Shown here: positions 1-64,000 of the stretch, piece by piece
Numbering within the stretch: the first letter of the stretch is position 1
Layout: each line of letters opens with the position of its first letter
Origin: Pontibacter fetidus
Lineage (GTDB): Bacteria; Bacteroidota; Bacteroidia; Cytophagales; Hymenobacteraceae
NCBI RefSeq assembly: GCF_010119545.1
Contig: NZ_JAAEAA010000005.1
Coordinates: forward strand, 62,001 to 126,000
Direction: 5' to 3'
DNA: 64,000 nt
The notes under the pieces: model-generated
The model's database searches: none
Told to the model about the DNA's origin: nothing
What the model saw: the letters and a program-made list of their open reading frames with translations, nothing else
Position numbers and translations under genes: made by a program

Positions 1-65
1 ATTTCATAACTCTTTACCCGCTAATCCTGTAAAAACTATATAAAAACAGAGCGTACAAACCAGCT

Positions 66-743
66 ATGGCAGCGAAAGAAGATAGACTAAGCGATATTAT
101 CAACGGGCTTCATCAGAAATCTGTAACCAAACAAGCCATTTACCGCAATACAAAGGCCACCTTCGACAGGATGAAGGAAATTGCGCAGGATGTAGTAAAA
201 AAACTGACCGCCAAGATAACCAAACAAGACGCTGATGTGGTGATAGAATACACCAACGTAAGCGAGTTTGAGTTTCATGTTAAGTTCTCCGGCGATCTGC
301 TCATATTTATCATGCATACCAACATCATCACGTTTCCGGAAGATTATGAGCTGATGCGCAACGACTATATTGAGGAGGATTTCAGGCGCAGGTTTTTCGG
401 GCATATTATGGCCTATAACTTTATGGCCGACACTATTAAATATAACCGCATGGATGACCCAGGCTACCTGGTGGGCCGCATGCTGATAAACATAGACCGC
501 CACTTTGTAATTGAAGGCGTGAAGCAGATGGAATTGCCATACGACCGCATCGCTCAGAATGTGATCAACAACAAAACGCTGCGCCTGATAATTGAAAGCG
601 CTATGGTTGCCGCCGTAAACAACGACCTGATGGGCCAGGATGTAAGCGAAATAGAGCGTATTACCCTCAAACAAAAACAAGAAAACGTGATCACGCAGCC
701 ACGTAAACTGGGTTTCCAGGTGAGCTCTACGCTTACGCACTAA
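66..743 (+). CDS. Conserved protein of unknown function
   Basis: A 225-residue soluble protein that I do not recognise. It has no signal peptide, membrane segment or obvious catalytic motif. The first 70 residues are rich in Lys, Asp and Thr and look helical, and the middle is aromatic with several Tyr, Phe and His residues. A mixed alpha/beta cytoplasmic protein is plausible. The ATG at 66 is the first start in the frame, and a good terminator hairpin follows the stop. An antisense frame of similar length overlaps it, but this strand has the more ordinary protein composition. No function is claimed. Confidence 0.75.
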   Translation: MAAKEDRLSDIINGLHQKSVTKQAIYRNTKATFDRMKEIAQDVVKKLTAKITKQDADVVIEYTNVSEFEFHVKFSGDLLIFIMHTNIITFPEDYELMRNDYIEEDFRRRFFGHIMAYNFMADTIKYNRMDDPGYLVGRMLINIDRHFVIEGVKQMELPYDRIAQNVINNKTLRLIIESAMVAAVNNDLMGQDVSEIERITLKQKQENVITQPRKLGFQVSSTLTH

Positions 744-779
744 CTATAACCAGCGTAACTATAGTTACCAGATTTATTC

Positions 780-824
780 AAGGGATATAGGATGCTCAGC
801 AGAACATCTTATATCCCTTTTTAT
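780..824 (+). terminator. Intrinsic terminator after the first gene
   Basis: AAGGGATATA at 780-789 pairs with TATATCCCTT at 810-819, with a further inner GGATG/CATC stem, and is followed by a T-rich run. The palindrome AACTATAGTT lies just upstream at 757-766. Confidence 0.75.
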
Positions 825-1084
825 TTAGTAAACTTCGCAGACTTTTACGGTAACACTAAAACGTGCAGAGAAATTAGTGCGTTGTAGTTAATTGAAATTG
901 CGTTGTTTGTGTGTAGCCGGATTGCTTTAATTTTACTGGTTCAAAATTCCTACTCCCCAGGAGTACCTGCCTTGATACCTGTTTCCCCACTATTGCTAAA
1001 GATCTTCTTTAGAACCTATAGGCTTCACCTGCCTGTGTCACAGCCCTCCAATTCATCAGAGATATGCCTTAAACTACCAACACT
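825..1084. other. Intergenic region, no gene seen
   Basis: The gene-free stretch runs from 744 to 1084. It holds the terminator at 780-824 and then about 260 bases with no convincing gene. An open frame at 903-1088 has a low-complexity, Ser/Pro/Leu-rich translation and runs straight into the next gene, so I do not call it. I could not place a clear promoter. Confidence 0.5.
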
Positions 1085-1969
1085 ATGAAAAATCTTTATC
1101 TGCTAGTGCTATGTGCCTGCTTATTAGCTTTTCCGGCTTGTGATAGCGAAGATGAGCAGGATATAATTCCGAACTCAAACCCAGGCCCTAAACCTCTTCC
1201 TCCTTCAACATCCGTAGACTCAATTGATCCCCAAATAGAAATATTATACCCATTACTTGAAGGAACATACCTGAGGATAGGCAATTTGGCTGTAAATGTT
1301 AATGCCTGGGATGAAAAGCAACTTAAAGAAATAAGAGTATTCCTGGAAGACCCGTCGGGTACACGCAGAAAAATAAATGAAGTGTTTACAGGTATAGAGG
1401 AAGACCCCAAACACCAGAATTTTTTTGCCCCTCTTTTGCCAAACAATGCTGTTACCGGAGGGGTGCATACGTTGATAATAGAAGCAGAAGACATGCAGAA
1501 AAATATCACCGTAAAATCGCTTCGTGTACATATACTAGCCGATAAATTGTCTGAGTTAGATTTTAACACCGCTTTTGCATCAACAGGTTGGTTTGAATGG
1601 AGCAATAATTACGAAACTGCTATGAATATTCTGTTTTTTAATGAAGCGATCTATAGCATACTAAATCAGAATAACTGGGATTATAGTATCGATACCACGC
1701 TTGTAAATGAATTCGGGCTGGATTTTGGAGGCCATAGCCAACTTTGGAAAAAGTGGGATACAAATAAAAATGATCACCTGGAGTATAGTGAGCTGGAAAA
1801 AGGGATGCAGGACCTGAAGTTTTTTGAAGACTGGGATAAGAACAAAGATAATGTGCTTTCGGAACAGGAACTGGCCGAAGGAGTTGGTAAACTTTGGGAT
1901 GTTAACAAAGATAATGTAGTAACTCCTGATGAATATGAAAGGAAGCTGTTGAAATACTTCTTACCCTAA
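1085..1969 (+). CDS. Secreted lipoprotein with three EF-hand calcium loops
   Basis: A 294-residue protein with a type II signal peptide; the lipobox LAFPAC puts the lipidated Cys at residue 19. A Pro/Ser linker follows. Residues about 45-150 look like a beta-sandwich of the kind seen in cell-surface Ig-like domains. The C-terminal third carries three calcium-loop motifs of the form DxNxDxxxxxxE: D225-E236, D251-E262 and D272-E283. All keep Asp at loop position 1 and Glu at position 12, which fits EF-hand or dockerin-like calcium binding. Position 6 is Asp or Asn rather than the usual Gly, so affinity is uncertain. It is probably periplasmic or on the outer-membrane surface. Its role is unknown. 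It stands alone and ends at a terminator shared with phhA. Confidence 0.85.
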   Translation: MKNLYLLVLCACLLAFPACDSEDEQDIIPNSNPGPKPLPPSTSVDSIDPQIEILYPLLEGTYLRIGNLAVNVNAWDEKQLKEIRVFLEDPSGTRRKINEVFTGIEEDPKHQNFFAPLLPNNAVTGGVHTLIIEAEDMQKNITVKSLRVHILADKLSELDFNTAFASTGWFEWSNNYETAMNILFFNEAIYSILNQNNWDYSIDTTLVNEFGLDFGGHSQLWKKWDTNKNDHLEYSELEKGMQDLKFFEDWDKNKDNVLSEQELAEGVGKLWDVNKDNVVTPDEYERKLLKYFLP

Positions 1970-1980
1970 CTATAAACAGA

Positions 1981-2016
1981 AAGCCCCGGCTATACTTTAT
2001 AACCGGGGCTTTTTTA
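1981..2016. terminator. Bidirectional terminator between convergent genes
   Basis: AAGCCCCGG at 1981-1989 pairs with CCGGGGCTT at 2003-2011 and is followed by a run of T. It lies between the EF-hand lipoprotein (+) and phhA (-) and can serve both. Confidence 0.8.
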
Positions 2017-2018
2017 TT

Positions 2019-2765
2019 CTAAATGGCAGCGAGGATTTCAGTTTTCTCTTTAAGTGTTGAAAGCGCTTTGTCCAGTGCAGGCAGTGAGTTCAGCAACTCC
2101 CTGAAATCAGAAATAAAAAAATACTGGCTCTGAAATGTTTCTTTAATGTAAGAAGTGTTCAGGATGTGTTCCACGTCAAACGCATACTTTATACTCTCAT
2201 CAGAAACAGCCAGGTTACTTTCCCCGACCGACGAGAGGATGCCTGCTCCGTAAATGCGTGCTTCATTGTTAACGGTAAATAACCCGAACTCGATGGTGTA
2301 CCAGTAAATGCGCGTCAGCAGGTCGATGATGTCTGGCCTGTTGGTGTATTTCAGGGCAAGTTGCGAGAGCTCGGCCAGGAACTGGCAGTAAACCGGTATA
2401 GTTAACAATGGCACGTGTCCGAACACATCATGGAACATATCCGGCTCTTCCAAGTAATCCAGCTGGTCCATGTTCCGAATCCAGACGGTAGCCGGAAATT
2501 TGCGGTCCGCTATCAGCTGAAAGAACACGATATCGTCTACGATGCCGGGCGCAGGCACCACTTCAAAACCGGTAAGTGGTTTCAGGCGCTGGTTCACTTC
2601 GGCAAAATCGGGTATGCGGTTGGGGTTAAAGCCTACTTTCTCTAATCCCTCAAAAAATTCAGGTATGGCTTTGCCCTGCAGGTTCTGGTACTGGCGCTCA
2701 AAAAGTATGGCCCAAACAGTATGGTTCTCTGGTGTGTAGCTGCTGTAGTTTTGTGTAATGTTCAT
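2019..2765 (-). CDS. phhA: Phenylalanine 4-monooxygenase (phenylalanine hydroxylase)
   Basis: Hydroxylates L-phenylalanine to L-tyrosine using O2 and a pterin cofactor, with one non-haem Fe(II). The aromatic amino acid hydroxylase signature is present: in MFHDVFGHVP, His112 and His117 are iron ligands, and Glu159 in YWYTIEFGL is the third (numbering from the chosen start). At 248 residues it is the single-domain bacterial form without an ACT regulatory domain. The frame also opens 13 codons upstream at 2804, but those residues look unrelated to the family, and MNITQNYSSYTPENH resembles the usual beginning. It is transcribed leftward to a shared terminator. A short hydrophobic frame and a terminator-like hairpin lie upstream on the same strand. 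Confidence 0.93.
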   Translation of the reverse strand: MNITQNYSSYTPENHTVWAILFERQYQNLQGKAIPEFFEGLEKVGFNPNRIPDFAEVNQRLKPLTGFEVVPAPGIVDDIVFFQLIADRKFPATVWIRNMDQLDYLEEPDMFHDVFGHVPLLTIPVYCQFLAELSQLALKYTNRPDIIDLLTRIYWYTIEFGLFTVNNEARIYGAGILSSVGESNLAVSDESIKYAFDVEHILNTSYIKETFQSQYFFISDFRELLNSLPALDKALSTLKEKTEILAAI

Positions 2766-2802
2766 TGGTTTGGTATGTATAGTTACGGATAGGGATAAAT
2801 GC

Positions 2803-2830
2803 AAAAAAGCAGGGCTTTCGCTCTGCTTTT
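2803..2830 (-). terminator. Terminator-like hairpin upstream of phhA
   Basis: Read on the minus strand, AAGCAGAGC, a GAAA loop and GCCCTGCTT form a 9-bp stem with one A/C mismatch, followed directly by six T. It lies between a short frame (2859-2972) and the phhA start at 2765. It could end a short upstream transcript or act as an attenuator for phhA. Confidence 0.6.
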
Positions 2831-2858
2831 CAGTATCACTTTAAGTATAACCTGTTGG

Positions 2859-2972
2859 TTACCTGTTTTTACGAATCGTAATTAGTGTGATTGCCAAAGC
2901 GAGCGTAGCATGTGCTGCGATAATAATAGCTATAGTAGCTATAGATGCTCTGGCAATAAGAATAGATAGCAT
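2859..2972 (-). CDS. Possible 37-residue hydrophobic peptide (leader or small membrane peptide)
   Basis: A minus-strand frame of 38 codons opens with ATG at 2972 and stops at TAA 2859-2861. On its strand an AGGAG lies 7 bases before the ATG, unusual for this phylum, where Shine-Dalgarno sequences are mostly absent. The peptide begins MLSILIARASIATIAIII, is very rich in Ile, Ala, Leu and Thr, and ends RKNR, so it could be a single membrane span with a basic tail. A terminator-like hairpin and then phhA follow on the same strand. Two readings fit: a leader peptide for attenuation (Ile/Leu/Thr-rich like ilv or thr leaders, although phhA would not predict those residues) or a small membrane or toxin-like peptide. 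Chance is not excluded. Confidence 0.4.
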   Translation of the reverse strand: MLSILIARASIATIAIIIAAHATLALAITLITIRKNR

Positions 2973-3251
2973 GCAGCAACTCCTGGCCAACAGTAGTAGG
3001 CAGTGTACGTGAGAACGCTATAGGAGCTGGTTGGTGCATGTGTTGATTTATACCCTAAATTGGTAAAGTTTCCTGAACAAAACAAGCCTGCCACGCAACT
3101 AGGCCAAAATAAACCCATAGTTGCAGCAAAATGCTATAGTTGTAAAGTTACCTTAACCAGCAAAGTGTAGTTGTATGAGTCTGTAAATGAGTAAGTAAGC
3201 GTTGTTCTGTAATTTATAGTTCTCGTATAGTTAAGTATAAAGGCTGATCTT
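2973..3251. other. Upstream region between divergent genes
   Basis: About 280 bases between the small minus-strand frame and the phosphodiesterase gene. It must hold the leftward promoter for phhA and the rightward promoter for the phosphodiesterase. I see no exact TAnnTTTG box. A near match, TATTTTGG, lies on the minus strand near 3100. Confidence 0.4.
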
Positions 3252-4256
3252 ATGAAAGCAACTATGCCCGACGCCAAAACTATAGGTTTATCACTACTTT
3301 TCCGGCAATTAGCTGTCGCGGTTATAGTTGGTAGCTTGCTTTTGCTGCAGGGCTGTGCTGCTACCGGGGGTAAAGGCTTACGCACCAAAAACGTGATTAT
3401 TGTAGTGATAGATGGCGTGCGTGCGTCCGAAACCTGGGACTCCATACCAGGCGCTATCCCGAATATGGCTACTAACCTGAAAAGCAAAGGTGTCTTTTTT
3501 TCTGATTTCCAGAACGATGCCTATACCTATACTAACGCCGGCCACACTGCCATTACCACCGGTGTAAACCAGCCCATAGATAACTATGGCGCAGAACTAC
3601 CGGCGCATCCGTCCATCTTTCAGCAATGGTTAAAGCAAACCGGAAAACCCACTACCGCCGCCTGGATCATCAGCAGCAAAGATAAGCTAAACATTCTGGC
3701 AAATACCAAAGACACGGTTTGGCAAAACACCTACATGCCCTCGCTTAATTGTGGTATAAATGGCCCCGGCACCGGCTACCGCGCCGATTCGCTGACCTTT
3801 GAAGTAGTAAAACAGGTACTGACGACCAACAAACCCAACCTGGTACTGATAAACTTTATGGAGCCCGATGGTTACGCACATGCTGCCAACTGGAACTACT
3901 ACCTCAGGGGCATTAAGCGAGACGATAGCTACGTGCAGCAACTATACGATTTCCTGAAAAAAGACAAGAACTATAGAAAGAACACTGCCCTGCTGGTAAC
4001 AACAGACCATGGCCGGCACCTGCAGGGCATAGACGGCGGCTGGATAGACCATGGCGATGACTGCCCCGGCTGCCGGAAAATATTTTTACTGGCGCTTGGG
4101 CCGGATTTTAAAACCGGGACTGTAACCAGCAAACATACATTGGTAGATATATCGGCGACGGTGGCGAAAATGCTCGGTTTTACATTTGAGCAGTCGCAGG
4201 GGCAGGTAATGAAAGAGTTGTTTCCGGCTAAAAAGCTGCGCGCTATGGGGCTGTAA
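3252..4256 (+). CDS. Alkaline-phosphatase-superfamily phosphodiesterase-like lipoprotein
   Basis: A 334-residue exported protein. The N-terminus is a lipoprotein signal with lipobox LLQGC (Cys35). The fold signatures of the alkaline phosphatase / nucleotide pyrophosphatase superfamily are visible in order: VIIVVIDGVRASE (metal-binding Asp), a GHTAITTG segment likely to hold the catalytic Thr, EPDGYAHA (Asp/His metal ligands) and TTDHGRH (Asp/His metal ligands). It should hydrolyse a phosphoester or sulfate ester in the periplasm with two metal ions; the substrate cannot be read. The next gene starts about 50 bases downstream on the same strand and is probably co-transcribed. Confidence 0.85.
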   Translation: MKATMPDAKTIGLSLLFRQLAVAVIVGSLLLLQGCAATGGKGLRTKNVIIVVIDGVRASETWDSIPGAIPNMATNLKSKGVFFSDFQNDAYTYTNAGHTAITTGVNQPIDNYGAELPAHPSIFQQWLKQTGKPTTAAWIISSKDKLNILANTKDTVWQNTYMPSLNCGINGPGTGYRADSLTFEVVKQVLTTNKPNLVLINFMEPDGYAHAANWNYYLRGIKRDDSYVQQLYDFLKKDKNYRKNTALLVTTDHGRHLQGIDGGWIDHGDDCPGCRKIFLLALGPDFKTGTVTSKHTLVDISATVAKMLGFTFEQSQGQVMKELFPAKKLRAMGL

Positions 4257-4306
4257 CTTAGCTGTGCGGTTGGAGTTGTGTGTTTTAGTAAACTATAGCA
4301 GGTGAA

Positions 4307-5410
4307 ATGCACCGTTCCGGGTTTTATATTTTAACTGTACTGCTGGCTTTTAACCTGGCCTTGCCCGGGCTGGTAACAGCATCAGAAACTATAGTTGCCA
4401 CCAATAGCTCCCACACTCAAAAACAGAATAACCCACTTTTTACCGACGAGTCAGTTCTGGAGTTTAAGCTCTCGATGGATTACCAGGAACTGCTGCAGGA
4501 CCGCGATGAAGACCGCCAATATCATCCCGCTATTTTGTCTTATACCGATGCTTCCGGACTTGTAACCGTCATGAACCTGAAAGCCATGGTGCGCGGTAAC
4601 CGCCGGCGCGATGCCAGCGTGTGTGCCTTTCCGCCCCTGATGCTGAATTTTGTGCGCAAAACCTCGCAGCACACCATTTTTAACAAAGTAAACAAGGTAA
4701 AACTGGTTACGCACTGCATCAACGATGATTATGTAATTCGGGAGTTTTTGGTGTATAAACTGTATAATGTGCTCACTAACTATAGTTTCAGGGTTAGGCT
4801 TTGCCGGGTTACCTACCAGGACCTGAACGGCAAACGAAAAACTGAGCAAAAATATGCCTTTATAATTGAAGACGACGACGAGATGGCCAAACGTAACAAA
4901 GGAAAAATTGTGCCCAATAAGTTGATACTGAATATGAAGGAAACAAGTGAGGAGGAAATGGCAAGAGTGGCTTTTTTTCAGTACATGATCGGCAACACAG
5001 ACTGGTCTGTACCTTACCGCCATAACATAGACCTGGTATCGCTCGACTCAACGATGGCCCCCATTCCCGTACCTTTCGATTTTGACTATGCCGGTATTGT
5101 AAGCACGCCTTATGCCTTGCCACCACCCGAGCTCCAGATAGCCTCGGTAAAGCAGCGCCTGTTCCGGGGCTATAGTTACCAGGCCAATACCATTCGTAAA
5201 ACAATAAACACGTTTAATGCCCTCCGCACAGCTTTATATGGTGTATATACCCAATGCGACCTGTTAGATGACAACTACCGCAAACGAACCCTGAAATACC
5301 TCGACAGCTTTTACGACACATTAAACAGCCCAAAAGATTTTGAGAAGAAGATAGCGAAAGTAGCCCGGAAAAATGAAGAAAACTATGTAACTGTAAAAGG
5401 CCTGAAATAG
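4307..5410 (+). CDS. Secreted protein, distantly CotH-kinase-like
   Basis: A 367-residue protein with an N-terminal signal peptide (hydrophobic residues about 5-22, ending near TASE). The body resembles the CotH-type atypical kinase fold seen in secreted Bacteroidota proteins: an early VLEFKLSMDYQ strand, a basic region with VRGNRRRD, a conserved EFLVYKLYN helix, an IGNTDWS segment before a His/Asn, and VPFDFDYAG, which would be the metal-binding Asp motif. CotH proteins phosphorylate protein substrates. Whether this one is active is not certain, because the motifs are only approximate. It follows the phosphodiesterase-like gene on the same strand and ends at a strong terminator. Confidence 0.65.
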   Translation: MHRSGFYILTVLLAFNLALPGLVTASETIVATNSSHTQKQNNPLFTDESVLEFKLSMDYQELLQDRDEDRQYHPAILSYTDASGLVTVMNLKAMVRGNRRRDASVCAFPPLMLNFVRKTSQHTIFNKVNKVKLVTHCINDDYVIREFLVYKLYNVLTNYSFRVRLCRVTYQDLNGKRKTEQKYAFIIEDDDEMAKRNKGKIVPNKLILNMKETSEEEMARVAFFQYMIGNTDWSVPYRHNIDLVSLDSTMAPIPVPFDFDYAGIVSTPYALPPPELQIASVKQRLFRGYSYQANTIRKTINTFNALRTALYGVYTQCDLLDDNYRKRTLKYLDSFYDTLNSPKDFEKKIAKVARKNEENYVTVKGLK

Positions 5411-5435
5411 AACTATAGCAGAAGCCTAAAGTAAA

Positions 5436-5466
5436 AAAGGCAGCCAAAGTAGCTGCCTTTATAGTT
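5436..5466. terminator. Bidirectional terminator
   Basis: AAAGGCAGC at 5436-5444 pairs with GCTGCCTTT at 5452-5460. Runs of A before and T within make it usable on both strands, ending the CotH-like gene (+) and the ABC-F gene (-). Confidence 0.8.
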
Positions 5467-5468
5467 TG

Positions 5469-7349
5469 TTATACGATCTCGGCCAGCTCCAGCCAGCGGA
5501 ATTCTTTTTCTTCGAGTTGCTCGTTTATCGTTTCCAACTCGCTTGCCCAGGCACCTAGCTGCGCATGGTTGGTGGTAGTGCCGGCATTCATCAGCTCGAT
5601 GATCTCGGTTTTGCGTTGCTCTAGCTTTGCAATTTCCTTTTCCAGTTGTTCGTATTCCTTTTTTTCCTGGTAAGTTGCTTTGCGTTTACCGGCTGGTTGT
5701 TCGGGTTTTTTCTCAGGGGCTGGGGCAACAGCTATAGTTGGTTTCGTTTCCGGTTCTGCTTTTTCCTGTTCTTTCAGCCACTCGCGGTAATCGGTATAGT
5801 TGCCCGGGAAGTTGCGGATCTTGCCATCGCCTTCAAACACAAACAAATGCTCTACCAGGCGGTCCATAAAGTAACGGTCGTGGCTTACCATTAGCAGGCA
5901 GCCGCCAAAGTTCAGCAGAAAATCCTCGAGTATGTTCAGAGTAATAATGTCCAGGTCGTTGGTCGGCTCATCCAGTATCAGGAAGTTCGGGTTTTTGATA
6001 AGCACGCGCAGCAACTGTAAGCGTCGTTTTTCGCCTCCGCTCAGCTTGTTTACCATGGTATATTGTTGTGACGGCGCAAACTGGAAATGCTGCAAAAACT
6101 GGCTGGCTGTAATCACTTCGCCATTCGCCATTTCTACTACTTCGGCAATTTCTTTGGCAATATCAATCACGCGCTGGCCTTCTTTAAACGTAAGCTCATC
6201 CTGGGTATAATAGCCGAAAACAGTAGTCTGGCCTGCATCTATAGTTCCTGCGTCTGGCTGTAGTTTGCCCGTAAGCATATTCAGGAACGTAGATTTGCCA
6301 GCGCCATTCGGGCCAACTATACCAATGCGGTCCTTTTTCTTGAACACATAACTGAAATCATCAACAATCTTTTTAGGGCCAAATGATTTAGAAATATGGT
6401 CTACCTCGATGATCTTACCGCCCTGGCGCGTGGTTTTAACCGATAACTCCAGTTGCGGACCACTTATTTTTTTTGCTGCTTTCTCTTTTAGTTCTTCAAA
6501 GGCATCAACTCTATACTTGGCTTTGGTGCCGCGTGCTTTTGGCTGACGACGAATCCAATCCAGTTCTTTACGCATTAGGTTGCGGGCTTTCTCAGTTTCG
6601 GCGGCGGCCATTTCCTCGCGCGATGCTTTCTTTTCTATAAAATAACTATAGTTGCCTTTGTAGGTAAAAAGCTGCCCGCCATCTAGTTCCGCAATTTCGT
6701 TGGCAACTTTATCCAGAAAATAACGGTCGTGGGTCACCATCAGCAGCGTTGTGTTCTGGGTAGATAGCAAGCCCTCCAGCCATTCTATGGTGTCCAGGTC
6801 AAGGTGGTTGGTCGGCTCATCCAGTATCAACATGGTAGGCTCTTCTATCAGCACGCGGGCCATAGCCACACGCTTGCGCTGCCCTCCCGACAAATGGCTG
6901 ATCTTGTCTTCGAGGTTATGGATGCCCAGTTTGGAGAGAATCTGCTTTACCTTGAGTTCAAAATCCCAGGCCTGCAGTTCGTCCATGCGCTCCATAATAT
7001 GCTGCATTTTTTCAGAGCTGGTATTGGGGTTTTCTATCGCTACTTCGTAGTCGCGTATCACATCCAGCACTTCGCCCTGCCCTGAAAATATACTTTGCTG
7101 CACCGTCATGGTCTCGTCAAACTCCGGGTTCTGGCCCAGGAAACCTATCGTTACTTCTTTGCGCACGCTTACACTGCCTTCGTCGGGCGGGATTTTGCCG
7201 GCCAGTACATTAAGCAGCGTTGTTTTTCCGGAACCGTTTACGCCCACCAGCGCCACACGCTGCCCCTGGCTAATACCAAAATTAAGGTTCTTAAACAGCC
7301 AGCGTTCGCCGTAACTTTTAGCTATATTTTCTGCGGATAGGTAATTCAT
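5469..7349 (-). CDS. uup: ABC-F family ATPase, Uup-like
   Basis: A 626-residue soluble protein with two ABC ATPase domains and no membrane segments, as in ABC-F proteins that act at the ribosome. Domain 1: Walker A GVNGSGKTT (36-44), signature LSGGQRKR (153-160), Walker B LILDEPTNHLD (174-184). Domain 2: GPNGAGKST (346-354), LSGGEKRR (436-443), LILDEPTNDLD (457-467). An arginine-rich linker with WIRRQPKARGTKAKYR joins them. The last about 70 residues form a coiled-coil C-terminal domain of the type found in Uup, after a Pro/Glu/Lys linker, hence the Uup assignment rather than EttA. Substrate and exact role (ribosome rescue, translocation or DNA structure handling) are not shown by sequence. 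Confidence 0.9.
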   Translation of the reverse strand: MNYLSAENIAKSYGERWLFKNLNFGISQGQRVALVGVNGSGKTTLLNVLAGKIPPDEGSVSVRKEVTIGFLGQNPEFDETMTVQQSIFSGQGEVLDVIRDYEVAIENPNTSSEKMQHIMERMDELQAWDFELKVKQILSKLGIHNLEDKISHLSGGQRKRVAMARVLIEEPTMLILDEPTNHLDLDTIEWLEGLLSTQNTTLLMVTHDRYFLDKVANEIAELDGGQLFTYKGNYSYFIEKKASREEMAAAETEKARNLMRKELDWIRRQPKARGTKAKYRVDAFEELKEKAAKKISGPQLELSVKTTRQGGKIIEVDHISKSFGPKKIVDDFSYVFKKKDRIGIVGPNGAGKSTFLNMLTGKLQPDAGTIDAGQTTVFGYYTQDELTFKEGQRVIDIAKEIAEVVEMANGEVITASQFLQHFQFAPSQQYTMVNKLSGGEKRRLQLLRVLIKNPNFLILDEPTNDLDIITLNILEDFLLNFGGCLLMVSHDRYFMDRLVEHLFVFEGDGKIRNFPGNYTDYREWLKEQEKAEPETKPTIAVAPAPEKKPEQPAGKRKATYQEKKEYEQLEKEIAKLEQRKTEIIELMNAGTTTNHAQLGAWASELETINEQLEEKEFRWLELAEIV

Positions 7350-7388
7350 GGTGCAAATTTACGCATTTATGCCGGATGGGCTTAGAGC

Positions 7389-7540
7389 ATGTTTAAAATT
7401 CATCCTTTGCGCTGTAAATTGCCTCTATCGGAACCTGCTATCACTATTTCTTCGCCACGTAGCGCTGCTATGCGGCTCATAAATCGTTTCGTCAGAACCC
7501 TACAGAATCAATTTTCGCTTGCAAAAACGAAATTTAAACA
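7389..7540. repeat. Possible MITE-like element with terminal inverted repeats
   Basis: ATGTTTAAAATTC at 7389 and the inverted form GAAATTTAAACAT ending at 7540 bound about 150 non-coding bases. The inverted similarity continues weakly inward (TTTGCG against CGCTTGCAAA). Size, AT-rich ends and absence of a gene suit a non-autonomous insertion element or an IS remnant. No target duplication was identified. Confidence 0.45.
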
Positions 7541-7606
7541 TACCCTTAAAATAAAACAGGCCAACCTGGTAGGCTAGCCTATTTTAAAACTAATGTAGTC
7601 TTTAAA

Positions 7607-8002
7607 TTACAAGTTACGGATATGGTCTGGTGCTGTATGGGTTGCTTTGTAACTATGGCTCGGCACGCGGTGCGTGGTAAGCGAAGCAAGTATAGAGAAT
7701 ACACCTAAAATCAGGTGCGGCATATGTACCCGCTCATCAAAGTTTAGCAACCACGGCGAAACGGCCAGTGCCAGCCCCAGTATAAAATCCATGGTCAGGT
7801 GCCTTCTCATTGGTATTCTTCTGATCAGGCCAACTTCAAAATCGGTCATTATAGTTTGTAACAGCACCAGCGCACCGGCTATTACCATAGTCCAGGTGGC
7901 GGCATCGTTATCAGAAAAGTCAAGCACCCACGGCGCGATGATCATAAAAATACCAACTATATAATCCAATATTCCGTGGAAACGGGTTGGGATAAATCGC
8001 AT
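7607..8002 (-). CDS. SPW-repeat integral membrane protein
   Basis: A 131-residue membrane protein with four predicted helices. It contains two copies of the SPW-type motif at the end of hydrophobic segments, APWVLDF (23-29) and SPWLLNF (82-88), which define the SPW-repeat family. Each motif belongs to a two-helix half, so the protein is an internal duplication. Function of the family is unknown. The C-terminal tail is His-rich and probably cytoplasmic. The gene stands alone on the minus strand. Confidence 0.85.
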   Translation of the reverse strand: MRFIPTRFHGILDYIVGIFMIIAPWVLDFSDNDAATWTMVIAGALVLLQTIMTDFEVGLIRRIPMRRHLTMDFILGLALAVSPWLLNFDERVHMPHLILGVFSILASLTTHRVPSHSYKATHTAPDHIRNL

Positions 8003-8093
8003 AATAATCCTCCTTTATAAAGTGATAATCTGGTTAGGTTATACGACTCAGAAATAAGGAGAGTTAAAATAAGTACAATTTTGTTGGTTTGCG

Positions 8094-8600
8094 TTAGTCG
8101 GTTACTACAACGGTACGTGCCATATAATCATGGAACATCTGGCTGCGGCGGGTAGTAAGTATTAACAGGAAACCAAGGCCAACCGGTACCAGTGATAACA
8201 GTTTAGAGAAGTAACGTAAATTAGACTGCCACACTGAAATCCGCTTACCACGCAGGTCTGTTACTTTCAGGCCCAACGTAAATTTACCTATAGTTGCCTG
8301 CTTTGGCGAGGCCTCCAGCAGCGTATAGTATAGCCAGTGCACCACCGCAAAAAATGGGTTCAGGAAGAGGGCTTTGCCAATAGCCAGAAGGTCTGGTATG
8401 CTTACGCCATTGTGCTGGAGGGTTTTGTCCCAAGAGTTCATTTCCTGTGCGTTACTGCCTGCAGAGTAAAAAATGATCGTATAAAAAAAGACCAGCATGG
8501 TGGTATCTACCAGGAATGCTACAAAACGGGTAGTTAAGCTGCCGTAAAGTGATGAACGCTTTAAAAGGGATGGGGCGGGCAGGGTATAGGCTGTTTGCAT
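8094..8600 (-). CDS. RDD family membrane protein
   Basis: A 168-residue membrane protein with an RDD domain: an Arg in the first segment (LTTRFVAFLVD), an Asp in the same helix and a second Asp later (KVTDLRGKRIS). Three to four hydrophobic helices are visible (about 27-47, 75-95 and 135-150). RDD proteins are small inner-membrane proteins of mostly unknown function, and some are implicated in ion or proton exchange. Its neighbours do not suggest a role. Confidence 0.85.
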   Translation of the reverse strand: MQTAYTLPAPSLLKRSSLYGSLTTRFVAFLVDTTMLVFFYTIIFYSAGSNAQEMNSWDKTLQHNGVSIPDLLAIGKALFLNPFFAVVHWLYYTLLEASPKQATIGKFTLGLKVTDLRGKRISVWQSNLRYFSKLLSLVPVGLGFLLILTTRRSQMFHDYMARTVVVTD

Positions 8601-8935
8601 AAAGGTCTTTTTCTAATTTTTAGCGTTGTTAAAAAGCACCGATCTGACTGTAGAGCACATAAAACCATGTGCTGTGCGTTTACCTTTGGCAGGCTGATAA
8701 CCATGGCTATAGTTACCAGTTGTGGAATCAAATTCCAGTTAAATATAAAATTTTGTTTTAAACTCACAAAATGTTTAACAAAAATAATATTTAGCTTTTT
8801 AAAATTGTAATAAAGAAGTTACGAATTTAACTTAGTTAAGTGTAATATAATTCCAACAGCTGTAACTTTTGTGTGAACAGACTTATTTTGAGGGTTAAAG
8901 ACATAAAACGAAGTTTTTAGCTACTTTCGCATACG
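8601..8935. other. Intergenic region between RDD gene and murI
   Basis: 335 bases, AT-rich towards murI, holding both divergent promoters. On the plus strand TACTTTCG at 8922-8929 is a one-mismatch TAnnTTTG box close to the murI start, but no TTTG lies at the usual distance before it. I see no gene or hairpin RNA. Confidence 0.4.
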
Positions 8936-9751
8936 ATGGAAAAAGACAAACGATATCTGCCGATTGGTATATTTGATAGCGGTATTGGCGGACTTACTGT
9001 AGCTCAGGCAATTACCAAAGTTTTGCCAAACGAGCGCCTTATCTATTTTGGCGATACAGCCCATTTGCCTTACGGCGATAAATCTACGGCAGCTATTCAG
9101 GCGTATTCGGTAAAGATCTGCGACCTACTTTTAAAGCAGAACTGTAAGTTAATACTGATAGCATGTAACTCAGCATCGGCGGCGGCTTATGAACTGGTAA
9201 AAGAATATGTAGGCAGCAAAGCCAAAGTCCTGAACGTTATCGACCCGATCGTAGCACACATCGGCAAAACCTACCCCGGCGAAACCATCGGCCTCATCGG
9301 CACCAAGCAAACGGTAAACTCAAATGTATACCGCAAAAAAGTAGATAACCTGAACTTAGGGATCGAGTTAAAATCGCATGCCACGCCGCTGCTGGCCGCC
9401 ATGATTGAGGAAGGATTTTTTAACGATACCATCTCTGAAAGCGTCATCCATACCTATTTGTCAGACCCAAACCTGCAGCACATCAAAGCGCTCATACTTG
9501 GCTGCACACACTACCCGCTCATCAAAAAACAGATCGAAAGTTTTTATAAAAAGGATGTGGATGTGTTGGACGCAAGCCTGATTGTAGCACAGCATGTAAA
9601 AGAATACCTGGAGCAAAATAACTTAGCATCGGATAAGCTGGTTGGTGACCATCATTTCTACGTGTCTGATTTTACTCGTTCCTTCGAAGAAAGCACCCGC
9701 ATTTTCTTTAAGCGCCAGGTCCATTTAGAGCATTACCCGTTGTGGGAGTAG
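8936..9751 (+). CDS. murI: Glutamate racemase
   Basis: Interconverts L- and D-glutamate to supply D-Glu for peptidoglycan, in the cytoplasm and without a cofactor. All active-site landmarks are present: GIFDSGIGGLT (Asp14, Ser15), YFGDTAHLPYG, the first catalytic Cys in IACNSAS (Cys77) and the second in LGCTHYPLI (Cys190, with Thr191 and His192). The length of 271 residues matches the family. The ATG at 8936 gives a normal N-terminus. It stands alone, followed by the repeat-rich gap. Confidence 0.97.
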   Translation: MEKDKRYLPIGIFDSGIGGLTVAQAITKVLPNERLIYFGDTAHLPYGDKSTAAIQAYSVKICDLLLKQNCKLILIACNSASAAAYELVKEYVGSKAKVLNVIDPIVAHIGKTYPGETIGLIGTKQTVNSNVYRKKVDNLNLGIELKSHATPLLAAMIEEGFFNDTISESVIHTYLSDPNLQHIKALILGCTHYPLIKKQIESFYKKDVDVLDASLIVAQHVKEYLEQNNLASDKLVGDHHFYVSDFTRSFEESTRIFFKRQVHLEHYPLWE

Positions 9752-9881
9752 GGTGCAGTTAAAAAGTTAGAAAGTTTGTAAGTTAGAAAGTTAAAAAGTT
9801 GTTTTAGGATCTATGATCATCAAATGGTAAGGGTTTTATAGGTCTAATAATTCTCTTTTATCATTATCTGACTTGAAAGAA

Positions 9882-9916
9882 AGACCTAGCAGCGTGCGCA
9901 GCTCCTGCTAGTGTCT
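9882..9916 (+). repeat. CTAG-stem hairpin repeat, single copy
   Basis: AGAC + CTAGCAG (9886-9892), 12-base loop CGTGCGCAGCTC, CTGCTAG (9905-9911), bulged T, GTCT. This matches the loop and layout of the two inverted hairpins at 15121-15216, with a different but still paired stem. Confidence 0.7.
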
Positions 9917-10383
9917 GGTAACTATAACTTTCTTTGTCATCCCGAGCAAAACCGAAGGATCTTATTTGTCCTATAGTTTACTTTGTTGTTATTTCGAACA
10001 ACGTGAGAAATCTATTTCAGCCTATAGTTTGATTCCTTACTCTTCGAACCAAGCTATCCATTCAAACTTCCTTCAATCCTGGGAGCTCTTTAAACCCGTA
10101 GTTTCAATCTAGCTTTGGTGCCCTCACGGCCGGGAGGCCCCGTCTTCGGGCATCGCGCTGCTACCTTCTTGCTATCCTCCTTCGTCGGATTGCCTGCGGC
10201 ACCGCAATAAGTCAAAGGCGCTCAACCCAAAGACTGTGATCAGTTCGATAGCTACTGAAGCTAGAGTTTGAAGCTTCTCGCTTCGGCTTTTATTGTGGCT
10301 GTAGTTTCGAGGGGACAGGTGAACCTGTCCTAATCAATATCGGGAACTATAGACTATAGCTCAAACTATAACTACAATTAAAA

Positions 10384-10412
10384 GTCCCCCTTTGAAGGGG
10401 GTAGGGGGATGA
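10384..10412 (+). repeat. GTCCCCC-type intergenic repeat
   Basis: A 29-base unit beginning GTCCCCCTTTGAAGGGGG and ending TAGGGGGATGA. Near-identical units occur at 43639 and, inverted, at 43713-43741. Confidence 0.7.
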
Positions 10413-10459
10413 CAAAACGTAACTATAAAAATATAACTCCAACTATAGCAGTAGCAACT

Positions 10460-10650
10460 CCCCTCCCGGGAGCAGGGTCGTTAAGTTCTAGCAAATTCTC
10501 CCCTTGAGGGGAGCGCAGAGGGGTGTTTGCATTAGCGGGTGAATTTAAAACTGGCTAACAATTGGCATTTTGGCCCTGAATAACACCCTTATAATCCCCT
10601 CAAGGGGATAGTTCTCGGCAGAACTTAACGGCCCTGCCTCCCGGGAGGGG
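10460..10650. repeat. Inverted pair of a 50-55-base repeat
   Basis: The left arm (10460-10511) runs from CCCCTCCCGGGAG through CGTTAAGTTCT to CCCCTTGAGGGG. The right arm (10596-10650) is its reverse complement with a few differences. The two ends of each arm are themselves small palindromes. A partial third copy with AGAACTTAACAGCCCTGCC lies at 43825-43845. Confidence 0.7.
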
Positions 10651-10815
10651 TAGGGGTGGGTTAATCCAGCAAACTATAAAACTCTAACCCAAACTTAAAC
10701 ACCAAGAAAATCCTCTTTCCTACACTCCACATCAGCCTGAAAGAGACCTAAATCCTGTGATAATTACCAAAATGGGCCTAAAAACCGTACCTTTAACTAT
10801 AATCCATCAGAACTC

Positions 10816-11370
10816 ATGAAAAAACGATACCTGCGCATCGGCGATCTCAAACGCAATGCATTTATAGTGGCTGCTGCTGCCTGCATGGGCCTTACCAGTT
10901 GTGGCAATAGCAGTAACAACAACGACTGGAATTCCGGCGAAGAAGTTGCAGCACCAGATGGTATTATTACTGAACTTACCGAAGAAGCCCCTGACCAATG
11001 GAAAATTACCGACGAGCGCACGACAGTGCCAGGTGGCAGCATGGCTATTTTAAAGTATAACGATGGCCGGGTAGATACCCTGCAGGGCCTGGCCCTCGAA
11101 AATAAAATGAAGGACCTGGCAGCAAACCAGCAAACCTATAACCAAGGTGGCTTTGGGTTAGGTAGCGTACTTTGGTGGAGCGGCATGGGCTACATGGCTG
11201 GCCGTATGATGTCGCCGAGGGCAGGTTATTATGCCAACCCTGGTGTAATGAACAATACAGCTGCCTGGCGGCAAAACGTACAAACCTATCGTCAGCAAAG
11301 CACGGCACCTCGCTCCGGCAGAAGTGGTTACTTCAGAGGCCGAAGCAGTGGTGGCGGATTTGGTGGTTAG
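10816..11370 (+). CDS. YgiB-like lipoprotein
   Basis: A 184-residue exported protein. A basic N-terminus precedes a short hydrophobic stretch and lipobox GLTSC (Cys29). The mature part has a compact domain with DERTTVPGGSMAILKYNDG, then a low-complexity region rich in Gly, Asn, Ser and Arg ending in FRGRSSGGGFGG. The overall pattern, and its position directly before a glutathionylspermidine-synthase-like gene, match the ygiB-ygiC pair of enterobacteria. I infer the relationship partly from that context. Role unknown; cell-envelope location is likely. A near -7 box, TACCTTTA, is at 10788-10795. Confidence 0.7.
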   Translation: MKKRYLRIGDLKRNAFIVAAAACMGLTSCGNSSNNNDWNSGEEVAAPDGIITELTEEAPDQWKITDERTTVPGGSMAILKYNDGRVDTLQGLALENKMKDLAANQQTYNQGGFGLGSVLWWSGMGYMAGRMMSPRAGYYANPGVMNNTAAWRQNVQTYRQQSTAPRSGRSGYFRGRSSGGGFGG

Positions 11371-11392
11371 GTATATTTCATAACTATAGTTA

Positions 11393-12577
11393 ATGCTGGA
11401 TAATCTGAGAATTAGAGTTCGTCTGGAGCCACACTCCGGCGATGTAGAAACAGCCGTGCGTGGGCTTGGCTGGGATTGGTGCGTGGAAGATGGCTGCACC
11501 AACTATGTGCCCGGCGAAGCCGTGGTGTTAAATGAGCAGGATGCCGATGCACTGTTAGAAGCTGCAGATACGCTTTATAATATGATGGTACAGGCAGTGC
11601 CAGAAGACTTACCGGATGCTTTCCTGAATGTGCTGGGCATACCGCAGAACCTGTGGCAACTGGTACGCCAGTCCTGGAACGACGACCGTCACTGGCACTT
11701 ATACGGCCGCTTTGACCTGGCTCAAACCCCGGAAGGGCCGAAACTGATTGAGTTTAACGCCGATACGGCGACCTCTATACCTGAAACTGCAGTTGTGCAA
11801 TGGGCTAGCCTGGCAGCTGCCGGTAAGAACGATGCCAACCAATATTCAGGGTTATATGAGGCGTTGGTAGAGCAATTCAAAACATGGCGCACGATGAACA
11901 GCGATCTTGCTCCGGCTCTTTTACTGACTTACATTGGAGAGAGTGCAGAGGACGAAACTAATTGTGCTGTGCTGGCTCAGGCGGCAAAAGAAGCTGGTTT
12001 CGATACGCACCTTTGCCCGATAGACGAAGTAAGCATTTCTACAGAAGGAGCAGAGCGAGGCGTTTGGGCCCAGGTTGAAAATGAGCAATGGCAACAGTTT
12101 CCGTTTCTGTTTAAGTTACTGCCTTGGGAGCAGATTGCCTGGGAAGAGCCTGAACTATGCGAAAGCCTGACACAACTGGTGCGCAGCCGCAATGTAGTAA
12201 TCGCTAACCCGGCCTATACCTTATTGTTCCAAAGCAAAGGTATGCTGGCCTGGCTCTGGAAGGCTTATCCTTACCACCCGCTGTTACTGGAAGCAGACCT
12301 CACTCCGTTAAGCGATAAGTATATTCGTAAACCTTACTTCGGCAGGGAAGGACAAAGTGTGGAAGTGGTAGATAAAGTGCGGGTTACCAAAATGGAGGGC
12401 GAATACGACCAGCAACAGCAGGTTTACCAGCGTTGGTGCGATTTACCACAAGACAATAAAGGCTATACTTACCAGGCAGGCGTTTTCTGGGCCGGAGAAG
12501 GCTGCGCCATCGGCTTCCGTCGCGAGAAAGGCATCATCACCAACCTGTCGCAGTTTGTACCTCATTTAGTAGAGTAA
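11393..12577 (+). CDS. Glutathionylspermidine-synthase-like ATP-grasp protein (YgiC-like)
   Basis: A 394-residue protein of the preATP-grasp plus ATP-grasp family related to the synthetase half of glutathionylspermidine synthase. Visible family segments are FDLAQTPEGPKLIEFNADTATSIPE (about 106-130), PFLFKLLPWEQ, IANPAYTLLFQSKGMLAWLW and IRKPYFGREGQSVEV (about 312-326), which would form the nucleotide-binding and metal sites. The amidase half of the E. coli Gsp enzyme is absent, as in YgiC/YjfC. It should form an amide bond between a carboxylate and an amine at the cost of ATP, but the substrates are unknown. It lies 22 bases after the YgiB-like gene, and AACTATAGTT sits in that gap. Confidence 0.85.
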   Translation: MLDNLRIRVRLEPHSGDVETAVRGLGWDWCVEDGCTNYVPGEAVVLNEQDADALLEAADTLYNMMVQAVPEDLPDAFLNVLGIPQNLWQLVRQSWNDDRHWHLYGRFDLAQTPEGPKLIEFNADTATSIPETAVVQWASLAAAGKNDANQYSGLYEALVEQFKTWRTMNSDLAPALLLTYIGESAEDETNCAVLAQAAKEAGFDTHLCPIDEVSISTEGAERGVWAQVENEQWQQFPFLFKLLPWEQIAWEEPELCESLTQLVRSRNVVIANPAYTLLFQSKGMLAWLWKAYPYHPLLLEADLTPLSDKYIRKPYFGREGQSVEVVDKVRVTKMEGEYDQQQQVYQRWCDLPQDNKGYTYQAGVFWAGEGCAIGFRREKGIITNLSQFVPHLVE

Positions 12578-12589
12578 ACAGATTTGACG

Positions 12590-13228
12590 ATGAGTAGATT
12601 TCTGAAGTATAGCTATAGTTTGGTGCTTTTTCTGTTTGCTTTCTCTTGCAACCAAGTGCAGCAGGAAGAGAAGCCTGTTGAAATTCCATTCACGCAAGAC
12701 GACCTGACCCAAATCTATAGTTTAGCTTTTGATTCTCTGCTTGGGCCTTCGGAGCAGTGGTTAGGAGCTAAGCCTTTAATCGTTGATGATAGTGTTAGTG
12801 TAGAGGTAATATTTAGAGATACCTTTGATGGAGTCTACCCCAGAATATCAAATCTATTATCTGAAGAAAGGTATTTCCAGCGTAAGAAATCTCTTCAGAA
12901 GTATGATGGTTTTAATACGAATGAATTTGCAGCTATTATAGCTGATAGCAACCAGCAGTCTAATAATTTTCAGGGTGCTCACATCGTAAGGTCATTATAT
13001 AAGTATAAACCAACAGTTGTTTTAGCGCATAGTGATTCTTATTCAATAGGTGAACCCTTAGCCGCAGTTGCATTGGGAAAAGTCACTTTTAACAAAAATG
13101 CCAGCTATGCAATAATTATTGCGAGCTATCACAGAGGTCCGGAATGGTCTGAAGGCAAAGCCTACTTTCTAAAGAAGGATAATGGTAATTGGCGAGTTGT
13201 AGGAGTAAATAGTTTATTCATTAGTTAA
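12590..13228 (+). CDS. Lipoprotein of unknown function
   Basis: A 212-residue protein with signal peptide and lipobox FAFSC (Cys20). I chose ATG 12590 over the in-frame TTG at 12584 because it leaves a clean signal peptide. The mature protein is a soluble mixed domain ending in a KKDNGNWRVVGVNSLFIS strand, a pattern common in small NTF2- or cystatin-like periplasmic proteins. I do not recognise the family. It follows the ATP-grasp gene by 12 bases on the same strand and may share its transcript. Confidence 0.75.
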   Translation: MSRFLKYSYSLVLFLFAFSCNQVQQEEKPVEIPFTQDDLTQIYSLAFDSLLGPSEQWLGAKPLIVDDSVSVEVIFRDTFDGVYPRISNLLSEERYFQRKKSLQKYDGFNTNEFAAIIADSNQQSNNFQGAHIVRSLYKYKPTVVLAHSDSYSIGEPLAAVALGKVTFNKNASYAIIIASYHRGPEWSEGKAYFLKKDNGNWRVVGVNSLFIS

Positions 13229-13282
13229 GTAACAATCCTGCAAATCCTGATTCAGACAAAAGTCTATTTCCAAATTTAAACT

Positions 13283-13290
13283 TACCTTTG
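13283..13290 (+). promoter_or_regulatory. Candidate -7 box for the nuoH-N cluster
   Basis: TACCTTTG is an exact match to the Bacteroidota -7 consensus TAnnTTTG, 24 bases before the nuoH start. No TTTG lies at the usual 19-base distance upstream, so the -33 element is weak or absent. Confidence 0.45.
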
Positions 13291-13314
13291 CCTGTCCATA
13301 AATTCTAACCGCCT

Positions 13315-14418
13315 ATGCTCGCTTTTGTGCTTACACTTGTGCTGTTGCTTTCGATAGTGATCGTGCTGGCGTATGTAGAGCGTAAAGTGGCGGCTTTTAT
13401 GCAGGACCGCATGGGACCAACTGAGGCTGGTCCGTATGGTTCGTTGCAATCGGTGCTGGATGTGCTGAAGCTATTGCAGAAAGAAGACATTGTTCCTGCT
13501 GCTGCCGATAAAAACCTTTTCAAATTGGCCCCGATCTTAATTTTTGCCGCCGTTTTTGCAGGATTTGCGGTCATTCCTTTCACGCCTGACCTGGTGCCTG
13601 CCGGCATTGGTATCGGGGTGTTTTACCTGCTGGCGATCATCTCATTAGATGTAATTGGTCTGCTGATGGCGGGCTGGGGCTCGAATAACAAGTATGCTAT
13701 GCTGGGGGCCATGCGCTCTGTAGCTCAGATCGTGTCGTACGAAATTCCTGCCGGGCTGGCTATACTTGCTGCCGTAATGGTTTGTCAGTCTTTGGATTTC
13801 CAGGAGATCAGTTACCAGCAGGGCGCTTTAATGAACCGGTTTCCGGGATTGGAGTTTGAAATGAACTGGCTGTTCGGCATCGAGGCCCTGGGCATTAATA
13901 CGACAACTATAGGTGGCATTACCACCTGGAACATTTTCCGGGCGCCTATACTTCTGGTTGCTTTTGTGATCTATTTTATCGCATCGCTGGCAGAAAGCAA
14001 CCGCGCCCCTTTCGATATTCCGGAAGCGGAGTCGGAGCTGGTGGCGGGTTTCCACGTAGAATATTCTGGGTTCCGTTTTGCCATACTGTTCCTTGCCGAG
14101 TATAGTATGATGGTGCTGGTTAGTTTGGTGGCCGTTATCCTTTTCCTGGGTAGCTGGAACACGCCTTTACCTAATGTCGGCCCTGTTAGTTTAGCTTACT
14201 GGACAACCGGCACCATAGGAGAACTGTCAGGTATACTTTGGGGCGGCTTCTGGTTGCTGAGCAAAACATTTGTGCTGCTGTTTCTGCAATTACAGTTGCG
14301 GTGGACTTACCCACGGCTACGTGTTGATCAGTTGATGCACCTATGCTGGAAAGTGCTTACGCCAATTGCATTAGCTGTTATTTTAATAGCAGGCATCTGG
14401 CGATTATTGATGATATAG
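13315..14418 (+). CDS. nuoH: NADH-quinone oxidoreductase subunit H
   Basis: Membrane subunit of respiratory complex I that forms part of the quinone pocket and links the peripheral arm to the proton-pumping arm. The 367-residue protein has about eight or nine helices. Family hallmarks are YVERKVAAFMQDRMGP near the N-terminus, the loop AESNRAPFDIPEAESELV with conserved acidic residues, and LRWTYPRLRVDQLM near the C-terminus. It opens a run of seven nuo genes (H-N). The gene before it is an unrelated lipoprotein, so nuoA-G must be elsewhere or absent. Confidence 0.97.
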   Translation: MLAFVLTLVLLLSIVIVLAYVERKVAAFMQDRMGPTEAGPYGSLQSVLDVLKLLQKEDIVPAAADKNLFKLAPILIFAAVFAGFAVIPFTPDLVPAGIGIGVFYLLAIISLDVIGLLMAGWGSNNKYAMLGAMRSVAQIVSYEIPAGLAILAAVMVCQSLDFQEISYQQGALMNRFPGLEFEMNWLFGIEALGINTTTIGGITTWNIFRAPILLVAFVIYFIASLAESNRAPFDIPEAESELVAGFHVEYSGFRFAILFLAEYSMMVLVSLVAVILFLGSWNTPLPNVGPVSLAYWTTGTIGELSGILWGGFWLLSKTFVLLFLQLQLRWTYPRLRVDQLMHLCWKVLTPIALAVILIAGIWRLLMI

Positions 14419-14420
14419 AA

Positions 14421-14506
14421 TGAGTTAGAAAGTTATAAAGTTAGAAATTTAAAAAGTGATACTCACATAAATAACTTTCTAACCTTCTAACTTTCTAAAT
14501 TTTTAA
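14421..14506. repeat. AGTTAGAAAGTT inverted repeat between nuoH and nuoI
   Basis: GAGTTAGAAAGTTATAAAGTT from 14422 and the roughly inverted AACTTTCTAA...CTAACTTTC block from 14473 make an imperfect AT-rich hairpin. The same 12-base word occurs directly repeated at 9764-9805. Confidence 0.5.
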
Positions 14507-14507
14507 C

Positions 14508-15107
14508 TTGAACAAAGTGAAACATAGATCCGGATTCTGGTTTGCGGTAACGTCGCTGGTAAGCGGCCTGCGGCTTACGTGGCAGCATTTTGTGCGCGCC
14601 AAAAACCGTCGTACTCCGGAATACGTGACCGATAAGAACTACTTTAACCAACCCGACGGCCTGGTAACGCTTACGTACCCTTATGAAGCCATTCCGGTTC
14701 CTGACAACGGCCGTTACCGCCTGCACAACGAGATCGACGATTGTATAGTTTGTGACCTTTGTGCCAAGATCTGCCCGGTTAACTGCATCACGATAGAATC
14801 TGTAAAAGCGACGGAAGAGATAGGGCTAACCTCCGACGGAACCAAGAAACGCCTGTACGCACCGGTTTTTGATATTGACATGGCTAAATGCTGCTACTGC
14901 GGCCTGTGTACCACCGTCTGCCCAACCGACTGCCTGACCATGACGCCGGTTTATGATTTCGCAGAAGTAGATATCAAAAACATGATCTACCATTTTACAG
15001 ACCTGTCGCCGGAGCAGGCTGAGGAGAAAAAGCAATTGCTGGCAAAACAACAGGAAGAAATGGCAGCAGCCAAGGCAGCGGCACTCGCAGCAAGAAAGCA
15101 AGGGTAA
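14508..15107 (+). CDS. nuoI: NADH-quinone oxidoreductase subunit I (2x 4Fe-4S)
   Basis: Peripheral-arm ferredoxin-like subunit passing electrons toward quinone. Two classical 4Fe-4S motifs are present: C79-C82-C85-C89P (in CIVCDLCAKICP) and C128-C131-C134-C138P (in CCYCGLCTTVCP). The C-terminal 35 residues form a charged Ala/Gln/Lys-rich helix typical of Bacteroidota versions. No ATG is available: the frame opens with TTG at 14508, with a GTG alternative three codons later at 14517. The initiator is therefore non-standard, and weak translation of this subunit is possible. A REPIN-like hairpin pair follows it. Confidence 0.93.
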   Translation: MNKVKHRSGFWFAVTSLVSGLRLTWQHFVRAKNRRTPEYVTDKNYFNQPDGLVTLTYPYEAIPVPDNGRYRLHNEIDDCIVCDLCAKICPVNCITIESVKATEEIGLTSDGTKKRLYAPVFDIDMAKCCYCGLCTTVCPTDCLTMTPVYDFAEVDIKNMIYHFTDLSPEQAEEKKQLLAKQQEEMAAAKAAALAARKQG

Positions 15108-15120
15108 AGAGGTAAAGAAA

Positions 15121-15216
15121 AGACCTAGCGGCGTGCGCAGCTCCCGCTAGTGTCTGATGCTACGAAGCAAAGCCTTAAACCAGACGCTCGTAGGAGCTAC
15201 GCACACTACGAGGTCT
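15121..15216. repeat. REPIN-like pair of inverted hairpins inside the nuo cluster
   Basis: Hairpin 1: AGAC, CTAGCGG (15125-15131), loop CGTGCGCAGCTC, CCGCTAG (15144-15150), T bulge, GTCT. Hairpin 2, inverted: AGAC, G bulge, CTCGTAG (15187-15193), loop GAGCTACGCACA, CTACGAG (15206-15212), GTCT. Stems differ between copies but always pair, and loops are nearly constant. Only 26 bases separate the two hairpins. The whole is about 96 bp between nuoI and nuoJ. Confidence 0.8.
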
Positions 15217-15246
15217 TTTGAGAAACGATAAAAGTAAACTATAAAA

Positions 15247-15759
15247 ATGCTTTTCTACATCTTCGCTATACTGGCTATAGTTTCGGGAGCTTACATGGTG
15301 CTGACGCGTAACCTGCTGTATGCTGGTTTTTCGTTACTGATCGTGCTGCTGAGTATAGCCGGTATTTATGTGCTGCTGTTCGCTGATTTTATAGCTGTTA
15401 CCCAACTGATGGTGTACGTGGGCGGCGTACTGGTGCTGATACTTTTCGGTATTATGCTGAGCAGCCGTGTGCAGGATAAATCGGTGCTTTCGGAGAACGT
15501 GAATACGGTTTGGGGTACGCTGGTGGCCGGGCTTATAGTTGTAGGATTGAGCTATAGTATACTTAAATCAAATATCAGTTCGCTGTTGTGGCTGCAAACT
15601 ATGGAAGTTGATGTGCTTGGAGATCAAAAAAGTACGGTGCAAATGATCGGTATTAAACTAATGACGGATTTTGTACTGCCATTTGAGATTGCCTCGCTGC
15701 TGCTGCTGATCGCCCTGATGGGAGCCGCTTACATTGCCACCGACAAACAGAAAACATAG
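15247..15759 (+). CDS. nuoJ: NADH-quinone oxidoreductase subunit J
   Basis: Small membrane subunit of complex I, 170 residues with five helices. The family segment ADFIAVTQLMVYVGGVLVLILFGIML (about 42-67) is clearly present; this is the helix with the pi-bulge that couples quinone reduction to pumping. The ATG at 15247 lies 30 bases after the REPIN-like element, and the stop is two bases before nuoK. Confidence 0.96.
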   Translation: MLFYIFAILAIVSGAYMVLTRNLLYAGFSLLIVLLSIAGIYVLLFADFIAVTQLMVYVGGVLVLILFGIMLSSRVQDKSVLSENVNTVWGTLVAGLIVVGLSYSILKSNISSLLWLQTMEVDVLGDQKSTVQMIGIKLMTDFVLPFEIASLLLLIALMGAAYIATDKQKT

Positions 15760-15761
15760 CC

Positions 15762-16067
15762 ATGAATATTCCCTTAGAACATATCTTGTTGCTGAGTGCT
15801 GTGCTGTTTAGTATCGGTGTACTGGCAGTAATTACCAAACGCCATGCGGTGGTGGTATTGATGGGTATTGAGCTGATCTTTAACGCGGCCAACCTGAACC
15901 TCGTAGCTTTTAGCCGTCATGATCCACAGTTGTTACAGGGGCAGTTGTTCTCCCTGTTTGTTATAGTTATTGCCGCTGCCGAAGCCGCTGTTGCCCTGGC
16001 TATAGTTCTGCGCGTGTACCAGCACTTTAAAACTGCTAATTTAAGCGAGATCACCTCACAAGACTAA
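15762..16067 (+). CDS. nuoK: NADH-quinone oxidoreductase subunit K
   Basis: A 101-residue, three-helix complex I subunit. Conserved acidic residues lie in the membrane helices: Glu in LMGIELIFNAANLN and Glu in AAAEAAVALAIVL, which take part in proton transfer. The length matches the family (about 100). Two bases separate it from nuoJ, implying co-translation. Confidence 0.97.
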   Translation: MNIPLEHILLLSAVLFSIGVLAVITKRHAVVVLMGIELIFNAANLNLVAFSRHDPQLLQGQLFSLFVIVIAAAEAAVALAIVLRVYQHFKTANLSEITSQD

Positions 16068-16152
16068 AGCCCGTTTACTGCAAACTATAAGTATAAAATT
16101 AAGCTAATATACTTAACTTTGGCCGCTGATAAACCAAACTATAAACCTGAAC

Positions 16153-18324
16153 TTGGAGCTTACTGAACTTCTGAAGCCGCTGGTTGGCACTCCACAGACT
16201 ACTACCGCACTGGTGGTATTGCTGCTGCCGCTACTGGCTTTTTTTGTGCTCTTTTTTGCAGGTAAACGTTTGCCCCGCCGCGGCGATTGGCTGGCGATCG
16301 GCATTTCAGCAATCACTTTTGCGCTTTCAGTTTACCTTTTTATCCAAACCTGGAACACGGCAACGTATCATACCCGAACCATCTGGTTTACCCTGCCCTC
16401 AACTATAGTTTCCGATTTTACAGCCGGTATATTGCTGGATAACCTCACGGTGCTGATGCTGGTGATCGTAACGTTCATTTCCACACTGGTGCAGCTGTTT
16501 TCGGTTGGCTATATGCACGGCGACGCAGGCTATCACCGCTATTTCGCATACCTGGGGCTGTTTACGTTCAGTATGCTGGGTATTGTGCTGGTCGATAACC
16601 TGTTGCTGCTTTTTATTTTCTGGGAGCTGGTGGGTTTTTCATCGTACCTGCTTATTGGGTTCTGGTTCGAGCGGCCTACAGCAGTGGCAGCAAACAAAAA
16701 AGCTTTCCTGGTGAACAGGGTAGGGGATATTGGTCTGCTACTTGGCTTATTTGCATTCTATACCTACTTCCGCACCTTCGACCTGGAAGCACTCAGAACA
16801 CAGATAGGCTCAGGCGACTGGCTGAACGGCAATTTTATAGTTAGCTATAGTTTGAACGGGCAATTGTGGCAACTGGAGCTGAGTACTATCCTGCTGACCT
16901 TAGCCGGCTTAGGTTTGTTTATGGGTTGTGTGGGTAAGTCGGCGCAGTTTCCGTTACAGATCTGGTTACCCGATGCCATGCAGGGCCCAACACCGGTTTC
17001 GTCGCTGATACACGCGGCAACTATGGTGGCAGCTGGTGTTTACTTGCTGGCACGTTGCTATGCCTTTTTTACCCCGGATGCCCTAACCGTTATAGCTATA
17101 GTTGGAGCCATTACAGCACTGCTCGGAGCGCTTGCCGCATTAAATCAATTCGACATTAAAGCGGTACTGGCCTTTTCTACTATTTCGCAGTTGGGCTATA
17201 TGGTAATGGGCATGGGAACCGGCGCTTACGATGCCTCGCTTTTCCACCTGACCACGCACGCATTCTTCAAGGCAGCTTTGTTTCTGAATGCTGGTATCAT
17301 CATTCATGCCATGCACCGCGGCCTGCACCACGCACACCTGGATAACATCGACCCACAGGATATCCGGAATATGGGAGGGCTGCGCAAAACTATGCCGCTT
17401 ACTTTTTATAGTTACCTGCTGGCAACTGCTGCTTTGGCCGGTATTCCGCTTACTTCTGGCTTCCTTTCCAAAGACGCTATACTATCCGTTAGCTGGGCAT
17501 GGGCACAGACTATGAGCGCAAACGGTAATTTAATTTACTTTATAGTTCCGGTCATAGGGTTTATAGTGGTGGTGCTGACAGCGTATTACATGACGCGCCA
17601 CATGTGGTTTATGTTCTTCGGTAATTTCCGGGCACCTTTCGGCGTGGCTCAGATCCGCTTTTCTCCGAAACTGGAAACCGAGCGTGTAATGTTGGTACCT
17701 GTTATTCTACTGGCAGTACTTTCATTAGGTATATTCTTCTCTTTAAACCCATTGAGTTTTAGCGGCAACTGGGTTGTACATGGTATCGGGTTAGAAAATT
17801 TAAGACTTAATATTCTTGCCCAGGAACTGGTGCAGGCTATAGCTATACAGGATGATGCAAACCATCTGGTACACATTATAATCGGAGTTGCTTCTGCATT
17901 GCTGGCTATAGTTGGTATAGCCATAGCGCTTATTAAATATAACCGGAAAACAAGCGAACAACTGGTAAGCGAGCAGCCTGATGGCACTTTTGCCCGCCTC
18001 AGCTACAACCACTTTTACCTGGATACTTTCTTTAACACAACTTTTGTAAAGCCGGCACTCTGGACAGCAACTACACTTTACCGTGTTGATAAACGCATCA
18101 TAGATTATACCCTGAACTATGGCAGTAAATGGCTGGTCGTGCTTTCTAAAATGGTGAGCTGGTTCGACAGGCTGGTAGTAGACGGATCGGTGTGGCTGGT
18201 AGGAGCACTGTCGAAGGTATTCGGAATGCTTGGCCGGAACCTGCAGAATGGGAAAGTACAGAGTTATTATGCCTATTCGCTTTTCGGATTTATTTTGGTT
18301 ATACTATATATCGTCTTGTTTTAA
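16153..18324 (+). CDS. nuoL: NADH-quinone oxidoreductase subunit L
   Basis: The distal antiporter-like proton-pumping subunit of complex I, 723 residues. The conserved core is present, including FIFWELVGFSSYLLIGFW (with the key Glu), GKSAQFPLQIWLPDAMQG and TPVSSLIHAATMVAAGVYLL, followed by the long C-terminal part with the lateral helix. It is longer than the E. coli protein (about 613), with extra C-terminal helices ending in YAYSLFGFILVILYIVLF. No ATG lies at the right place, so the frame begins with TTG at 16153. Confidence 0.95.
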   Translation: MELTELLKPLVGTPQTTTALVVLLLPLLAFFVLFFAGKRLPRRGDWLAIGISAITFALSVYLFIQTWNTATYHTRTIWFTLPSTIVSDFTAGILLDNLTVLMLVIVTFISTLVQLFSVGYMHGDAGYHRYFAYLGLFTFSMLGIVLVDNLLLLFIFWELVGFSSYLLIGFWFERPTAVAANKKAFLVNRVGDIGLLLGLFAFYTYFRTFDLEALRTQIGSGDWLNGNFIVSYSLNGQLWQLELSTILLTLAGLGLFMGCVGKSAQFPLQIWLPDAMQGPTPVSSLIHAATMVAAGVYLLARCYAFFTPDALTVIAIVGAITALLGALAALNQFDIKAVLAFSTISQLGYMVMGMGTGAYDASLFHLTTHAFFKAALFLNAGIIIHAMHRGLHHAHLDNIDPQDIRNMGGLRKTMPLTFYSYLLATAALAGIPLTSGFLSKDAILSVSWAWAQTMSANGNLIYFIVPVIGFIVVVLTAYYMTRHMWFMFFGNFRAPFGVAQIRFSPKLETERVMLVPVILLAVLSLGIFFSLNPLSFSGNWVVHGIGLENLRLNILAQELVQAIAIQDDANHLVHIIIGVASALLAIVGIAIALIKYNRKTSEQLVSEQPDGTFARLSYNHFYLDTFFNTTFVKPALWTATTLYRVDKRIIDYTLNYGSKWLVVLSKMVSWFDRLVVDGSVWLVGALSKVFGMLGRNLQNGKVQSYYAYSLFGFILVILYIVLF

Positions 18325-18446
18325 AGTATCTTTGGGACTAGGATTTTTGAGATTTAAGAGATTATAGGATTTTGCTTTAGGTGGTCTTAAAAACAACTGT
18401 CAGCAATTATCATTCAGCGATTAACAATCAACCATAAAAACAGTTG

Positions 18447-20189
18447 ATGGATTTTATACTTAGTAGCCTTATTTTTTCACCTCTATTAGCAGCGCTTGTA
18501 TTGCTGCTTATGCCCGCTCGTCTGCAAAAGACGGCGAAGGTAGTAGCATTGCTGGGTTCATTGGTGCAGTTGGTGCTGGCTATCGTTTTATACTTCCGTT
18601 TTGATGGTGCCGCCGCAGCCAACGGGCAACAGGGCTACCAGTTTGTAGAGAAACTAAACTGGATCGGCTTTTCGTTGGGCAGCCTTGGCCGTTTCCAGAT
18701 CGAGTACTTTGTAGGTGTGGATGGGATCAGTATCAGCATGGTGCTACTCACAGGAATTATCGGCGTTATCGGTGTTATCTCCTCCTGGACGATCAAAAAG
18801 AATGTAAAAGGCTACTTCCTGCTCTACCTGTTGCTACTTACCAGCGTAATGGGTTGTTTCCTGGCGCTGGATTTCTTCCTTTTTTACCTGTTCTTCGAGT
18901 TTATGCTCCTTCCGATGTATTTCCTGATCGGTATCTGGGGTGGCCCGAAACGCGAATATGCTGCCATTAAGTTCTTCATTTATACTTTAGTCGGCTCATT
19001 GTTCATCCTGATTGTGATGATCGGGTTGTATACTTCTGTGATCGACCCGCTAGCAACGGCTGCCCAGTTAGGTATGCTGCAAACCAGCGGAATTAACCCG
19101 GATACGATCCTGCAGGTACAGCAATCCTTGCAACAAAATGTAATTCAGGGTGCTGATCTTGTCCGCACGTTCAGTATTCCGGCCATGATGGATCCGGCCA
19201 ATTTTATACCGGGTAGTTTACTGCATGTTTTGTCGGGTACCATGTTGTGGGATCTTCCGATCCGCTTTATTGCGTTTCTGTTATTGTTTGCCGGTTTTGC
19301 TATTAAAGTGCCATCGGTGCCGGTACATACCTGGCTTCCGGATGCGCACGTAGAAGCTCCAACACCTATTTCTGTTTTACTGGCCGCTATACTTCTGAAA
19401 GTAGGCGGTTATGGTCTGATCCGTATCGTTTACCCAATCTTCCCGGATGCAGGCGCTTACTTTGCAGTCCTGGTTGGTGGCTTGGGTGTTCTATCAATCA
19501 TCTATGGTGCGCTATGTGCCCTTGCAATGAACGACCTGAAAAAGCTGATCGCTTACTCGTCGGTGTCGCACATGGGTTTTGTATTGTTGGGGCTGGCGTC
19601 ACTTACCTCGGAAGGCGTGAACGGTGCCATTTATATGATGTTCAGCCACGGCATTATTTCGGCTATGCTCTTCCTGGTGGTAGGCGTTATTTACGACCGC
19701 GCCCACGACCGCATGATCCTGAATTTCCGTGGATTGGCGAAGCGCATGCCGGCTTATACTACGTTTGTTGTAATCGCTTTCTTTGCCTCGCTGGGCTTGC
19801 CTGGTTTCTCAGGTTTTATCGCCGAATTACTGGTGCTGGTAGGTGGTTTCAGCTCACCTGATATAACCGGCCTGCTGCCGCGCTGGCTAACTATAGTTGC
19901 AGTTTTTGGTTTGTTACTGGCGGCTGCTTACTACCTGTGGGCGCTGCAGCGCATGTTCTTTGGCAAATACTGGATCTTCCCCGAGCTACGTGAAAAAGCA
20001 ACTATGTCGGACCTGAACGCCAGAGAATACCTGATGTTAGTGCCGTTGGCCATACTTGCCTTTGTGTTCGGAATTTTCCCGCACCTGTTGCTGGATAAGA
20101 TTGGAATGACGGCTCAAGGCTTTACAGAACTGGTGCTCAGGAGCGGGCAGGAGCAGCTGCAGATGGTCTTATCAACTATAGTTAAGTAA
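18447..20189 (+). CDS. nuoM: NADH-quinone oxidoreductase subunit M
   Basis: Second antiporter-like proton-pumping subunit, 580 residues from ATG 18447 (a TTG one codon earlier is also in frame). Conserved segments: FFLFYLFFEFMLLPMYFLIGIWGG with the essential Glu, FAIKVPSVPVHTWLPDAHVEAPTPISVLLA, and LKKLIAYSSVSHMGFVLLG with the pumping Lys. Its last codons and stop run through the palindrome AACTATAGTT (20174-20183), and nuoN begins immediately after the stop. Confidence 0.97.
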   Translation: MDFILSSLIFSPLLAALVLLLMPARLQKTAKVVALLGSLVQLVLAIVLYFRFDGAAAANGQQGYQFVEKLNWIGFSLGSLGRFQIEYFVGVDGISISMVLLTGIIGVIGVISSWTIKKNVKGYFLLYLLLLTSVMGCFLALDFFLFYLFFEFMLLPMYFLIGIWGGPKREYAAIKFFIYTLVGSLFILIVMIGLYTSVIDPLATAAQLGMLQTSGINPDTILQVQQSLQQNVIQGADLVRTFSIPAMMDPANFIPGSLLHVLSGTMLWDLPIRFIAFLLLFAGFAIKVPSVPVHTWLPDAHVEAPTPISVLLAAILLKVGGYGLIRIVYPIFPDAGAYFAVLVGGLGVLSIIYGALCALAMNDLKKLIAYSSVSHMGFVLLGLASLTSEGVNGAIYMMFSHGIISAMLFLVVGVIYDRAHDRMILNFRGLAKRMPAYTTFVVIAFFASLGLPGFSGFIAELLVLVGGFSSPDITGLLPRWLTIVAVFGLLLAAAYYLWALQRMFFGKYWIFPELREKATMSDLNAREYLMLVPLAILAFVFGIFPHLLLDKIGMTAQGFTELVLRSGQEQLQMVLSTIVK

Positions 20190-21704
20190 GTGAAAGAGCA
20201 GGCAGCTTTATTATCTGAGAAGATCAACGCCATTTTAACCGGGGCAGGATCGCTGCTGCCTGAGTTATTGCTGGCCGGTTTCTTTCTGCTGCTGGTTACG
20301 CTCGACCTGTTCAGATCTAAAACTATAAAACAGCTGTTGCCGTGGCTGGCGCTTACCGGGCTTTTTTCCGCGTTCCTACTTCAGATTTTAGGGGGCTATA
20401 CCTCGGGTGGAGTTCAGTTTCTGAATCTGCTGCGTTCTGATGGACTGGCCCGTTACGGTGGCATACTTTTCAGTGCGGCTGGTATCTTTACCATACTTTT
20501 ATCGCTGCAAAGCAGGTTCCTTGAAAACCTGAAAGAGGGGAAAGGGGAATATTACGCTCTTATCCTGATGCTGGTGCTGGGCCTGAACCTGATGGCAAAG
20601 TCCATTAACCTGATCATGGTTTTCCTGGCTATCGAAGTGGTTTCCATCGCATCCTATATCCTTACGCTTACCTTAAAACACGAAAAACGCGCTGTAGAAG
20701 CCGGCCTGAAATATATCCTTTATGGTACACTTTCGGCTGGTGTAATGCTATATGGTATGTCGTTTTTCTATGGCTTTACCGGCTCGCTAAACTATACCGA
20801 AGGCACTTTCTGGCAGGCACTTTTGCAGGCTGATTATCTGCTGGTAACTATAGCAACTATACTCTTATTTGCTGGTTTCTTCTTTAAAATATCGGCTGCG
20901 CCGTTCCATTTTTGGGTGCCAGATGTGTACCAGGGCGCGCCGATGCCTATAGTTGCCCTGTTCTCTACAGGTCCTAAAATGGCGGGTATTATCGTTATCC
21001 TTCGCTTTGTAGCAGCTTTCTCCGATCCGGCTGTAGCTTCTTATTTCGATGATATACTATGGTTCCTGGGCATAGCTGCGCTGGCTACGCTGGTTATCGG
21101 TAATTTTACAGCACTGTGGCAAAAAACGCCGCGCCGCCTTATGGCATATTCGTCGGTGTCGCATGCGGGTTTTCTGCTAATGGCCTTGCTGGCTTTCGGT
21201 GCCAACTATAGTTCAGGTGTGCTGTTCTATCTGTCGGTGCTGCTGTTCATGAACTATGGCATTTTCCTGTTCCTGCAGATAACGGAAGAAAACTTTGGAG
21301 TTACCAGGCTGGAGCATTTTACGGGACTGGGTTATAAAGTGCCTTTCCTTGGGGTGATGGCTTTGCTGTACCTGTTGTCACTTACCGGGCTTCCGCCTTT
21401 GGCCGGGTTTATGGGCAAGCTGTTAATTTTTAGTAATGTCTGGGAAGCCTATAGTTCATCAGGCCAAACCATGCTGCTGGTGCTTTTAGTAGCGGGTGTG
21501 CTGCTCACCGGCGTTGCCCTATTCTATTATATCAGGATTCCATACTACCTTTTCTTTAAAAGGAATTATACTGAAGAAAATTTAGTTATTTCACTGTCGA
21601 ATAAGCTGCTGCTGGGGTTTTTTGCACTGCCGCTGCTGGTCCTGTTTTTTAAACCCGACCTGCTGCTGCACTGGATTGAAAAGCTACTGGCACAGACACT
21701 TTAA
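20190..21704 (+). CDS. nuoN: NADH-quinone oxidoreductase subunit N
   Basis: Third antiporter-like subunit, 504 residues. Recognisable segments are IMVFLAIEVVSIASYILTL, FKISAAPFHFWVPDVYQGAPMP and RRLMAYSSVSHAGFLLMAL. It starts with GTG at 20190, directly abutting the nuoM stop at 20187-20189 with no spacing, so its translation is probably coupled to nuoM. It ends the nuo run; purF follows after 8 bases. Confidence 0.96.
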   Translation: MKEQAALLSEKINAILTGAGSLLPELLLAGFFLLLVTLDLFRSKTIKQLLPWLALTGLFSAFLLQILGGYTSGGVQFLNLLRSDGLARYGGILFSAAGIFTILLSLQSRFLENLKEGKGEYYALILMLVLGLNLMAKSINLIMVFLAIEVVSIASYILTLTLKHEKRAVEAGLKYILYGTLSAGVMLYGMSFFYGFTGSLNYTEGTFWQALLQADYLLVTIATILLFAGFFFKISAAPFHFWVPDVYQGAPMPIVALFSTGPKMAGIIVILRFVAAFSDPAVASYFDDILWFLGIAALATLVIGNFTALWQKTPRRLMAYSSVSHAGFLLMALLAFGANYSSGVLFYLSVLLFMNYGIFLFLQITEENFGVTRLEHFTGLGYKVPFLGVMALLYLLSLTGLPPLAGFMGKLLIFSNVWEAYSSSGQTMLLVLLVAGVLLTGVALFYYIRIPYYLFFKRNYTEENLVISLSNKLLLGFFALPLLVLFFKPDLLLHWIEKLLAQTL

Positions 21705-21712
21705 CAGCAAAC

Positions 21713-23605
21713 ATGAGCGATTCAATAAAACACGAATGCGGTATTGCCCTGATCAGGCTCCGAAAACCAATTGAGTATTACGTTGAGAAGTATGGCACGC
21801 CCATGTACGGCGTTAACAAACTGTTTTTGCTTATGCAGAAGCAGCATAACCGTGGCCAGGACGGGGCAGGGGTTGCCAGCATTAAAATAGATGCCGGTCC
21901 GGGCATGGAATACATCAGCCGTTTCCGTTCCGTAAAGACCCGCGCCATCGACAGCATTTTCGGCAAGATCGGCAAAGAATACAAAGAGCTGAAAGAAAGC
22001 AATCCGGAAAAAGCGGAAGATATCAGCTGGGTATGGAATAACATGCCTTTCCTGGGCGATGTGTACCTGGGCCACCTGCGTTACGGCACACACGGCGTAA
22101 ACAGCGTTGATAACTGCCACCCGATGGTGCGCGAAAACAACTGGCGAAGCCGCAGCCTTGCTGTTGCCGGTAACTTTAACATGACCAACGTAGAAGAGCA
22201 GTTTCAGAAACTGATTGAGCTTGGCCAGCACCCGAAACAAAAGTCCGACACCATTACTGTACTTGAAAAGATCGGCCATTTCCTGGACGAAGAAAACCAG
22301 GAGCTGTTCGAGTCTTATAAGCACGAGTATACCAACAAAGAAATAACCAGCCTGATAGAAGAGAACCTTGACTTGGAACGTGTATTAAAGCGTGCCGCTA
22401 AGGATTTCGATGGTGGTTATGCGATGGCGGGCCTTACAGGTTACGGTGCATCGTTTGTTGTCCGCGACCCGAATGGCATTCGTCCGGCATATTATTACAT
22501 TGATGAGGAAGTGGTAGTAATCGCCTCTGAAAAGCCTGCCATTAAAACAGCTTTCGATGTAGATTATGCTGCAATCAAGGAAATTACACCGGGGCATGCG
22601 CTCATAGTTGACAAAGAGGGCAATCCATCGCTGAGAGAGATCATCGAGCCGCGCGAAAAGTTATCATGCAGCTTTGAGCGTATTTACTTCTCCCGCGGCA
22701 ACGACCCGGAAATATATGAGGAGCGCAAGAACATGGGCAAGCGCCTTTGCCGCCAGATTCTGGAAGCTGTTAACTACGATCTCAAAAATACTGTTTTCTC
22801 TTACATCCCGAACACGGCCGAAACGTCGTGGCTGGGCATGATGAAGGGAATTGAAGACTACCTGCGTACCTACCGCAAACAGGCAATCCTGAACCAGCAA
22901 CTCACTGAAGAGGAACTGGACGATATATTGCAGTTTAAGCCGCGCGCTGAAAAGCTGGTGATAAAAGACGTTAAACTTCGCACATTTATCACCGACGACA
23001 ACAACCGCGACGACCTGGTTACGCACGTGTACGACACGACCTATGAAGTAGTAAAGAAAGGCATTGATACACTGGTTGTGCTGGATGATTCTATAGTTCG
23101 TGGTACTACCCTGGAAAAGTCTATCATTAAAATGCTGGACAAACTGGACCCGAAAAAGATCATCATCGTTTCGTGTGCACCGCAGATCCGTTACCCGGAT
23201 TGCTATGGTATTGATATGAGCCGCTTAAAGGAATTTGTTGCGTTCCGTGCGATGCTGGCGCTGCTTGAAGACCGTGGCTTATACTATAAAATTGATGAAG
23301 TATACGATAAGTGCCTGGCTGTAGAAGGAACGGAGGCCTTTAAAGAAACCAACTTTGTAAAAGAGCTTTTCGACCTGTTTACGCACGATGAGATCTCTGC
23401 CAAAGTATCGGAGATTGTGAAGGCACCGGAAGTAAAAGCAGAAGTTCAGGTAATTTACCAAACGATTGAAGATCTGCACCTGGCCTGCCCGAACCATAAA
23501 GGCGACTGGTATTTTACTGGTAATTACCCAACCCCGGGCGGTACACGTGTTGTAAACCGTGCCTTCATGAATTTTGTGGAGAAAAAAGCTGTAAGAGCCT
23601 ATTAA
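21713..23605 (+). CDS. purF: Amidophosphoribosyltransferase (long Bacteroidota form)
   Basis: First step of de novo purine synthesis: PRPP plus glutamine gives phosphoribosylamine. N-terminal Ntn glutamine amidotransferase domain with the catalytic Cys at residue 9 in HECGIALIRL, preceded by a short propeptide that would be cleaved, and an RGQDGAGVAS segment. The phosphoribosyltransferase domain carries the PRPP loop VVLDDSIVRGTT (about 455-466). At 630 residues it is longer than E. coli PurF (about 505); extra segments around 60-110 and 380-430 seem typical of the phylum rather than a fusion. It is 8 bases downstream of nuoN and may be read from the nuo transcript. A strong terminator follows. 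Confidence 0.93.
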   Translation: MSDSIKHECGIALIRLRKPIEYYVEKYGTPMYGVNKLFLLMQKQHNRGQDGAGVASIKIDAGPGMEYISRFRSVKTRAIDSIFGKIGKEYKELKESNPEKAEDISWVWNNMPFLGDVYLGHLRYGTHGVNSVDNCHPMVRENNWRSRSLAVAGNFNMTNVEEQFQKLIELGQHPKQKSDTITVLEKIGHFLDEENQELFESYKHEYTNKEITSLIEENLDLERVLKRAAKDFDGGYAMAGLTGYGASFVVRDPNGIRPAYYYIDEEVVVIASEKPAIKTAFDVDYAAIKEITPGHALIVDKEGNPSLREIIEPREKLSCSFERIYFSRGNDPEIYEERKNMGKRLCRQILEAVNYDLKNTVFSYIPNTAETSWLGMMKGIEDYLRTYRKQAILNQQLTEEELDDILQFKPRAEKLVIKDVKLRTFITDDNNRDDLVTHVYDTTYEVVKKGIDTLVVLDDSIVRGTTLEKSIIKMLDKLDPKKIIIVSCAPQIRYPDCYGIDMSRLKEFVAFRAMLALLEDRGLYYKIDEVYDKCLAVEGTEAFKETNFVKELFDLFTHDEISAKVSEIVKAPEVKAEVQVIYQTIEDLHLACPNHKGDWYFTGNYPTPGGTRVVNRAFMNFVEKKAVRAY

Positions 23606-23624
23606 GTAACTATAGCATAAATAT

Positions 23625-23665
23625 AAAGGCACTTCCTATAGTTGGGAAGTGCCTTTTTGTTTTCT
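23625..23665. terminator. Terminator after purF
   Basis: AAAGGCACTTCC (23625-23636) pairs with GGAAGTGCCTTT (23645-23656), followed by TTTTGTTTTC. It also serves the convergent YwqK-repeat gene. Confidence 0.85.
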
Positions 23666-23674
23666 AACGAAGTG

Positions 23675-24991
23675 TTATTTCTCTTCTACCACTTTGCCAT
23701 CTTTGTAAACTATAGTTTTAACTACTTTGCCATCTTGGTTGTAGTGCTTCCAGGTGGTAACTTTTTTGTTGTTGATGTGCTTGCCTGTCACTTCTACTTT
23801 CCCGTTTTCGAAGTACTGCTTGTAAGCGCCGAATTTCTTGCCGTCTTTATGCTCCGTTTCTGATTTAACCTTGCCGGATGGGTAGTATTCGTAGCTAAGG
23901 CCTACAATTTTGCCATTGTCATACACCACTTTTGATTTAACCTGGCCGTTTTCGTGGTAAGTTAGCTGATCGCCGTGTTGTTTGCCTTTTATGTATACTT
24001 CGCTGGTGCTTACCTTTTTACCGGGCTCATCGAAGTACGTTTTCCAGTTGCCTTGTTGCAGCTTGTCTTTAAACTCTTCCTCGGCTTTTATATTTCCGCT
24101 TGGGTAGTAGGTGGTTACTTTGCTGTCTGCGCCGTTGTTGCTATAGTTGCCTTGCTCGCGCAGGGTGCCATCTTCATAAAAGAACTGCGTCTGGCCGTTA
24201 GGTTCGCCATTTTTATAGTTTATAACGCTTCGTAACTGCCCGTTCTGGTAATAAGATTTACTCGGTCCGTTCATTTTGCCAGCTGCAAAACCACCTTCGG
24301 TACTTAGCTTACCGTCCGGAAAATAGCTTTTAAATGTGCCGTGGCGCTGACCTGCCACATTTATGACTTCCTGCTGTAGTTGCCCGTCATGGTAATAAGT
24401 TTTGTAGGAGCCTTCCAGCATACCACCGCGGTAAGTGGCATCAGATTCTAGTTGTCCGTTCGGGTAGTAGGTTTTGGCCGGGCCGCTTTGCTGGCTGTTC
24501 TTATAGTATATCTCCGATTTTACTTTTCCGTCCGGGTAGTATTCCTTCACCAATCCTTCCGGGAAACCTTTTACAAACGTAGTCTCTTTCCGGATCTTGC
24601 CATCATCGTAAAAGGTCTTGAACAGGCTGCTCTGCTGGTCGTTCTCGTAGCTGCCTTCCTGCATCAGGCGGCCATCCGGGTGAAACGCCTGGAAAGGTCC
24701 CTGCTTCACATCCAGTTTATAGGTTACTTTTATTTTAGGTGTGCCATTTGGGTAGAACTCCGTGAAAACGCTGTCCTTTTTACCTTCCACGAACTTAGCA
24801 AAAGCCTCACGCTCGCCGGTAGGGTAGTAGCGCACGTAATTGCCAACTATAGCCGAATCCGGTTTCATAAAGTAAACCTCTTTTATAGTTGTGCGGGCCT
24901 CGTCGTGGTAGGTTACTACTTTCCGGGCCTGCCCCAGCGCAACCGTGCTTACCAGGGATAGGGTAAACAGAACTGAAAATAATTTATACAT
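23675..24991 (-). CDS. Secreted YwqK/MORN-like repeat protein
   Basis: A 438-residue protein from ATG 24991 (an upstream in-frame start at 25006 would add five residues before the signal peptide). The signal peptide ends near TVALGQ. The whole mature part is about 15 degenerate tandem repeats of roughly 22 residues, each with a YYPNG/DGK-type turn and a Gly near the end of a beta pair (for example YYPTGE, FYPNGT, FHPDGR, YYPDGK, YYHDGQ, YHENGQ, YFENGK). This is the YwqK-type MORN-variant repeat, which makes an elongated beta-meander. Database names often call such proteins antitoxins, but no toxin is next to it. It lies 35 bases after the HEAT-like gene and is probably co-transcribed. Confidence 0.8.
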   Translation of the reverse strand: MYKLFSVLFTLSLVSTVALGQARKVVTYHDEARTTIKEVYFMKPDSAIVGNYVRYYPTGEREAFAKFVEGKKDSVFTEFYPNGTPKIKVTYKLDVKQGPFQAFHPDGRLMQEGSYENDQQSSLFKTFYDDGKIRKETTFVKGFPEGLVKEYYPDGKVKSEIYYKNSQQSGPAKTYYPNGQLESDATYRGGMLEGSYKTYYHDGQLQQEVINVAGQRHGTFKSYFPDGKLSTEGGFAAGKMNGPSKSYYQNGQLRSVINYKNGEPNGQTQFFYEDGTLREQGNYSNNGADSKVTTYYPSGNIKAEEEFKDKLQQGNWKTYFDEPGKKVSTSEVYIKGKQHGDQLTYHENGQVKSKVVYDNGKIVGLSYEYYPSGKVKSETEHKDGKKFGAYKQYFENGKVEVTGKHINNKKVTTWKHYNQDGKVVKTIVYKDGKVVEEK

Positions 24992-25026
24992 ATGTATAGA
25001 ACTCAATGAAATAACTAACCTATAGT

Positions 25027-25560
25027 TCAGGCTTTCTTTTTAACGATCTCTTTTGATACTAATTTCATAAACGGATCCGGGTCCTTTAAGTAGCCCTTTG
25101 CAAAATCCGCAGCTTTAACATGGTTCACTTTAGCCAGGCTCATCAACGCTCTTCTAACAACATACTTGTCTTTATCACGGCTGATGAGGTTAACAAGTAT
25201 TTTCTCCCGGTCTTCTACTTCGGTGTTACCAAGCAGTTCGGCTGCCTGCCACCTGGCCTGCGACTGATCCGAATTGATAGCTTTCTTTACAAACCGCAGT
25301 TTGGATTCCAGCTTTTCATCCACTTTCTGCAGCACCGTTCCCGATTCGTTATCTATAGCCAGGGCATAAACCAGCAGCTGGGCCAGGTCATGGTTAAATT
25401 CCTTGTTAAGCTGTTCGAGGGCTTCGTCTGCTGCTTTGTAAAGTTCATCCCAGCCGGGGTATTCTATTTCCCATTCGCCTAAGCCTCTTTCTTCGTTATA
25501 GGTTTCAGGAGTCATGTTGGCCCAATCCCAGAACTTAGCTAACTCAGTTTCTAATGTCAT
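25027..25560 (-). CDS. HEAT-repeat-like cytoplasmic protein
   Basis: A 177-residue acidic, all-helical soluble protein without signal peptide. The C-terminal two thirds contain three paired-helix units of HEAT type: QARWQAAELLGNTEVEDREK, YVVRRALMSLAKVNHVKAAD and PDPFMKLVSKEIV. The N-terminus is Trp/Glu-rich (FWDWANMTPETYNEER). Such proteins usually act as binding scaffolds. The partner is unknown. It is upstream of the YwqK-repeat gene on the same strand. Confidence 0.7.
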   Translation of the reverse strand: MTLETELAKFWDWANMTPETYNEERGLGEWEIEYPGWDELYKAADEALEQLNKEFNHDLAQLLVYALAIDNESGTVLQKVDEKLESKLRFVKKAINSDQSQARWQAAELLGNTEVEDREKILVNLISRDKDKYVVRRALMSLAKVNHVKAADFAKGYLKDPDPFMKLVSKEIVKKKA

Positions 25561-25620
25561 TCGTTTCGTCAGTACAGTTAAACACTAAAAGTATAGAAAA
25601 CAGTTTAATGTGTGGCTAAG

Positions 25621-25656
25621 GTATAAAAAAGAAGCCTTACGTTTTAACGTAAGGCT
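25621..25656 (-). terminator. Terminator after the thiolase gene
   Basis: AGCCTTACGTT (25633-25643) pairs with AACGTAAGGCT (25646-25656). On the minus strand a TTCTTTTTT tail follows. Confidence 0.85.
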
Positions 25657-25684
25657 CCCTGCAAAATGTATGCCTTAAGGCAAA

Positions 25685-26869
25685 CTATAGTTTCTCGATT
25701 ACAAGGGCAGAAGCGCCACCGCCACCGTTACAGATACCGGTTACTCCAATTTTACCACCTTTTTTATCCAGTACATTGCAAAGGGTAGTTACAATACGCG
25801 CACCCGATGCACCCAGTGGGTGACCAAGTGATACGGCACCACCAAATACGTTTACGTTACCGCCTTCCAAACCAAGTTTCTGGTTGTTAGCGATAGAAAC
25901 TACCGAGAATGCTTCGTTGATCTCGTAGAAATCTACCTCCTCAGGCGTTAAGCCTGCATTTTTAAGTGCTTTCGGGATAGCCAGCGATGGTGTAGTCGTG
26001 AACCAGATCGGGTCCTGCTCTGCATCAGCAAAGCCACGGATCTTCGCGATTGGCTTCACACCAAGCTCTTCCGCTTTTTCACGGCTCATCAGTAAAAGCG
26101 CGGCTGCACCATCGTTCAAAGTAGATGCGTTGGCAGCTGTTACAGAACCTTCTTTGTCAAACACAGGGCGCAAGCCAGGAATCTTATCGAAGCTAACTTT
26201 TCTGTACTCTTCGTCCTCCGACACAACTATAGGATCTTTACCACGCTGCGGAATTTCAACCGGTATGATCTCATCTTTCATCATGCCGGCTTCAGCAGCT
26301 GCCGCCGATTTTTTATAAGAGTTGATGGCGTACTCGTCCTGCATTTCGCGGGTGATCTTCATTTCGCGGGCGGTGTTTTCAGCAGCGTTACCCATATGGA
26401 AGTCGTTGTAAACATCCCACAGACCATCTCTGATCAAGCCATCAGCCATTTGGGTATGGCCCATTTTAGCGCCCCAACGTGCTTTTTCTACATAGTAAGG
26501 CACATTGCTCATGCTTTCCATACCACCAGCTACAATCACATCCTTATGACCCAGCATAATGGCCTGCGCCGCATACATAATTGCCTTTGTACCCGAAGCA
26601 CACACTTTGTTTATAGTTGTACACTCAACATTGTAACCCAAACCAGCTTTAACAGCCGCCTGGCGTGCCGGAGCCTGGCCAACATTTGCAGACAGTACGT
26701 TACCCATGATAACTTCCTGTACCAGGTTTTTATCGATACCAGCTTTTTCTACAGCGCCTTTAATGGCTGCTGCACCAAGTTCGGTAGCCGAAAGGCTTGC
26801 CAGTGCACCGCCGAACGAACCGATTGGCGTACGAACAGCCGAAATAATATATACTTCTTTAGTTTGCAT
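25685..26869 (-). CDS. Acetyl-CoA C-acetyltransferase (thiolase)
   Basis: A 394-residue thiolase of the degradative/biosynthetic acetoacetyl-CoA type. The acyl-accepting Cys90 is in INKVCASGTKA. The NEAFS motif, the catalytic His350 in LGHPLGASGARI and the second Cys380 in TGICNGGGGAS are all intact. It catalyses reversible condensation or thiolysis of acetoacetyl-CoA, so it may serve fatty acid degradation, ketone or branched-chain metabolism. Nothing next to it fixes the pathway. The stop codon falls inside a copy of AACTATAGTT (25683-25692). It is monocistronic with its own terminator. Confidence 0.93.
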   Translation of the reverse strand: MQTKEVYIISAVRTPIGSFGGALASLSATELGAAAIKGAVEKAGIDKNLVQEVIMGNVLSANVGQAPARQAAVKAGLGYNVECTTINKVCASGTKAIMYAAQAIMLGHKDVIVAGGMESMSNVPYYVEKARWGAKMGHTQMADGLIRDGLWDVYNDFHMGNAAENTAREMKITREMQDEYAINSYKKSAAAAEAGMMKDEIIPVEIPQRGKDPIVVSEDEEYRKVSFDKIPGLRPVFDKEGSVTAANASTLNDGAAALLLMSREKAEELGVKPIAKIRGFADAEQDPIWFTTTPSLAIPKALKNAGLTPEEVDFYEINEAFSVVSIANNQKLGLEGGNVNVFGGAVSLGHPLGASGARIVTTLCNVLDKKGGKIGVTGICNGGGGASALVIEKL

Positions 26870-26984
26870 GATTTTGAAAGGATTTAATTGGTACTGTGAA
26901 ATTATCAGGATTTATAGTTAAAACCAAACGAACGTTAGGCTCACATGCTGTAACCAACTATACCAACTTATAAATTGCTTATAA

Positions 26985-28076
26985 TCAGAATGATTGCTGA
27001 GATTGAAAGTACAGGTTAAACGTAGTGCCTTCGCCTAGTTTGCTTTCTACTTCTATGTGGCCGCCCATATCTTCTACCATGCGCTTTACTATAAACAGAC
27101 CCATTCCGGTTCCCTCCACATCGGTGCTTACACGGGTATAGCGGTCAAAAATTGTCTGCTTTTTATCTCTCGCTAAACCTAAGCCATTATCGCTGACAGA
27201 GAGTAAAATATCATCGCCGGACTTTTTGGTTTTAATCAGGATGTTGGGGACTTTATCTGCTGCTTTATACTTTATGGCATTGCTAAGCAGGTTATACATT
27301 ATGCTTCGGATGTTCTTCCTGGAGAAATTGACTTCTGTTACATCAAGCTCGGTTTTAATCTGTGCTTCCGACTCCGTTATCTTATCTTTCAGGGCCAGCT
27401 TGGCGTCTTCAATCACATTCCCAAAATTTACACGCTCTCTTTCCCTGGCAAAATCAGTGTCGCTTTCCTGTATATCGGCCAGTTCATTTATAGTTTTGCG
27501 CAGATAGTTCACCGACTTACTCAGCATGTCCAGGATGTTGGAGGTTTCTTTTTCGCAGCCTTCTATATCTCTTAAAATATCAACCAGCCCTTCAATGTTG
27601 GAGAGCGGTCCTTTTATGTCGTGTGAGATGGAGTGGATAATGTTCTCATAGTTCCGGTTCAGCTTTTCGTACCCTTTCAGGATCTGGATGCGGTCGTTGA
27701 TATCTATGAAGGTAATGATGACACCATTGGTGCGGTTTTCTTTCCGGATAATGTAAGGCAGGATGTTCATCTGGTACCAGATCTTGTCAGTGGTCTGGAT
27801 CTCCTTCTCCATGGCTCTTTTCTCAGTTATCACCTCCTGTATGTTTTCAATGATCGTCGGGAAACGGATGTTATTGGATACGTCGTTTATGTGCTTCCCC
27901 AGGTCGCTATCAGATAATTTGAAGTGGGTCATGGCGGCTGGCGTAAACTTGCGGAGAATCATATTGGCATCCACAAAAAGCTGCGGAATGATCGTGTTAC
28001 TGAAATAGTTTTCCAATACGTCGTTCAGTTCTACCAGCTTCTGATGCTCGTCTGCCTTCTCGGGTTGCTTTCCCAT
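26985..28076 (-). CDS. PAS-domain sensor histidine kinase
   Basis: A 363-residue soluble histidine kinase. Residues about 20-135 are a PAS-like sensor domain (LFVDANMILRKFTPAA...). HisKA H-box SISHDIKGPLSN has the phosphorylated His152. The HATPase domain has the N-box YNLLSNAIKY (Asn266), a G1 box SVSDNGLGLA, and GTGMGLFIVKRM. There is no transmembrane segment, so the signal is cytoplasmic. No response regulator gene is adjacent, making it an orphan kinase. A divergent S9 peptidase gene lies 370 bases away. Confidence 0.92.
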   Translation of the reverse strand: MGKQPEKADEHQKLVELNDVLENYFSNTIIPQLFVDANMILRKFTPAAMTHFKLSDSDLGKHINDVSNNIRFPTIIENIQEVITEKRAMEKEIQTTDKIWYQMNILPYIIRKENRTNGVIITFIDINDRIQILKGYEKLNRNYENIIHSISHDIKGPLSNIEGLVDILRDIEGCEKETSNILDMLSKSVNYLRKTINELADIQESDTDFARERERVNFGNVIEDAKLALKDKITESEAQIKTELDVTEVNFSRKNIRSIMYNLLSNAIKYKAADKVPNILIKTKKSGDDILLSVSDNGLGLARDKKQTIFDRYTRVSTDVEGTGMGLFIVKRMVEDMGGHIEVESKLGEGTTFNLYFQSQQSF

Positions 28077-28445
28077 AAATATAGATTCTCCGGGGATTTG
28101 TTTTGCAGTAAGGTTTATACCTGATGTTTACTCTTATCAGAACAAGTAGTTGTTAAAAGCAGGCTTATGAATTTAAGAGTTCAGGAGATTGTGCGTTAAA
28201 GAGTTGGGAATTTTAGAATTAAAGAGTTAATCTATTGTTCAGCGATAACTATCTGTTTCCTAAACACACTAGATCATAAATTCTCTTACTCTTAAACTGT
28301 TTTTATACTTTAAAAACTAAAAGTATAAACCGAATAAGGATTTAACCTGAACTATACCAATGTTTTAACACCTTTTGCAGTTTATACTTACCTTTAGTTA
28401 CAGACAAACTAATCAACTATAACTAACCAATCTATTTCACCCAGG
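28077..28445. other. Divergent intergenic region
   Basis: 369 bases between the histidine kinase (-) and the S9 peptidase (+). It contains AGAGTT-rich direct repeats (about 28168-28232) partly complementary to CTCTTACTCTTAAAC near 28283. A near -7 box TACCTTTA lies at 28389-28396 for the peptidase. No gene is seen. Confidence 0.4.
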
Positions 28446-31379
28446 ATGAAAAAACTTTTATACCTGGCTGTGTTGTGTAGCGTAGGCTTTTACCAGGCCA
28501 ATGCGCAGCAGCAAACAGCAAAAAAACCACTCACCCACGATGTTTACGACAGTTGGAAAGGCGTGGATGGCGAGAAGCTATCGAATAACGGAAAGTACGT
28601 TCTGTTTACAGTAAACCCACAGGAAGGCGACGGCGAATTGCTGATGCGCGACCTGGTTACAAACAAGCTGACCAGTTTTGCCCGCGGCACTAAAGCCGCT
28701 TTTACCAACGACAGCCGCTATGCCGTTTTCCAGATAAAGCCGGAGTACCAGAAAGTGCGCCAGCTAAAACTGAAAAAGAAAAAAGCCGACGACCTGCCAA
28801 AAGACTCACTGGCTATAGTTATGCTGGAAAGTATGAATGTGGTAAAAATGCCGCGTGTGAAATCGTACCAGCTGCCGAAAGAAGGAAATAACTGGATAGC
28901 CTACCACCTGGAGAAAGAACTGCCTGCTAAAAAGGATTCGAAGAAAGCAGTAACTACACCAACCAACGAAGTAAACGCACCAACCGCAAATACAGAAGCA
29001 AAGAAAGAAGAAACTGCAAAGCCAGCCGTAGCTAAAAAAGCCCCGAAAAAGAACAAGAAGTATAACGGCACCGAACTGGTACTGCGCAACCTGCAAACCG
29101 GCCAGGAAAAACGCTTCGACAGGGTAATGGATTATACTTTTTCGGAGAAGGGCAACATGCTATACTTTGTGAAAGATGAGCTGGACTCGTTGCACAAAGC
29201 GGGCGTTTACGCCGTTAGCACTTCCGACCTGAAAGTAATGCCGATTGACACTGGTAAAGTATCTTATAAAAGTATAACACCGGATAAAGCAGGCGAACAA
29301 CTGGCCTATGTGGCAACCAACGATACCCTGGAAGCCGAGATCCGTTACTTTGCCCTGCACCACTGGACCAAAAAAGACAACCGCAAAACGATACTTGCCG
29401 ACACCGCCCGCGCTGGCATGCCGAAAGCCTGGATGGTAAGTGAGCATGGCAGACTGAATTTTTCCGAAGATGGCAAGCGCCTGTTCTTCGGTACGTTCCC
29501 GCGCCCGACCCGCTACGAAAAAGACACTACCCAACTGGAAGAAGAAAAAGTAAGCCTGGATATCTGGACCTATAAAGATCCATTGATACAGCCAATGCAG
29601 TTGAAGAACAAAGACCGTGACCTGAAGCAGTCGTTCCTGGCGATGTATGATTTTAAAGGCAAGCGCATGCAGCAACTGGCTACCCTGGAGATTCCAGATG
29701 TTTACCTGGATGCGTATGGCCAAGGCGATGTGGCCTTGGGAGTGAGTGATGAGAAGTATAAAATGACAATTGGTTATGATACGCCAACCCGCAAAGATGC
29801 CTATCTGATCGACTTGAAAAAAGGTACACGCAAGCAGGTACTGAACGAAACGCGCGGCTATCCACGGTTATCGCCAAAAGGTAACTATGTTTACTGGTAC
29901 GAGCCAACTGACAGCAGCTGGCATGCCATGGCAACTAAAAACGGCAAAAACCTGAACCTAACTAAGCGCATTGGTTTGCCATTTTATGATGAAAGCAATG
30001 ACATGCCGGTGCTGCCTGGCTCTTACGATCTGGCTGGTTGGGTAGAGAACGATAGTTATTTGTTAGTATATGATAAGTACGACATCTGGAAGCTGGACCC
30101 GACCAATAAAAAAGCACCTGTAAACCTGACTGACAAGTATGGCCGCCAGAACAAGCTTAGCTTTAGATATGAGCAGTTAGACGAGGACGAGAAGTTTATA
30201 CCTGAAAATGCTACGTTATACTTAAGTGCCTTCAATAATAAAGACAAGTCGGGTGGTTATTACCGCGATTATGTGAGCAAAGATGCCCAGCCTGAAAAAC
30301 TGGTAATGTCTCCGAACAGCTATGTGCGTTTGCGTAAGGCTAAAAACGATAACCGCTTTACGTTCCGAAAAGGCTCGTTCCAGGAGTTTCCGGACCTGTA
30401 CACAGCTACAACTGCATTTGATAAGCCAACCCAACTGAGCAACGCCAACCCACAAATGAAAGATTACCTGTGGGGCACGGTAGAGCTGGTTAACTGGAAA
30501 TCGACAGATGGCACGCCGCTGGAAGGTTTACTGTACAAGCCGGAAAACTTCGACCCGAAAAAGAAGTATCCGATGATTGCTTATTTCTATGAGCGCTCCT
30601 CTGACGAATTGCATGCCCATAAAACACCTGCGCCAAGTGCCTCTACGGTAAATATTTCTTACTTTGTGAGCAACGGTTACTTGGTGTTTGTGCCGGATAT
30701 TGTGTACAAAAACGGTTACCCAGGCGAGAGCGCCATGGACTGTATTATACCTGGCGTGCAGAAACTGGTGATGCAGGGCTTTGTAGATGAGAAAAACATG
30801 GCGTTGCAGGGCCAGAGCTGGGGAGGTTACCAGATTGCCTATATGGTTACCAAAACCAAATTGTTTAAAGCAGCAATGGCAGGCGCACCGGTATCTAACA
30901 TGACGAGTGCGTACGGTGGTATCCGTTGGGGTACAGGCTTGAGCCGCCAGTTCCAGTACGAGAAAACGCAAAGTCGTATTGGTGGCACACTTTGGGAGAA
31001 ACCAATGCAGTTTATCGAAAACTCTCCGCTATTTTATGCTGACCGCGTGGAAACGCCGCTACTCATCATGCATAACGACCAGGATGGTGCAGTTCCGTGG
31101 TACCAGGGCATCGAGTATTTTATGGCGCTCCGCAGACTGAATAAGCCGGTTTGGATGCTGGTGTATAATGGTGAAGACCATAACCTGATGCAGCGCAAAA
31201 ACCGCAAAGACCTTTCAGTTAGAATGTCGCAGTTTTTTGATTATTACCTGAAAGGCGCGCCAATGCCAACCTGGATGAAAAAAGGTGTGCCTACTATCTT
31301 AAAAGGGAAAGACTATGGTTTTGAACTAGAACCACAACCACAGCCTGAACCGGAAGTAGCCAGCGAGGTAAATCAGTAA
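28446..31379 (+). CDS. Exported S9-family prolyl-oligopeptidase-like peptidase
   Basis: A 977-residue secreted serine peptidase. The signal peptide ends near YQANAQ. A long N-terminal beta-propeller region is interrupted by a Lys/Ala/Thr/Pro-rich insert (about 155-205). The C-terminal alpha/beta-hydrolase domain has the nucleophile Ser791 in QGQSWGGYQ, an Asp near 880 in NDQDGAVPW, and His about 911 in GEDHNLM. It probably trims peptides in the periplasm, in the manner of dipeptidyl or acylaminoacyl peptidases. The family allows several specificities, and the propeller does not reveal which. It stands alone with its own terminator. Confidence 0.92.
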   Translation: MKKLLYLAVLCSVGFYQANAQQQTAKKPLTHDVYDSWKGVDGEKLSNNGKYVLFTVNPQEGDGELLMRDLVTNKLTSFARGTKAAFTNDSRYAVFQIKPEYQKVRQLKLKKKKADDLPKDSLAIVMLESMNVVKMPRVKSYQLPKEGNNWIAYHLEKELPAKKDSKKAVTTPTNEVNAPTANTEAKKEETAKPAVAKKAPKKNKKYNGTELVLRNLQTGQEKRFDRVMDYTFSEKGNMLYFVKDELDSLHKAGVYAVSTSDLKVMPIDTGKVSYKSITPDKAGEQLAYVATNDTLEAEIRYFALHHWTKKDNRKTILADTARAGMPKAWMVSEHGRLNFSEDGKRLFFGTFPRPTRYEKDTTQLEEEKVSLDIWTYKDPLIQPMQLKNKDRDLKQSFLAMYDFKGKRMQQLATLEIPDVYLDAYGQGDVALGVSDEKYKMTIGYDTPTRKDAYLIDLKKGTRKQVLNETRGYPRLSPKGNYVYWYEPTDSSWHAMATKNGKNLNLTKRIGLPFYDESNDMPVLPGSYDLAGWVENDSYLLVYDKYDIWKLDPTNKKAPVNLTDKYGRQNKLSFRYEQLDEDEKFIPENATLYLSAFNNKDKSGGYYRDYVSKDAQPEKLVMSPNSYVRLRKAKNDNRFTFRKGSFQEFPDLYTATTAFDKPTQLSNANPQMKDYLWGTVELVNWKSTDGTPLEGLLYKPENFDPKKKYPMIAYFYERSSDELHAHKTPAPSASTVNISYFVSNGYLVFVPDIVYKNGYPGESAMDCIIPGVQKLVMQGFVDEKNMALQGQSWGGYQIAYMVTKTKLFKAAMAGAPVSNMTSAYGGIRWGTGLSRQFQYEKTQSRIGGTLWEKPMQFIENSPLFYADRVETPLLIMHNDQDGAVPWYQGIEYFMALRRLNKPVWMLVYNGEDHNLMQRKNRKDLSVRMSQFFDYYLKGAPMPTWMKKGVPTILKGKDYGFELEPQPQPEPEVASEVNQ

Positions 31380-31400
31380 GTTTATAGTTGACCAAAATGA

Positions 31401-31440
31401 AAAAGGGAGCAGGTTTATACTTGCTCCCTTTTTTGTTTTG
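31401..31440. terminator. Terminator after the S9 peptidase
   Basis: AAAAGGGAGCA (31401-31411) pairs with TGCTCCCTTTT (31422-31432), followed by TTGTTTTG. It is shared with the convergent SOD-like lipoprotein gene. Confidence 0.85.
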
Positions 31441-31462
31441 AACCGTTGTTTTTCGCTCAGAA

Positions 31463-32068
31463 TTATTTGCCCTGGTTTGCAACTTTAATCTGGCCGCAGG
31501 CTACTGGTATAGTTGGGTCATAAACACCATCTACATACATGCCGTGCATTACGATCACATTATTTTGTAGCGATCTGGCTGCTCTTGCTATAGTATATTG
31601 GTTCATAAAATCTACCATACCGGTAGCATCGGCTGTTGGGTAAGGATCCAGCGCGACTAAAACCGGTCCATAGAAAGGCACACCTTCAGCCAGGCTTATC
31701 AACCCATCGCCATTGGTATCTGCAGACATAGGCGGACAGACAGCATTCCTGTTATTTTCTATAAAGCCATGAATGTGTTGCATGTGCTCCATTTCAGGTG
31801 TTAGCCCGGCGGCTTCCAAACTAACTTCTATCTCATTGCCCATTAGTTCGATATGTGCCATGCCATGAACTCCCGAGCCATTTAGCTCCATTAGCTCAAC
31901 AGTGTACGTTTTGTTAAGATTCATGGAGTTGGTCTGATGAGCGGCATCAGCATTTTGGGTTGATAAGTTTGCCTCAGGGCTAACATCAGACTGATCGCAG
32001 GCGCTGAAACTAAGAAGGAGGGCAGGGGCAACCACAAAACCGATTGTTTTTTGAATAAAGTTTTTCAT
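31463..32068 (-). CDS. Cu/Zn-superoxide-dismutase-like lipoprotein with an EF-hand loop
   Basis: A 201-residue lipoprotein (lipobox SFSAC, Cys24). Several elements line up with the Cu/Zn-SOD fold: MQHIHGF (His98, His100) resembles the first pair of copper ligands, VIVMHG (His175) resembles the last, Cys111 and Cys191 (in ACGQI) sit where the SOD intramolecular disulfide is found, and ARAARSLQNNVIVMH recalls the RSxVVH strand. Where SOD has its zinc loop, this protein has a canonical calcium loop, D117-E128 (DTNGDGLISLAE). Zinc ligands are not apparent. It may be a copper-only or non-catalytic SOD/CHRD relative on the cell surface. Dismutase activity is not established. Confidence 0.7.
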   Translation of the reverse strand: MKNFIQKTIGFVVAPALLLSFSACDQSDVSPEANLSTQNADAAHQTNSMNLNKTYTVELMELNGSGVHGMAHIELMGNEIEVSLEAAGLTPEMEHMQHIHGFIENNRNAVCPPMSADTNGDGLISLAEGVPFYGPVLVALDPYPTADATGMVDFMNQYTIARAARSLQNNVIVMHGMYVDGVYDPTIPVACGQIKVANQGK

Positions 32069-32320
32069 AGCGTTTTTATAATTTTAAAAATGAAACATAC
32101 CTACGAGGGCATATAGTCCGGTTTAAAAATTAGCTATGAAAAGACTGGTGAGCAGCCATAAGGTAAGTGGGAAAGCATAGATTTAACAAGTAAATGAAAA
32201 ATCCGGTTTTAGAAGGAGTGAATAATACTGATAATACTGAAACAGAATGCCTTGTAAGCTATAGATATAAGTTTTAGTCTTTGTGCCTTAACTTTCCTGA
32301 TTCTTTATCTCCTAAACTCT

Positions 32321-32761
32321 CTAACTCCTGTATCCCTGCAGGCTATGGAGTGGTTGAGTTGTTTTCATGAACTGGCCAGTGCCAAATGCAACCTCTCTTC
32401 CTTTATCATTAAACAAAGTAGCCTCTGCCACAAATAAGTTCTTACCTATAGTTCGTACTTTGCCCACAGCTTTTATTGTTCCTCCAGTTACGGGCCGTAC
32501 CAGGTTTATCTGGAAAGATGAAGTAACTATAAACACATCCTGAACTATAGAAGCAACTGCAAAATAAGCGGCATCATCCAGCAATTTAAAGTAAAGCGCA
32601 CCATGCATGGCATTGGCTCCGTGGTGATACTTTGGCTGCACCGGCAACGTGATCTCAGCCGCCTGGTGTTCCACTTTTATCTGGCTGCCATCAATAAACT
32701 GCTGAATGTTGGCGCTATGGTATAGTTGCTCTAGTTTGCGGTAATGTGTAGTGGCATCCAT
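32321..32761 (-). CDS. PaaI-type hotdog thioesterase
   Basis: A 146-residue hotdog-fold protein. The ATG at 32761 was chosen because the 7 residues before it (start 32782) are not family-like. Motif GANAMHGALYFKLLDDAAY contains the His53 and Asp63 positions characteristic of PaaI-like acyl-CoA thioesterases, and the central strand FIVTSSFQINLVRPVTGG is typical. It should hydrolyse a small or aromatic acyl-CoA; the substrate is unknown. It stands between the SOD-like gene and the HD gene without obvious coupling. Confidence 0.85.
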   Translation of the reverse strand: MDATTHYRKLEQLYHSANIQQFIDGSQIKVEHQAAEITLPVQPKYHHGANAMHGALYFKLLDDAAYFAVASIVQDVFIVTSSFQINLVRPVTGGTIKAVGKVRTIGKNLFVAEATLFNDKGREVAFGTGQFMKTTQPLHSLQGYRS

Positions 32762-32831
32762 CGTATAAAATTTAAAACACACAAGTATACAAAAGCATAA
32801 CTATAAGTTGGCTTATACTTTGCCGGAAGTA

Positions 32832-32867
32832 TAAAAACAGAAAGGCGCTGGTAGTATTACCAACGCC
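32832..32867 (-). terminator. Terminator after the HD hydrolase gene
   Basis: AGGCGCTGGTA (32843-32853) pairs with the inverted arm ending at 32867, allowing one G-T pair. On the minus strand the sequence continues TTCTGTTTTT. Confidence 0.7.
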
Positions 32868-32911
32868 TGCTGCACTTACCTGTTTACAATCTTATAATCT
32901 AAATCTCTGTT

Positions 32912-33547
32912 TTAAGCTAAAGCATTTTGAGAAGCTAACCTGGCCAGCACGGTTGTGGTCGAAATACCTGCTTTCTCCATTTTCTGTACAGCCTGTTCCT
33001 GTATCAGGTCTTTTAACTGGTCCAGGCAGGAGTCGAAGCCGGTATGGTCGCCCATTTTAAATACGTTTTCCTGTTCTACTTCCAGCCAGGTGGCAATGTC
33101 GGCGTGGTTATGTTGCAGGCGTACTTCAAGCTTATCTAGGGCGTTTGCAACTTTGGCTTCGTAGGTATAGCGTTCCTCAAACTCGTGCCATAGTTCGTAT
33201 ACATGCTGGCCTATTCCGTTGCCTAACTTCTCCCGAAGGTTCTCTATCGCTTTCAGTTCTTTCTGTTGTTTCAGCGCCTTTGCCTCGTCAGTCAGTACCT
33301 GAAATGCCGGTATATCGCCTGCCTCAATCTCTACCAGATCGTGTATCAAAATCATTTTAAGCATCCGGGCTGTATCTACTTCTTCGTCCAGGTAGGGCTC
33401 CAGCAACACGGCCATTAACGCCATACGCCAGGTATGTTCAGCTACGCTTTCCTGTCTGCCATCCGACATCCAGCTATGGCGCATTTCACATTTAAGCTTT
33501 TCGGCCAGGGTAATTACTTCCAGAATGCTCTTAAGTTCACTTTTCAT
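32912..33547 (-). CDS. HD-domain phosphohydrolase (YfbR/HDDC2-like)
   Basis: A 211-residue cytoplasmic HD hydrolase. Metal-binding residues are seen in order: His38 in SVAEHTWRM, the His69-Asp70 dyad in ILIHDLVEIEAGD, Asp78, and a later Asp in NALDKLEVRLQH. This arrangement fits the YfbR/HDDC2 family of 5'-deoxynucleotidases acting on dNMPs. Nucleotide salvage or pool control is likely, but the specificity is inferred. Confidence 0.85.
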   Translation of the reverse strand: MKSELKSILEVITLAEKLKCEMRHSWMSDGRQESVAEHTWRMALMAVLLEPYLDEEVDTARMLKMILIHDLVEIEAGDIPAFQVLTDEAKALKQQKELKAIENLREKLGNGIGQHVYELWHEFEERYTYEAKVANALDKLEVRLQHNHADIATWLEVEQENVFKMGDHTGFDSCLDQLKDLIQEQAVQKMEKAGISTTTVLARLASQNALA

Positions 33548-33708
33548 ATCAGGTTAGCGTAGGAGGATGACTAAACTATAGTTAATACTGCTTTATACGT
33601 GTGCTGCTCGTGTATAACAAGAACACTATATAAGCAAGAGCCACAAACAGCACGGATGGTTGCAAGCAGATACAATTTTTCTGAAAAAAGTAAACAACTA
33701 TAAATGGC

Positions 33709-34218
33709 TTAACTAACTACAGCGGCTGCCTGCCTCAGTTCCAGTACGCGTTCTTCAAACATCATCGGGTCTTTGCCTTCGCCAAGAACAGCAACTTTGC
33801 CAAAAAGCTCCATTAAGTGGTCTTCATGCTGGGTTTTTTTACCCTGCTTCACATCAATATAGCTGAAGCGCATCCAGGCTACTGATTTTATTTTCTCTGT
33901 ACGCTTATCCAGCATAATAGCTTCCATCAGAAGGTCGGTGTCGGTAAACCAGCGCAGGCAAGTGCGTATAGTTACGGTTTCCATCAGTTTTGCTTCGCGC
34001 AGGTAGGCCATCTGGTTTGTAGCAACTACCCAGGCTTTGCCAGCCGTTTGCATGTGGCGGTAAATATCCAGGTTATAGTTGTCGCGCAGCTGGTCTTCGC
34101 GGGCGTTCAAAAAGTAATCGGTATAACGGCCATTGTTCAGGTGGCCAAAAGGATCGCAGTCCTCGAAGCGGATGAGTGCTGTACTCTCCGGATGTTTTAC
34201 TAATGCTGTTTCGTTCAT
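33709..34218 (-). CDS. 4HBT-type acyl-CoA thioesterase
   Basis: A 169-residue hotdog protein of the 4-hydroxybenzoyl-CoA thioesterase group. The motif FEDCDPFGHLNNGRYTDYF has the expected catalytic Asp22 and the His26/Asn28 that position it. It lies 49 bases downstream of a TetR gene on the same strand. The gap carries a palindrome matching one before the TetR gene, so the regulator probably controls it. Substrate unknown. Confidence 0.87.
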   Translation of the reverse strand: MNETALVKHPESTALIRFEDCDPFGHLNNGRYTDYFLNAREDQLRDNYNLDIYRHMQTAGKAWVVATNQMAYLREAKLMETVTIRTCLRWFTDTDLLMEAIMLDKRTEKIKSVAWMRFSYIDVKQGKKTQHEDHLMELFGKVAVLGEGKDPMMFEERVLELRQAAAVVS

Positions 34219-34236
34219 AGTTGTAAAATTTAAAAA

Positions 34237-34250
34237 AGACCGATTGGTTT
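34237..34250. promoter_or_regulatory. Candidate TetR operator before the thioesterase gene
   Basis: AGACCGATTGGTTT is an imperfect palindrome matching AAACCGTTCGGTTT upstream of the tetR gene in 11 of 14 positions. It lies in the 49-base gap between the two genes. Confidence 0.55.
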
Positions 34251-34267
34251 ATTTATGGTTAAAAAAA

Positions 34268-34867
34268 TTAGCTTTTCATTTCTGATATCATCTGACGCAA
34301 CTGCCTGATCACGGTATGCAGGTAGTGCGGTTTGCCATAGGCTTTCGATACCATAACACCACCTTCTATCATGGTTATAAAAAGTATAGCAAACTGTTCC
34401 GGGTTAGTCGTTGCTTTCAGCTCTCCGTTCTGTATGCCTAGCTGTACTATATTTTCGAGGGAGCGCTGCATTTTATGGAGCACTTTTACAACGCTTGCGC
34501 GCAAAAGGGGGTTAGTGTCGTCAGCTTCTACCGAAGTATTCAAGATTGGGCACCCACCAGTAATAGGAGGCGTGATGATATATTTTTTGTAAAACTCCAG
34601 TAAAGCTTCCAGTTTGGCAATGGCGGTAACATGACCGTTTATAGTTTGGGCGAGCAGTTGTAGGATGTGCCCTGACGCATACTCAAAAGCAGCAATCGCA
34701 ATCTCTTCTTTGCTCTCAAAATGCCCATAAATACCACCTTTTGTAAGCCCGGTCGCTGCCATTATATCCTGCAACGACGTACCAGCATACCCTCGCTGAT
34801 TAAACAGGTGGGCTGCTTGCTCAATTATGTATTGGCGTGTGCGCTCGGCTTTGGTTACGGTATCCAT
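34268..34867 (-). CDS. TetR/AcrR family transcriptional regulator
   Basis: A 199-residue regulator. The N-terminal helix-turn-helix is intact: RTRQYIIEQAAHLFNQRGYAGTSLQDIMAATGLTKGGIYGHFESKEEI (residues about 10-57), including the diagnostic TKGGIYGHF recognition segment. The C-terminal ligand domain has a CPILNTSVEADD segment typical of the TetR_C group. Inferred targets are its own promoter (palindrome at 34894-34907) and the downstream thioesterase (34237-34250). The ligand is unknown; an acyl-CoA or lipophilic compound would fit the regulated gene. Confidence 0.92.
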   Translation of the reverse strand: MDTVTKAERTRQYIIEQAAHLFNQRGYAGTSLQDIMAATGLTKGGIYGHFESKEEIAIAAFEYASGHILQLLAQTINGHVTAIAKLEALLEFYKKYIITPPITGGCPILNTSVEADDTNPLLRASVVKVLHKMQRSLENIVQLGIQNGELKATTNPEQFAILFITMIEGGVMVSKAYGKPHYLHTVIRQLRQMISEMKS

Positions 34868-34887
34868 AGTTACAGCTTATATAAACG

Positions 34888-34918
34888 CAAAATAAACCGT
34901 TCGGTTTTTAATTTCAAA
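34888..34918 (-). promoter_or_regulatory. tetR promoter with overlapping palindromic operator
   Basis: On the minus strand TTTG (34918-34915), a 20-base spacer and TATTTTG (34894-34888) approximate the Bacteroidota promoter. The spacer contains AAACCGTTCGGTTT (34894-34907), two 6-bp arms in perfect inversion, so a bound dimer would block the polymerase. Confidence 0.6.
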
Positions 34919-34963
34919 ACAAAAAGCTGCAAAATATAAGTATAGAATTGAATAGGGTAGGGG

Positions 34964-35899
34964 CTACCAGTCTGGTTTGCTGTTGTCTTTTTTGGTTTTT
35001 GCCTTTTTAGGAAGCTGTTGCAGGTATTGCAGTTCGGCATCGTGCATGGCATTCAATAACATCTTGGCTTTTTCGGCGCTTATTTTTACCTGCTGCCTTT
35101 CTGATTGTGTGCGGGCACGTGTGTCTTCAGCAGATGCATTGTCGCTGCTGCCGCGCTGGTCTGGTTGGTTAGGGTCAAACGGGTTGTCGAGTTGTTGTCC
35201 TTCGGTTTCGCCGGGAGCATTGCCAACTGCCTGTTCCTTATCTTTTTGTTTTGGTTGTTTGCTTTGGCCACCCTGCTTCTGCTCCTGGCCAGCTGGGTCG
35301 AGTTGCGGCTGTTCTATTTCCTGTTCGTCGGTGCCGTTTGCGTCAGGTTTTTGTTTGGGTTGCGGCTCCATTTCTTCATCAAAAGCGGGAGGGGGCAACT
35401 GTTCGTCTCCCTGCTCATTTTGCCTGGCTTCCGGTGCCGGTTTGTCCTGTTCCGCTTTTTCGGGGTGCAGTAACAGGTATTTTTTCAGGAGCTCGTAGTT
35501 ATAGCGGGCTATCTCATTTTCGGGGTTTGCCACTAGGGCGTTCCGGTAAAGCGAAAGGGCCTGGGCATATTTTTTTTGATCGGCTGCGATGTTTCCTAAC
35601 TGCAAATGCACCACCGACCGGATGTGTTCGGATGAATGGTCGGCAAGCAGGCGGTATTGTTCCTGCGCATCTTCCATCAAACCGGCTTTAAAGTAAGCGT
35701 GTCCCAGGTTCAGGCGCAGCTGGTCATCCTTTACTTCCAGGTCTTGCAACAGGTATTCGTAAGCAGTAATGGCTTCGGCATAGTTCTCTTTTGCGTAAGC
35801 TTTGGCGGCACGGTCTGCGTAATCGTTTATCCTGGAAATGGTTTTGATGCCAGACCCCGGAATGGTAAGGAAAAGAAGTATAGCCAGCCACACTTTCAT
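34964..35899 (-). CDS. TPR protein, BatC-like
   Basis: A 311-residue exported protein: signal peptide in the first about 19 residues, then three tetratricopeptide repeats (about 22-128: AYAKENYAEAITAYEYLLQ, LGHAYFKAGLMEDAQEQYRLL, KKYAQALSLYRNALVANPENEIARYN). A long Gln/Glu/Pro/Asp low-complexity region (about 145-265) and a basic tail with KISAEKAKMLLNAMHDAE follow. This layout is that of BatC in the Bacteroidota aerotolerance (Bat) operons. Its ATG overlaps the stop of the upstream VWA gene by 4 bases, so the two are translationally coupled. Confidence 0.85.
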   Translation of the reverse strand: MKVWLAILLFLTIPGSGIKTISRINDYADRAAKAYAKENYAEAITAYEYLLQDLEVKDDQLRLNLGHAYFKAGLMEDAQEQYRLLADHSSEHIRSVVHLQLGNIAADQKKYAQALSLYRNALVANPENEIARYNYELLKKYLLLHPEKAEQDKPAPEARQNEQGDEQLPPPAFDEEMEPQPKQKPDANGTDEQEIEQPQLDPAGQEQKQGGQSKQPKQKDKEQAVGNAPGETEGQQLDNPFDPNQPDQRGSSDNASAEDTRARTQSERQQVKISAEKAKMLLNAMHDAELQYLQQLPKKAKTKKDNSKPDW

Positions 35900-36867
35900 A
35901 TCCGCACGATCTTTATAGTTATCAACGCATCCAGCAATATAAGGATAAGCGCCAGCGCCAATGGGTAAACATACTTGTTAGCTGTTACATCTATTGTTTT
36001 GCTTTCGCGCAGCTCACCTTCAATGTTGTTGATAGCGCTTACCAACCGGCTTACTTCACTGATGCGGTCGTTTACCTCAAAGTATTGCCCGTTGGTAAGT
36101 TCGGCCAGTTTTACTAAAGGCTCCGGATTAAGTTTGGTAACTATAATGTTGCCGTCGTTGTCGCGTTTAAAACGGTTGCCTTGCGGTATGCGGCTGCCCT
36201 CGGTGGTGCCCACGCCCAGTGTAAACACCCGTATGTTCTGTTCGCGAAGTTGTTCGGCCAGCTGCTCTACATTTTCGCCAAAGTCTTCGCCATCACTTAC
36301 CAATACCAGCACGCGGGCTTTTTGCTCTGCAGCCGGACTATTACCCAACTGCCCGAATTTCTCAACTGCAAGCTCAAGTATAGGTTCGTAATCGGTTCCG
36401 GTGTTTGGCAGCAGGCGGGTATATAAGGTACGGGTATAAAGCTGCAGGGCATTCTGGTCGTAGGTTAGCGGACTCTGTATGTAAGCGTCATCCCCGAAGA
36501 TCATCAGCCCGATGCGGTCGGAGTTAAAGCGTGTAATAAGCCGCTCAATTTCCTGTTTCGATTTTTCAAGGCGCGACGGCTGTATATCAGTTGCATCCAT
36601 AGAAGCCGAAAGGTCTACGGCAATGTACAGGTCTTTCCCTATCGTTTTGATCTCCTTTTTCATGGCACCGAAAGAGGGACCAAGTATAGCTATAACTATA
36701 AGGATAAGGTAGAGGTGGCGCAACACATATTTAACCCAGATGCCATGCGGCCGTTGCCCGAAGAACTGTGCCACCCGCTGCACACGCCACAGGTAGCCGA
36801 TGTACAGCCCAAAAAAGAGCGCACCGAACAAAATCTCGAGCAGGGTGATGGTTTGGTACCAGGTCAT
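35896..36867 (-). CDS. VWA-domain membrane protein, BatB-like
   Basis: A 323-residue protein with N-terminal membrane helices (about 7-27 and 48-66), a von Willebrand A domain and a C-terminal helix (about 298-317). The metal-ion-dependent adhesion site is complete: DLSASMD (Asp85, Ser87, Ser89), a Thr in NTGTDYE, and SDGED (Asp192). This is the BatA/BatB architecture; together with the following TPR gene, BatB-BatC is the best match. The usual partners (MoxR ATPase, DUF58, BatA, BatD) are not in this window. A minus-strand TATCTTTG at 36937-36930 could be its -7 box, but no -33 match is seen. Confidence 0.87.
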   Translation of the reverse strand: MTWYQTITLLEILFGALFFGLYIGYLWRVQRVAQFFGQRPHGIWVKYVLRHLYLILIVIAILGPSFGAMKKEIKTIGKDLYIAVDLSASMDATDIQPSRLEKSKQEIERLITRFNSDRIGLMIFGDDAYIQSPLTYDQNALQLYTRTLYTRLLPNTGTDYEPILELAVEKFGQLGNSPAAEQKARVLVLVSDGEDFGENVEQLAEQLREQNIRVFTLGVGTTEGSRIPQGNRFKRDNDGNIIVTKLNPEPLVKLAELTNGQYFEVNDRISEVSRLVSAINNIEGELRESKTIDVTANKYVYPLALALILILLDALITIKIVRI

Positions 36868-37130
36868 TTAGTGCAAAAGAAAACGGGCTATAGTTTATAG
36901 TTTGCCTCAAACTATAGACCAACCGGTTACAAAGATAAGAATTAACTGCAGCCCGTAACTATGCGTTTGCAGCCTCAGAAACGCACTTTTTAATTTTTTT
37001 TGTGTGGTGCCTTAAAAAACTTTTTAGAGTAGGATATTGGCAAGTTGATTTAGTATCAATTACTTAAGCAGGAGGCAAGGGGAGGGGTTGACTTGATTGG
37101 CTGAAAAAGGCCTTTAAATTTTGAGTACAG
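36868..37130. other. Intergenic region upstream of the tRNA cluster
   Basis: About 320 gene-free bases lie between the BatB-like gene and tRNA-Ser. This part holds two AACTATAG-type half sites, a minus-strand -7-like box at 36930-36937 and AT-rich sequence. No gene is seen. Confidence 0.4.
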
Positions 37131-37132
37131 CT

Positions 37133-37163
37133 ATTGCACGGTCGTAAAGTTTTTGTAAGTTTG
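37133..37163 (+). promoter_or_regulatory. Promoter of tRNA-Ser
   Basis: ATTG at 37133-37136, a 19-base spacer and an exact TAAGTTTG at 37156-37163 match the Bacteroidota promoter TTTG-N19-TAnnTTTG with one mismatch. The tRNA begins 26 bases downstream. Confidence 0.75.
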
Positions 37164-37188
37164 CATACTCTTTAGCAGAAAGAGGCCC

Positions 37189-37275
37189 GGAGGGGTGGGT
37201 GAGTGGCTGAAACCAGCAGTTTGCTAAACTGCCGTACTGGTAACGGTACCGGGGGTTCGAATCCCCCCTCCTCCG
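37189..37275 (+). tRNA. tRNA-Ser (anticodon GCT)
   Basis: An 87-base type II tRNA with long variable arm. Acceptor GGAGGGG pairs with CTCCTCC, the anticodon stem GCAGT/ACTGC encloses TTGCTAA (anticodon GCT, reading AGC/AGT), and T-arm GGGGG-TTCGAAT-CCCCC is perfect. The discriminator is G, and CCA is not encoded. Confidence 0.96.
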
Positions 37276-37300
37276 CAAGAGAAATATTTTTAAAATTTGT

Positions 37301-37331
37301 TTTGACAGTTTAAAAACTTCTCTTACTTTTG
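37301..37331 (+). promoter_or_regulatory. Promoter of tRNA-Pro (and tRNA-Arg)
   Basis: TTTG at 37301-37304, exactly 19 bases, then TACTTTTG at 37324-37331: a perfect match to TTTG-N19-TAnnTTTG, 54 bases before tRNA-Pro. Confidence 0.85.
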
Positions 37332-37385
37332 CACCGCGTTCAACAATAACAGCACGTAAGTGTTACCGGAGTTGAAAGCATAGTT

Positions 37386-37459
37386 CGGGGTGTAGCGTAG
37401 CCCGGTATCGCGCCACATTTGGGATGTGGAGGTCGTAGGTTCGAATCCTGCCACCCCGA
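37386..37459 (+). tRNA. tRNA-Pro (anticodon TGG)
   Basis: Acceptor CGGGGTG/CACCCCG, anticodon stem CCACA/TGTGG around TTTGGGA (anticodon TGG), T-loop GTTCGAATC, discriminator A. It is 74 bases long with no encoded CCA. Confidence 0.96.
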
Positions 37460-37524
37460 CTTAAAAATTTCGGAAGCAATTCCGAAATTTTTTGTTTAAA
37501 GGATACAGTAAACACTGTAACCAT

Positions 37525-37598
37525 GGTCTCGTAGCTCAGCTGGATAGAGCAACTGCCTTCTAAGCAGTAGGTCTTTGGTTCGAATCCAAACGGGATCA
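37525..37598 (+). tRNA. tRNA-Arg (anticodon TCT)
   Basis: Acceptor GGTCTCG pairs with CGGGATC (two wobble pairs), anticodon stem ACTGC/GCAGT around CTTCTAA (anticodon TCT, reading AGA), T-loop GTTCGAATC. It is 74 bases long and is followed within a few bases by a terminator. Confidence 0.95.
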
Positions 37599-37603
37599 CT
37601 AAA

Positions 37604-37638
37604 AAGCCTCTTTGCATTGTGCGAAGAGGCTTTTTTGT
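37604..37638 (+). terminator. Terminator after the tRNA cluster
   Basis: AAGCCTCTT (37604-37612) pairs with AAGAGGCTT (37624-37632), followed by a T run. Confidence 0.85.
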
Positions 37639-37705
37639 TTGCTTTGTTCTTTCCTGATTTAACTTGTTTTAGTATATTCAGGTTTTACCAATTGCTTAGC
37701 TTGTA

Positions 37706-38152
37706 ATGCCTTACCTTTCTTCTAAACCGTTACCGGATAGTGTAATAACCTGCTATAAAAAAGATTATGTAATTATAACCTTGCATACAGGTAGCGGTAT
37801 TTTAACTGTTAAATGGCTAAGACCTGTAGATAGTAGGGAATATAGAACGGGCATTAAAGAAACTGGTAAAATTTTGCTGGAAAATAACCTGGAAAAGCTG
37901 CTTGTCAATAATCAGCTGATGGATGTGCTTACTGCAGATGACCAGGGCTGGCTCGCAAAGATATCTATTGAAGTTATCTCAAAAAGTGAGCTAAAGTATC
38001 TGGCAATTGTATCTTCTACAAACATGATGCAGCAACTTACAAATGAGGCATTAGATGTAAGGGTAAAGCAGGAGACTCCACCTTTTGAGACACAATATTT
38101 TTACATGGAGCGGGATGCCATGGAGTGGTTACAAGGGATTTATAAAGAATAA
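37706..38152 (+). CDS. Small soluble protein of unknown function, STAS-like shape
   Basis: A 148-residue cytoplasmic protein. Alternating strands and helices (VIITLHTGSGILTVKW, ILLENNLEKLLVNNQLMDVL, LKYLAIVSSTNMMQQL) give the alpha/beta pattern of SpoIIAA/STAS-like domains found as short unknown proteins in this group, but there is no conserved phosphorylatable Ser that I can name. It has no signal peptide and stands alone after the tRNAs. Confidence 0.65.
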   Translation: MPYLSSKPLPDSVITCYKKDYVIITLHTGSGILTVKWLRPVDSREYRTGIKETGKILLENNLEKLLVNNQLMDVLTADDQGWLAKISIEVISKSELKYLAIVSSTNMMQQLTNEALDVRVKQETPPFETQYFYMERDAMEWLQGIYKE

Positions 38153-38222
38153 CAGAAAAGCAGCTCTGAAACGACTATAAATTTCAGCACTTCAGGTAAT
38201 GGGCAGCCGCCATTTGCCAAAC

Positions 38223-38645
38223 TTAATCTCTCTTATGCTCTACCGGGCAATCTTCTAACATCACTTCTACCTCCGGAAAAGTATAGCGCTTGTTTTTGTT
38301 GCCGAAATTGGTTTGTATATAGTTTAGCAGGTTAGTGATTTCGTCCTCGCGCAGGGTAGGTACGCCGGGCATAGCCTTATTATATTCAATACCATTCACT
38401 ACCATCGGACCATCGGCACCGTTACGGATAAGGCAGGCCAGTTCGTTACGGTGGGTTTGCAGGTAATCGGCGTTGGCAATAGGCGGAATAAGGCCACGTA
38501 AACCGGAACCATCCTCCATGTGGCAACTCTGGCAATGCTGCGCATATAATTTCTGGCCCTGGTTCTGTTTATTGGTAAAGCATTGTGTAAGTGTTAGGAG
38601 CGCAGTTGCACCAAAAACTATAGTTGTAAATCTACTTTTTCTCAT
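38223..38645 (-). CDS. Cytochrome c lipoprotein
   Basis: A 140-residue class I c-type cytochrome with a lipoprotein signal (lipobox LTLTQC, Cys22). The haem motif is CQSCH (Cys38, Cys41, His42), and the axial Met is probably Met92 in YNKAMPGVP. As a membrane-anchored periplasmic electron carrier it would feed a terminal oxidase. It is the last gene of a three-gene run; its start overlaps the end of the SCO gene by 14 bases, so translation is coupled. The pairing with SCO points to cytochrome oxidase supply or assembly. Confidence 0.92.
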   Translation of the reverse strand: MRKSRFTTIVFGATALLTLTQCFTNKQNQGQKLYAQHCQSCHMEDGSGLRGLIPPIANADYLQTHRNELACLIRNGADGPMVVNGIEYNKAMPGVPTLREDEITNLLNYIQTNFGNKNKRYTFPEVEVMLEDCPVEHKRD

Positions 38646-39315
38646 GCTGTTGTTCTTTCAGCAATACTTTCATATCCTCAATCAGCCTGTCTACATCTGC
38701 CTGTTCGGTGCCTTCGTATTTGCCGCGTATGTGGCGGTTTTGGTCTATCAGCATAAAATGGCCGCTATGCGAAAAGCCTCCTTCCACGCCTTTATCTTCC
38801 TGGGCACCTACAAAATATTGCATGGCCATGTCGTAAATGCTGTCCCGGTCGCCGGTTACAAAGTGCCATTTGTCGGTTTCTACGTTCAGGCGCTCGGCAT
38901 ACTCTTTTAAAACAGCTACCGTGTCGTGTTTTGGGTCTATGGTATGGGAGAGGAGAACAACATTTGGGTTGTCTTTATAAGCCTCGTACACGCGCAGCAT
39001 CTGGCTTTTCATTTTAGGGCAAATGCTGGGGCAGGTCGTAAAAAAGAAATCCGTTACATAGACCTTTCCGGCCACAGTTTCCTGTGTTACCAGTTGGCTG
39101 TCCTGGTCTACAAAGCTGAAGTCGGGTATCTGGTGGTAAACGGTATCTACTATAGTTTTACCGTTTACCTGGCGTTCTACAGCTTCCCGCTCGCCCAAAA
39201 TAGGTAAGGTTTCTGTGGCGGGGTTGCTCTGGCAGCTATAAGTAAGGGCAGCGGTTAGTATAAAAGCGACGGCAACTATAGTTTGTTTCAGGCTATAGTT
39301 AGTTGGTTGGTTCAT
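38632..39315 (-). CDS. SCO1/SenC family copper chaperone
   Basis: A 227-residue lipoprotein (lipobox TYSC, Cys28) with a thioredoxin fold. The copper-binding residues are complete: Cys95 and Cys99 in TTCPSICPKM and His183 in GGFSHSGHFMLID. SCO proteins deliver copper to, or reduce, the CuA site of cytochrome c oxidase in the periplasm. It overlaps the small lipoprotein gene before it by 17 bases and the cytochrome c gene after it by 14 bases, a tightly packed operon. Confidence 0.93.
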   Translation of the reverse strand: MNQPTNYSLKQTIVAVAFILTAALTYSCQSNPATETLPILGEREAVERQVNGKTIVDTVYHQIPDFSFVDQDSQLVTQETVAGKVYVTDFFFTTCPSICPKMKSQMLRVYEAYKDNPNVVLLSHTIDPKHDTVAVLKEYAERLNVETDKWHFVTGDRDSIYDMAMQYFVGAQEDKGVEGGFSHSGHFMLIDQNRHIRGKYEGTEQADVDRLIEDMKVLLKEQQHEKK

Positions 39316-39733
39316 GTTGCTGGTAAGTTTGGCGGGCAGCCTGTATGGTGCTGTCCATGGTTGTTTTTACGCGTTCTATTTTCTGTAATTCCTGCTGCAG
39401 GTACTCCATTGCCTGCTGGTGCTGCAAAGAGTCCGGGGCGCTATAGTTACGCATCCAGCCCATCATATGCTCGTCGGCATTGTTCAGGGCGTTAATGTTT
39501 TGCTGCAGCAGTTGCAACGTGGCGCTGTCTGTTTGCTGTGCGGCTAGCGTATCGTGCAGGGCATTCAGGTTGCGGCGGAGTTTGAAGATCTGGTCCATTT
39601 CGGCCATGGCAGAATCGTGTACGGCCATTACGTGGTTCTCGAGTTCGGTTTTCTGCTCAGCTTCCGAGGATCCTGGTTTACAACTATAAAGTATCGTTAC
39701 AGGCAGTGCCAGAAGTATAAGTAGCTTTTTCAT
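39299..39733 (-). CDS. Small helical lipoprotein in the SCO operon
   Basis: A 144-residue lipoprotein (lipobox LYSC, Cys18). The mature part is almost entirely helical and charged, with coiled-coil-like stretches (LRRNLNALHDTLAAQQ, LLQQNINALNNADEHMM) and several Met and His residues (HMMGWMRNY), which could bind metal but may not. I do not recognise the family. It is the first gene of the operon with SCO and cytochrome c and overlaps SCO, which suggests a part in the same process. Confidence 0.8.
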   Translation of the reverse strand: MKKLLILLALPVTILYSCKPGSSEAEQKTELENHVMAVHDSAMAEMDQIFKLRRNLNALHDTLAAQQTDSATLQLLQQNINALNNADEHMMGWMRNYSAPDSLQHQQAMEYLQQELQKIERVKTTMDSTIQAARQTYQQHEPTN

Positions 39734-39855
39734 GATGTGTTTCAGGATGAAGCTTTTAATTACAACCGCGAAGGTACGGTTAACTATAGCAATGTAAAAA
39801 TGCAGGCAGTTTTAAATTGGATTTAGCTTACAGCAAAGCAGATATGGAATGACTA

Positions 39856-39928
39856 ATTGGTAATGACGAATGATTAATGAATAATGAGTTATGAAAATTA
39901 GTCATTCATAATTCGTCACTATTCATTA
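39856..39928. repeat. AT-rich imperfect inverted repeat
   Basis: Words such as TTAATGAATA and TTATGAA on the left recur inverted as TTCATAA and TATTCATTAA on the right, just downstream of the DUF486 gene. It may serve as a terminator-like structure or be a mobile repeat. Confidence 0.4.
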
Positions 39929-39932
39929 AAGC

Positions 39933-40262
39933 CTACCATTTCTTGAACACGAAGAATACCGCAGCCAGAATTAGTACAAAGCCAACAATGTAATTCCATT
40001 TTACTTCTTCGCGCAGGTATAACACTGAAAAGCCGATAAACACTACCAGTGTAATTACTTCCTGAATTGTTTTGAGTTGGAAGGCGCTAAACTGCCCATG
40101 ACCAATACGGTTGGCAGGCACCTGGAAACAGTATTCAAAAAACGCGATAAGCCAACTGATAAGTATAACTTTCCAAAGCGACACATCTTTATACTTCAGG
40201 TGTCCATACCAGGCAAAGGTCATAAATATGTTAGAGATAAGCAGCAGAACTATCGTTTTCAT
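39933..40262 (-). CDS. DUF486 / DMT-family small membrane protein
   Basis: A 109-residue membrane protein with four helices, starting at ATG 40262; the frame extends to a TTG at 40283, but ATG gives the usual length. The segments FMTFAWYGHLKYK, WLIAFFEYCFQVPANRIGHG and FQLKTIQEVITLVVF are characteristic of the DUF486 branch of the drug/metabolite transporter superfamily. Transport function is unproven for this family. Confidence 0.88.
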   Translation of the reverse strand: MKTIVLLLISNIFMTFAWYGHLKYKDVSLWKVILISWLIAFFEYCFQVPANRIGHGQFSAFQLKTIQEVITLVVFIGFSVLYLREEVKWNYIVGFVLILAAVFFVFKKW

Positions 40263-42697
<2,435 letters not shown>

Positions 42698-42718
42698 GCT
42701 ATAGTTCTTATTGATTAC

Positions 42719-42757
42719 AGAAGCCGGCTGTACTGCAAAGTATGGCCGGCTTTTTTA
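42719..42757 (+). terminator. gyrB terminator, copy 1
   Basis: AAGCCGGC (42721-42728) pairs with GCCGGCTT (42745-42752), followed by a T run. The whole unit recurs almost unchanged at 43158-43197. Confidence 0.85.
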
Positions 42758-42779
42758 TTGGAAATCTCCTGGAAATGCC

Positions 42780-42835
42780 GCCAGTTTGAGCGCAACAGTA
42801 ACTGGAGGTGGAGTATGGTGCCAGTTTGCAACTGA
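42780..42835. repeat. CCAGTT/AACTGG hairpin repeats, left block
   Basis: GCCAGTTTGAGCGCAACAG followed by TAACTGG, then GCCAGTTTGCAACTG. The same words appear at 43049-43105 and at 45795-45860. Confidence 0.6.
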
Positions 42836-42894
42836 CGAAACTATAGTTTGTGGTATAATACCACTATTGATTGAGTTTTGCGCATCTAATAATT

Positions 42895-43040
42895 GCCCTC
42901 GCTCGCCTCTGGCGAGTGTGAGTTACAAGTGGCGTCTCGCCACGTCATACTTCATATATAGAACAGATTGAGCTACAAAGTATAAGTTACAGTGGCCAGA
43001 GGCCGCGAGTAGCTCACACTCGCCAGAGGCGAGCGAGGGC
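42895..43040. repeat. Inverted pair of CTCGCC triloop hairpins, copy 1
   Basis: Arms 42895-42922 and 43013-43040 are perfect 28-base inverse copies. Each arm contains CTCGCC-TCT-GGCGAG (or its inverse with loop AGA). The interior has two more hairpins with the same loop: GTGGCG-TCT-CGCCAC (42929-42943) and GTGGCC-AGA-GGCCGC (42992-43006). Confidence 0.8.
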
Positions 43041-43157
43041 AGGGGTATAGGGCCAGTTTGTAACTGGCGTATTCCAGAACTATAGTTTCGCCAGTTGCAA
43101 ACTGGCCCCATGTGCAGTCACAAGTTACGCTTACGCTAAACCTGCGACATTGCCGGT

Positions 43158-43197
43158 AAAAGCCGGCTGTACTGCAAAGTATAGCCGGCTTTTTTTG
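43158..43197 (+). terminator. gyrB-type terminator, copy 2
   Basis: AAGCCGGC (43160-43167) pairs with GCCGGCTT (43184-43191). The loop sequence TGTACTGCAAAGTAT is shared with copy 1, so this is a direct duplication, not chance. Confidence 0.8.
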
Positions 43198-43404
43198 TGG
43201 GCTAACTATACCTGTAACTATAGTTTTGGCTATATTTAAGTTTATATATGTAATTGGCACTGCAGAACCAGTAGAAAAAGTCCTGGTTTGGAGGGGCATG
43301 CTCGTTTCATTCTTAAAATTAAGCTGCTATGGCGCGAGCGTTTTTGCCCCGAAATGCTTCGGGATCTGCGACTCGTGTCGAACTATAGTTGGGCATCCGG
43401 CCAT

Positions 43405-43450
43405 TGGATCACAGATCCACGATTATAATAAGTCACGGATCACAGATCCG
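43405..43450. repeat. GGATC triloop hairpin pair
   Basis: TGGATC-ACA-GATCCA (43405-43419) and CGGATC-ACA-GATCCG (43436-43450) differ by a compensated base pair. An inverted relative, CGGATC-TGC-GATCCG, with the same flanking GTGACTTA...TATAAT, lies at 46148-46162. Confidence 0.7.
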
Positions 43451-43638
43451 CGCAAGCAAAACGGAGAATGAAAGTCCCCCTTTGGACAGGGTCGTTTCAT
43501 TCTCCATTTTTTGTCATCCTGTAAGGATCTTTTGAGTTAATAGTAAAGGCTTAACCTCCGGGGGTAGGGGCCCTCTTCTTCCACCAAGTTTCTTAACAGA
43601 ATGACAGTAGATTTTTAGATCGTTTTCTTAGAACAAAA

Positions 43639-43741
43639 GTCCCCCTTTGGAGGGGGTAGGGGGAGGACAACACATACCTGATCCGTGAATTTAAGATCAA
43701 ATAAAGTAAAAATCCTCCCCCTACCCCCTCCGAAGGGGGAC
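43639..43741. repeat. Inverted pair of GTCCCCC repeats
   Basis: The arms starting at 43639 (GTCCCCCTTTGGAGGGGG...) and ending at 43741 are inverse copies with one mismatch over about 29 bases, separated by about 45 bases. A single copy lies at 10384-10412. Confidence 0.75.
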
Positions 43742-43959
43742 ACAAAAACTTGCAAAACAGGAGTGTACATTTGCCCTCTACCCAAAAGCGTTCGGGACGA
43801 GGGCGTTATAGTAAATGTTTTTGTCAGAACTTAACAGCCCTGCCCTTGAGCGAAGTTAGAAGCGGGTTAAATTTTAATAACGCAGGCAAATCGCAACTTA
43901 GGTTAAATTAAATAACTTTAACTCCTGATTTCTATACTTACCCGAACCGGTTTATACTT

Positions 43960-45120
43960 ATGAAAAAGCTTTCCCTTGTTTTAGGTTTTATACTTTTGGC
44001 AACTATAGTTGCAGTGGCGCAGCAGGCTCTACTTAAAACCGTTACTTTTAAACTATACGCTCCCTCGCTTGCCGATAGCAGCACCGTTTATATAGCCGGA
44101 AGCGAACCACAGATCGGCAACTGGAACCCCGGAAAAGTTAAGCTCCAAAGCAAAGGCAACCACACCTGGCAAATACAGGTGCAGTTTCCGGCCCAAACAC
44201 ATCTCGAATACAAGTATACCCTCGGCTCCTGGGACCGCGAAGGCACCGACGCAAAAGGCTTTCCGCTACAAAACTTCAGCACAACTATAACACAGGACAC
44301 AACTATAGCAAACACCATAGAGCACTGGCTGGATAAAAAAACACGTCCGTTTAAAGGCGGCATTACCGGCATGGTAAAGTATCATAAAGGCTTAAAAGCA
44401 ACAGGCCTGCAAGACCGCGATATTATAGTTTGGCTGCCCGAAGGTTATCAACAAAGCAAAGGCAAAAAGTACCCGGTACTATACATGCACGATGGCCAGA
44501 ATATAGTTGATCCCGCCACCAGCTCGTTCGGAGTAGACTGGCACCTCGACGAAACCGCCGACAGCCTGATAAAAGCAAAAGCCATAAAACCGATTGTTAT
44601 AGTTGGCATCTACAACACCTCTGATAGAAGCGACGAGTACACACCCGGCCCAAAAGGCACCGCCTACATGGATTTTGTAGTGAACACCGTAAAGCCTTTT
44701 ATAGATAAAACCTACCGCACGAAAAAAGGCAGAAAACATACGGCCATAGGTGGCTCCTCGGCTGGCGGTATCATGGCCTTTATGCTGGCCTGGGAGTATC
44801 CTGAGGTTTTCTCGAAAGCCATCTGCATGTCGCCGGCCTTTAAAATACAACATATAGATTATGTAGATGATGTAATGAACTATAGTGGTAAAAAGAAGAA
44901 GGTTTTCTTATACATTGATAACGGCGGCATAGAGCTGGAAGAAAGGCTACAACCAGGCATCGACGACATGCTGCAAGCGCTTAAAGCAAAAGGCTATAAA
45001 GAGAACAAGGATTTTGTGTGGGTAAAAGCACCGCAGGACAAGCATTCTGAAGCAGCCTGGGCCAGACGTATGCCGCTGGCACTAAAGCTGATCTTCGGCA
45101 ATGGTAAGGTTACAAAGTAA
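43960..45120 (+). CDS. Secreted esterase with N-terminal CBM20-like domain
   Basis: A 386-residue exported protein. The signal peptide ends near VAVAQQ. Residues about 25-125 resemble a starch-binding CBM20 domain (FKLYAPSLADSSTVYIAGS, PQIGNWNP, HLEYKYTLGSWDRE). The C-terminal domain is an esterase-D/Fes-type alpha/beta hydrolase: YPVLYMHDGQN, nucleophile Ser267 in GGSSAGG, and His362 in DKHSEAAW. It probably hydrolyses an ester in the periplasm or outside the cell, possibly on a glycan given the carbohydrate module; the substrate is not shown. The next gene begins 13 bases downstream. Confidence 0.88.
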   Translation: MKKLSLVLGFILLATIVAVAQQALLKTVTFKLYAPSLADSSTVYIAGSEPQIGNWNPGKVKLQSKGNHTWQIQVQFPAQTHLEYKYTLGSWDREGTDAKGFPLQNFSTTITQDTTIANTIEHWLDKKTRPFKGGITGMVKYHKGLKATGLQDRDIIVWLPEGYQQSKGKKYPVLYMHDGQNIVDPATSSFGVDWHLDETADSLIKAKAIKPIVIVGIYNTSDRSDEYTPGPKGTAYMDFVVNTVKPFIDKTYRTKKGRKHTAIGGSSAGGIMAFMLAWEYPEVFSKAICMSPAFKIQHIDYVDDVMNYSGKKKKVFLYIDNGGIELEERLQPGIDDMLQALKAKGYKENKDFVWVKAPQDKHSEAAWARRMPLALKLIFGNGKVTK

Positions 45121-45133
45121 GTATAGCGCTATT

Positions 45134-45772
45134 ATGAAATTGATTAAAGTTGCTATCGCTATCATCGCTACTTTTCTGAGTTTGCCGGCACTTGCCCAAC
45201 CACACGCAGGGGTTAGTTTAAAAGCCCGTGCCACCGGTTACTACGGCACCTTTGGCCAAACCTATAGTTCTGTTGGCTACGAACCCTCGCTCACCATAAA
45301 ACCTGGCGCTGCGCCCTGGGCCGGAGGCATCAGTTTTTCCCGGAATATACTGGGCTACGATGCCAACTCCGATATGAAAGCCGGAACGAGCCTGTTAACC
45401 TTTCATGTAGGGGCTACTAAAGCGATGGGTAGCTATGTGCATCCGTTTGCTTACCTGTTGTTTGGCTTCCGGTTCATGGATTACAAAAGCGATGACATGT
45501 CTGCTGACGATGACCCCTTGTTTTCGTCCATCACGTTGGGCTACGGTGCCCGAACAGGAGTGCAGCTAGGCAAAGGCAAATGGCGTTTCGAAGGAAGCGT
45601 AGAATACATGTCGGGTACCAAAGCCCGCTATCTTACACCCGCGTTGTTTAACGAAGCCACAACTTCCGGCAAAGAGTACCGCGATGTTGCCCGTCGGTCC
45701 GTTATAAGTGGCATTTCGGCAAGTGCCGGCGTTGCTTATGTCATCACCTGGGATAGCGAAACTATAGAATAG
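45134..45772 (+). CDS. Secreted protein, likely small outer-membrane beta-barrel
   Basis: A 212-residue protein starting at ATG 45134, with signal peptide MKLIKVAIAIIATFLSLPAL ending at LAQ. The mature part is rich in Gly, Tyr, Ser and aromatic residues in alternating strands (GISFSRNILGYD, FAYLLFGFRFMDYK, ITLGYGARTGVQLG, WRFEGSVEYMSG, ISGISASAGVAYVITW), as in small outer-membrane beta-barrels, although the last residue is not aromatic. Function unknown. It is probably in an operon with the esterase. Confidence 0.75.
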   Translation: MKLIKVAIAIIATFLSLPALAQPHAGVSLKARATGYYGTFGQTYSSVGYEPSLTIKPGAAPWAGGISFSRNILGYDANSDMKAGTSLLTFHVGATKAMGSYVHPFAYLLFGFRFMDYKSDDMSADDDPLFSSITLGYGARTGVQLGKGKWRFEGSVEYMSGTKARYLTPALFNEATTSGKEYRDVARRSVISGISASAGVAYVITWDSETIE

Positions 45773-45982
45773 CTAACCTATAGTTTTTGTAACATGCCGA
45801 CAGTTTGAGCGCAGCGGTAACTGGTGATTTAGTTTGACAGCCAGTTTGTAACTGGCGAATTCCGGAACTATAGCTTCGCTAGTTGCCTTGTCCCGAAGCA
45901 TTTTAGGGAACTGGCCTTATGTGCAGTCACAAGTTGTGCTATCGCTAAACTTGCGGCATACTAAAATTCAAAGCCGACAGAA

Positions 45983-46122
45983 GCCCTCGCTCGCGTCCCG
46001 CGAGTGTGCGTTTCCTGCGGACTCTGGCCGCGTAAAACTATAGCTTAGTAAAGATTTAGAATCGCTGCTTGACGTGGCGGGACGCCACCGGTAGCTCACA
46101 CTCGCGGGACGCGAGCGAAGGC
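45983..46122. repeat. Inverted pair of CTCGCG triloop hairpins, copy 2
   Basis: Arms 45983-46008 and 46097-46122 are inverse copies with one mismatch. Each holds CTCGCG-TCC-CGCGAG (or loop GGA), and GTGGCG-GGA-CGCCAC lies inside at 46074-46088. Compared with copy 1 the stem C/G is swapped to G/C with pairing kept, and every loop has changed together from TCT/AGA to TCC/GGA. Confidence 0.8.
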
Positions 46123-46147
46123 ATTAAAAAGGCCTCTTTTGCTGGCG

Positions 46148-46162
46148 CGGATCTGCGATCCG
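46148..46162 (-). repeat. GGATC triloop hairpin, inverted copy
   Basis: CGGATC-TGC-GATCCG, followed by TGACTTACTTATAATG, is the reverse complement of the 43420-43450 unit with small changes. A decayed second hairpin, GGATTTGTAATC, follows at about 46181. Confidence 0.6.
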
Positions 46163-46495
46163 TGACTTACTTATAATGTCGGATTTGTAATCAGACTGGG
46201 GCAGCCTGTTCAACTATAGTTTGCCACGCATCCAGGCGCTTACGCAAATCTTCTGAAAGCAACTGCTTTGGCAAGGCAAGTATAGCTTCTGCATAACATC
46301 CCGATTTTTATGCAATTTGTATCTTGCAGCAAGTATAAACTATAGAAACATGCCGCCATTTGTAAGATATTTACAGTTTGCCTTAGCCTAAACTATACAA
46401 TATCCGTTACAAACTATATATTAGCAGACAGGAGCGTAAACAACCTGAATTACCGCCGGCAATTATACCCGACCGGCCCTTAAACACCCGAAAGC

Positions 46496-48598
46496 ATGCT
46501 TATCAATAAGGTTTCTGACCAGATTAAAAAAAGTAAATACATTAGCCGCGACCTGAGCTGGCTGCGCTTTAACTACCGCGTACTCGATCAGGCCCGCGAT
46601 ACCAATAAGTCTATTTTCGACAGGCTGAAATTCCTGGCCATCACGTCCTCAAACCTGGACGAATTCTTTATGATCCGGGTGGGCAGTTTGTACAACTACA
46701 TCGATTATGGAAAGGAACGTACCGACTACTCCGGGCTGCGCGAACTACCATTCCGTAAAAAGCTACTCGATTATTCGCACCGCTTTGTAAACGACCAGTA
46801 CCTGACCTACAACAACGAACTGAAGCCCCTTTTTGATAAGCACGGCTTTGATGTGTTGCTGGTGAGCGAGCTGACCGAGATCGAGCAGAAGAAAGTGGAT
46901 TCGTATTTCAAAAACACCATTTTTCCGCTACTCACGCCCATGGTGTTCGATAATTACCACGGCTTTCCGCTGCTGATGAACCAGTTGCTGACCTTTGGCG
47001 TGGTAACCCGCACCGATGAAGACCAGAAAGCGCAGGACCGCTTAACGTTTGTACAGATACCCCAAAACCTGGCGCGTTTTTACGAGATCAACCGAAAGGA
47101 CAAGATCATATTTGTGCCGATAGAAGAGATCATCCGCTGGAAAATAAAGAAGCTTTTCCGCAATGTTGAGATCGTGTCGGTTAACATGTTCCGGATTACC
47201 CGTAACGGTGATTTTACCCTGGAAGAGTCTGATGACATAGAAGCCGATTTTGTACAGGAGATAAAATCCAAGTTAAAGACGCGTAAAAAAGGCCGCGTGG
47301 TGCGCCTGGAGGTGGAGCGCAACCCGTCTGCGTTTATGATGAAGATTTTGCGTGAGCGCTGGATAATAGATAATGCCAACGTGTTTACCATTAACAGCCT
47401 TATCGATTTTAAAGCTCTTTGGCAGATCATCAACCACCGGCAGTTTAAAGACAGGTGTTTTAAGCAGCCTTCGTCGGTTATGCCGGTAAGTTTGCCAAGC
47501 GATGGCGTAGATCTGTTCCAGTACCTGAAGGAGCACGACGTATTGCTGCACCACCCTTATAACAGCATGGAACCTGTGGTACAGTTGCTGGAGCGCGCCG
47601 CCGAAGACCCTTACGTACTGGGCATTAAGCAAACCATTTACCGCCTCGCAGACCAGAGTCGGGTTACGGCTGCCCTGTTAAAAGCCGCTGAAAATGGCAA
47701 GCACGTATCGGTATTGTTCGAGGTAAAAGCCCGCTTTGATGAGGAACGCAACCTGAAAGAAGGAGACCGTCTGGAAAAGGCCGGCTGCTTTGTGATCTAC
47801 GGTATCAGCAAGTATAAAACACATACTAAAATGCTGATGATCATCAGGAAAGAAGGGGAGAAGGTAACACGTTACGTGCACATTGGCAGCGGTAACTATA
47901 ACGAGCAAACCGCCCGCCTGTACTCCGACGTTAGTTTGCTTACCACCGACGAAGTTTACGCCCACGACGTTTCAGAATTCTTTAATGTAATAACCGGGCA
48001 CTCCCGCCCCAACGAGTATAAATCGCTGATGACCTCGCCAAAGGGGTTACGCGCACAGCTGATAGAGCTGATACGCAACGAAGCTCGCAATGCCAAAAAA
48101 GGCTTGAAAAGTGGTATTGTCATCAAGATAAACTCTTTGGAAGATAAAGAGGTGATGGATGAGTTTTATAAAGCATCTAAAGCCGGTGTGCCTATTAAGC
48201 TTATAGTTCGGGGTATCTGCTGTCTGCGTCCTGGCCGCGAAGATCTGAGCGAAAATATTTTCGTGAAATCTATAGTTGGTGAGTACCTGGAGCACAGCCG
48301 CATTTACTACTTCCATAACAGTGGCGACGCCAAGGTATACAGTGGCAGTGCCGACATCATGGTGCGTAGTTTCGACAGAAGAATTGAGGCCTTGTTCCTG
48401 ATACTAAACGAAGAACTGAAACGCGAAGCTATCACTATTCTGCACTATAACCTGCTCGATAACCAGAACTCGTATATTATGCGCGAAGATGGTACCTACG
48501 TGAAAAAACGCCCGGCTGTAGGAGAAGAGGTCGTGGACATCCACAAGGCTTTCTACAACCGCAGCATTTACGAAAACGCAGATTTTGATTTGGTGTAG
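46496..48598 (+). CDS. ppk1: Polyphosphate kinase 1
   Basis: Reversibly transfers the terminal phosphate of ATP to polyphosphate, at the membrane periphery. The 700-residue length is standard. It opens with ISRDLSWLRFNYRVLDQA and SSNLDEFFMIRVG (N-terminal domain). The autophosphorylated His is His462 in VHIGSGNYNEQTARLYSD, and the second conserved region LIVRGICCLRPG and the closing SGSADIMVRSFDRRIE are present. It is convergent with a Ppx/GppA phosphatase gene, so synthesis and breakdown of polyphosphate are encoded side by side. Confidence 0.96.
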   Translation: MLINKVSDQIKKSKYISRDLSWLRFNYRVLDQARDTNKSIFDRLKFLAITSSNLDEFFMIRVGSLYNYIDYGKERTDYSGLRELPFRKKLLDYSHRFVNDQYLTYNNELKPLFDKHGFDVLLVSELTEIEQKKVDSYFKNTIFPLLTPMVFDNYHGFPLLMNQLLTFGVVTRTDEDQKAQDRLTFVQIPQNLARFYEINRKDKIIFVPIEEIIRWKIKKLFRNVEIVSVNMFRITRNGDFTLEESDDIEADFVQEIKSKLKTRKKGRVVRLEVERNPSAFMMKILRERWIIDNANVFTINSLIDFKALWQIINHRQFKDRCFKQPSSVMPVSLPSDGVDLFQYLKEHDVLLHHPYNSMEPVVQLLERAAEDPYVLGIKQTIYRLADQSRVTAALLKAAENGKHVSVLFEVKARFDEERNLKEGDRLEKAGCFVIYGISKYKTHTKMLMIIRKEGEKVTRYVHIGSGNYNEQTARLYSDVSLLTTDEVYAHDVSEFFNVITGHSRPNEYKSLMTSPKGLRAQLIELIRNEARNAKKGLKSGIVIKINSLEDKEVMDEFYKASKAGVPIKLIVRGICCLRPGREDLSENIFVKSIVGEYLEHSRIYYFHNSGDAKVYSGSADIMVRSFDRRIEALFLILNEELKREAITILHYNLLDNQNSYIMREDGTYVKKRPAVGEEVVDIHKAFYNRSIYENADFDLV

Positions 48599-48612
48599 GT
48601 CCCTCACCCCAG

Positions 48613-48641
48613 CCCTCTCCAGAAAAGGAGAGGGAGTTTTT
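48613..48641. terminator. Terminator after ppk1
   Basis: CCCTCTCC (48613-48620) pairs with GGAGAGGG (48627-48634), followed by AGTTTTTG. Confidence 0.75.
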
Positions 48642-48690
48642 GTCTGGATCAGGATTTTGAGGATTGATTAGAATTTGCAGGATTTTTAAA

Positions 48691-48779
48691 CCTCACAGCG
48701 TCTTTAAGACCTGTGAGTGTTTCTTAACGGCGAAATGGCTGTACGTTAGACACTCACAGGTTTTGAAAACACTGTGAGG
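48691..48779. repeat. CTCACAG inverted hairpin pair between ppk1 and ppx
   Basis: Arm 1 (48691-48720) is CCTCACAG-CGTCTTTAAGAC-CTGTGAGTGT. Arm 2 (48750-48779) is its inverse with the inner GTCTT/AAGAC changed to GTTTT/AAAAC, so pairing is kept. TAACG/CGTTA (48725-48729 and 48744-48748) also pair in the spacer. Confidence 0.75.
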
Positions 48780-48834
48780 TCTTTAACTATAGTATAGATC
48801 CTAGTTCTATAACTATAACCTAACACCCAACCTT

Positions 48835-49737
48835 TTAATTTATCCCGCCAATAACAAACCGCTCCGGATGAAACTGCTCATAAAGGGCGTGGATCATGCC
48901 ATCTTTCAAACCAACATTCGGTACCATCATACTTTCCAGTTTGGCCCAGCGCATAGCAGATAAGTAAATTTCGGCGGCTGGCAGAATAACGTCGGCACGG
49001 TCGGGGTTTAGGAGCAGTTTGGTGATGCGCTCTTCCATGGTCATGCCCGAAACCAGCGTTACTACTTCTTCGATCTGCTTTCTGAAAATGGGTTTGCCAG
49101 CGACTTTGCCGGCCATGTCATAGATCTTGTTAATGTTACCGCCCGTACCTATTGCGCGCGACAGGTGATATTTACGGGAGTTTTCCTCTATCCAGAGGCG
49201 CATATTATTCCAGAGCTCTTCGGAGTCGCGGCCGTGCATGTGGCGGATAGAGCCCTGCTCAAACGACCGGGAAGCCACTTTTTCGCGGTTTACATAGATG
49301 TTAAATTCAGTGCTGCCACCGCCTACGTCAATGTGCAGGTAGTTGCGTTCATCCAGGAAATTAACGATCACTTTGTTGATCAGTTCCGCTTCGGCCACAC
49401 CGTCAATCACGTCTATCTTCATGCCCAGGCGCTCTTCCACCAGGCTCAGAATTTCGGGTGCGTTCTGTGAGTTACGCATCGCCGAGGTCGCACAGATCAT
49501 AAAATGATCCACGTCGTGCACATCCAGCAGCAACTGAAAGGCATGCAGCAACTTTACAAACTTCTGTATTTTTAGCTCGCTGATAAGGCCGGTATTAAAT
49601 ACATCTTCGCCAAAACGGATGGCATACCGGATGTATTCTATTCGTTTGAATATAACGCTGGAGTTCTGGCTTAAAGCGCTGGAAATCTGGCATCTTACGG
49701 CGTTAGATCCTATGTCAATGGCGGCTAACTTTAACAA
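48835..49737 (-). CDS. Ppx/GppA-type phosphatase (exopolyphosphatase)
   Basis: A member of the ASKHA exopolyphosphatase/guanosine pentaphosphate phosphatase family. Signature segments are LAAIDIGSNAVRCQI at the N-terminus, FMICATSAMRNSQN and LHIDVGGGSTEFNIY (phosphate loop 2). The frame opens with ATG at 49824, but the 29 residues it adds (Phe/Cys-rich) do not resemble the family. The TTG at 49737 gives MLKLAAIDIGSN, the usual beginning, and a 300-residue protein; I prefer it but cannot exclude the longer form. Its convergence with ppk1 favours polyphosphate or (p)ppGpp turnover. Confidence 0.85.
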   Translation of the reverse strand: MLKLAAIDIGSNAVRCQISSALSQNSSVIFKRIEYIRYAIRFGEDVFNTGLISELKIQKFVKLLHAFQLLLDVHDVDHFMICATSAMRNSQNAPEILSLVEERLGMKIDVIDGVAEAELINKVIVNFLDERNYLHIDVGGGSTEFNIYVNREKVASRSFEQGSIRHMHGRDSEELWNNMRLWIEENSRKYHLSRAIGTGGNINKIYDMAGKVAGKPIFRKQIEEVVTLVSGMTMEERITKLLLNPDRADVILPAAEIYLSAMRWAKLESMMVPNVGLKDGMIHALYEQFHPERFVIGGIN

Positions 49738-49970
49738 GCGGTATTGTTTTAAAGGTTTATAATGAAGGTTGCTACTTTCAAAGATAATCAGAAAACAGCA
49801 TCCTTTAAAATCAAAAATGGCCATAACTAAGCTGGGTAGCGTATTTTTTTAGTGCTGCCATGCATCAGAAAAGCAGTTGCCTTTATACGGTATAGTTTTG
49901 CTGTTTAAACTATGGAGCCTGCAGGGCGTAAACTATACGTTAGGACGTACGCATAAACTATATTACTGAT

Positions 49971-50813
49971 ATGAGAAATCCACGATGGCGGGCACGGAAA
50001 CGAAAAGTGGCTAAAAGGCTTTTCCCGCTTTTTGCACCGCTTATATTTTCGCCAATGGCATCACCGATCAGCACAAGTGCCGCAAAGAAAAGCGCGAAGA
50101 GCACTAACAAAACAGTTGTGGCCGGTTACAAAATTATGCAGTTTGATGAGGTAGCTTACAATTTATATAACGAGATGGGGTTGGGGCAGACGGGGCTGAA
50201 GTACGAGATATTCAGCAAGGCGCTGACAGGGTACTATAACATGAAACACGAAGGCCGTTTATCTGATAAACCTGTATTAACGATGGTCGACTTTACACGG
50301 TCATCAAAACAGAAAAGGCTCTGGGTGGTAGATATCGAAAAGAAGGAAATGCTGCATCACACATACGTGGCCCATGGCCGTAACTCGGGCGAAGAGTTTG
50401 CAGAAAATTTCTCGAACGATGATAAGTCTTATATGAGCAGCATAGGCTTTTATGTAACGCAGGCCACTTACCAGGGCAAGCATGGGTTGTCGCTAAAACT
50501 GGAAGGGTTGGACGAAGGCTTTAATACCAACGCCCTGGACCGCTGCGTAGTGATACACGGGGCCGAGTATGCGAGCCCGGCTTTTATAAAACAGTCTGGC
50601 AGGCTTGGCCGAAGCCTGGGTTGCCCGGCCTTACCCATGGAAGAGCACGAAGATATTATTAAAACCGTAATGGGCAGCACCGCCATGTACATACACGCCA
50701 ACAAAGATACCTACACTTCGCATTACCTGGACCACACCACCGCTATGGCAGAATTGATAAACGACAACCCCAACAATACAAAGCTTCCGCCTAGTACGGA
50801 TGTTTCCATTTAA
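49971..50813 (+). CDS. Murein L,D-transpeptidase catalytic-domain family protein
   Basis: A 280-residue exported protein. The very basic N-terminus (RWRARKRKVAKR) precedes a short hydrophobic segment consistent with a signal peptide. The catalytic region of the YkuD-like group is present: VIHGAEYA (His196) and RSLGCPALP (Cys218). These are the residues that form 3-3 peptidoglycan crosslinks or attach proteins to peptidoglycan, in the periplasm. The gene overlaps the convergent thioredoxin-fold gene by 23 bases at the 3' end. Confidence 0.88.
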   Translation: MRNPRWRARKRKVAKRLFPLFAPLIFSPMASPISTSAAKKSAKSTNKTVVAGYKIMQFDEVAYNLYNEMGLGQTGLKYEIFSKALTGYYNMKHEGRLSDKPVLTMVDFTRSSKQKRLWVVDIEKKEMLHHTYVAHGRNSGEEFAENFSNDDKSYMSSIGFYVTQATYQGKHGLSLKLEGLDEGFNTNALDRCVVIHGAEYASPAFIKQSGRLGRSLGCPALPMEEHEDIIKTVMGSTAMYIHANKDTYTSHYLDHTTAMAELINDNPNNTKLPPSTDVSI

Positions 50814-51348
50814 TGCCGCAGCCAATCGCCGCGTTCTGCTCAGTTGCCGGGCGCTGGCCTTGTAGTAAAGCATCGAGGGCGTTTGTAAGGTCTGAGCCCG
50901 TAACTGCTATGTTGTTGCCAGGCCTGGCATCGTCGAACTGCCCGTGGTAGGCTAAGCGCATGTTGGCATCATACACAAAAAACTCGGGGGTGCATACGGC
51001 CTGGTACGTGCGGGCTACCTGCTGTGTCTGGTCGTAAAGGTACGGGAACGGGAAACTATAGTCTTTGGCCAGGGCCTTCATTTTTTCGGGGCCGTCCTGT
51101 GGGTAGGTGCTGGCATCGTTGGCGTTAATAGCAACAAATCGTACGCCCTGCTGCTGGTAATGCCTGGCCACTTCTGTTACTTTATCAATTACATGCAGCA
51201 CATACGGGCAGTGGTTACAGATAAACATAATAACCGTAGCTTTGGTAGAGGCTACATCGCGAAGCGAAAATAATTTGCCCGTTACGGTATCGAGCAACGC
51301 AAAATCGTGCGCCTGCGTGCCTAATGCAATCTCAGTAGCGTAAGCCAT
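50791..51348 (-). CDS. Thioredoxin-fold, AhpC/TSA-like protein
   Basis: A 185-residue protein without signal peptide. The thioredoxin fold carries a CxxC-type active site FICNHCPYV (Cys44, Cys47), and ALLDTVTGKLFSLRDVAS is typical of the N-terminus of the AhpC/TSA and Redoxin groups. A later VCTPEFFVYDANMRLAYHGQ has the conserved cis-Pro segment. It is likely a cytoplasmic thiol oxidoreductase or peroxidase; the substrate is unknown. The 3' end overlaps the L,D-transpeptidase gene. Confidence 0.88.
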   Translation of the reverse strand: MAYATEIALGTQAHDFALLDTVTGKLFSLRDVASTKATVIMFICNHCPYVLHVIDKVTEVARHYQQQGVRFVAINANDASTYPQDGPEKMKALAKDYSFPFPYLYDQTQQVARTYQAVCTPEFFVYDANMRLAYHGQFDDARPGNNIAVTGSDLTNALDALLQGQRPATEQNAAIGCGIKWKHPY

Positions 51349-51459
51349 AGTTTTAGGGTTAGGGTGAGAGATGTGCCTTCAGTATAACCCGCCGGCACTC
51401 CTAAAATACCATAAACTTGCAACATTACAAACTGATTTCTGCTGCTTGTATTGTTATAG

Positions 51460-52983
51460 CTATAGTTCCCGCTTGCGGCCGTACAGTTCTGCCAGCGCAT
51501 TCAGCCACTTTATATGTTTGGCTGTAAACTGATTTTTACGCAGTCGCCACTCCCAGTTACCGCTTGCCGTGGATGGTTTGTTCATGGTGGCTTCGGCGCC
51601 TAAGCCTAGCACATCCTGCATCGGAACTATAGCCAGCTGCGCTACCGAGGCATATGCCAACCGGATCATAACTTCATGCACATTGCTACTGGTAACCTGC
51701 CGAAAACTATAGTTGCTCAGCATTCGCCGGGATGCCGGAACTGCCTGCTGAAACCACGCACGAACGGTGGTGTTATCGTGGGTGCCGGTATAAACCAGGC
51801 TGTTTGGGGTGTGGTTATGTGGCAAAAAAGAACTATCGAACGCATGCTCGCTTACCTCAAATGCAAACAGCAACACCAGCATACCAGGCAAATCAAAATC
51901 TTTTATCAGGTCTTTAACAGGTTGGTCAATGTCGCCCAGGTCTTCGGCAATAATAGGCATGTCGCGGTGGTGTTGCCTGATGAGGGTGAGCAGCTCAAAA
52001 CCCGGCGAATTTACCCATTTCCCGTTTATGGCAGTGTTATCGGTGGCAGGCACTTCCCAGTAAGCCGAAAAAGCCCTGAAATGGTCGAGGCGTAGCAGGC
52101 CAAACAGTTTCAGGTTATGGTCTATCCGGCGTATCCACCAGTCAAACCCATGTTTGGCCAGCACATCCCAGTTATAAACCGGCGTACCCCACAACTGCCC
52201 CGTTTCGCTGAAAAAGTCGGGCGGCACCCCTGAAACAGCGCTTGGTTTTTCGTCTTTATCCAGCTTAAAGTACGTGGGGTTTGTCCAGACATCGGCGCTG
52301 TCGAAACTGACATAGAACGGCATATCGCCAATCAGCTTTATCATTTTTGAGGCGCAGTAGGTTACCAGGTTTTGCCACTGCCTGAAAAACAGGAACTGCA
52401 GGAACTGCTCTTTCTCTATCTCGTCGGCCAGTACAGAGCCCAGCTGCTTTAAAGCTTCCTTTTTACGTCGTTTTATGGCCTCATCCCATTCTATCCAGGG
52501 TTTCTGCTCGTGGTGCCGCTGGAAAACTACAAAGTAACTATAGTCCTGCAGCCAGAAGTGGTGCTCTTCCTGAAAAGCCTCAAACTCCTGCCTTATAGTT
52601 GCAGGGGTGCTGGTTTTATAGTTGGTAAATGTCCTTTGCCAGATCTCTTTTTTGAAAGCTGTTGCCGCCTCGTAATTTACCCGGGAATCGGAGAACTTAT
52701 AGTTGTGCTTCAGGTCTTTTTTGGTGAGCAGGCCATCTTCTAAAAGCAAATCGGGGCTTAGCAGCAACGGATTACCGGCAAAAGCAGAGTGGCTGCTGTA
52801 GGGTGAGTTACCCATGCCGGTTTCGGTTGGGTTTAGTGGGAGTATTTGCCAGTAGCGCTGCCCGGCTGCTTCTAATTGGTCGGCAAATTTGTAAGCTTCC
52901 GGGCCCAGATCGCCGATGCCGTATTTGGATGGCAGCGAGGTGATGTGCAGTAAAATGCCGCAGCTGCGATGTGGTAAGATCAT
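51460..52983 (-). CDS. malQ: 4-alpha-glucanotransferase
   Basis: A GH77 disproportionating enzyme, 507 residues, acting on maltodextrins in the cytoplasm. N-terminal HRSCGILLHITSLPSKYGIGDLG is the family opening. Catalytic residues: Asp300 in LLRLDHFRAF (nucleophile), Glu347 in IIAEDLGDI (acid/base) and Asp403 in TGTHDNTTV. The start overlaps the treY stop by 4 bases. It is the last gene of the leftward treZ-GH57-treY-malQ operon and would recycle short maltodextrins into longer chains usable by TreY. Confidence 0.96.
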   Translation of the reverse strand: MILPHRSCGILLHITSLPSKYGIGDLGPEAYKFADQLEAAGQRYWQILPLNPTETGMGNSPYSSHSAFAGNPLLLSPDLLLEDGLLTKKDLKHNYKFSDSRVNYEAATAFKKEIWQRTFTNYKTSTPATIRQEFEAFQEEHHFWLQDYSYFVVFQRHHEQKPWIEWDEAIKRRKKEALKQLGSVLADEIEKEQFLQFLFFRQWQNLVTYCASKMIKLIGDMPFYVSFDSADVWTNPTYFKLDKDEKPSAVSGVPPDFFSETGQLWGTPVYNWDVLAKHGFDWWIRRIDHNLKLFGLLRLDHFRAFSAYWEVPATDNTAINGKWVNSPGFELLTLIRQHHRDMPIIAEDLGDIDQPVKDLIKDFDLPGMLVLLFAFEVSEHAFDSSFLPHNHTPNSLVYTGTHDNTTVRAWFQQAVPASRRMLSNYSFRQVTSSNVHEVMIRLAYASVAQLAIVPMQDVLGLGAEATMNKPSTASGNWEWRLRKNQFTAKHIKWLNALAELYGRKREL

Positions 52984-55673
52984 GCGTTTGTTCCGGTTAA
53001 AAGTACAACAGGGAATGTTTCAGTTAGGGTAGCTAAAGTCAGTTTGCCGCTGAGCTGCTTATTGCCCAGTTCGTTCTGCCATTGCTGCGGCGCTCCATCC
53101 GGTAACACGAGTTCGGTATCACTCCAAACCTGCTCGCCTAAGGGTAAGTCTTTCTCACCGGTCAGTTTTGTTAGCAGCAGCGGCACAACAACTATAGCCC
53201 ATTGATCTTTGTGCTTTCGTGCGAAGGCCAGCACGTGGTTTTTACACTTTCCAGTCGCTTTCATTGGCAAATATTCGCCCTGTTCAAATACTTCGCGGAA
53301 GTTGTTGCGCACTGCAAGGGTTCTGAACAGCAGGTATAGTTTTACCTGCCCATTTTCCGGTTGTTGTAGCAGTTGCTGGTGTAGTTCTGCCTGGTCGCCG
53401 GTAGCAGCAGCCTGTAGCTTATCCAGTGAACTCTGACGCAAACTATAGTCTACTTTCCGGCGGTTATCGGGGTCTACCAAACTCAGGTCCCAGAACTCGC
53501 AACCTTGGTAAACATCAGGTACGCCGGGGCAGGTAAGTTTGAGCAGCAACTGGTTTAAACTATAGAGCCAGCCGTAGTGCGACAGCTTGCGGAAGAACGG
53601 CAGGAAAATATCCAGAAAGCGCTTGCTTTTGAGCAGTTTCTGGGCAAGTTCTTTCGTAGCTTCTTCGTATTCCTCGTTCGGGTTGGTCCAGTTGGTGCGG
53701 GCTTTGGTTTCGCGCAGGGCTTTGGTAATGTATTCCTGTACCCGCTCAATCAGGGCATCGTCTATAGTTTCATCCATCGGCATTACTCCCAGCAGCGCCT
53801 GGAAAATAAAGTACAGGTCGTTGCGGCGCGGCACCATACCGGGCGCTACTTCCACGGCAAAATCAATCCATTGCTGCACGTTCTGTTCCCATTCTTCGGG
53901 CAGTTCGCTGATGACATTGATGCGCATGCGGGCATCTTCGCCGCGTTTGGTGTCGTGGGTGGCGGTGCCGTTAATGGAGTGCGGAAAGTGTTGCTGCCGG
54001 CGCTGCATGTGCTCGTGGAAACGCTCCGATGGCAGGTGAAAGATCTCCGGGCTGTTACCTACTTCGTTGAGCGAGAGCAGGCGGTTATAGTTGTAAAAAG
54101 TAGTGTCTTCCACACCCTTGGCTGCCAACGGACCTGTAAACTGCTGACTCCGCATCACAAAGTATAATTTGTCTCGCAACACATCTTCAGGCTCAGTCAG
54201 GTCAGGTTGATATACTTTGCGCAACGCTTCCAGTTGTTCCTGTCTTTCAGGAGCTTTTTCCAGTGCAGTAGTATATGCTTTCTCAATTACTTCATGGGCT
54301 ACTTCCGGCAGCGGGAAGCTGTTGCCGTAAACGCGGTAAACCGGGAAAGAGGCCAGCCATACCGCCAATGCATGGTACCATGTTTCTTCGTAGGCTTCGG
54401 GCACGATCTGCAGGTGTTGCAGCAGGCGCAACAGGTTCTGTAGCTCGCCCTGCATGCGTTTTTCCAGTATAAATAGCTTTTTATCGAATACTAGTTTTTC
54501 GTAATCTGTAGTGGCAGTGGGTACTACGCGCTGGTATACTTCGGTCAGCTTTTCTTTGCCTTCCGGGTCAGTCATCACATTGCTCACCCACGCTAAAAAG
54601 TCGTAGCCGGAGTTGCCTTGTATCGGCCAGTAATCGGGTATCACTTCTTCGCCTTCCAGAATTTTTTCTACCACAATGTACTTTTCATCGCCGGCCATTT
54701 CACGGAGTTGCTGTAGGTATTTATCCGGATCAAAAAGGCCATCAACGTGGTCTACGCGCAGGCCCTGCACCAACCCCTGGTGGCAAAGCTGCTTGATAAA
54801 CTGGTGGTACTTTTCAAAAACTTCCGGCTTCTCAATGCTCAGGCAGATCAGGTCGTTTACCGTAAAAAAACGACGGTAATTCATCTTCTGCTGGGACTCC
54901 TGCCAGAAACATAGTTTAAAGAACTGCAGGTCGAGCAGCTCCTGTAACTGCTTCTGATCTGCGTTTATCTTTTCCAGCAGTTTCTCCAGCGCAGCGCTAT
55001 TGTTTATAGTTGAATGTAACGCCTGCTTTGCCTGTTGCCAGCGGGCAATGTCTATTTTATCCGAAGCTATAGTTTGCTCTAAGTGCTGCTGGTGTTTTTT
55101 TATAGTTTGGTCTCCGGAAGCATCAGCCAGTTTCTGCAGCAGGTAAGGGTAGGAGTTTATACTTGCCGGGTACACATTATCAAAATAAGCGATGTGGAAG
55201 CCGGTCTCATCATAGGTGAGTTTTAGCTGACTCTGCTCCAGAACCTTCTCCAGTGGCTCGCCCAGGAACGGCACCATCACTTTTCCTTCAAATTCTGGGT
55301 GCGTAAAGTTGATATCGAAGAAACTATAGAAGTTTGATTTCTGGCCTTTCTCCAGCACATCCATCAGCCACACGTTGGTGGGGTGGTAGGCCATGTGGTT
55401 AGGCACGATGTCCTGCAGCCAGCCCATGTTGCGTTTGCGCAGCTCTTCAGCAATATCTTCCAACTCATCCAGCGTTCCGATCTCGGGGTTTATCTGGTGC
55501 GGATTCACTACATCGTAGCCATGTTCGCTGCCGGGTGCGGCGGTGAAAAAAGGGGCAGCGTAAATGGTGCTGATGCCCAGGTCGTGCAGGTACGGAATCA
55601 GCTGTTTTACTTCGGTTAATTTAAGCTTTGGCGAGAGCTGCAGGCGGTATGTGGCTAGTGGTATATAAGTCAT
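52980..55673 (-). CDS. treY: Malto-oligosyltrehalose synthase
   Basis: A GH13 enzyme, 897 residues, that turns the reducing end of an alpha-1,4-glucan into a trehalosyl unit. Family landmarks: ATYRLQLSPKLKLTEVKQLIPYL and ISTIYAAPFF at the N-terminus, WLQDIVPNHMAYH, the catalytic Asp308 in VQGLRVDHVDGLFD, Glu near 345 in IVVEKILEGEE, and NGTATHDTKRGEDAR. Length fits the larger members. The next gene in the operon overlaps by 4 bases. TreY works with TreZ, encoded two genes upstream. Confidence 0.96.
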   Translation of the reverse strand: MTYIPLATYRLQLSPKLKLTEVKQLIPYLHDLGISTIYAAPFFTAAPGSEHGYDVVNPHQINPEIGTLDELEDIAEELRKRNMGWLQDIVPNHMAYHPTNVWLMDVLEKGQKSNFYSFFDINFTHPEFEGKVMVPFLGEPLEKVLEQSQLKLTYDETGFHIAYFDNVYPASINSYPYLLQKLADASGDQTIKKHQQHLEQTIASDKIDIARWQQAKQALHSTINNSAALEKLLEKINADQKQLQELLDLQFFKLCFWQESQQKMNYRRFFTVNDLICLSIEKPEVFEKYHQFIKQLCHQGLVQGLRVDHVDGLFDPDKYLQQLREMAGDEKYIVVEKILEGEEVIPDYWPIQGNSGYDFLAWVSNVMTDPEGKEKLTEVYQRVVPTATTDYEKLVFDKKLFILEKRMQGELQNLLRLLQHLQIVPEAYEETWYHALAVWLASFPVYRVYGNSFPLPEVAHEVIEKAYTTALEKAPERQEQLEALRKVYQPDLTEPEDVLRDKLYFVMRSQQFTGPLAAKGVEDTTFYNYNRLLSLNEVGNSPEIFHLPSERFHEHMQRRQQHFPHSINGTATHDTKRGEDARMRINVISELPEEWEQNVQQWIDFAVEVAPGMVPRRNDLYFIFQALLGVMPMDETIDDALIERVQEYITKALRETKARTNWTNPNEEYEEATKELAQKLLKSKRFLDIFLPFFRKLSHYGWLYSLNQLLLKLTCPGVPDVYQGCEFWDLSLVDPDNRRKVDYSLRQSSLDKLQAAATGDQAELHQQLLQQPENGQVKLYLLFRTLAVRNNFREVFEQGEYLPMKATGKCKNHVLAFARKHKDQWAIVVVPLLLTKLTGEKDLPLGEQVWSDTELVLPDGAPQQWQNELGNKQLSGKLTLATLTETFPVVLLTGTNA

Positions 55674-55674
55674 G

Positions 55675-58074
55675 TTATGCTTTCATGTTTAGGTTGTCGT
55701 ATAGAGCGATGAATTGTTTGCCCCATTCGGAGCCGGGTGGTTGATGGGTGTATAGTTGCTGCTTCATGCGGTAAGCAATGTTCTGGGCATGCCAGAAATC
55801 AGGCTTCAGGGTGGTTGCCTGTAGTGCTGTTAGCAGTTTGTTGAGCAGCTGCATCTGTTCCAGGTTATCGGGTTGCTTTTCGAGTTGCTGCATAAACCGG
55901 TCTACCCGCTTAGAAATAGCGAACGTAATGGGTTCGAGCTCCAGTTTCAGCTGCATGCGTTCGGCTTGGTCACTCAGGCGCTTCATCTCTTCCAGGTCTG
56001 GCACATCCGAGGCCAGTTCTTCCAGCATTTTTTTGTTCAGGGTATATTCTACAATTACCTGCAGCGGACGCGGGAGCTTTACATTTAAGGTATGCATGGC
56101 CGCCATCAACGGGTAATTGTTATAGTATACCTGCTCAAAATCTCCTTCAATGGCGAGCATTGTATGGCTTAAAACCTCGTTCAGTATCTTATTCTGATCA
56201 TCACGGAACAGGTGCCAGAAAGAGTAGTTATGCGACTCGAAATGCTTGTCCAACAGCATGATCACTTCACTGATCATTCCTTTCTTAAAAGCATCTGCCA
56301 TTTCGTTGTACAGAGTTTCAAACGCATCATCGCCCCTGAACTCGCGGACGCCACCCAGTAACTGATGATCGCCGATATGCAGCACCCCATACGAAACTAT
56401 AGTTTCATCCCAGGTTATGGCAGACCGGATACGTGCCCGGCCTACGGCCAGTTTCTGCCTGCCAGCTTCTGCAACCTGGTGTTTTTCTGATTTTACGTTG
56501 TAACAGTATAGTCTGCTTTCTTGGGTATAGTCTGAGAAGAGGGATGAAACGGCATAATGGGCGCCTACCCGCAGCAGATCGAGCATGGTGGTTTTGGCAA
56601 TAGCACGGTAGGCTTCGGCAGCGTTCTTATACTCTTTTTTGTTGCTTTCGGCCTTTGCCAGGTATTCCAGGAAAGTTGTTTCGTAGTTCTGCCCGCTGAT
56701 GCTTTCGGCAAGCTGCAGGGCACGCGCGGCATATAAAATATCCTGCATAGTCTCGATGCCGGTTACTTCATCAAAAAACCATCCGCAACTGGTATACATC
56801 AGCATGGCATGGTACTGCATCTCCAGCAATTTCAGGAAGGTGCGCTGCTCATCTATAGGTAGCTCCCGGTTACAATGATCAACTATAAAGCGCTGCACAT
56901 TTTCTTCTGACCGGTCTGAAATAACCTGGATATAATCGTTACGACACCGCCACGGATCAGCGCCCAGTTGCTGCATCTGCAAAGTATATAGTGGCTCCAG
57001 TTCATCGCGCAGCCAGTCGAATGCTGCTCGTAACGGTTTGCGCCATTTCTGGTTCCAGGTAGGGTTGCCGCCGGTGTTGCAGCCACAGTCGCTTTGCCAG
57101 CGCTCTACCCCATGAAAGCAGCTCCACGAGCTTTTTTCGATGATCTGCGCTTCGTATTGTGGCGGATATTTTTCCAGGTATTCCCCGTAAATGGTAAGGT
57201 TGACGTGATGGTCGTGGTAGAGATGGTGCAGGGTGTAGGACAGGGCCATTTCGCCGAAGCGGTGGTGATGCCCATATGTTTCGCCATCTGTTGCTATGTG
57301 CAGCAGTTGTGGCTCGGGGGTATAGTTATCTAAGGCGCTCAGTAATCTGTTTGTGAATTTTTCGCCGTTATGCAGCAAGCCTTCAAAAGCCACACCCTGC
57401 GAGATAGGTGCCTGGTAAAAGAATACAACTATAGCTTTGCCTGATGGCAGGTTAACCAGGTATGGCCGGTTTGGGTTGATCTGCGCGTTGGTAGCATCGT
57501 GCCAGTTTGTTTCCCCAATTTTGCGATAACTCTTAGCCTGGTACGGCGACAGAATGGTGAATTTGATGCCATGATCAGCCAGCACTTCCAGGGTTGGCGT
57601 ATCGGCAGCAGTTTCGCCGAGCCACATGCCTTCCGGGTCGCGGCCGAAGCGCTTCTTGAAATCGTAAATGCCCCAGATAACCTGCGTGTGCTTGTCACGC
57701 TCGTTGGCCAGCGGCATGATCATGTGGTTGTAAACTTGCGCCAGCGCCGAGCCGTGCCCCGAAAATCGCTGCTGGCTTTCTTTGTCGGCTGCAAGTATCG
57801 CCTGGTAGGTTTCCGGTGCTTTTTTCTCCATCCATTCCAGCAGCGTTGGCCCGAAATTAAAGCTCATCCAGGCATAATTGTTCAGAATGTCAACTATAGT
57901 TCCGTCGTTGTCCAGGATGCGGGATGCGGAGTTGCGGGCATAGCATTCGTCGGTAATGCGTTCGTTCCAGTCGTGGTAAGGCGCCGCCGATTCCTGCATC
58001 TCTACTTCGTTAAGCCAGGGGTTTTCGCGCGGCGGCTGGTAAAAGTGACCATGTATGCAAATGTATTTTTCCAT
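55675..58074 (-). CDS. GH57 glycoside hydrolase with DUF3536 region
   Basis: A 799-residue GH57 protein. The opening ICIHGHFYQPPREN (His8, His10) is the first GH57 motif. Others include EGMWLGETAADTP (Glu154, likely nucleophile) and HIATDGETYGHHH (Asp263, likely acid/base). The C-terminal half is helical and corresponds to DUF3536. GH57 members act on alpha-glucans as amylases, glucanotransferases or branching enzymes; which of these applies is not readable. One base separates it from treY and two from treZ, so it is in the same operon and probably trims or remodels the same glucan. Confidence 0.9.
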   Translation of the reverse strand: MEKYICIHGHFYQPPRENPWLNEVEMQESAAPYHDWNERITDECYARNSASRILDNDGTIVDILNNYAWMSFNFGPTLLEWMEKKAPETYQAILAADKESQQRFSGHGSALAQVYNHMIMPLANERDKHTQVIWGIYDFKKRFGRDPEGMWLGETAADTPTLEVLADHGIKFTILSPYQAKSYRKIGETNWHDATNAQINPNRPYLVNLPSGKAIVVFFYQAPISQGVAFEGLLHNGEKFTNRLLSALDNYTPEPQLLHIATDGETYGHHHRFGEMALSYTLHHLYHDHHVNLTIYGEYLEKYPPQYEAQIIEKSSWSCFHGVERWQSDCGCNTGGNPTWNQKWRKPLRAAFDWLRDELEPLYTLQMQQLGADPWRCRNDYIQVISDRSEENVQRFIVDHCNRELPIDEQRTFLKLLEMQYHAMLMYTSCGWFFDEVTGIETMQDILYAARALQLAESISGQNYETTFLEYLAKAESNKKEYKNAAEAYRAIAKTTMLDLLRVGAHYAVSSLFSDYTQESRLYCYNVKSEKHQVAEAGRQKLAVGRARIRSAITWDETIVSYGVLHIGDHQLLGGVREFRGDDAFETLYNEMADAFKKGMISEVIMLLDKHFESHNYSFWHLFRDDQNKILNEVLSHTMLAIEGDFEQVYYNNYPLMAAMHTLNVKLPRPLQVIVEYTLNKKMLEELASDVPDLEEMKRLSDQAERMQLKLELEPITFAISKRVDRFMQQLEKQPDNLEQMQLLNKLLTALQATTLKPDFWHAQNIAYRMKQQLYTHQPPGSEWGKQFIALYDNLNMKA

Positions 58075-58076
58075 AC

Positions 58077-59888
58077 TTACGCGTTTGCCTGAATAATTAT
58101 AACAGACTCGGGTTGGAGTGCGAAGCTGCCGGAACTATAGTTACTGCTTTCTATGCCTGGTCCGCCCCACTTTTCGTCCGCAGAATTTAGCACAACTTCC
58201 CATTCTTTACCTTCCGGTTCTATAGTTTGTGGCTCTTTGCTAAAGTTGATCATACATCCTAAACCAGCCGCTTTATGGGTAAACTGCAACACCGTTTCAT
58301 CTTCATTTAGTGTAGCTTCGAGGTGCTCTTTGCTTAACTTCTGAACTATAGTTTTCCGGAGTTGAATGAGGGATTTGTAAAACTCACGAAGCCGGTAATG
58401 CTTTTCGCTGTTTTTATAATTGTGCTGTAGTTTAGAGTTGTTAAAGGTCTCTTCTGATTGTGGGTCCGGTGCTTCTCCCTGCCAGGCAAAGGTTTTAAAT
58501 TCTTCTTTTCGGCCTTTGCGTACCGCTTCTACCAGGTCCTTATCGGTGTGGCTTACAAAAAACTGGAAAGGGTTTTCTTCACCGTATTCTTCTCCCATAA
58601 ACAACATAGGAGTGTAAGGCGAAAGTATAACCAGCGCTGCTATCGGTTTCAGCATTTTAAACGAGACCAGTTGCGTCAGGCGCTCGCCCAACATGCGGTT
58701 GCCTACCTGATCGTGGTTCTGGGAGCAAACTACAAATTGCTTTGCCGGGTTAGCAGTAGCGTCAGAACCAACGGTACGTTTGCGGTTTTCAGAATAAATA
58801 CCGTTGTAAATAAACGAGTGCTTCAGGGTTTTTACTAAGTGCTCCGGTTTTCCGAAATCTGCGTAATATCCTTCCGTTTCGCCGGTAACCATGGTGTGTA
58901 TGGCGTGATGGTAATCGTCCATCCACTGCGCCACCAGGCCATACCCACCCTGTTCTATAGGGTTTATCAGGCGCACATCGTTCAGGTCGCTTTCAGCAAT
59001 TAAATAGAAAGGTCTGTTTTGCTGCTCTGCCAGGTGATCTACGTGCTCCTGTAGTTCCTGCAAAAAGTGTTTGGCGCCGGTGTCCAGTATCGCATGCACG
59101 GCATCCAGGCGCAGCGCATCTATATGGAAATCGCGCAGCCACATCAGTGCATTCTGGAAAAAGAAGTTACGCACATGGTCAGAATGCGCGTCGTCGAAGT
59201 TCAGGGCAGCACCCCAGGGTGTGTTATATTTTTCAGTAAAGTAGGGGCCAAACTCATTCAGGTAATTTCCTTCCGGACCAAGGTGGTTATAGACTACATC
59301 CAGCACCACTGCCATACCAGCCTGGTGGCAGGCATCCACTAATTTTTTAAGTCCTTCCACGCCGCCATAACTATTCTGCGCAGCAAAGGGGTAAACGCCA
59401 TCGTAGCCCCAGTTACGGCTGCCCGGGAACTGCGCAATCGGCATGAGCTCTATAGCGGTTATGCCTAAATCCAGTAATTCAGGTAGTTTGTTAATGATGC
59501 CTTCAAAAGTGCCTTCTTCTGAAAAAGTGCCCACGTGCAGCTCGTACACAATGTATTCTTCCAGAGGCAGGTTTTTCCAGTGCTGGTCGGTCCAGCTATA
59601 GTTTGGGTCGATGACTTCTGAAGGTTCGTGCACCCCATCGGGCTGCGACATGGAGGCCGGGTCGGGTAATTCTTTTTCTTTGTCCAGTCTAAAACTATAG
59701 CGGGTGCTGGGTTTAGCAGCCTCAACCAGGCCTACCCAGTAGCCGAAAGCTTCGCGTTGCATGGCTATAGTTTGCTTTTTCTCTCCGTGTATTACAACAT
59801 CTACCTTTTCTGCTTCCGGTGCCCAAACCGTAAATGTAGTGCCCGTTTCGGGTACATAATGTGCGCCTATCTCTCTGGTTATTCCCAT
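58077..59888 (-). CDS. treZ: Malto-oligosyltrehalose trehalohydrolase
   Basis: A GH13 enzyme, 603 residues, that releases free trehalose from malto-oligosyltrehalose. N-terminal CBM48-type domain (GTTFTVWAPEAEKVDVVIHG), then the barrel: YELHVGTFSEEGTF, NHLGPEGNYL, catalytic Asp262 in IDALRLDAVHAI, Glu299 in YLIAESDLND, and CSQNHDQVGNRMLG. It is the first gene of the leftward operon; the promoter must lie in the 200-base gap shared with glgE. Confidence 0.96.
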   Translation of the reverse strand: MGITREIGAHYVPETGTTFTVWAPEAEKVDVVIHGEKKQTIAMQREAFGYWVGLVEAAKPSTRYSFRLDKEKELPDPASMSQPDGVHEPSEVIDPNYSWTDQHWKNLPLEEYIVYELHVGTFSEEGTFEGIINKLPELLDLGITAIELMPIAQFPGSRNWGYDGVYPFAAQNSYGGVEGLKKLVDACHQAGMAVVLDVVYNHLGPEGNYLNEFGPYFTEKYNTPWGAALNFDDAHSDHVRNFFFQNALMWLRDFHIDALRLDAVHAILDTGAKHFLQELQEHVDHLAEQQNRPFYLIAESDLNDVRLINPIEQGGYGLVAQWMDDYHHAIHTMVTGETEGYYADFGKPEHLVKTLKHSFIYNGIYSENRKRTVGSDATANPAKQFVVCSQNHDQVGNRMLGERLTQLVSFKMLKPIAALVILSPYTPMLFMGEEYGEENPFQFFVSHTDKDLVEAVRKGRKEEFKTFAWQGEAPDPQSEETFNNSKLQHNYKNSEKHYRLREFYKSLIQLRKTIVQKLSKEHLEATLNEDETVLQFTHKAAGLGCMINFSKEPQTIEPEGKEWEVVLNSADEKWGGPGIESSNYSSGSFALQPESVIIIQANA

Positions 59889-60088
59889 ACATCAGCTTAA
59901 GTATACTAAGCAGGATTAACTGTGCCTGAGGCGCTAAGGTTATAGCTTTTTAGTGAAAGCAAACTATAGCTGACCGAACTGCTGCCGCCTCCTGCATATC
60001 GTTACCGAAACTTAACCGTATGTTATAAACTTACCTGTAACCCGATGTGCAGGTGGCAAGTAACTACAGACCAAAGCATACACGATAC
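59889..60088. promoter_or_regulatory. Divergent promoter region between treZ and glgE
   Basis: A 200-base gap that must hold both operon promoters. No exact TAnnTTTG was found on either strand. It contains AAACTATAG-type half palindromes (about 59959) and TACCTGTA near 60033 as a weak -7 candidate for glgE. Confidence 0.4.
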
Positions 60089-62110
60089 ATGGAAGGACTT
60101 GACGGAACTCACAGAGTCATCATTGAAAATGTAAAACCTGAACTTAATTGTGGCCAGTACCCGGTAAAGCGGGTGGTAGGCGAAGAGCTGAAGGTAACAG
60201 CAGATATATTTGGAGACGGCCACGACGAGGTAAAAGCGGTACTGCTTTATCGCCACAGCCGAAGTAAAAAATGGAATGAAGTGCCCATGAAGTTCCTGGG
60301 TAACGACCACTGGCAGGCCGCTTTTGTACCTGATGCGATGGGCATGTACGAGTATACCTTGCAAGGCTGGATAGACCATTTTTATACCTGGCAAAAGGGA
60401 CTGCGCAAGAAATTTGAGGCCAACAAGGACATAACCGTAGAGCTGCAGATTGGGGCACAGTTAATGGAAGAAGCTGCTGCTACCGCCAAAGCCGGTCAGC
60501 AAAAACGGTTGCACAAATGGGCGCAACAGCTGCGTGGCAATATATCGGCGGCAGATGGAGTAGAGCTGGCAACAAGCCACGATGTAACCGACCAGATGAA
60601 TGCCTGCTGTGAGCGGGGGAATGTGACCTGGTATTCTAAAATTCTGCGGGTTGATGTGGAGCGCCAGAAGGCACTGTTCAGCACCTGGTACGAATTTTTT
60701 CCTCGGTCGGCAGCGCAGGAAGCCAACCGCCATGGTACTTTTCAGGATTGTATCAGGCTGTTGCCCCGCATCGCCGAAATGGGTTTCGATACCATCTACC
60801 TGCCACCCATTCACCCGATAGGCCGCGCTTTCCGGAAAGGTAAAAATAACTCTGTTACAGCAGAGCGGGGTGAGCCAGGGTCGCCGTGGGCCATTGGCGC
60901 CGAGGAGGGCGGACATAAATCCATACTTCCTGAACTGGGTACGCTGGATGAATTCCGGCACTTTGTACACGAAGCACGCAGCCACGGCATAGAAGTAGCG
61001 CTTGATTTTGCCATCCAGTGTTCACCCGACCATCCCTATGTAAAAACGCATCCGCAGTGGTTTAAATGGCGACCGGATGGCACCGTGCAGTACGCTGAGA
61101 ATCCACCAAAAAAATACCAGGATGTGCTGCCTGTAAACTTTGAAACCGAAGACTGGCAAAACCTGTGGCAGGAGCTTAAATCTATAGTTTTGCACTGGAT
61201 AGAGCAGGGCGTTTATATTTTCCGGGTAGACAATCCGCATACCAAGACTTTTGGTTTCTGGGAGTGGATGATCCGGGAAGTGCGGGCAAAACATCCGCAG
61301 GTTATTTTCCTGGCCGAAGCCTTTACACGTCCGCGCGTTATGGAAAGACTGGGTAAGATCGGCTTCACGCAATCCTATACCTACTTTACCTGGCGCAACA
61401 ACCCGCAGGAAATACGCGAGTACATGACCGAGCTTACCAAAACCGAAATGCGCGAATACTACCGCCCGAACTTCTGGCCGAATACCCCCGATATTTTGCC
61501 GGAAGTGCTGCAACATGGCGGGGAGCCAGCGCACATTATGCGCGTTGTGCTGGCAGCTACGCTATCATCCAACTATGGCTTGTATGGCCCAGTATACGAA
61601 TTCTCGATGGGCACGCCATATCCGGGTAAGGAAGAATACATCGACTCTGAGAAGTATGAAGTGAAGCACTGGGACTGGGGCAAGAAGACCAAGGTTTCAG
61701 AAGTCATCACGCTCATCAACAAAATACGCAAGGTAAACCCGGCCCTGCAAACCACCTGGAACATTGCTTTCGGAGATACCGATAACCCGCAGTTACTATG
61801 CTTTGCCAAATGGGACAGCGCCAAACGGAACAAGATTATAGTTGTTGCCAACATGGACCCGTACAACACGCAATCGGGTTGGGTACAGGTGCCGATACGC
61901 GAACTACAGTTACCGGAAGGAGAGCAATACATGGTGCACGACCTGCTGACGGAGCACAAGTATACCTGGCAAAACGAATGGAATTACGTAGAACTACGGC
62001 CGCATGAGATGCCGGTGCATGTTTTCCGTATAGAAGAAGCTAATACCGGAATGGGCCACAATAATTTAGACGATACCTGGCTCCCGACTGAACATACCAC
62101 CCACGAATAA
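60089..62110 (+). CDS. glgE: Alpha-1,4-glucan:maltose-1-phosphate maltosyltransferase
   Basis: A GH13_3 enzyme that extends alpha-glucan with maltose from maltose-1-phosphate. The ATG at 60089 (MEGLDGTHRVIIENV) is preferred to the GTG at 60047. Hallmarks are FPRSAAQEANRHGTFQDC, IYLPPIHPIGRAFRKGKNN, the nucleophile Asp381 in YIFRVDNPHTKTF, the acid/base in VIFLAEAFTRP, and YFTWRNNPQE. FRVDNPHTK is specific to GlgE rather than general amylases. 673 residues is normal. TreS follows after 15 bases, completing the trehalose-to-glucan route. Confidence 0.96.
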   Translation: MEGLDGTHRVIIENVKPELNCGQYPVKRVVGEELKVTADIFGDGHDEVKAVLLYRHSRSKKWNEVPMKFLGNDHWQAAFVPDAMGMYEYTLQGWIDHFYTWQKGLRKKFEANKDITVELQIGAQLMEEAAATAKAGQQKRLHKWAQQLRGNISAADGVELATSHDVTDQMNACCERGNVTWYSKILRVDVERQKALFSTWYEFFPRSAAQEANRHGTFQDCIRLLPRIAEMGFDTIYLPPIHPIGRAFRKGKNNSVTAERGEPGSPWAIGAEEGGHKSILPELGTLDEFRHFVHEARSHGIEVALDFAIQCSPDHPYVKTHPQWFKWRPDGTVQYAENPPKKYQDVLPVNFETEDWQNLWQELKSIVLHWIEQGVYIFRVDNPHTKTFGFWEWMIREVRAKHPQVIFLAEAFTRPRVMERLGKIGFTQSYTYFTWRNNPQEIREYMTELTKTEMREYYRPNFWPNTPDILPEVLQHGGEPAHIMRVVLAATLSSNYGLYGPVYEFSMGTPYPGKEEYIDSEKYEVKHWDWGKKTKVSEVITLINKIRKVNPALQTTWNIAFGDTDNPQLLCFAKWDSAKRNKIIVVANMDPYNTQSGWVQVPIRELQLPEGEQYMVHDLLTEHKYTWQNEWNYVELRPHEMPVHVFRIEEANTGMGHNNLDDTWLPTEHTTHE

Positions 62111-62125
62111 AAATAAAACTACACT

Positions 62126-64000
62126 ATGGCTGCGGACAAAGAGCTATTAGACGATAACATTCACTGGTACAAGGACGCCATTATTTATGAGCTGCACATC
62201 AAAGCCTTTAAAGATGGCAACGGCGATGGCATAGGCGATTTTAAAGGGCTGATGCAGAAGCTGGACTACCTGGAAAGCCTGGGAGTTACAGCCATCTGGC
62301 TGCTGCCTTTTTACCCGTCTCCGCTGCGCGACGATGGCTATGATATTGCCGACTACTATAGCATAAACCCGAACTATGGCGACATGCGCGACTTTAAGCT
62401 TTTTGTGAAAGAAGCGCACCGCCGCGGCCTGAAAGTAATTACAGAACTTGTCATCAACCATACTTCGGATCAGCACCCGTGGTTCCAGCGCGCCCGCCAT
62501 GCCAAACCGGGCTCTAACCACCGCGATTTTTACGTGTGGTCCGACGACCCGACCAAGTACAAGGATGTCCGCATTATCTTTACCGACTATGAGCCAAGCA
62601 ACTGGACCTGGGACCCCGTAGCCAAGCAATACTACTGGCACCGTTTCTTCCATCACCAGCCCGACCTGAACTACGATAACCCTGCTGTGCAGAAGGAAGT
62701 GTTCAAGATGCTGGATTACTGGCTGGATTTAGGCGTGGATGGGTTCCGTCTGGATGCTGTGCCTTACCTGTTTGAGCGCGAAGGGACCAACGGCGAGAAC
62801 CTGCCTGAAACGCACGACTTCCTGAAAAAGCTGCGCGCCCACGTAGATCAGAAATATACTGGAAAACTGCTACTGGCAGAAGCCAACATGTGGCCGGAAG
62901 ATTCAGCATCGTACTTCGGCAATGGAGATGAGTGCCACATGAACTACCACTTCCCGATCATGCCGCGTTTGTTTATGTCGGTGAAGATGGAAGATCGTTA
63001 CCCGATCATCGACATTTTTGACCAGACACCGGAGATACCTGAAACCTGCCAGTGGGCTATGTTCCTGCGCAACCACGACGAGCTTACCCTGGAAATGGTA
63101 ACCGATGAAGAGCGCGATTACATGTACAAAGTTTACACCCGCGATCCGTTGGCTAAGATAAACTTGGGTATCCGTCACCGTTTGGCGCCGCTGCTGGGCA
63201 ACGACCGCAATAAGATTGAGTTGATGAACGTGCTGCTCTTCTCGATGAAGGGAACGCCAGTGGTATACTATGGCGATGAGATCGGCATGGGTGATAACTT
63301 CTACCTCGGCGACCGAGACGGCGTGCGTACGCCAATGCAATGGAGCGACGACCGCAATGCCGGATTCTCGGAAGCCAACCCGCAGAAACTGTACCTGCCT
63401 GTCATCATTGATCCGGAATATAAGTATGAGTCGGTGAACGTTGACACGCAGGAGCAAAACAGCAGCTCGTTGCTATGGTGGATGCGCCGCATCATAAACA
63501 TGCGTAAGCGTTACAAGGCTTTTGGTCGTGGAAGCATAAAATTCCTGAATCCCTCAAACTCTAAAGTACTTGCCTTTATCCGCTCTTATGAAGACGAGAA
63601 CATCCTGGTAATTGCCAACCTGTCGCGCTTCCCGGAGGCGGTGGAACTGGACATGCAGGAGTTTAAAGGCTATACTCCACGAGAAGTATTCAGCAAGAAT
63701 AAATTCCCGACTATAAAAGACGATTCCTACCTGTTTACTATTGGCGGGCACGGCTATTACTGGTTTGAGTTACAGCCACAGGAAGTATCGGCACAAAAGG
63801 TACTGGACATGCAGCGCTCCGTAATGGAAATAGCACCGTTGCACCAGCGCCTGCCGCAAAATGTGGTTCGACAGCTCGAAGCTAAAGTGCTGCCACCTTA
63901 CATACTGAACAGGCGCTGGTTTGGGGGCAAAGCGCGCACCATTCAACGCATGCAGATCATCGACAACATGCCGCTGCAGCTGAATAATCAGGGCGTGTCG
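62126..64000 (+). CDS. treS: Trehalose synthase, probably fused to maltokinase (runs off the window)
   Basis: The open frame from ATG 62126 continues to the window edge without a stop (625 codons). GH13_16 trehalose synthase: KDAIIYELHIKAFKDGNGDG, WLLPFYPSPLRDDGYD, LVINHTSDQHPWF, nucleophile Asp210 in GFRLDAVPYL, Glu252 in LLAEANMWPE, RNHDELTLEMV. It isomerises trehalose and maltose. After the barrel and C-terminal beta domain, residues from about 588 read LPPYILNRRWFGGKARTIQ, the opening of the maltokinase (Mak/Pep2) N-cap. The gene is therefore probably a TreS-Pep2 fusion coupling maltose production to phosphorylation; the kinase core lies beyond the window. Confidence 0.93.
   Translation, partial: MAADKELLDDNIHWYKDAIIYELHIKAFKDGNGDGIGDFKGLMQKLDYLESLGVTAIWLLPFYPSPLRDDGYDIADYYSINPNYGDMRDFKLFVKEAHRRGLKVITELVINHTSDQHPWFQRARHAKPGSNHRDFYVWSDDPTKYKDVRIIFTDYEPSNWTWDPVAKQYYWHRFFHHQPDLNYDNPAVQKEVFKMLDYWLDLGVDGFRLDAVPYLFEREGTNGENLPETHDFLKKLRAHVDQKYTGKLLLAEANMWPEDSASYFGNGDECHMNYHFPIMPRLFMSVKMEDRYPIIDIFDQTPEIPETCQWAMFLRNHDELTLEMVTDEERDYMYKVYTRDPLAKINLGIRHRLAPLLGNDRNKIELMNVLLFSMKGTPVVYYGDEIGMGDNFYLGDRDGVRTPMQWSDDRNAGFSEANPQKLYLPVIIDPEYKYESVNVDTQEQNSSSLLWWMRRIINMRKRYKAFGRGSIKFLNPSNSKVLAFIRSYEDENILVIANLSRFPEAVELDMQEFKGYTPREVFSKNKFPTIKDDSYLFTIGGHGYYWFELQPQEVSAQKVLDMQRSVMEIAPLHQRLPQNVVRQLEAKVLPPYILNRRWFGGKARTIQRMQIIDNMPLQLNNQGVS

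Follow-up and report, generated by a model that had tools for sequence, protein, structure and literature searches.

A hairpin doublet between nuoI and nuoJ of Pontibacter fetidus as a REPIN-like element whose cognate RAYT was probably lost

The two inverted hairpins between nuoI and nuoJ of Pontibacter fetidus are most probably a non-autonomous REPIN-like element whose cognate RAYT has since been lost in this lineage, a reading to which we assign a probability of about 0.86. According to this reading, a cognate RAYT (Y1/HUH REP-associated tyrosine transposase) would recognize the hairpins in their folded single-stranded form; it may bind them while the DNA is unpaired, as on the lagging-strand template, nick the hairpin feet and help copies to spread; the complementarity of the stems would be maintained because the enzyme needs the fold. 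The RAYT gene was apparently lost when a second, different RAYT took its place. Since the cognate gene is gone, the orphaned population, the nuo copy included, is probably no longer replicating and may decay or disappear site by site. In the broad sense, the hairpin family and its RAYT are a variant of the known RAYT/REPIN kind.

Structure and genomic distribution of the hairpin family

The window, i.e. the entire stretch of 64,000 nucleotides that was analyzed, contains the hairpins and flanking genes listed in Table 1; the genes are named after their best NCBIfam models, against which both score below the curated cut-offs. The first-pass annotation had described two hairpins of opposite orientation between nuoI and nuoJ, the sequences of their stems and a third stem farther upstream in the window. 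Orientation and location were confirmed and all three stems matched exactly, and each hairpin has, beyond that description, a 4-bp foot and two single-base bulges. The nuo doublet as a whole is one 39-nt inverted repeat with a complementarity of 77%. The second doublet of the window lies between convergent genes, ppk1 (polyphosphate kinase) and an exopolyphosphatase-like gene.

Table 1. Coordinates of the hairpins and of the genes next to the nuo doublet in the window.
Feature	Position	Strand	Description
Single hairpin of the nuo-doublet family	9882..9916	+	majority stem CTAGCAG/CTGCTAG
nuoI, NADH-quinone oxidoreductase subunit I, 5' of the doublet	14508..15107	+	best NCBIfam models NuoI
Left hairpin of the nuo doublet	15121..15155	+	foot AGAC/GTCT, 7-bp stem CTAGCGG/CCGCTAG, inner stem GTGC/GCTC, triloop GCA, bulges C and T
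Linker separating the hairpins of the nuo doublet	15156..15181	.	contains GCTACGAAGC
Right hairpin of the nuo doublet	15182..15216	-	stem CTCGTAG/CTACGAG, inner stem GTGC/GCTC
nuoJ, 3' of the doublet	15247..15759	+	best NCBIfam models subunit J
Second doublet, left hairpin	48688..48722	+	stem CTCACAG/CTGTGAG, non-GTGC inner-stem type; covariance model 25.4 bits
Second doublet, right hairpin	48748..48782	-	stem CTCACAG/CTGTGAG, inner stem GTTT/AAAC

When folded as single-stranded DNA, the nuo pair and the hairpin at 9882 are predicted to adopt one common shape (z -2.3 to -3.7). The foot AGAC/GTCT is set off from the 7-bp stem by a single bulged base in the 3' arm, and the 7-bp stem from the inner stem by one in the 5' arm. 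The inner stem, G.GC/GC.C, contains a T.T mismatch and encloses a triloop. The RNA of the nuo doublet is predicted to form a single long hairpin (-47.6 kcal/mol, z -5.6), and a mild effect on the nuo transcript is conceivable. A predicted fold of this strength would also suit an intrinsic terminator or an ordinary structured RNA family. We regard this explanation as highly improbable, given that no terminator-like site was detected at 14900-15400, no Rfam family matched the doublet at gathering scores, and the hairpins occur genome-wide on both strands.

The genome contains 55 occurrences of the core GTGCGNAGCTC compared with three of the reversed-pattern control. An AGACC...GTCT foot plus stem is present in 46 of these occurrences; the other nine, without foot and stem, were excluded by eye. 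A covariance model built from the 46 copies returned at least 96 genome matches at E<=1 when 150 of 1722 first-look candidates were scored, and the loci examined comprised 101 model matches at E<=0.01, representing 99 distinct places. The 4.07-Mb genome thus holds at least 99 hairpins of the family, among them nine inverted doublets, the others being single or having a decayed partner. None of 95 hairpin midpoints falls inside an ORF of at least 150 aa, while such ORFs make up 56% of the locus bases. The dispersed family of REPIN-like doublets that the first-pass annotation had proposed is therefore borne out, and the collection of copies with a covariance model, which it had suggested as a check, returned many further copies and not the absence that would have spoken against the proposal.

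Many single copies lie at the border of larger repeats found at several genomic sites, which may have carried some copies along. At window positions 9880-10100, and beside many single copies, CTATAGTT units and TGTCATTCCGAGC...GAGGAATCT palindromes often come next; these palindromes appear similar to CGTC/TGTC-tagged REPs. It is conceivable that all copies spread without a RAYT as passengers of such dispersed intergenic repeats, as TATAGTT units and TGTCATTCCGAGC palindromes follow many single copies for hundreds of bases. However, on inspection by eye, the upstream sides differ and most doublets are free of such repeats; in relatives, moreover, it is the RAYT gene itself that the hairpin adjoins. 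Spread as a passenger is therefore decidedly unlikely.

Alignments of 46 and of 101 copies gave the same family foot, AGACC at the 5' and GCGTCT at the 3' end. Across the 14-pair structure of the set of 46, paired cells amounted to 94.7% compared with 91.1% in shuffled alignments, cells changed on both sides to 22 compared with 5.1, and the covariation score to 0.152 compared with 0.080, none of these values being reached in 500 shuffles, which ignore the relatedness of the copies. Pairs with a double change (4) and further pair types (12) were no more numerous than in shuffles (134 and 136 of 500, respectively). Selection on the fold had been proposed from covarying stems around a constant loop. 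The covariation of the stems stood up to the comparison with shuffles by the first three of these measures; the constancy of the loop was not borne out, since what had been taken for a loop is an inner stem with covariation of its own across the family. The loop had appeared constant in the first set because its sequence had served as the search pattern. Among 227 hairpins from P. fetidus and relatives that were chosen by foot and stem alone, the inner-stem pairs were GTGC/GCTC (90), GTCT/AGAC (23), GTCC/GGTC (12) and GTTT/AAAC (11); the underlying loci came mostly from model searches favoring GTGC, and some of the 227 hairpins look like chance matches, 17 of them lacking the stem-closing G.

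The cognate RAYT in relatives and its loss

The hairpin model was searched against 59 genomes, comprising P. fetidus and 58 relatives, of which 37 belong to the genus and 22 to other genera of the order. Matches were obtained in 34 genomes, all of them within the 37 of the genus, and none in the 22 from other genera. Inverted hairpins approximately 690 bases apart led us to look for a gene between them. In two genomes (G032 and G033), such a gene encodes a 204-aa RAYT-like protein that scores 66 and 65 bits against the NCBIfam model REP_Tyr_transpos, below its cut-off of 80. Against Pfam Y1_Tnp, the RAYT scores 18 bits (cut-off 23), and one of three members gave no match. The features of the protein family are nevertheless present below these cut-offs, namely the HUH motif as NHVH, the tyrosine motif as YIHFNP, and homology to TnpA-REP, an alignment of nine RAYTs matching that of E. 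coli (4er8) with E=1.8e-5.

In a search of the 59 genomes with the protein of a relative, nine intact copies of the RAYT were found in eight of the 37 genus genomes, and broken or partial copies in six further ones; the P. fetidus genome gave no match at E<=1e-8. None of the nine intact genes is without a flanking hairpin: seven have it on both sides, and those of G008 and G012 have a model match on a single side. A hairpin was also located near each of the 15 best RAYT loci from named genomes (Pontibacter, Rufibacter, Sabulibacter, Botryobacter), several of which are genomes already in the set of 59, and near none of the next 12 loci in that ranking, which are farther kin. The hairpin thus adjoins RAYTs of Rufibacter and Sabulibacter as well. 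Among 23 loci of other RAYT-like genes from P. fetidus and five related genomes, 19 had no match to the hairpin; of the remaining four, two represent the stub locus (see below) and the other two are weak or distant matches. A distant broken RAYT (L181, contig C104 of G034; 38% identity, several stops) has weak hairpin matches on both sides. A RAYT gene flanked by the hairpin, for which the first-pass annotation had advised to look, accordingly exists in relatives as a low-copy gene with the same hairpin on its flanks, whereas P. fetidus itself retains a stub only.

The median number of hairpins per genome was 29.5 with an intact RAYT (n=8), 9.5 with a broken one (n=6, G034 with its distant broken RAYT being grouped here) and 4.0 with none (n=23); the comparison of intact with no RAYT yielded a one-sided p=0.008, which ignores relatedness. 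P. fetidus, G001, G018, G019 and G031 hold 29-83 hairpins with no RAYT match at E<=1e-8, and one genome with an intact RAYT holds only six. From these hairpin-rich genomes without the gene and the hairpin-poor genome with it, gene and copy number appear to be loosely coupled.

The stem types follow the RAYT lineages: AGCAG occurs in G033 and G027, CGTAG in two Rufibacter, and CACAG in a second lineage. This is of relevance for another possible origin of the stem complementarity. In hairpin-templated (quasipalindrome) copying, one arm is corrected from the other, which would give the same pattern as selection on the fold. Two observations agree with it, namely that, among the 46 copies, no more pairs showed a double change than in shuffles and that the nuo copy of G001 has a half-way C.A where others have A-T or C-G. 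However, stem types that go with RAYT lineages across species, and an inner 4-bp stem that varies as separate modules, fit recognition by the enzyme better than the copying of arms. We therefore prefer recognition of the fold by a RAYT and hold arm copying to be a doubtful, if serious, alternative.

In G033, the cognate RAYT lies between nrdA (ribonucleotide reductase) and an ompA-like gene and has the stem CTAGCAG at both ends. The same interval of P. fetidus harbors a different RAYT of 172 aa with GTTGGTG/CACCAAC palindromes, and the cognate RAYT is reduced to its last 18 codons, which are 78% identical to residues 186-203 of the G033 protein. The stub is accompanied by one hairpin copy, and the alignment continues into the ompA-side flank of G033. 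In G031, the sister of P. fetidus in the nuo tree, approximately 32 such codons are left, and the rival RAYT present there is closely similar. The palindrome of the rival RAYT, TTGGTGNNNNCACCAA, occurs at eight sites in the P. fetidus genome, two of them at the stub locus, compared with one site for the control. Relative to nrdA, the stub (L034 3032-3085) and the G033 gene (L160 1138-1752) have opposite directions. The reversed direction of the stub suggests an inversion between the flanking hairpins, i.e. that the cassette flipped between its own inverted hairpins. The arrival of the rival RAYT may have caused the loss of the cognate gene; that it was inserted into that gene is a guess, because no N-terminal remnant of the cognate RAYT was found at the stub locus. 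The genus as a whole offers a series of genomes in which the RAYT is intact, broken, reduced to a stub, or replaced by a rival.

Four other RAYT-like genes are present in P. fetidus (L051, L052, L053 and L034 on contigs C2, C28, C22 and C33), each with other palindromes close by, and the gene on C33 is the one that occupies the place of the cognate RAYT. These four PF01797 genes were considered as candidates for the cognate RAYT and rejected, as three are accompanied by other palindromes and the fourth by the GTTGGTG/CACCAAC palindromes, and none was matched at E<=1e-8 by the RAYT protein of a relative.

The nuoI-nuoJ junction across the genus

The 37 nuoI-nuoJ junctions of the genus were assigned to classes by eye. 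Eight carry the hairpin family, seven of them with two hairpins (the second one of G003 being weak) and G020 with one. Five others carry an unrelated palindrome on GCGCAAGCG, a fragment of which is found in G036; nine have a longer gap that apparently holds an ORF; and 15, including close relatives, contain none of these, the junction of G031 among them showing an apparent hairpin remnant. A junction palindrome built on GCGCAAGCGTCCGCTTGTGC was noted in G035, G013, G014, G012 and G036 (L136, L138, L141, L150 and L146), where it forms an inverted pair in three cases. Hairpins at every nuoI-nuoJ junction, which had been named in advance as an outcome unfavorable to a spreading family, are not what the genus displays, since 29 of the 37 lack them.

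The left nuo hairpin has G-C at the second-last stem pair in three of five GTG-type copies at this junction, compared with none of 124 elsewhere (Fisher p=2.9e-5, relatedness ignored). As nuo copies from different species have this rare pair in common, one old shared insertion is the most likely origin of the nuoI-nuoJ copy, which judging from the junctions has often been lost or replaced. The proposal that the doublet had been inserted between nuoI and nuoJ implies a local event of recent date; the occurrence of the family at eight of the 37 junctions together with the rare pair speaks against this, and a recent insertion, which we had considered, is thereby made unlikely. Another pair of the left hairpin is A-T in G000 and G008, C-G in G021 and G003, and C.A in G001. 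In the aligned sequences, this is a compensated change in place, as either selection on the fold or arm copying would yield. The nuo copies of G027 and G025, with their CACAG stems, may be separate insertions. On the gene tree of nuoI plus nuoJ, eight changes are required for eight carriers, no fewer than with shuffled labels; with the carriers scattered in this way, orthology rests on the common rare pair and not on the tree.

We also asked which hairpin sites are common to P. fetidus and its relatives. Plain blastn of P. fetidus against 30 loci of G008 gave nuo as the sole common site; against G031, it was swamped by dispersed repeats (673 one-sided pairs). A comparison of coding flanks, covering 30 of 51 hairpin loci of G008, 30 of 53 of G001 (the nuo locus having been added by hand) and 30 of 31 of G031, yielded one, two and ten candidate common sites besides nuo, respectively. 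The idea of nuoI-nuoJ as a uniquely retained site is weakened by these further candidates.

Nevertheless, the doublet could have been kept because an RNA hairpin tunes the operon, either by stabilizing or processing the transcript or by uncoupling nuoI from nuoJ. Such a role would be in line with the presence of this family at eight junctions and of an unrelated palindrome at five more, with a left hairpin whose rare pair is found in distant members and whose pairing survived a change from A-T to C-G, and with the predicted RNA fold described above. In contrast, 15 of the 37 genomes do without either palindrome family or a long insert, and nine have a longer gap in its place. The frequent absence from the junction argues that the doublet is not essential. 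Nor was a terminator-like signal seen in the region. The nuoH-nuoI gap is equally variable (66-1193 nt in the 30 genomes measured), whereas the nuoJ-nuoK gap is 2-7 nt where measured. The nuoH-nuoI gap is therefore another insertion-tolerant place in the nuo operon, and tolerance accounts for the nuo site without a host function. Taken together, we consider operon tuning unlikely and favor an orphaned REPIN-like element at a tolerant site.

Comparison with known systems and wider kin of the RAYT

The system shares several traits with the REP and REPIN elements of E. coli (BIMEs) and Pseudomonas as treated in the relevant passages of PMC6006769, namely many short intergenic palindromes, inverted doublets, a low-copy Y1/HUH gene flanked by the hairpin, and subfamilies mixed in one genome. 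It differs from them in that the Pontibacter hairpin lacks a GT[AG]G foot, having AGACC at the 5' and GCGTCT at the 3' side instead, and in that it contains two nested covarying stems with single-base bulges. The Pontibacter RAYTs (NH.H, F[QE], YIH.NP) have a phenylalanine where the GTAG-associated subclasses have a conserved tryptophan. Classification as a GTAG-tagged REP was rejected, as the alignments of 46 and 101 copies have a foot of AGACC/GCGTCT and not GTAG/GTGG.

REPs tagged with CGTC, with Bacteroidetes among the hosts, are reported in the text of PMC3733652 (Di Nocera et al. 2013) to lack a dedicated transposase. Like these, the Pontibacter element occurs as a doublet in a Bacteroidetes host and ends with GCGTCT; unlike them, it has the GTC of CGTC paired at the 3' foot, a longer hairpin and a flanking position at a RAYT. 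The CGTC-tagged class, going by that text, is defined by an unpaired CGTC, a stem of 8-9 bp, a loop of 4-5 nt and no transposase; the Pontibacter hairpin, by its structure and its flanking position at a RAYT, does not belong to it. The TGTCATTCCGAGC...GAGGAATCT palindromes beside many single copies look like CGTC/TGTC-tagged REPs, judging in part from PMC3733652. The same text introduces TIRtrons (TIRYT), which are RAYT-like genes flanked by non-GTAG inverted repeats, some of them self-complementary and moderately repeated. The Pontibacter gene likewise has non-GTAG inverted repeats on its flanks. Working like a REPIN, while being neither a GTAG nor a CGTC REP, the Pontibacter system is nearest in kind to these TIRtrons as far as they are described there. 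The section of PMC3733652 concerned names neither Pontibacter nor these sequences, and an overlap with some of its TIR families is possible. A full-text search of open-access publications for this hairpin family, including CCTGTCAGGT, revealed none on it among the titles and abstracts listed.

With regard to the enzyme, the table of PMC6006769 lists FQ in place of the W motif for TnpA-Y1 subclass 2.1 (RAYT group 1) only, with HUH motifs NHVH or NH[YF]H. The features given there for this subclass are FQ or W[EQ], YIELNP or Y[IV]HLNP, and a long C-terminal domain. The Pontibacter RAYT agrees in FQ and in the HUH motif, and its YIHFNP is close but not equal; no C-terminal domain scored above the Pfam cut-off in the three members scanned. 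It differs from the subclass 2.1 genes described there in being flanked by hairpins and in its length of approximately 204 aa versus a median of 238. No REP-like sequences were found with subclasses 2.1 and 2.3 according to the relevant passages of PMC6006769, which also mention "atypical secondary structures" at the Bacteroidetes subclass 2.6. The motifs of two of the other RAYTs of P. fetidus (L052 and L053) are, by eye, near that subclass. Hairpin repeats without a GTAG foot are now joined to a branch of RAYTs, in contrast to the reports, within these portions of the two sources, of the motif-nearest subclass 2.1 without REPs (PMC6006769) and of CGTC-type repeats without an enzyme (PMC3733652). 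Moreover, the natural set of stem types, inner-stem types and RAYT lineages makes the recognition code of enzymes acting on single strands testable.

When the RAYT alignment was used to scan named genomes, it returned 157 encoding stretches, of which the best 80 loci were kept and 79 tested, L227 being left out. An inverted repeat common to both flanks was found at 55 of these 79 loci, at a threshold set lower than in the first pass, compared with 0 of 30 nuoI controls and 0 of 36 genes of the window. A foot of the form RRACC...G(Y)GTY was recognized at 24 of the 55 by a simple pattern that misses many of the Pontibacter ones. The loci belong to Bacteroidota, Chloroflexota and others, and the motifs of their proteins are mostly NHFH, F[QE] and YIH.NP.

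These observations may be combined into a broader reading, which we put at even odds as a whole. A RAYT branch with phenylalanine for tryptophan (NH.H / F[QE] / YIH.NP), distributed over Bacteroidota, Chloroflexota and others, would keep its own class of non-GTAG REP-like hairpins, the populations of which can be orphaned by a rival RAYT. Its code would be RRACC-(N5)-GGTYY placed head to tail, the halves being quasi-palindromic and the whole palindromic. In the Pontibacter form, single extrahelical pyrimidines would have been added, along with exchangeable modules of stem and inner stem that follow the RAYT lineages, and the nuo copy and its like would be relics that long retain their pairing after being orphaned.

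The sequence RRACCTGACAGGTYT occurs 4-65 times per strand in nine genomes with kin of the RAYT, selected for an observed or suspected copy of the repeat next to their RAYT, compared with 0-1 occurrences of the control. Palindromes of RRACCTGACAGGTYT were observed in several to many copies in the Chloroflexota and Bacteroidota genomes of L235, L240, L245, L249, L251, L253, L259, L260 and L262, in several of these genomes directly beside a RAYT of the F type.
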